From contig JAGLNZ010000301.1 of assembly GCA_023139225.1 (NCBI GenBank), positions 1 through 17,511 on the forward strand: a stretch of 17,511 bases of DNA, in the 5' to 3' direction. The notes beneath the pieces were generated by a model. The model was not told the DNA's origin. It was given only the letters and a program-made list of their open reading frames with translations, and ran no database searches. Origin of the DNA: Desulfobacula sp. Its GTDB lineage: Bacteria > Desulfobacterota > Desulfobacteria > Desulfobacterales > Desulfobacteraceae. The position numbers and the translations under genes are program-made. This document shows, in pieces, positions 1 to 17,511 of the stretch (position 1 is the first letter of the stretch; each line of letters starts with the position of its first letter).

Positions 1-184
1 CATACCAGCATTCTTCCGGATAAAGTACCAGCGGCGGTTTCCCCTTTTCATGATTTGGGATGAGAATATCCACCTGGCAAATATCAATACAGGCATTGCA
101 TCCAATGCATAGCTCTTCATCAAATAAAAGTGGGGTGCTTGGTGTGCATAAATTAGGAAAAGCAAATATTTTTTTATCAGGCAT
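1..184 (-). CDS. 4Fe-4S ferredoxin, AprB-like (partial, C-terminus outside window)
   Basis: This is the N-terminal 61 residues of a small ferredoxin; the gene runs off the left edge. It starts at an ATG whose A is at 184, preceded by a clear AAGGAG Shine-Dalgarno. The first cluster motif has cysteines at residues 26, 29, 32 and 36, and Cys59 opens a second motif in a 'PEECWY' context. The stretch GKPPLV-x-YP-x-ECW is nearly identical to the same stretch in the complete ferredoxin at 7101-7364, so the two are paralogues. This copy has about 13 extra residues before the first cluster. It lies 20 nt downstream of the AprA-like flavoprotein at 205-2151 and is most simply that protein's electron-transfer subunit, by analogy with AprB/AprA of APS reductase. 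The substrate is unknown. Confidence 0.85.
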   Translation of the reverse strand, partial: MPDKKIFAFPNLCTPSTPLLFDEELCIGCNACIDICQVDILIPNHEKGKPPLVLYPEECWY

Positions 185-204
185 GTTTATACTCCTTAAA
201 CCTT

Positions 205-2151
205 TTATTTACAATGTTTCTCATAGTTTTCACAAAGAGGTTGTCCATATGTCAGGGGTAATTCTCCGGTTCGAACTTTACCGTTTTCCAATTTAAGTGT
301 AATCCATTTATTCCAGTCAGGAGGATCAAGTTCAGCATGATCAAGGCGAAAGAAATCAAGGCTCTGACAGCTGGCCTTCCTTTCCCGGCATGCATGAATG
401 ATCATTTCACTGCATGTCAGGATATTCAAAACTTCCAGTGATCTTGTCAGTTTATGCGGGTTGTCAGCACAAAGGAAAGGAGCGCAGTTCTTTTTTAGAT
501 CTTCTAACCAGAGCAACCCTATTTTAAACAGCTCCTTATTTTTGTATTCCCCGCAGTAATTTTGCATGACCCTGCATATGGCAGAATTTAATTCCTTCCA
601 CTCTATCTGGTCATGGCCTTCAACTGTCAGGCTGTAAATTCGATCCTTTTCCCTGTCGATCTGGCTGCGACTTATACCAACAACGTCCGCAGCCAAAGCA
701 TATTGTGCTGCTTTTCTGCCCGCATATCGTCCTGTGGCAGCAGCATGATAATGATAGTTGCCTGCGTACAGGGCATCACCTGCTGCATAAAGTCCTTCCA
801 GGTTGGTTTTTAAATTCCAGTCAACAACCAGACCCCCTGCATCTCCAACTTCACCGGATGTCCTGTCCTGGGGTCGAACATTTGCACGCATGGGGTCACT
901 GCCTAAAAACAGGTAACTTTGAAGCAGATCTTTTTTTGGGTCAAATCCGGACTCAGTATAGGTCTTAATAATAGGAACTTTTGTTTTCCCTTCCTCGCCA
1001 ACCATAACACCCCAAATTACATTACGCTCATGTTCGGTCATCGACGTCAGATCAGCATATATTGGAAGGGTGAATTCTCCCTTTTTAATTCGTTCTTCAA
1101 GGTCAGGAATTATTTCAGGGCGTTTATGGTTGTAACAAAGGGTTCTTTCCCCCATGAATTCCTGCCCGGATGAGGGTTGCGTTCTTTCTTCCATTTTTTT
1201 TAAAATTTTTCCATCCCTGTCCACATAAGGAATTTCTTTTCCGTTCGCATCAACCAAAGTACAGGGTACCCATGTATTTATGGCATTTCCTGTGCCATAG
1301 GGTGGAAATACGTTACCGCTTCCAAATGATGTTGCTTTCGATTTTTCCATCATTGTAAACGCCGCACCGGCTTTCCAGGCCATTGCATGACCGTCACCCA
1401 CTATCTGAGGTGGTCTGAAATTTGCGATTCCCCGTATCTCGGTTGAAAAACTCCAGTTTCGCTGATGTCTTGACATGCAATTTATGAAAGCATTGGCCTT
1501 AAAAACAAACAATTCACCTGTGCGTGTATTCAGTCCGGTTGCGCCAATAACTCGGCTACCTGTCTTACCATCACAGGTCAGCAACTTGGTGGCCATAATT
1601 CTATCATATACTTTGACACCCAGCCGGTTGCACTCATTGAAAAGAGCCGGCTTAAAAGTGGTGCCCCAGATACGAAAATGCAGTCTGTTTTTATAATCAT
1701 ATGAAAAGAGAAACTTTGTTTTTTCATCTCTGAACGGAGCATCTTTGAATTCATCCTCAGTATCCCTGATTTTACCTCCTATTTTTTCAAGTTCCAGAAA
1801 AGTCTCATAACTTTCTCTGGCTGCAATATATCTGGAGATAAGATTTGTATATCCCTTACTGGCCTCCACCTCCCATTCAACCACCTGTTCGGCAGTTACT
1901 TTTGACCGGGGATTGGGCGTATTCACCCAGTGGTCACATCCTGCACCACCGGAACCGCTTCTTTGGGTAGCTCCTTTTTCAATTAAAATTACCTTTGCAC
2001 CTTGGCGGGCCGCGCTTATGGCTGCCCAGCATCCTGCGATCCCGCCACCCAGAACCACAACATCTACTTTAACTTGTGTTTCTTTACCGTATTCTATGGG
2101 ATAGGGCCACTGGGGGGCACCGTGTTTTTTAACGTATTCGTTCCAATTCAT
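205..2151 (-). CDS. FAD-dependent oxidoreductase, AprA/fumarate-reductase flavoprotein family
   Basis: A 648-residue flavoprotein of the FAD_binding_2 superfamily (succinate dehydrogenase, fumarate reductase and APS reductase alpha subunits). An N-terminal Rossmann motif GGGIAG lies at residues 35-40, with an acidic end to the second strand (IEKG, 57-60) and an 'RSGSGGAGCDHW' loop at 64-75. The second FAD-contacting motif GLYAAGD is at 453-459. A C-terminal helical region ends in an AprA-like 'ERKAS...DPPDWNKW' segment. No signal peptide is visible, so it should be cytoplasmic. The start codon overlaps the stop of the TRAP permease gene by 4 nt (ATGA), implying translational coupling; a ferredoxin gene follows. 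The long N-terminal extension before the Rossmann fold and the AprA-like C-terminus separate it from ordinary SdhA/FrdA. The genuine APS reductase is normally encoded with sat/qmo genes, absent here, so this is probably a paralogue acting on an imported organic acid or enone. The substrate cannot be read from the sequence. Confidence 0.88.
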   Translation of the reverse strand: MNWNEYVKKHGAPQWPYPIEYGKETQVKVDVVVLGGGIAGCWAAISAARQGAKVILIEKGATQRSGSGGAGCDHWVNTPNPRSKVTAEQVVEWEVEASKGYTNLISRYIAARESYETFLELEKIGGKIRDTEDEFKDAPFRDEKTKFLFSYDYKNRLHFRIWGTTFKPALFNECNRLGVKVYDRIMATKLLTCDGKTGSRVIGATGLNTRTGELFVFKANAFINCMSRHQRNWSFSTEIRGIANFRPPQIVGDGHAMAWKAGAAFTMMEKSKATSFGSGNVFPPYGTGNAINTWVPCTLVDANGKEIPYVDRDGKILKKMEERTQPSSGQEFMGERTLCYNHKRPEIIPDLEERIKKGEFTLPIYADLTSMTEHERNVIWGVMVGEEGKTKVPIIKTYTESGFDPKKDLLQSYLFLGSDPMRANVRPQDRTSGEVGDAGGLVVDWNLKTNLEGLYAAGDALYAGNYHYHAAATGRYAGRKAAQYALAADVVGISRSQIDREKDRIYSLTVEGHDQIEWKELNSAICRVMQNYCGEYKNKELFKIGLLWLEDLKKNCAPFLCADNPHKLTRSLEVLNILTCSEMIIHACRERKASCQSLDFFRLDHAELDPPDWNKWITLKLENGKVRTGELPLTYGQPLCENYEKHCK

Positions 2152-4061
2152 GCTTTTTCTCCAATTTGTTCTGATCTATAGTCAAAAGAGCTGCTCTGCC
2201 TTTTTTTTAATTGAATGCATGTCAAAATTACAAAGAAAATTATTCCTGTGAAAAATAATATATAATTTTGCAATATTAAATAAACTATTAATGAAAGACC
2301 GGCTAAAGTTGCCAGCATTCTTTCAACAAAATTACAATTGATAAAATAATATCCTACAAATGCCACTTCAAGAACAAAAAGACATACTATGCAGGCGGTT
2401 ATTCCAAAAATTGCCGGAATCAACGCCTGCGGTTGCAATAATAGTACAGGACAGTAAATGAACATAAAAGGTATGATGAATCCCCCAATGGCTGCCTTGG
2501 TCGCTTCTATGGCAGTTTTAATATATGGCGCCCCTGCCAGTTTCGCCGCAATAAGAGCTACAATTGCCACAGGGGGAGTAAGAAAAGCAAAGACTGCAAA
2601 GTACATGGTAAAAAAATGAGCCTGCTCAAACCCGACCCCCATTTTTACCAGTGCCGGGGCTGCAAACATTGATACTATGAAATAGGCAGTAAGAGAGGGG
2701 CCGCCCATTCCCATTACAACACAGATAGCAGCAATCAAAATAAGAGCTATAAGAAGATATCCACCGCTCCAGATCATGATGCCGGAAGAAAGTTTCACAC
2801 CAAGTCCACTCATGGTAACTGTTGCCATAATCAATCCAACGCATGCTGCCGATGCTGCAATACCGGCCCCGGCCCTTGCTCCTTTGACAAGCCCCTCAAT
2901 AATTTGTTTTATTCCAGGACGGTTATGCAGCTTGATATATGAGACTGCAACAGAACTGACTATTGCCCAGAAAGCAACATACATGATGCTGTACGATTTC
3001 ATGAGAAGAATCAGGATCACGATAAAGGGAACAACAAATGAAGGCAGGGAGAACAGCAATGCTTTGATATTTGTTTTTTCGGTATTTTCCTGCTTTATTT
3101 TTAATTGTCCTCCTCGAAAATAAACATAAAGCCCTGCCGCCCAGAAATAAAGCAGGGCAGGAATAATGGCCATTGTGATAATTTTAAGGTAAGGTATCCC
3201 GGTGATGCCTGCCATACCAAATGCAACAATTCCCATGATTGGGGGCATAATCTGTCCCCCGTTGGATGCAGATGCTTCAATAGCAGCAGCATGTTCGGGT
3301 TTATATCCAACTTTTTTCATAAGGGGTATGGTGAACGAACCGGTGATAGCAACGTTTGCTGCTGCACTTCCGGTAATTGAACCCACAAGCGCACTGCTCA
3401 CAATAGACATAATCCCGGGGCCACCCTGCATTTTACCGGCGATCAGATTTGCCAGTAACATGAAAAATTTTGTCCCTCCCAGGGCCTGCAGGAGCGCGCC
3501 AAAAATGACAAACAGAAAAATATAGTTGGCTGAAGTCGGCAGCACAATGCCATAGATTCCATTTTGAAGACCTATGGACAAATTGGAGATGGCCTGATCA
3601 AAGTCAAGGGTCTGGCAGCGAAAAGGTTCCGGTAACGATTGACCAACGATTGGATAAAGGACAACAAGGAGTGTAAGTCCGGGAAGTATCCATCCAAAAT
3701 CACGTCTGGTTGCCTCCAGTACAAGAACAACCAGAATAATTCCAATGACAAGATCCATATTGGTGTTAAAATAAGCACGGTTTTCAAGTTCAGGCCATAG
3801 GACTGCTACATATCCGATTGAAATAACAGTAAACAAAGATAGCAAGGCAGTAACAGATTTGTCCATAAATCTTTTTGCTTTTGTAAATCTATCCAGAAAT
3901 ATAATAAGAAGTCCGAATCCTAAATGCGCATTAATATGTGCTTTTGGAGCCAGTAACAATACCTGGCTGGCAGTCATGTGGTAAATTGCCATTGCCAGGC
4001 TCACGCCGATCACCAATATATAAACCTTATTTTCTGAAATCCTTGTGGATAGTTCGTTCAT
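2148..4061 (-). CDS. TRAP transporter permease, fused 4TM/12TM (DctQ-DctM fusion) of TAXI type
   Basis: A 637-residue, very hydrophobic inner-membrane protein that matches the length and character of fused TRAP permeases, in which small (DctQ-like) and large (DctM-like) subunits are one chain. The diagnostic conserved segment 'TGSAAANVAITGSF...IEASASNGGQIMPP' lies about a third of the way in, followed by 'MGMGGPSLTAYF' and 'FLTPPVAIVALIAAKLAGAPY' in the second half; these are typical DctM repeat loops. A GGAGG ribosome site precedes the ATG at 4061. The gene follows the TAXI receptor with a 45-nt gap and overlaps the downstream flavoprotein by 4 nt. Such permeases use an ion gradient rather than ATP to import a solute delivered by the periplasmic receptor. 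Some short hydrophilic tail residues (KKRQSSS) end the protein. Substrate unknown. Confidence 0.93.
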   Translation of the reverse strand: MNELSTRISENKVYILVIGVSLAMAIYHMTASQVLLLAPKAHINAHLGFGLLIIFLDRFTKAKRFMDKSVTALLSLFTVISIGYVAVLWPELENRAYFNTNMDLVIGIILVVLVLEATRRDFGWILPGLTLLVVLYPIVGQSLPEPFRCQTLDFDQAISNLSIGLQNGIYGIVLPTSANYIFLFVIFGALLQALGGTKFFMLLANLIAGKMQGGPGIMSIVSSALVGSITGSAAANVAITGSFTIPLMKKVGYKPEHAAAIEASASNGGQIMPPIMGIVAFGMAGITGIPYLKIITMAIIPALLYFWAAGLYVYFRGGQLKIKQENTEKTNIKALLFSLPSFVVPFIVILILLMKSYSIMYVAFWAIVSSVAVSYIKLHNRPGIKQIIEGLVKGARAGAGIAASAACVGLIMATVTMSGLGVKLSSGIMIWSGGYLLIALILIAAICVVMGMGGPSLTAYFIVSMFAAPALVKMGVGFEQAHFFTMYFAVFAFLTPPVAIVALIAAKLAGAPYIKTAIEATKAAIGGFIIPFMFIYCPVLLLQPQALIPAIFGITACIVCLFVLEVAFVGYYFINCNFVERMLATLAGLSLIVYLILQNYILFFTGIIFFVILTCIQLKKRQSSSFDYRSEQIGEKA

Positions 4062-4106
4062 TTTTAAGCCGCCCTCCGTTCAAAGGCTAAAAATCAGGCA
4101 TGTTTC

Positions 4107-5183
4107 TTATTTAATTCCAAATCCTGTAATAGGAACACTTTTTTCTTTAAAGAATTTTACTGCTGCAGGATGATATCCGTCTTTGGGAATACCCAAAGAG
4201 GCCATTGTGTCCTGAGTGATAATATTGCCCATGACAGTATATTCTTTGAAAGCAGAAGCATTCTCGTATACCACTCTTAGTATTTCCTTAACTACATGGT
4301 CCGGCATGGTGATATGTGCACAAAATCCTAATGGTTTAGCTAAGATATTGCAGGATTCTGTCTGGAGCGGGCCTAACATTTTTGGGGAAACTTGAGACAA
4401 AGACAGCGGGTGTCCGGTTTTTTTCTTAAAAGCATATACAGCTGTTTTATCAAAAGAAATATAATATACATCCTTTGTGGAAACCAATTCTGACTGGAAC
4501 GGGCTGTTAGCCCATGTTGCCGGAAGTTTTTTAAGCATGTGACCGGTATATATGACATCAACCATGCCGTCTCTTAACGTATCTGCGGCTCCTTTTCCTG
4601 CTGCATATTGAAATTTTATTTGATCTGTAGAAATGTTTCCTGCTTCCATAATACCTCTAATTGCGATATCACGGCTTTTACCCTTGCTTGAATCAAAGGT
4701 GGCCCGTTTGCCGGGTAAATTTTTCAAACTCTTTATTTGTGGATTCAGTGTACACAGTCCGTTGCCACCTACGCCCAAAAGTGTTACAAAACGAAATTCA
4801 TCATAGTCAAACGGAAAATTTTTGTAGGGGCCTATGCCTTTTTTGGCTTCCCAGATATCCCATGTTGTATTAAAAAAGAGGTAGTTTTTCCTTTTGGCGG
4901 GTTTTTTGATAAGTGTTTTCATGTTTTCCGCTGGTCCGCGTCCCTCCATGGCTGTGGCCTTCAGCCATGTGCTGTTTTTATTGATCTGTTCAGCTAACGC
5001 TACTCCCATGATATAAGATCCAAAACCTGCTGGCAGGGTTGGGATATAAATTTCAAACTTTTCTTGTTTTGCGGCACCATCAGCCATTAAAAGCGATGGA
5101 AACGTCATGATTAGTGCAAAAATTGTGACAATAAGCAAACGGCATAAGTGACGATTTTTTTTGAAGTTTTGTTTCTTTTTCAT
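4107..5183 (-). CDS. TAXI family TRAP transporter solute-binding protein
   Basis: A 358-residue periplasmic receptor. The N-terminus has a basic region (MKKKQNFKKNRH) and a hydrophobic core (LLIVTIFALIMTF), with probable signal-peptide cleavage near residue 34 after 'LLMADG'. The mature part begins with 'IYIPTLPAGFGSYIMGVALAEQI', the receptor opening typical of TAXI proteins, and ends with the 'YHPAAVKFFKEK' helix usual for this family. The ribosome site is AAGGAG, 6-7 nt before the ATG. It sits directly upstream of the fused permease, the standard TAXI-TRAP order. The substrate is not predictable, though TAXI systems often import dicarboxylates, amino acids or related organic acids. The internal segment 'PAKRKNYLFFNTTWDIWEAKKGIGPYKNF' region is longer and more aromatic than I expect for glutamate-type TAXI proteins, consistent with a less common ligand (inference). 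Confidence 0.9.
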   Translation of the reverse strand: MKKKQNFKKNRHLCRLLIVTIFALIMTFPSLLMADGAAKQEKFEIYIPTLPAGFGSYIMGVALAEQINKNSTWLKATAMEGRGPAENMKTLIKKPAKRKNYLFFNTTWDIWEAKKGIGPYKNFPFDYDEFRFVTLLGVGGNGLCTLNPQIKSLKNLPGKRATFDSSKGKSRDIAIRGIMEAGNISTDQIKFQYAAGKGAADTLRDGMVDVIYTGHMLKKLPATWANSPFQSELVSTKDVYYISFDKTAVYAFKKKTGHPLSLSQVSPKMLGPLQTESCNILAKPLGFCAHITMPDHVVKEILRVVYENASAFKEYTVMGNIITQDTMASLGIPKDGYHPAAVKFFKEKSVPITGFGIK

Positions 5184-5303
5184 TTTTTCTCCTTGTGTAA
5201 TGATAATAAATAATTAACCTTAAAAATAATCATACAACTGACTGTGAATTGCTCATCTTCTTTTAATTTTGGGAAGCACAGGCAAATTGGTAAAAATCAG
5301 CAC

Positions 5304-7079
5304 TTAGTGATCAACCGGAAGCTTGTCAAATTTAAAGGAACCACTCTTAGACTTCCGGACAGCCAGAAAGGCCAACCAGTTCTCATCATCCTGTTCAGGA
5401 TAGTCGGCCCTGACAAACCCAAGGGGACCTGGCCGACTCTCTTTCCTCTCAAGAGAGGATTGCAGGACAAGTTCGGCATTGTCGATGATTGATTTCACAT
5501 CCAGGCACCGACCCAGTTCATGGGGATTTTCCGCCCGGAGCGGAGCTGATTTAGCATCCTCAAGACGTTCGATCCCCCTGAGCAGCAATCCTTTGCTGCG
5601 GATGTCGCCACAGTAAAAATCCATCAGGTTCTGAACTCCGGTTTCTACCTCCCTCCAATGAAAACCTTCTCTTTGGTCCAGAATTTCTTCACATATCCGC
5701 TTTCTCTCCGTGAGATTCTCGTCTTTGACCACAAGAAATCCTTTTTGGGCTGCGGCCCTCCCGGCAGCCATGCTGCCGGCATGCCACCCTTGGGCGAAAG
5801 CCCCGGGGGATGCCTGCCAGGGAAGCCCTCCGACCTCATCACCGGCGCCGAAAAGATTCCTGATCTCCGTTTCCAGATCCTTATCCACCCACAGTCCTTT
5901 GGCGGAAGTACCGGAAATCTCTCTAGGCCAGGCTCCTACATATTCCTGACGGTTTTTTCTTAAATCTGCTCCCTCCTCTTCCTTGAAGTAACGCAAAAAT
6001 TGCCTGCCTTTTCCCTCATGGGAGATCGACCATTCTATATAAGCTGCCTCTTTGTCTGTGGCTTCGCTGAAATCCAAGTAAAAAGGTCCATCACCCGCAG
6101 CCAGACGTTTGACCAGCCCAGCTCTCCCGGAGCGCCACGCTTTCCGGTCTTCCAGCCACGTTTTTCTAACATCTTTTGTCCACTTCTCTTTTCCCAGGCT
6201 CTCCCAGTCATAAAACTGGGTTCTAGGGACGATTACATTACCCTTCCCGTCGATAATTCGAGCAGCGGGCTGAACTGTATTTCGAGGGTCTCCGTAATTG
6301 GGATTATAAAATCCGCAGGGACCCAACCCAAGGATATTGGTGAAGAACTCAATATTGATAATGGGCAATCCCGCCCGAATAGCCATTGAGGTGCCGTCTC
6401 CACTAAAGGGTGAGGGCATTCGGGTATTGAAATCAAATCCGTTGATATTGCGGCTCAGGCGATTGGAGCGACCGCTGGAAAGCACGACCGCCTTGGCCTT
6501 GAAAGATATGATATCACCCGTGCGGGTATTAACTCCCACGGCGCCGGCTGCCTGGCCATCCCGGATAAGCAGATCCGTCATCTGCACCCGGTTGATAATT
6601 TTTACTCCCCGCCTTCTGGCTTCCTTTGTCAACACGGGTTTCAGAGATTCACCATCGAAATTGAAAGAAGTGGGAACACTGTGAAATTGTGGAACAATAC
6701 GAAAGCCCCCCGGCACATTGCTGTCATCATATCTGAAATTAATACCGAATCGCTCCAGGTCCAGGACCCTGTCATACATGGTGCCCGCCACAAGATTAAA
6801 TAGATCCCGGCGGAAAAAACCATAGGCTGTGCCGACCCGATGGTCCTCAGCCATATCTTCCAGAGTGTAATTCATTTTTTTGTGAATGGGGGGTATATAG
6901 GACCAGACGTGGTCGATGCCGGCGGCCGCACAGCCGCTCCGCCGGGCATTGGACTTATCCACCAATGTGACACTTACCTTTTTGTCCTCGGAAGCTTTAA
7001 TGGCCGCCATACATCCGGCCAGGCCCCCTCCAATGATCAGCACATCGGTTTCAGCAGATATCACATTTGTTTTCAGCAT
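5304..7079 (-). CDS. FAD-dependent oxidoreductase, AprA-like (second paralogue, higher GC)
   Basis: A 591-residue flavoprotein of the same superfamily as the one at 205-2151. The Rossmann motif GGGLAG is at residues 17-22, 'ARRSGCAAAGIDHVW' at 45-59 matches the 'RSGSGGAGCDHW' loop of the paralogue, and the second FAD motif is 'NLFGAGD' at 408-414. The C-terminal 'SLERKESR...FVRADYPEQDDENW' again parallels AprA. A strong AGGAGA site precedes the ATG. It lies 21 nt after the upstream ferredoxin and probably forms a complex with it. The two flavoproteins are clearly diverged, so they likely catalyse different steps or form different complexes. Base composition stands out: several lines of this gene are 60-70% GC by eye, while surrounding genes are near 40-45%, hinting at a separate origin. 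It is followed by a 120-nt gap before the TAXI receptor gene, in which I see no convincing terminator. Confidence 0.87.
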   Translation of the reverse strand: MLKTNVISAETDVLIIGGGLAGCMAAIKASEDKKVSVTLVDKSNARRSGCAAAGIDHVWSYIPPIHKKMNYTLEDMAEDHRVGTAYGFFRRDLFNLVAGTMYDRVLDLERFGINFRYDDSNVPGGFRIVPQFHSVPTSFNFDGESLKPVLTKEARRRGVKIINRVQMTDLLIRDGQAAGAVGVNTRTGDIISFKAKAVVLSSGRSNRLSRNINGFDFNTRMPSPFSGDGTSMAIRAGLPIINIEFFTNILGLGPCGFYNPNYGDPRNTVQPAARIIDGKGNVIVPRTQFYDWESLGKEKWTKDVRKTWLEDRKAWRSGRAGLVKRLAAGDGPFYLDFSEATDKEAAYIEWSISHEGKGRQFLRYFKEEEGADLRKNRQEYVGAWPREISGTSAKGLWVDKDLETEIRNLFGAGDEVGGLPWQASPGAFAQGWHAGSMAAGRAAAQKGFLVVKDENLTERKRICEEILDQREGFHWREVETGVQNLMDFYCGDIRSKGLLLRGIERLEDAKSAPLRAENPHELGRCLDVKSIIDNAELVLQSSLERKESRPGPLGFVRADYPEQDDENWLAFLAVRKSKSGSFKFDKLPVDH

Positions 7080-7100
7080 CTCTTTTCTCCTGATTTTAAT

Positions 7101-7364
7101 TTATGCTGTGCCCTCCACAGATTTTTCAGTCCTTTTGAATGAACCTCTCATTTGAAAAGGAGTAATGATCTTGATCGCTCCTTGTTCTTTGTAATGACAA
7201 TCTGTAATGCAACATCCGCAAAACCAGCACTCATCGGGATACCTGACAAGCGGGGGCTTACCTTTTTTCGGGTTAAGGACAAACACGTCACTCATGCAAA
7301 TTTCCACACACATCCCGCAGCCGTCACAGATCTCTTTATTAATATAAATGTGATTGAATCCCAT
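7101..7364 (-). CDS. Two-cluster 4Fe-4S ferredoxin, AprB-like
   Basis: An 87-residue ferredoxin. Cluster I cysteines are at residues 13, 16, 19 and 23 (CDGCGMCVEIC). Cluster II is formed by the CWFCGCCITDC segment at 46-56, followed by QGAIKI. The 'CWFCG' start of the second motif and the 'GKPPLV-x-YPDECW' linker resemble the N-terminal part of APS-reductase beta subunits, though the long AprB tail is missing. I place the start at the ATG at 7364: an AAGGAG site lies 8 nt upstream, whereas an in-frame TTG at 7370 is only 2 nt from that site. It lies between the GntR regulator (42-48 nt gap) and the second flavoprotein and is probably the latter's electron carrier. It is a paralogue of the truncated ferredoxin at 1-184. 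Confidence 0.88.
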   Translation of the reverse strand: MGFNHIYINKEICDGCGMCVEICMSDVFVLNPKKGKPPLVRYPDECWFCGCCITDCHYKEQGAIKIITPFQMRGSFKRTEKSVEGTA

Positions 7365-7412
7365 GCTCAAATCTCCTTAATAATAAATGGTAACTTTTTG
7401 TGTTTCCATTTA

Positions 7413-8114
7413 TTATTCTTCTGTAGAAACCCTTTCAATATTTTGTTTCAGCATTTTTTTTGCCTTTATGATGTCACGTTGACCAATAGCTTCAATAATC
7501 CTTAAATGGTCTTCATAGGCAACCTTGAGAAATTCATCAGAAATTGTTGTTCCCGGATATGAAAAAATTAATTTATAAATAGCTTTTAAAAAATTGATTA
7601 TTAAAGGATTGTCAGAAATTTTTGCAAGGGCAAGGTGAAACTGAAAGTTCAATTCGGCATGTTGCTTTCTGTTTTCCGGTTTAATAAACCTTTCATTCAA
7701 ATCTGTGAAACTCTGAATATCTTTTTCACTGGCATCTTTCACTGCTGATTTTATTGCTTCTAATTCAATAGCTTTCCGTACCTGTTGGAAATGATGGATT
7801 TTAAGTTTGCCGTTTCTGTGCAAATCTTTCATAAAAACCGTGATGGGCTTAGAAGAATCATAAACAACAACAGAACCGCCTTTGGCGCCCAGCTTAGGTT
7901 CTATAAAGCCTGCATATTCCAAAGCAAATAACGCTTGTTTGATTACTGCACGACTGACATTAAATAGTTCTGATAGTTTTCTTTCAGCCGGAAGCCGATC
8001 TCCAGTTTTAAATTTTTGACTAAGTATGAGAGATTTGAGTTGTCTGGCAACATTGGCCGACAAGGTTTCTTTGCGAGGCGGCACTATAGAATTTTTAATA
8101 TCGATGATACTCAT
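7413..8114 (-). CDS. GntR-family transcriptional regulator, FadR/FCD subfamily
   Basis: A 233-residue regulator. The N-terminal winged helix-turn-helix spans about residues 15-80 with the hallmark 'TGDRLPAERKLSELFNVSR' and 'ALEYAGFIEPK' segments. The C-terminal all-helical FCD effector domain (about 95-225) contains 'NFQFHLALAKISDNPLI' and 'YEDHLRIIEAI', whose histidines are the usual metal ligands of FCD domains. FCD regulators typically sense small carboxylic acids and repress catabolic or transport operons. A GGAGG site lies just before the ATG. It is the first gene of the long minus-strand operon, so autoregulation together with the TRAP and flavoprotein genes is expected. The ligand is probably the transported substrate or a derivative (inference). 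Confidence 0.92.
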   Translation of the reverse strand: MSIIDIKNSIVPPRKETLSANVARQLKSLILSQKFKTGDRLPAERKLSELFNVSRAVIKQALFALEYAGFIEPKLGAKGGSVVVYDSSKPITVFMKDLHRNGKLKIHHFQQVRKAIELEAIKSAVKDASEKDIQSFTDLNERFIKPENRKQHAELNFQFHLALAKISDNPLIINFLKAIYKLIFSYPGTTISDEFLKVAYEDHLRIIEAIGQRDIIKAKKMLKQNIERVSTEE

Positions 8115-8443
8115 GGCACCTCCAAATTAAATAAAAATTAGTGACCATTCATTTTTGATAAAACAGCACTTGCAAAATTTCTATCATAATAGGACAAATG
8201 GATCATCCATTCGTCCATTCAATAACAGGGCTCTTTTACTTTTGTCAATAAAAAATATTGAAAACGAAAAATTAATTTTTCAAGTTGAAAAAGGTAGACG
8301 TCACAGGATTCAACTTTTATATGGCCAGGCTCAAAGATTTAGCCTATACAAATCCTGTTTTTTGTTTTACAAATAAAGTGATTACTACCACCAGATAAAC
8401 CATTTTCGTAAAAATAATATTGAGCCTGCAAAAAGAGGTGTCC
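8115..8443. other. Divergent intergenic region (329 bp), no gene seen
   Basis: This AT-rich spacer separates the minus-strand regulator operon from the plus-strand phosphofructokinase gene. It contains the palindrome at 8192-8216, a TATTAT/TATGAT-like -10 candidate next to it on the minus strand (about 8183-8191), and an AT-rich inverted repeat TTGAAAA (8258-8264) / TTTTCAA (8277-8283). A 73-codon open frame beginning with TTG at 8155 has no ribosome site and no recognisable motif, and I do not treat it as a gene. Promoters for both flanking units must lie here but I cannot place them firmly. Confidence 0.6.
8192..8216. promoter_or_regulatory. 25-bp near-perfect palindrome, candidate GntR operator
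   Basis: The core AATGGAT-C-ATCCATT (8197-8211) is a perfect 7-bp inverted repeat around one base. It is flanked by GGAC on the left and GTCC on the right, extending the dyad to 11 of 12 paired positions over 25 bp. It lies about 80 bp upstream of the GntR start and about 230 bp upstream of the phosphofructokinase start. Binding by the GntR protein is inferred from position and symmetry only; it does not closely match the textbook FadR TGGTNNNACCA core. Confidence 0.5.
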
Positions 8444-9547
8444 ATGGTAATACAGAAAGTGGGAATATTAACCGGAGGCGGGGATTGTTCAGGATTGAAT
8501 GCGGTTATCAGGGCAGTCACCCGTGCTGCTATTATCCAGTATGGCGCAAAAGTCATGGGCATTGAAGGCGGTTTTGAAGGCCTTATCTCAGGACAGACCC
8601 GGGAACTCACAGTAAAACGCACAAAAGATATCCTGACACTGGGCGGAACCATCCTTGGAACAACCAACAAAGGAAATCCCTTTGAATATCGTGAACTTGA
8701 TGCCGACGGCAGCATTAAAACCACTGATTATTCCGACAAGGCCCTTGAAACCTTTAAAGCTTTGAAACTTGATTGTCTCTTTGTCGTGGGTGGTGAAGGA
8801 ACTCTTGAAATCGGGTATAAATTTTTTAAAAAAGGCATACCCGTCGTTGGAATCCCTAAAACCATTGATAATGATCTTGAAAAAACAGACTATACATTCG
8901 GGTTTCAAACAGCGGTTCAAGTGGCCTGTGATGCCATGGATCGTTTGCAAACTACAGGTAAAAGTCACCATCGGGTAATGATTTTAGAAGTTATGGGCAG
9001 AAATGCGGGATGGATTGCCCTTGAGGCCGGTATTGCGGGCGGAGCCCATATTATCCTGATACCTGAAATCGAATATAAAATCGAAAATGTAATTAAAAAA
9101 ATTCAATTCAGGAAAAAAGGCGGCAGTCCTTTCAGTATTATAATGATTGCAGAAGGGGCAAAACAAAAAGGCGGAGACACTATCAAGGCTCAGGAGGCTG
9201 AATCCAGGCTTCAGGGAGTTGAAAAATTAGGCGGTGTCGGGTTTTATCTTGCAAGGCAGATTGAAAACAAGATTGATCTTGAAGTCCGTACAACCGTTCT
9301 CGGGCATATCCAGAGAGGCGGGTCCCCCAATTCGTTTGACAGGGTCCTTGGCACCCGTCTGGGGAGTTTTGCCGTGGATGCGGCTGCGCAAGGGAAATTT
9401 GGGACTATGGTTGCTCTTAAAACCCCTGATATTGTTCTTGTGGACTTAAAGGATCTTGCAGGGAAAGTAAGGAGCGTGTCTATTGATTCCGGCCTCATTT
9501 CCTGTGCTGAATCCATTGGCATTAATATGGGTCGGGAAGCCATGTAA
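8444..9547 (+). CDS. pfkA: 6-phosphofructokinase, group III type (probably ATP-dependent)
   Basis: A 367-residue glycolytic enzyme that phosphorylates fructose 6-phosphate. The start is the ATG at 8444, preceded by AAAAGAGG at good spacing; an upstream TTG at 8420 lacks a ribosome site. Motifs are GGGDCSGLN (11-19), VVGGEGT (114-120), PKTIDND (138-144, catalytic Asp142), MGRNAGWIA, and 'LGHIQRGGSPNSFDR' near the C-terminus. The phosphoryl-donor positions equivalent to E. coli 104 and 124 are Gly119 and Lys139. From memory, Gly at the first position favours ATP and Asp favours pyrophosphate. The Gly/Lys combination occurs in the group III enzymes that use ATP, so ATP is the better guess although PPi use cannot be excluded. 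A diadenylate cyclase gene follows after 26 nt. Confidence 0.93.
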   Translation: MVIQKVGILTGGGDCSGLNAVIRAVTRAAIIQYGAKVMGIEGGFEGLISGQTRELTVKRTKDILTLGGTILGTTNKGNPFEYRELDADGSIKTTDYSDKALETFKALKLDCLFVVGGEGTLEIGYKFFKKGIPVVGIPKTIDNDLEKTDYTFGFQTAVQVACDAMDRLQTTGKSHHRVMILEVMGRNAGWIALEAGIAGGAHIILIPEIEYKIENVIKKIQFRKKGGSPFSIIMIAEGAKQKGGDTIKAQEAESRLQGVEKLGGVGFYLARQIENKIDLEVRTTVLGHIQRGGSPNSFDRVLGTRLGSFAVDAAAQGKFGTMVALKTPDIVLVDLKDLAGKVRSVSIDSGLISCAESIGINMGREAM

Positions 9548-9573
9548 TAACTTATTAAAAACTAAGGTGTCTT

Positions 9574-10788
9574 ATGAATTTGTTTGCCATATTGTCGAAT
9601 ATCAGGCTACCGGATATCCTTGATATTGCGTTTATCTCCATTGTTGCCTATCAACTCTATTTATGGTTCTGGGGAACCAAAGCCTTTAAAGCCCTTATAG
9701 GCATAATTGTTTTAAGCGGGGTTTTCATTGTGGCCAATTCCTGGGGGCTTTTTTTAACCACCTGGGTGTTTCAGATTTTGTGGCAGGTTTTTGTTATTCT
9801 CCTGATTATCCTGTTTCAAAAAGAAATCAGGCAGATGCTTGAGCGGTTTAATCCCCTGAAAACTATAGGATTTAAGCATGATTCTACTGCGGATGGCTGG
9901 ATACCCGGGTTTGCCGACTGGGCCTTTGATGCGGCAAAAAAGAGAATCGGTGCAGTCATTGTTTTTGAAAGAACGGATCTGGTGTTTGATTTAATCACCA
10001 AGGGGATTGCCATGGAATGTGATCCCCAGCCTGAAATATTGAATTCCATTTTTTATAAGGAATCGCCTTTGCATGATGGCGCCAGCCTTATTTCCAATGG
10101 GAAAATTTTAAAAACATCCTGCTACCTGCCTTTGACAACAAGGGAAGATCTGCCCCAGGAATGGGGGACAAGACACAGGGCATCTTTAGGTTTGACTGAA
10201 CAATGCGATGCCTGGGTAATGATTATTTCAGAGGAAAGAGGGGAAGTCTCATTTGCTGTTGATAAGGAAATTCAAAAGGTAAAAGACCAAAAGGAATTGT
10301 CTGGTCTTTTAAAAGATAAGGTCTTTGAGTTTAAAGAGCCGGAGACAGATATCAAAGATAAAATAAAATCATGGTTTACCCGGCGGTATCAAATTAAGGC
10401 TGCTGTTTTTACATCGGTTTTTATTCTGTGGCTGGTCTTGGCCGGACAACAGAATTTTGAAAAAAAAATAGTTCTGCCCTTGAATTTTAGAAACACTCCG
10501 ACAGAGCTTATTTTGTCTCAACCGGTTGATCCCAAAATTTTTATTACCTGTCGCGGGCTTAGAAAAGATGTCAGTCTGTTAACTGAAAATAATGTCATCG
10601 CTTCACTTGATTTGTTTTCAGCACGGATTGGGACATCGGTTTACAATATTAACACGGGAAATTTGACCCTGCCTAACGACAGAATTCATATTGTAAACAT
10701 CAGTCCGTCAAGGATTGAGCTGACATTTGAGGAAAGGCTTCAACCAAAGATAGAAGACAAACCTTCCATGGAAAAAGAACCCATATAA
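9574..10788 (+). CDS. dacA: Membrane diadenylate cyclase (CdaA/DacA type) fused to a YbbR-like domain
   Basis: A 404-residue protein that should make the second messenger c-di-AMP from two ATP. Three N-terminal membrane segments (about 16-34, 38-57, 62-82) are followed by a DisA_N/DAC catalytic domain (about 100-235). The signature residues are HDGA (167-170) and GTRHRASLG (198-206). A fourth membrane segment lies at about 275-291. The remaining residues (about 295-388) resemble one YbbR repeat: 'LPLNFRNTPTELIL', 'PKIFITCRGLRKDV', 'VIASLDLFSARIGTSVYNI' and 'IVNISPSRIELTFEERL'. In Firmicutes the YbbR protein CdaR is a separate regulator encoded beside cdaA; here both activities appear to be in one chain, with the YbbR part expected outside the membrane. 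The start has an AAGG site. No glmM is seen nearby. The upstream neighbour is phosphofructokinase. Confidence 0.9.
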   Translation: MNLFAILSNIRLPDILDIAFISIVAYQLYLWFWGTKAFKALIGIIVLSGVFIVANSWGLFLTTWVFQILWQVFVILLIILFQKEIRQMLERFNPLKTIGFKHDSTADGWIPGFADWAFDAAKKRIGAVIVFERTDLVFDLITKGIAMECDPQPEILNSIFYKESPLHDGASLISNGKILKTSCYLPLTTREDLPQEWGTRHRASLGLTEQCDAWVMIISEERGEVSFAVDKEIQKVKDQKELSGLLKDKVFEFKEPETDIKDKIKSWFTRRYQIKAAVFTSVFILWLVLAGQQNFEKKIVLPLNFRNTPTELILSQPVDPKIFITCRGLRKDVSLLTENNVIASLDLFSARIGTSVYNINTGNLTLPNDRIHIVNISPSRIELTFEERLQPKIEDKPSMEKEPI

Positions 10789-10812
10789 TGGTTTGTTTTT
10801 TTCTGGCATTAA

Positions 10813-11277
10813 TTAATTTGTCAGACTTTCAGGCAGAGTTATTATATATGCTTTGATCTCGTCTCTGACTCTTCTGTAGCAGTCAAGTTTTTTTTGGGGG
10901 TCTTTATAGTGTTCTGCCATTTTGGGCGGATCATCAAAGCCCATATGAATTATCTTGTCGGCACCGGGAAACCAGGGGCATGTTTCATGGGCATGGCTGC
11001 ATACCGTGATCACATAGTCAAAGGATTTATTTTTAAATTCATTCAGGTGTCGGGATTTATGGCGGGATATATCCACCCCTGCCTCAGCCATGACTATGAC
11101 TGCGTGGCGGTTTAATCCATGGGTTTCAATCCCGGCAGACCAGGCGTCAATGAAATTTCCCTTTAAATGTTTTGTCCAGCCTTCGGCCATCTGGCTTCGA
11201 CATGAGTTGCCGGTACAAAGAAACAGTATTTTCAATTTATCAGATTTTGTTTTATCAGATTTCAATTTATCAGGCAT
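10813..11277 (-). CDS. arsC: Arsenate reductase, thioredoxin-coupled ArsC (LMW phosphatase fold)
   Basis: A 154-residue cytoplasmic enzyme that reduces arsenate to arsenite. The P-loop CTGNSCRSQMAEG is at 21-33 (nucleophile Cys21). The redox pair Cys93 and Cys100 (VITVCSHAHETCPWFPG) has the same 7-residue spacing as in the Bacillus subtilis type enzyme, and an 'DDPPK' loop near 115-119 supplies the acid. The protein starts with a lysine-rich, repeat-like tail (KLKSDKTKSDKLK) encoded by three copies of a TTTATCAG-type unit (plus-strand reading), which is not part of the fold. There is no convincing Shine-Dalgarno before the ATG, and an upstream in-frame stop rules out a longer form. It lies 38 nt after the extended end of hgcB, so it is probably the last gene of the nitroreductase-arsR-hgcAB operon. 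It converges with the diadenylate cyclase gene. Confidence 0.93.
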   Translation of the reverse strand: MPDKLKSDKTKSDKLKILFLCTGNSCRSQMAEGWTKHLKGNFIDAWSAGIETHGLNRHAVIVMAEAGVDISRHKSRHLNEFKNKSFDYVITVCSHAHETCPWFPGADKIIHMGFDDPPKMAEHYKDPQKKLDCYRRVRDEIKAYIITLPESLTN

Positions 11278-11315
11278 TTTTGATTTTTATGTGGCAGTTT
11301 TCATCAAAACAGTGT

Positions 11316-11606
11316 TCAGCAGCACCCGCTGCCGCCGCAGGATGCATTCTCTTTTCCCTTTATCCAGACCTGGATAATATAGGAGGCTCAGCCGACACCC
11401 GGACTGACGGATATCGCCTGGGAAGGGCAGTTGTTAACACAGGCGCCACATTCCATGCATGCATTGAAATCAATAATATGGGCCTTGTTCTGTCTCATTT
11501 CAAAAACACCCCGGGGGCAGACTTCGGTGCATAAACTACAGCCGATACACTTTTCTTCATTAAGTACCAGGGTTGATACATCATCTAAATATCTTAAATC
11601 TTTCAT
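11316..11606 (-). CDS. hgcB: HgcB, mercury-methylation ferredoxin, with predicted selenocysteine at residue 73 (UGA at 11388-11390)
   Basis: HgcB is the [4Fe-4S] ferredoxin that works with HgcA in making methylmercury. Cluster I cysteines are 20, 23, 26 and 30 (CIGCSLCTEVCP); cluster II cysteines are 50, 53, 56 and 60, including the HgcB hallmark CMECGAC. A simple reading ends at a TGA after 'SVSPGVG' (residue 72). In the same frame the sequence continues ASYIIQVWIKGKENASCGGSGCC and then stops at TGA 11316-11318. That gives 96 residues with a Cys95-Cys96 end. Known HgcB proteins, as I recall, are about 95 residues with an essential Cys at 73 in a 'GVGC' context and a terminal Cys pair, so the UGA replaces exactly that Cys. 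A SECIS-like hairpin lies just downstream. An AGGA site precedes the ATG; hgcA lies 19 nt upstream. Alternatives are a nonsense mutation or sequencing error, giving a 72-residue truncated form ending at 11388. Confidence 0.88.
11360..11377 (-). promoter_or_regulatory. hgcB: Putative bacterial SECIS element within hgcB
   Basis: Minus-strand RNA reads UUAUCCAGGUCUGGAUAA, giving a perfect 7-bp stem (UUAUCCA/UGGAUAA) with loop GGUC. The loop starts 18 nt after the UGA, inside coding sequence. In the E. coli fdhF SECIS, as I remember it, the apical loop is also GGUC closed by an A-U pair and starts 19 nt after the UGA, so loop, closing pair and spacing nearly coincide. The bulged U of the fdhF stem is not evident here. 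Recognition by SelB is inferred; no sel genes lie in the window. Confidence 0.8.
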
Positions 11607-11625
11607 GGTTAAATCCTAGGTAAGG

Positions 11626-12792
11626 TTAAAATGCAGAATATATCCAAAGCCCGGATGAAATAACAAGGCTTGCCAATTGCACGGGAATGTAACGTTTCAT
11701 CTCTTTTTCAACGCCGGAGGGGGAGGTAAACGGTGTTGTCCCTGTAAAATTCATGGCCAGATAAGAACTGATGGTCACGCTGAATAAAAAAAGTGCCGGG
11801 AATTCTGCCACGCCGTTAACGGCAGATGAAATCAGAACCAAAAGGAGAGTGGCAAAAATACTTCCGGTAATTATTCCCTTGAGAGCAAATTCCCTGGAAG
11901 GAATAAAGGGAAGCAGGACAGGAGTGATAAATGCGCCTGACAATATCCCTGCTGCAAGAGCAAAAAAAGAAAAGACCCCTCTTTCCCAGGCTTGGGAAAA
12001 AGAAAAAATACCAGGGCCTATGCCTGAAATGATGAACAGGATAAGTGCTGTAAAAAGTGCCGGTTTCAATACGATTTGAACCTCCACAGGTGTCAGGATA
12101 AACCGTTCATACAGATTAAATGTGACCTGTCGCATTTTTTTGTCTGCTTTTTTATTGTTTTTTAAAAAGGCCGGGATATCACTGGCTCGTATCGGACCAT
12201 ATACCACCCTGAATCCTGCCTTGCTTTTAACATCCCTTGCCGATACGCCGGTTGCGCCTAACTGGGGAACAATGATCCGTTTGTGATCCACAATTTTTTC
12301 AAGGGAAGAATCTTTAATTTTTTTCACAAGTTCCCGGGTTGAAAAGGTTCCCTTTCCTGCGGCACACCAGACATTAATCCCTTTTGTATCCAGTACCAGA
12401 ATCCATGCATTGATGTTATTAAGTTCCTTTCTTAAATGATCAAAAGTCAATTTAAAGTTTGCAGTAACAATCACCTCGCAATTTTTATCCGGTTCTCCGA
12501 TACCATAAAGTCCGGGAGCCACGGTATATTTATACCGATTGATACCGCATCTGACATAAAAGGCTGAAAAAAGATCATTTTTTTCAAGTTTTGGTTTAAT
12601 GACAGGGATAAGCCCTGCATCGGTTTTGATAAATCTGTCCACATAGGAACACAACTTAAACCCGGGTTTTTCATATTCAGCCATGGGGTTGGAGGGTTCA
12701 GGGCCACAGCTTGAAGTGATCTCATCCATGGAGGACATGATATTGATACCGGATGTGGATATTTTTAAGTTTTGTTGAGTTTTTTTATCCAT
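11626..12792 (-). CDS. hgcA: HgcA, corrinoid protein of mercury methylation
   Basis: HgcA carries a methyl-corrinoid that transfers a methyl group to Hg(II). The 388-residue chain has a soluble corrinoid-binding domain (about 40-225) containing the diagnostic cap-helix motif NVWCAAGK at 140-147; Cys143 is the equivalent of the cobalt-ligating cysteine (Cys93 in strain ND132, from memory). A C-terminal membrane domain follows with five hydrophobic segments near 241-262, 273-297, 304-325, 331-350 and 371-388, and the conserved loop 'NFTGTTPFTSPSGVEKEM' near 348-365. The start at 12792 has AAGGA 10 nt upstream. The N-terminus is about 50 residues longer than ND132 HgcA and includes a Cys at 29; internal Met codons at 19 and 22 are alternative starts without better ribosome sites. 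It lies 13 nt after arsR and 19 nt before hgcB, clearly co-transcribed. Confidence 0.97.
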   Translation of the reverse strand: MDKKTQQNLKISTSGINIMSSMDEITSSCGPEPSNPMAEYEKPGFKLCSYVDRFIKTDAGLIPVIKPKLEKNDLFSAFYVRCGINRYKYTVAPGLYGIGEPDKNCEVIVTANFKLTFDHLRKELNNINAWILVLDTKGINVWCAAGKGTFSTRELVKKIKDSSLEKIVDHKRIIVPQLGATGVSARDVKSKAGFRVVYGPIRASDIPAFLKNNKKADKKMRQVTFNLYERFILTPVEVQIVLKPALFTALILFIISGIGPGIFSFSQAWERGVFSFFALAAGILSGAFITPVLLPFIPSREFALKGIITGSIFATLLLVLISSAVNGVAEFPALFLFSVTISSYLAMNFTGTTPFTSPSGVEKEMKRYIPVQLASLVISSGLWIYSAF

Positions 12793-12805
12793 TTGTTTCG
12801 TATCC

Positions 12806-13072
12806 TTATAGGTTTTGGATATAATGCTTAAATTTATTTAAAACGATTTTATCCACGCAGAAGTAGGTTTTCGGGCCTTCGATTTCTCCACAGACAATGC
12901 CGGAGTCTTTTAACAGTTTCAGATGCTGGCTGATAGTAGATTGGGAATAGGGAAAGATATTGACAATTTCTCCGCAAACACAGGTGTTGATATCAATAAG
13001 GTGCTCAATGATTTTTACCCGTGTGGGATGTCCCAATGCTTTAAATATTTTTGCAAGTTGTTCTGTGTCCAT
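12806..13072 (-). CDS. ArsR/SmtB-family metalloregulator
   Basis: An 88-residue winged-helix repressor. 'FKALGHPTRVKIIEHL' (10-25) opens the fold and 'SQSTISQHLKLLKDSGIV' (43-60) is the recognition helix region. A CVC pair at 31-33 (NTCVCGEI) matches the ELCVCDL arsenite site of ArsR, and further cysteines are at 61 and 72. It could therefore sense As(III), Hg(II) or another thiophilic ion. It lies 27 nt after the nitroreductase and 13 nt before hgcA, and the operon also ends in arsC, so it is the natural candidate to control this unit from the promoter at 13928-13956. I recall arsR-like genes next to hgcAB in other methylators. No strong Shine-Dalgarno precedes the ATG, so translation may depend on coupling to the upstream gene. 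Confidence 0.92.
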   Translation of the reverse strand: MDTEQLAKIFKALGHPTRVKIIEHLIDINTCVCGEIVNIFPYSQSTISQHLKLLKDSGIVCGEIEGPKTYFCVDKIVLNKFKHYIQNL

Positions 13073-13099
13073 TTGCAGTCGCTATAAATAATTTAAGGG

Positions 13100-13894
13100 T
13101 TAACGCCATACCACATCAAGGTGGTTTCTAAACGGGATAGAGTGGAGCCTGAAGACAGGATAGCCGATCATAATTCCTCCGCAGACAGCGTAATTTTCGG
13201 GCAGATCAAGATAGTCTGTCAGAGGCTGGTAACTGGTTGCAGCTCTTGTAAAATAGCCGGCCCAGCAGGTACCAAGTCTTTTGGCGTGGGCATAAAGCTC
13301 AAGGTATGTCAGGGCAATTCCTGCTTCCGCATTTCCCCAGAAATAATTTTTTTCTCCCAGGGCAATAATTAAGTGAGGTGCATTCCTTAATACAATATCA
13401 TCGCCCTGGTCAAACCGCTCCACTAATTCTTTGGCCATTTTGGAGTTTTTAATAAAATCTATGACCAGGCTTGAGATCTGCTTTATTTTTTCTTTAGAAT
13501 TAATCACCATCCATTTTACCTGTTGTTTATTACTGGCAGTGGGTATCCATCGGGCAATGTTCAGCAGATCTTCCAGCTCTTTCCTTGGTATAGGAGTGTC
13601 CTTAAATGTCCTGACAGAGCGGCGGGTCTTGAGAAACAGTTTGATGTCTTCAGCCGGAATTTTATTTTTTTTATCGTATCCGGTGGGTGGCTCAGTAATA
13701 TTTTCTACCTTTATTGCACTGGAAGGACAGATGCTTTCACAATGACCACAGGCAATACAATAGTATGCAAGATCCTGGTTTACCCTAGGAAATTTTTTTT
13801 CATCCAATTCCCAGATAAATCCATAGGGGCAGACACAGGTGCACAGTTTGATTTCTTTACAACGGCATTTAGCGGTATCAATTGTAAGCTTCAA
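13100..13894 (-). CDS. Nitroreductase-family flavoprotein with N-terminal ferredoxin domain
   Basis: A 264-residue fusion. Residues 1-65 form a ferredoxin-like domain: cluster II is canonical (Cys46, 49, 52, 56; CIACGHCESICP), while cluster I is unusual (Cys10, 12, 18, 20, 22 in a C-x-C-x5-C-x-C-x-CP pattern). Residues 83-260 form an FMN nitroreductase domain with the phosphate-binding RRSVR (91-95), 'IPTASNKQQ', 'GTCWAGYF' and 'GGIMIGYP'. It should pass electrons from its clusters to FMN; the substrate is unknown. The start is a TTG at 13894, with AAGGA 7 nt upstream and no suitable ATG nearby. It is the first gene of the arsR-hgcAB-arsC unit, directly behind the promoter, which suggests a supporting reductive role or a role in metal/xenobiotic response (inference). 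Confidence 0.9.
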   Translation of the reverse strand: MKLTIDTAKCRCKEIKLCTCVCPYGFIWELDEKKFPRVNQDLAYYCIACGHCESICPSSAIKVENITEPPTGYDKKNKIPAEDIKLFLKTRRSVRTFKDTPIPRKELEDLLNIARWIPTASNKQQVKWMVINSKEKIKQISSLVIDFIKNSKMAKELVERFDQGDDIVLRNAPHLIIALGEKNYFWGNAEAGIALTYLELYAHAKRLGTCWAGYFTRAATSYQPLTDYLDLPENYAVCGGIMIGYPVFRLHSIPFRNHLDVVWR

Positions 13895-13907
13895 AGATAT
13901 TCCTTTC

Positions 13908-13934
13908 TTATCGTTTATCGGCTATTAACGATAA
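13908..13934. promoter_or_regulatory. Inverted repeat overlapping the -10, candidate ArsR operator
   Basis: TTATCGTT (13908-13915) and AACGATAA (13927-13934) form a perfect 8-bp inverted repeat with an 11-nt spacer. A further TATCG lies inside the spacer. One arm covers the proposed -10 element and the other lies between it and the start codon, so a dimeric repressor bound here would block transcription. The ArsR protein of the same operon is the obvious candidate, by position only. Confidence 0.5.
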
Positions 13935-13956
13935 ATAATTATTTTTAACTTGTCAA
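13928..13956 (-). promoter_or_regulatory. Sigma70-like promoter of the nitroreductase-arsR-hgcAB-arsC operon
   Basis: On the minus strand a perfect -35 TTGACA (13951-13956) is separated by 17 nt from a -10-like TATCGT (13928-13933). The initiation site would fall about 25 nt upstream of the TTG start at 13894. Spacing and the consensus -35 make this convincing; the -10 matches at 4 of 6 positions. Confidence 0.6.
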
Positions 13957-14073
13957 TCAAAAAAATAATCTCTGGGAAAAGTCCCTCTTTACTATCTTAT
14001 TTGTGCCTGATATGGTTGAAAGCTATTTTAGAAAGCTAAGTTTTCTGATTCTTTTTTTGGGGAGTATTTAAAA

Positions 14074-15300
14074 TTGGATTTGCAACTTGAGTATTTTAAC
14101 GATGGGACAGCATTCCATGAAATTGATCCTTTATCCATCAACCCGGAATATCTGACTGATTTTTCAATTTATGAAAAACAAAGCTATAAGGATCACCAGT
14201 TTAAATTTCGCTGTCTTCTGGTGGATACAGCCTCCATGCCGAAAGACAGGCTGTCGGGGCTGTTAAGATCATGGGGAAAAGTTTATATCCATGAAAAACA
14301 GGTGAAAAATTATAATGAATACCTCAAGAATAACCTGGCCTACATTCTTAAGCACGATGAAATTGATATCTTAGAAAAAACAAATACTCTGGTTGATTTA
14401 TCAACCAATGTTGTAAAGGAATCTTTTGAAATCAATTTTGCAAGTGCCAAAGATTGTAAAAAATCCCTGAAGAACGTTCAAAGGCTCATTTCCCATGCAA
14501 TAGAGTTTATATCGGATATCAACTCGTTAAACGGAATTACAAATTTGATCGGCCATGATTATGAAACCCACACCCATTCCATAAAGGTGGGCTGGCTAAT
14601 GGCAATCTTTATCAATGCCAACAAGGATCTGTTTGATGTGAAAAGCGGTCCCCAATTAAAGAATTTGCTGGTGCAGGCAGCCGTTGCAGGTCTGCTTCAT
14701 GATATTGGAAAAATAAAGATTCCCCAAAATATACTCAATAAAAAAGGGAAGCTCGATAACCTTGAATATATTATCATTCAATCCCATACTGCATATTCAG
14801 CAAGCCTCCTGTTTGATACGGGGCTTTCAAAACGATCTATACAGGCTATCCTTTACCACCATGAAAATGAAGACGGCAGCGGATATCCAACCGGATTGAG
14901 CCAGGATCAGATACCTTTGATCGCAAAAATCTGTCATATTACAGATGTATTTGATGCACTGACCTCAAAACGGCATTACAAGGAATCCAAAACTCCTTTT
15001 GAAGCATTAAAAATTATGACCGGTGAAAACCCTTATCTTGATACCCTCAAAAAATTTGAAGAAGAAGCCAGGGAAAATAAAAAGACTCCGGTGAAAGCCA
15101 TTGTCAGAGATGATTATGATGTAAAGCTCCGGCGGCTGAGAGAAAAAGAAATGATTGAAGAAGAAGCCAAAAAACGGGTTGAAGCCCGTATAAAGCTAAG
15201 GGATAAGGGTATGGCTCATTGCTTTGATACAGATCTGTTAAGGCGATTTATTTATACTATTAATCAATCTGAAAGCTTTCACTTGTCAGAGTTATTATGA
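14074..15300 (+). CDS. HD-GYP domain protein, probable c-di-GMP phosphodiesterase
   Basis: A 408-residue protein. The HD-GYP domain spans about 155-320, with the expected metal ligands: His in 'ETHTHSIKV' (about 164-172), His209-Asp210 (LLHDIGKIKIP), His238, His262-His263 in HHENEDGSGYP, and Asp291 (HITDVFDALTSKRHY). The variable ER/W positions of HHExxDGxGYP are NE here. It should hydrolyse c-di-GMP. The N-terminal 140 residues contain no domain I recognise (it is not an obvious receiver or PAS). The last 80 residues are charged and helical (LRRLREKEMIEEEAKKRVEA), possibly a coiled coil. The start is a TTG at 14074, with GGGGAG 9 nt upstream. It diverges from the nitroreductase operon and converges with the small HMA gene. 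Confidence 0.9.
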   Translation: MDLQLEYFNDGTAFHEIDPLSINPEYLTDFSIYEKQSYKDHQFKFRCLLVDTASMPKDRLSGLLRSWGKVYIHEKQVKNYNEYLKNNLAYILKHDEIDILEKTNTLVDLSTNVVKESFEINFASAKDCKKSLKNVQRLISHAIEFISDINSLNGITNLIGHDYETHTHSIKVGWLMAIFINANKDLFDVKSGPQLKNLLVQAAVAGLLHDIGKIKIPQNILNKKGKLDNLEYIIIQSHTAYSASLLFDTGLSKRSIQAILYHHENEDGSGYPTGLSQDQIPLIAKICHITDVFDALTSKRHYKESKTPFEALKIMTGENPYLDTLKKFEEEARENKKTPVKAIVRDDYDVKLRRLREKEMIEEEAKKRVEARIKLRDKGMAHCFDTDLLRRFIYTINQSESFHLSELL

Positions 15301-15310
15301 GAAAACCTGT

Positions 15311-15357
15311 CATATCAGGCCTGAAGGCATCAAACCTTTGCCATCAGACCTGATATG
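15311..15357. terminator. Long hairpin between convergent genes, probable bidirectional terminator
   Basis: CATATCAGGCCTGA (15311-15324) pairs with TCAGACCTGATATG (15344-15357). Thirteen of 14 positions pair on the plus strand, and all 14 pair on the minus strand because the odd position becomes G-U. An inner GGCA/TGCC extends it. It starts 10 nt after the HD-GYP stop and ends 8 nt before the stop of the minus-strand HMA gene. There is only a short TTTT run on the minus-strand side and none on the plus side, so termination efficiency is uncertain. Confidence 0.65.
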
Positions 15358-15365
15358 AAATGCGA

Positions 15366-15584
15366 TTAATTATTTGATGATGCCTTGTACCCGGCTTCAT
15401 TTATCTGTTTAATTGCTATATCAATGACTCCTTGATGATCTGCTTTAAAGGAGGCCTTTTCCCCATCAAGATCCACAGATACATTGGAAACGCCGTCTAT
15501 TTCTTCAAGGGTTCTCTGGACCATTCCCGAGCAATGGCCACAGCTCATGCCGTCTACATTCAGTGTTATTAATTGTGAAGCCAT
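15366..15584 (-). CDS. Heavy-metal-associated (HMA) domain protein, CopZ/MerP-like
   Basis: A 72-residue cytoplasmic metal chaperone-like protein. A single ferredoxin-like HMA fold spans the whole chain, with the metal-binding loop GMSCGHC (residues 12-18, Cys15 and Cys18) after the first strand ITLNVD and a closing 'INEAGYKAS'. The GMSCGHC form is typical of copper chaperones; Hg(II) binding in the manner of MerP is chemically possible but not indicated. I choose the ATG at 15584, because AAGGA lies 8 nt upstream; the earlier ATG at 15593 overlaps that site. It lies alone on the minus strand, with no copper ATPase in view, and diverges from the Cys-rich gene at 15730. Confidence 0.9.
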   Translation of the reverse strand: MASQLITLNVDGMSCGHCSGMVQRTLEEIDGVSNVSVDLDGEKASFKADHQGVIDIAIKQINEAGYKASSNN

Positions 15585-15623
15585 ACTATCCATCCTTTTT
15601 TTTAAGGTTAAAATAGATATTTA

Positions 15624-15653
15624 TTGAATCACACCCTATAGGTGTATGATAAT
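15624..15653 (+). promoter_or_regulatory. Candidate promoter with inverted repeat in the spacer (MerR-like arrangement)
   Basis: TTGAAT (15624-15629) and GATAAT (15648-15653) are separated by 18 nt, directed at the Cys-rich gene at 15730. Between them lies the inverted repeat ACACC-CTATA-GGTGT (15631-15645). A dyad inside an elongated spacer is the arrangement used by MerR-family metal regulators, but no such regulator is in the window and the dyad could equally serve the divergent HMA gene. Confidence 0.35.
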
Positions 15654-15729
15654 GATCAAAAAATATTCGTCAACATGCTGGCAATAAGCTTGTGGTGTTG
15701 ATATTTGAAAAAGAGAAAACATATAAGAA

Positions 15730-16263
15730 ATGAAAAGCCATACCAATATCCCCTGGTGCTCAGCTGAAGAATGGAACCAGGTTGTCATGTCAATAAAGAC
15801 AATAGACAGACTGAACAGGGATAAGCTTCAAAATATCTATGACATGGCAGCAAAGATCAGGCAAAAATTTGATGAGATATCAGAACCAATAGAAAAGTTT
15901 TGCTCACTAACTTGTGTGGATTGTGAGGATATCTGCTGCGTGAGAGCAACCATATGGTTTGATTTGAAAGATTTGCTCTTTATTTATTTTGGCTTGAACA
16001 GATTTCCTGAAGCACAGATTGTCAAAAAAAAAGATGGAAACAGGAAAAAAGCCTGCTGCTATTTTTCTGAAAAAGGGTGTATGCTTGAAAGATTTGAACG
16101 CCCTTTTATCTGTACCTGGTATTTTTGTCCTGCCCAAAAAAACTATCAGGTACTTTATTATCAAAAAGTAAAGCTCAGAATTGATCAAACCCTGTTGGAA
16201 ATCAAAGATCTTCGCAATAAAATGGAAGAAGAATTTATCCGGATATCCAATCCAAATCTATAA
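15730..16263 (+). CDS. Cysteine-rich protein, CxxCxxCC (YkgJ-like) family
   Basis: A 177-residue soluble protein of unknown function. An N-terminal helical part (1-55) precedes a cysteine cluster at Cys58, 62, 65, 69 and 70 (C-x3-C-x2-C-x3-CC). A second set follows at Cys109, 110, 117, 128 and 133 (ACCYFSEKGCMLERFERPFICTWYFCP). This layout, with 'RPFIC' in the second set, resembles the YkgJ-type family thought to bind zinc or iron; the metal is not known. No signal peptide or membrane segment is visible. The ribosome site is weak. It diverges from the HMA chaperone gene and is followed after 61 nt by the YhbY-like gene. Confidence 0.75.
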   Translation: MKSHTNIPWCSAEEWNQVVMSIKTIDRLNRDKLQNIYDMAAKIRQKFDEISEPIEKFCSLTCVDCEDICCVRATIWFDLKDLLFIYFGLNRFPEAQIVKKKDGNRKKACCYFSEKGCMLERFERPFICTWYFCPAQKNYQVLYYQKVKLRIDQTLLEIKDLRNKMEEEFIRISNPNL

Positions 16264-16324
16264 ATTTTATATTTTCTGTGATATAATATTGGTCTTATAA
16301 ATAATAATTTTAAGGATGCATAAC

Positions 16325-16630
16325 TTGAAAGAATTAAAAGGATCGCAAAAGAAATATTTAAGGGGGTTGGCCCATAACCTGAATCCATCTGCTTTTATAG
16401 GGCAAAAGGGAATTACCGAATCACTGATTGAAGAGATTGATCAGGCCCTTAAAGCCACTGAATTGATCAAAGTAAAATTTAATGATTTTAAACAAAAAGA
16501 TCAGAAAAACTCTTTGACCAAAGAGATTGCCAAAGCTACCGGGTCCCATATTGCCGGTATGATCGGGCATGTGGTTATTTTATATCGGCAGAATGTTGAT
16601 GAAGAAAAACAGCGGATAAAATTGCCTTAA
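16325..16630 (+). CDS. yhbY: YhbY-family CRM-domain RNA-binding protein
   Basis: A small protein (101 residues from TTG) consisting of one CRM domain with a KH-like fold, associated with 50S ribosomal subunit assembly in the E. coli family member. Recognisable segments are 'LKGSQKKYLRGLAHNLNPSAFIGQKGITESLIEEIDQAL' (broken here into its parts: KYLRGLAHNL, the GxxG-like IGQKG, and IEEIDQAL) and 'ELIKVKFNDF', ending in 'HVVILYRQN'. An ATG exists at 16316, but the only ribosome site, AAGGA at 16312-16316, overlaps it. The TTG at 16325 has that site at 8 nt, so TTG is the better start. The next gene begins 2 nt after the stop. Confidence 0.9.
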   Translation: MKELKGSQKKYLRGLAHNLNPSAFIGQKGITESLIEEIDQALKATELIKVKFNDFKQKDQKNSLTKEIAKATGSHIAGMIGHVVILYRQNVDEEKQRIKLP

Positions 16631-16632
16631 CC

Positions 16633-17511
16633 ATGGAAAAATCATTGTTGCGATTTTCAGCCCTGAAGGGAAACTATATGAAACTTGATGGCGGTGCCAT
16701 GTTCGGCAATGTCCCCAAAGCCCTGTGGAGCCGTTGGATGCAAGCTGATGATCGCAATATGATTGATATCGGGTCAAGGGCCCTTTTAATTGAGACACAA
16801 GACCATAACATTCTGTTTGAAACAGGAGCTGGTGCCTATCTGTCCCCTGATATGAAAAAACGATTTCAGATTGTAGAAAATCATCATGTGCTTTTGGAAT
16901 CCCTGAATAAAAAAGGGATAGGCCATGAAGATATCACCCATGTGATTCTCTCCCATCTTCATTTTGACCATGCAGGCGGCCTTCTAAAGGAATGGGAAGA
17001 TGGGAAAAAAAGCCTTGAACTTCTCTTTCCCAACGCACAATTTATAGTGGGGAAAGTAAATTTTGAGCGGTCACGCTTTCCGCATATGAGAGATAAGGCC
17101 TCCTTTATTCCGGGGCTTGCAGTCCTGCTTGAAGAGACTGGCCGGCTGCGACTGATAACTGATAAAGACAGATTGATCCTTGGTGAACTTGAAATTGAAT
17201 TCATTGAAAGCCATGGGCATACCCCGGGAATGATGTTGCCTTACATTCAAACCCCTGAATTAAAAATATTATTTGCAGGGGACATTGCTCCGGGTCATTC
17301 CTGGGTTAATCTTCCCATCACCATGGGATATGACAGGTTTCCCGAAGGCCTGATTGATGAAAAAAGACAGATTTTTCAGCATGTCCTTAAAGAGGATGCA
17401 TGGATTTTTTATACTCACGACAATACCTATGCAGCTTCAAAGCTTTTGTTTGATGAAACATCAAACAGATTTCAACCCACAAATTTAATCAAAGACCTGG
17501 ATCAATTGAAA
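16633..17511 (+). CDS. MBL-fold metallohydrolase (partial, C-terminus outside window)
   Basis: The first 293 residues of a metallo-beta-lactamase-fold hydrolase that runs off the right edge. The N-terminal 'LDGGAMFGNVPKALW' (18-32) is typical of a bacterial MBL subgroup. Metal ligands are in SHLHFDHAGG (His108, His110, Asp112, His113), His196 of SHGHTPGM, Asp217 of AGDIAPGH and His262 of YTHD, so a binuclear zinc or iron site is complete. The substrate is unknown. Two starts are possible: ATG 16633, which keeps the first beta strand (LLRFSALKGNYMKLDGG) but has no ribosome site, and ATG 16678, which has AAGGG 7 nt upstream but loses that strand. I keep the longer form. It lies 2 nt after the YhbY stop, so translational coupling could explain the missing ribosome site. 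Confidence 0.9.
   Translation, partial: MEKSLLRFSALKGNYMKLDGGAMFGNVPKALWSRWMQADDRNMIDIGSRALLIETQDHNILFETGAGAYLSPDMKKRFQIVENHHVLLESLNKKGIGHEDITHVILSHLHFDHAGGLLKEWEDGKKSLELLFPNAQFIVGKVNFERSRFPHMRDKASFIPGLAVLLEETGRLRLITDKDRLILGELEIEFIESHGHTPGMMLPYIQTPELKILFAGDIAPGHSWVNLPITMGYDRFPEGLIDEKRQIFQHVLKEDAWIFYTHDNTYAASKLLFDETSNRFQPTNLIKDLDQLK

What the first reader, a model, noticed from the sequence alone, without database searches (positions are those of the whole stretch)
11316..11606. HgcB appears to be a selenoprotein: in-frame UGA at codon 73 replaces the essential Cys
Seen: the hgcB frame meets TGA at 11388-11390 after 'PGVG', then continues open for 23 codons to a second TGA, encoding a tail that ends SCGGSGCC. 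Known (from memory): HgcB proteins are about 95 residues, have a strictly conserved Cys at position 73 in a 'GVGC' context and end in a Cys pair; mutation of Cys73 damages methylation in strain ND132. The UGA falls exactly at residue 73 and the tail restores the Cys pair (95-96). Inference: Sec73 replaces Cys73. A selenolate binds Hg(II) more tightly and is more nucleophilic than a thiolate, so it would alter how HgcB takes up Hg(II) or passes it to HgcA. It would also tie methylmercury formation to selenium supply. Automated annotation would give a 72-residue protein lacking the functional tail. I do not recall Sec-HgcB being described.
Basis: partly seen in the sequence, partly recalled or inferred. 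Interest (0 to 1): 0.96.

Follow-up and report, generated by a model that had tools for sequence, protein, structure and literature searches.

The report
Selenocysteine form of mercury-methylating HgcB
In this bacterium the gene for HgcB, one of the two proteins predicted to make methylmercury, has a UGA codon exactly where other HgcB proteins have a cysteine, and the cell likely reads it as selenocysteine; the same codon stands there in dozens of related genomes and the selenium form was already in print, so this is a new member of a known group.

Summary
hgcB (11316-11606, minus strand) has an in-frame TGA at codon 73 (PGVG-U), then 23 codons ending in a Cys pair. Read through, it passes NCBI's HgcB cut-off (125 vs 99 bits) and lies 19 bases after hgcA. 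The same TGA stands in 58 loci from a scan of 84,980 species genomes, including Desulfospira joergensenii, Desulfocicer vacuolatum and Desulfamplus magnetovallimortis. After it comes a hairpin with an AGGUCU loop like E. coli fdhF; three of its Ile codons never vary in 61 sequences. selA, selD and tRNA-Sec are in the window's genome; selB was not found there (77% complete) but is in all nine relatives tested. Sec73 is very likely (0.94). It is not new: a 2026 review lists HgcB 'GVGU', citing Haft & Gwadz 2023, which I could not read. Beyond what I saw in print: Cys-type genes with the same protein motif nearly have the hairpin already; HgcA's N-terminal Cys pair is intact in 6 of 56 Sec-HgcB operons against 90 of 100 others; and Sec in HgcA (22 rows) never accompanies Sec-HgcB. 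That link is suggestive, not statistically established.

The parts
11316..11606 (-). hgcB: 96 residues read through U73, stop TGA at 11318-11316
   Evidence: NF040864 HgcB_ferredoxin 125 bits (cut-off 99), residues 5-96 on profile 1-93
11388..11390 (-). in-frame TGA at codon 73 (Cys73 column, GVGU)
11360..11377 (-). SECIS-like hairpin: stem UUAUCCA/UGGAUAA, four-base loop GGUC (AGGUCU if the closing A-U pair is counted as loop); 16 bases lie between the TGA and that A
   Evidence: same AGGUCU in E. coli fdhF
11319..11387 (-). 23-codon tail after the TGA (ASYIIQVWIKGKENASCGGSGCC); Cys95-Cys96 at 11319-11324
11517..11549 (-). first CxxCxxCxxxC motif, Cys20/23/26/30
   Evidence: sequence
11427..11459 (-). 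second CxxCxxCxxxC motif, Cys50/53/56/60
   Evidence: sequence
11626..12792 (-). hgcA, with cap-helix motif NVWCAAGK; N-terminal pair aligned as Ser-Cys (SSCGPEP); no in-frame TGA
   Evidence: (NF040863 431 bits, cut-off 275)
10813..11277 (-). arsC-like gene 38 bases downstream of hgcB
   Evidence: TIGR02691 138 bits, below its cut-off of 174
12806..13072 (-). ArsR/SmtB-family regulator upstream of hgcA
   Evidence: NF033788 69 bits (cut-off 55)

Best explanation
The gene at 11316-11606 (minus strand) encodes a mercury-methylation ferredoxin, HgcB, whose in-frame UGA at codon 73 is predicted to be read as selenocysteine in place of Cys73. SelB with Sec-tRNA would bind the hairpin that begins 10 bases after the UGA, whose AGGUCU loop matches that of E. 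coli fdhF, and insert Sec. The full protein would then carry two [4Fe-4S] clusters, Sec73 at the start of its helical extension, and a C-terminal Cys pair. By analogy with the published HgcAB model, where the tail thiols carry Hg(II) to the corrinoid and pass CH3Hg+ to residue 73, Sec73 would be the seleno-ligand that takes and releases CH3Hg+ or Hg. Shown by sequence: the UGA, its position, its recurrence, the frozen hairpin, the conserved tail, and selA, selD and tRNA-Sec in the genome. Inferred: Sec incorporation and every chemical role.
For: Read-through protein 125 bits against the HgcB model, cut-off 99, beside hgcA at 431 bits. TGA at the Cys73 column in 10 of 77 order genomes with an above-cut-off HgcB and in 58 of 59 pattern hits in genome contigs, including three named species. 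The stem TTATCCA/TGGATAA is 7 of 7 paired in all 58; codons +4, +5 and +9 are ATT, ATC and ATA in 61 of 61 Sec sequences, while other Ile columns vary (ATT 42, ATC 10, ATA 5 at -29; ATA 27, ATT 8, ATC 6 at -8). Loop codon +7 is Val (GTN) in 59 of 61, with a free third base; of 118 Cys rows only 2 have Val there, and those two pair at only 4 and 3 of the 7 stem positions. The tail is under protein selection: A+15 is 61 of 61 using four codons, G+11 61 of 61 using four, C+17 61 of 61 using two. E. coli fdhF has AGGUCU 17 bases after its UGA, against 16 here. Own genome: tRNA-Sec 73 bits, over its cut-off, selA 599 bits, selD 364 bits and itself with one in-frame TGA. selB over its cut-off in 9 of 10 Sec-HgcB genomes. 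C73A abolished methylation in ND132 (passage of PMC7305189).
Against: selB was not found in the window's own genome (five matches, all below the cut-off; 77% complete, 752 contigs). The hairpin is not exceptionally stable by itself: z -1.09, 31 of 200 shuffles fold at least as well, and no Rfam family reaches its gathering score in the window. Two of the 58 loci (L176, L180) have GGGC in the loop, without GU. Two Cys-type rows outside the order (L130, L131) have the same Val in the loop codon, so Val alone does not mark Sec. Five of 60 tails do not end in CC: L172, L173, L204 have no CC before the next stop codon, L178 and L198 have it one or two residues in. Because the stem never varies there is no covariation to count. 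No protein-level evidence exists here.
Confidence: 0.94

Rival explanations
1. Sec73 is inserted only when selenium is plentiful; otherwise UGA ends translation and a 72-residue HgcB without residue 73 and tail accumulates, so the codon works as a selenium-dependent switch on methylmercury formation.
For: Follows from how UGA recoding works (established knowledge, not tested). The 72-residue product would still carry both cluster motifs.
Against: Nothing tested here shows a role for the short form; early termination is a known by-product of UGA recoding in general (recalled).
Confidence: 0.12
2. UGA is a true stop and this HgcB is a 72-residue protein without the tail.
For: A plain open reading frame ends there.
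Against: The tail is conserved at protein level with free synonymous sites in 61 sequences; C73A abolished activity and the double tail-Cys mutant lost 95% in ND132 (PMC7305189 passages).
Confidence: 0.02
3. The TGA is a sequencing or assembly error for TGC or TGT.
For: The window comes from a fragmented assembly of 752 contigs.
Against: Same codon in 60 other Sec-type sequences including three named species, with a Val loop codon in 58 of them and a frozen stem.
Confidence: 0.005
4. UGA is read through as another residue (for example Trp) by a near-cognate tRNA or an altered code.
For: None found; not formally excluded without mass spectrometry.
Against: All other HgcB sites read at this column have a Cys codon (71 of 71 non-TGA sites, 118 of 118). 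UGA is also the terminal stop of this very gene. tRNA-Sec, selA and selD are present.
Confidence: 0.01

Closest known systems
Sec-containing HgcB (NF040864, motif GVGU; Haft & Gwadz 2023 as cited in PMC13188914 Table 1)
   Same: Same family, same residue, same GVGU motif.
   Different: Apparently nothing in kind; this is a further member from another genome. I could not read the 2023 paper, so I cannot say which genomes or SECIS it showed.
HgcB of Pseudodesulfovibrio mercurii ND132 (Cys73, Cys94, Cys95; PMC7305189 passages)
   Same: Cluster cysteines 20, 23, 26, 30, 50, 53, 56, 60 and the residue-73 site carry the same numbers; C-terminal Cys pair.
   Different: UGA instead of a Cys codon at 73; the pair is at 95-96 instead of 94-95.
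Sec-containing HgcA (N-terminal CU; PMC13188914 Table 1; 22 rows here)
   Same: The other subunit of the same complex, also a Cys-to-Sec change.
   Different: Different subunit and site; not found together with Sec-HgcB in the 56 Sec-HgcB rows examined.
E. coli formate dehydrogenase H (fdhF) SECIS
   Same: Stem closing on AGGUCU shortly after the UGA.
   Different: 17 bases between UGA and loop there, 16 here; unrelated protein; a longer fold in fdhF.

Membership tests
HgcB (NF040864) | Score over the curated cut-off along the whole profile | tested here: met
   125 vs 99 bits, profile 1-93 of 93, read with TGA as a residue
HgcB (NF040864) | Two CxxCxxCxxxCP cluster motifs | tested here: met
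   residues 20-31 and 50-61
HgcB (NF040864) | Cys (or Sec) at position 73 in a GVG context | tested here: met
   U73 by in-frame TGA; 71 of 81 order-level sites have Cys, 10 have TGA
HgcB (NF040864) | C-terminal Cys pair and adjacent hgcA | tested here: met
   Cys95-Cys96; hgcA 19 bases upstream at 431 bits
HgcB (NF040864) | Mercury methylation activity with HgcA | not testable with these tools
   needs a culture assay
bacterial selenoprotein | In-frame UGA aligned with a conserved Cys of homologues, seen in several genomes | tested here: met
bacterial selenoprotein | SECIS hairpin with GU in the loop shortly after the UGA | tested here: met
   7-bp stem and GU loop here; stem in 58 of 58 loci, GU in 56 of 58. 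Function of the hairpin not tested
bacterial selenoprotein | selA, selC and selD in the genome | tested here: met
bacterial selenoprotein | selB in the genome | tested here: inconclusive
   not found in the 77%-complete own genome; over cut-off in 9 of 9 other Sec-HgcB genomes
bacterial selenoprotein | Selenium detected in the protein | not testable with these tools
   needs 75Se labelling or mass spectrometry

The most novel reading that the evidence does not exclude
HgcAB carries its selenium at one of two mutually exclusive places that do the same job, the Hg or CH3Hg hand-off: Sec73 of HgcB, or the N-terminal Cys-Sec pair of HgcA. Once HgcB gained Sec73, the HgcA pair became dispensable and decayed (intact in 6 of 56 Sec-HgcB operons, 90 of 100 Cys-HgcB operons; Sec in that pair in 22 of 100 and 0 of 56). 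HgcB could gain Sec because the codons for its I-Q-x-W-I motif already fold into a near-SECIS hairpin, so a TGY-to-TGA change plus a Val codon in the loop were nearly enough, and this may have happened twice.
Probability: 0.3. Interest if true: 0.72.

Novelty: new member of a known kind. Interest (0 to 1): 0.48.

Why it matters
Methylmercury is the form of mercury that accumulates in fish, and selenium is known to affect mercury biology (general knowledge). A methylation subunit that itself contains selenium would tie the two directly. The loci found here include two DSM strains, so the question can be tested in culture. The exclusivity of the two selenium sites, if real, would point to where mercury is handed over inside HgcAB, a step that is still open.

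Tried and rejected
Truncation, sequencing error and another residue at UGA were weighed and set aside (see rivals). A single RNA fold gave no strong signal (z -1.09); I relied on frozen synonymous codons instead. Covariation was not counted because the stem never varies. No Rfam family reached its threshold in the window. A phylum sample of 395 genomes (115 with an above-cut-off HgcB; some of the 395 are of the same order) gave TGA flags in six above-cut-off matches. Only the window's own lies at column 73; four others (G412, G231, G399, G460) look like ordinary terminal stops after CC or CAC, and one (G449, L132) is in the tail.

One or two origins: the HgcA tree puts 55 of 56 Sec rows in one clade with full support and one (L050, genome G154) apart, next to a Cys row, L042. 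On a 75-row subset a tree forcing one clade is not rejected (p-AU 0.295), so two origins are possible, not shown. L050's hgcB is nearest to Cys genes before the TGA and to Sec genes after it, which convergence or local recombination could both give. The careful tree did not finish; quick trees are used.

Link between Sec73 and decay of the HgcA pair: there are only 2 independent contrasts; over random pairings the pair goes the expected way in 1.0 of them, the other way in 0.1, and does not differ in 0.9, so no test is possible. Parsimony changes of the first Cys are 7 of 10 inside the Sec clade, which holds 11.5 of 55.1 of tree length (p 0.0011); for the whole pair 6 of 16 (p 0.097). First regex counts misplaced some rows, including the window's, and were replaced by an alignment. 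One search flagged one Sec-HgcB row, L051, with CU in the HgcA frame; it lies before the likely start Met and does not fall in the aligned pair. Of the 22 rows counted as Sec in the HgcA pair, 19 have adjacent CU and 3 (L022, L070, L085) do not. The N-terminal region is loosely aligned, so single rows may be wrong.

Rows dropped before counts: 14 loci as copies of the same contig, L195 as chance, and HgcA matches under 270 aligned residues or 270 bits; 156 of 182 loci with an HgcA match remained. L159 has too little hgcB for the protein match, hence 60 tails against 61.

Operon neighbours are not fixed: of loci of 4 kb or more, arsR-like in 31 of 59 Sec and 15 of 58 Cys, arsC-like in 5 and 2, the nitroreductase-ferredoxin in 2 and 0. 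The stretches held differ in flank, so these are lower bounds.

Full report
WHAT IS THERE. The gene lies on the minus strand, 11606 to 11316. Codon 73 is TGA (11390-11388) after PGVG; 23 codons follow and end SCGGSGCC, then a TGA stop. Read through, it matches NCBI's HgcB model with 125 bits against a cut-off of 99, over profile positions 1-93. The eight cluster cysteines fall at 20, 23, 26, 30, 50, 53, 56 and 60, the numbers given for ND132 HgcB in PMC7305189 (passages). hgcA (431 bits, cut-off 275) ends 19 bases upstream and has the NVWCAAGK cap-helix motif.

IT RECURS. In 194 genomes of the same order, 77 have an HgcB over the cut-off. Of 81 HgcB sites read, 10 have TGA at column 73 and 71 have TGC or TGT. 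The ten come from ten genomes. A scan of genome contigs (84,980 species) with a pattern that fixes GVG-TGA-Ala and YII but does not choose among Ile codons gave 59 loci, of which 58 are HgcB. They include Desulfospira joergensenii DSM 10085, Desulfocicer vacuolatum DSM 3385 and Desulfamplus magnetovallimortis, besides many Desulfobacula, Desulfotignum and Desulfamplus assemblies. L176 and L179 share one assembly, so by accession prefix 58 loci are 57 genomes. The pattern cannot see Sec forms without Ala-x-YII. In a phylum sample (395 genomes, 115 with HgcB over the cut-off) no genome but the window's own had TGA at this column among the above-cut-off matches.

THE HAIRPIN. In all 58 loci and the window the bases after the TGA hold TTATCCA - four loop bases - TGGATAA. 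Over 61 sequences (58 plus the window, G016 and G051) codons +4, +5 and +9 are ATT, ATC and ATA without exception, CAG 60 of 61, and +7 is Val in 59, with all four third bases. Isoleucine codons elsewhere in the same genes vary. This freeze below the protein level, in a stem that presents GU in its loop, is what a SECIS would require. E. coli fdhF, fetched as a yardstick, has the same AGGUCU 17 bases after its UGA, against 16 here. Against it: the fold alone is not striking (z -1.09), and L176 and L180 have GGGC in the loop.

WHERE THE HAIRPIN COMES FROM. Among 32 Cys-type genes of the order sample with a YI(I/L)Q-x-W motif, 28 already pair at 6 or 7 of the 7 stem positions; of all 71 Cys sites, 31 do. 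None of the 32 has Val in the loop codon: 21 have Thr, 10 Ser, 1 Lys. Over all 118 Cys rows read, two have Val there (L130, L131, both outside the order), with only 4 and 3 stem pairs. So the protein motif I-Q-x-W-I itself encodes most of the stem, and the Sec type adds the TGA, a Val codon in the loop and fixed Ile codons. That may explain why Sec73 is seen in this HgcB type. This is inference, and the scan could only see this type.

THE MACHINERY. The window's genome (77% complete) has tRNA-Sec (73 bits), selA (599 bits) and selD (364 bits, itself with an in-frame TGA). selB was not found there, but is over its cut-off in the nine other Sec-HgcB genomes searched, including one of the same genus.

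THE TAIL IS CODING. After the hairpin, columns Gly+11, Ala+15 and Cys+17 are invariant in 61 of 61 sequences while their codons vary. Of 60 tails, 55 end in CC; L172, L173 and L204 have no CC before the next stop codon, L178 and L198 have it slightly inside. A true stop at codon 73 would not leave this pattern. In ND132, C73A abolished methylation, and loss of both tail cysteines removed 95% of it (PMC7305189 passages).

HISTORY AND THE PARTNER SUBUNIT. On a tree of 156 HgcA proteins, 55 of the 56 from Sec-HgcB operons form one clade with full support; L050 sits apart beside a Cys row, but on a 75-row subset one origin is not rejected (p-AU 0.295). HgcA's N-terminal Cys pair is intact (Cys or Sec at both aligned positions) in 90 of 100 Cys-HgcB rows and 6 of 56 Sec-HgcB rows. 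The second position is Sec in 22 of the 100 (19 of them adjacent CU) and 0 of the 56. Many of those 22 fold a stem-loop after their TGA, and the trait changes 8 times on the tree. L179, the first branch of the Sec clade as drawn, keeps Cys-Cys; L050 has Cys-Gly and its Cys neighbour L042 Cys-Cys. I read this as possible redundancy of two mercury-handling sites. With two independent contrasts, of which about one goes the expected way, it cannot be tested statistically; the rate of change of the first Cys is higher inside the clade (p 0.0011), that of the pair not clearly (p 0.097).

MECHANISM. Cooper et al. propose that the tail thiols bring Hg(II) to the corrinoid and deliver CH3Hg+ to Cys73, from where a thiol releases it (PMC7305189 passages). 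Sec73 would occupy that place. That selenolates bind Hg(II) more tightly than thiolates is general knowledge, recalled; its effect here is untested.

PRIOR ART. PMC13188914 (2026 review; passages and table rows seen) lists HgcB with GVGU, WP_250697400.1, and HgcA with CU, citing Haft & Gwadz 2023. PMC11588087 (2024; passages seen) says that some hgcA and hgcB homologues may be selenoproteins. The 2023 paper itself is not held, so I cannot say whether it discussed the hairpin, the clade or the exclusivity. Six searches for HgcB, hgcAB or hgcA with selenocysteine, selenoprotein and related terms listed no other paper that by its title treats Sec in HgcAB (listings only, apart from the two papers above). 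PMC12013277 (deep-Sep) has no mention of Hgc.

VERDICT. A real selenocysteine-type HgcB by sequence, very likely functional, and a new member of a group already in print. What may be new is how the hairpin arose and its relation to HgcA.

Noticed in passing
L132 (genome G449), HgcB tail: An in-frame TGA in the HgcB tail (PPDUSDGCG...SCC), a possible Sec at a tail cysteine; a single case.
   Followed up: partly
L053 (genome G180) and L173: Single in-frame TGAs inside a cluster motif (CSGUGEC) and in a tail next to a Cys (SCUDSGCC); could be errors or odd Sec sites.
   Followed up: no
22 HgcA rows such as L032, L061, L142, L083: Sec at the N-terminal Cys pair of HgcA (19 of 22 as adjacent CU), many with a stem-loop shortly after the TGA; the trait changes 8 times on the HgcA tree.
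   Followed up: partly
HgcA alignment column 163 (RCGI in the window's HgcA): A Cys in 40 of 56 Sec-HgcB rows and only 6 of 100 Cys-HgcB rows; an added thiol of unknown role.
   Followed up: partly
L176 and L179 (one assembly): Two Sec-hgcB loci in one assembly, one with the GU loop and one with GGGC.
   Followed up: no
G016:C62:115833-117874: A second selB (303 bits) directly beside a second tRNA-Sec (53 bits) in one genome, perhaps a second Sec insertion set.
   Followed up: no
window 205-8114, minus strand: Two flavoproteins of the fumarate-reductase type, a ferredoxin, a DctM-type transporter with an NMT1-like binding protein, and a GntR-FCD regulator: looks like an uptake and oxidation cluster for an unknown substrate.
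   Followed up: partly
window 9574-10788, plus strand: A CdaA-type protein with a DAC domain, convergent with the hgcAB-arsC genes.
   Followed up: no
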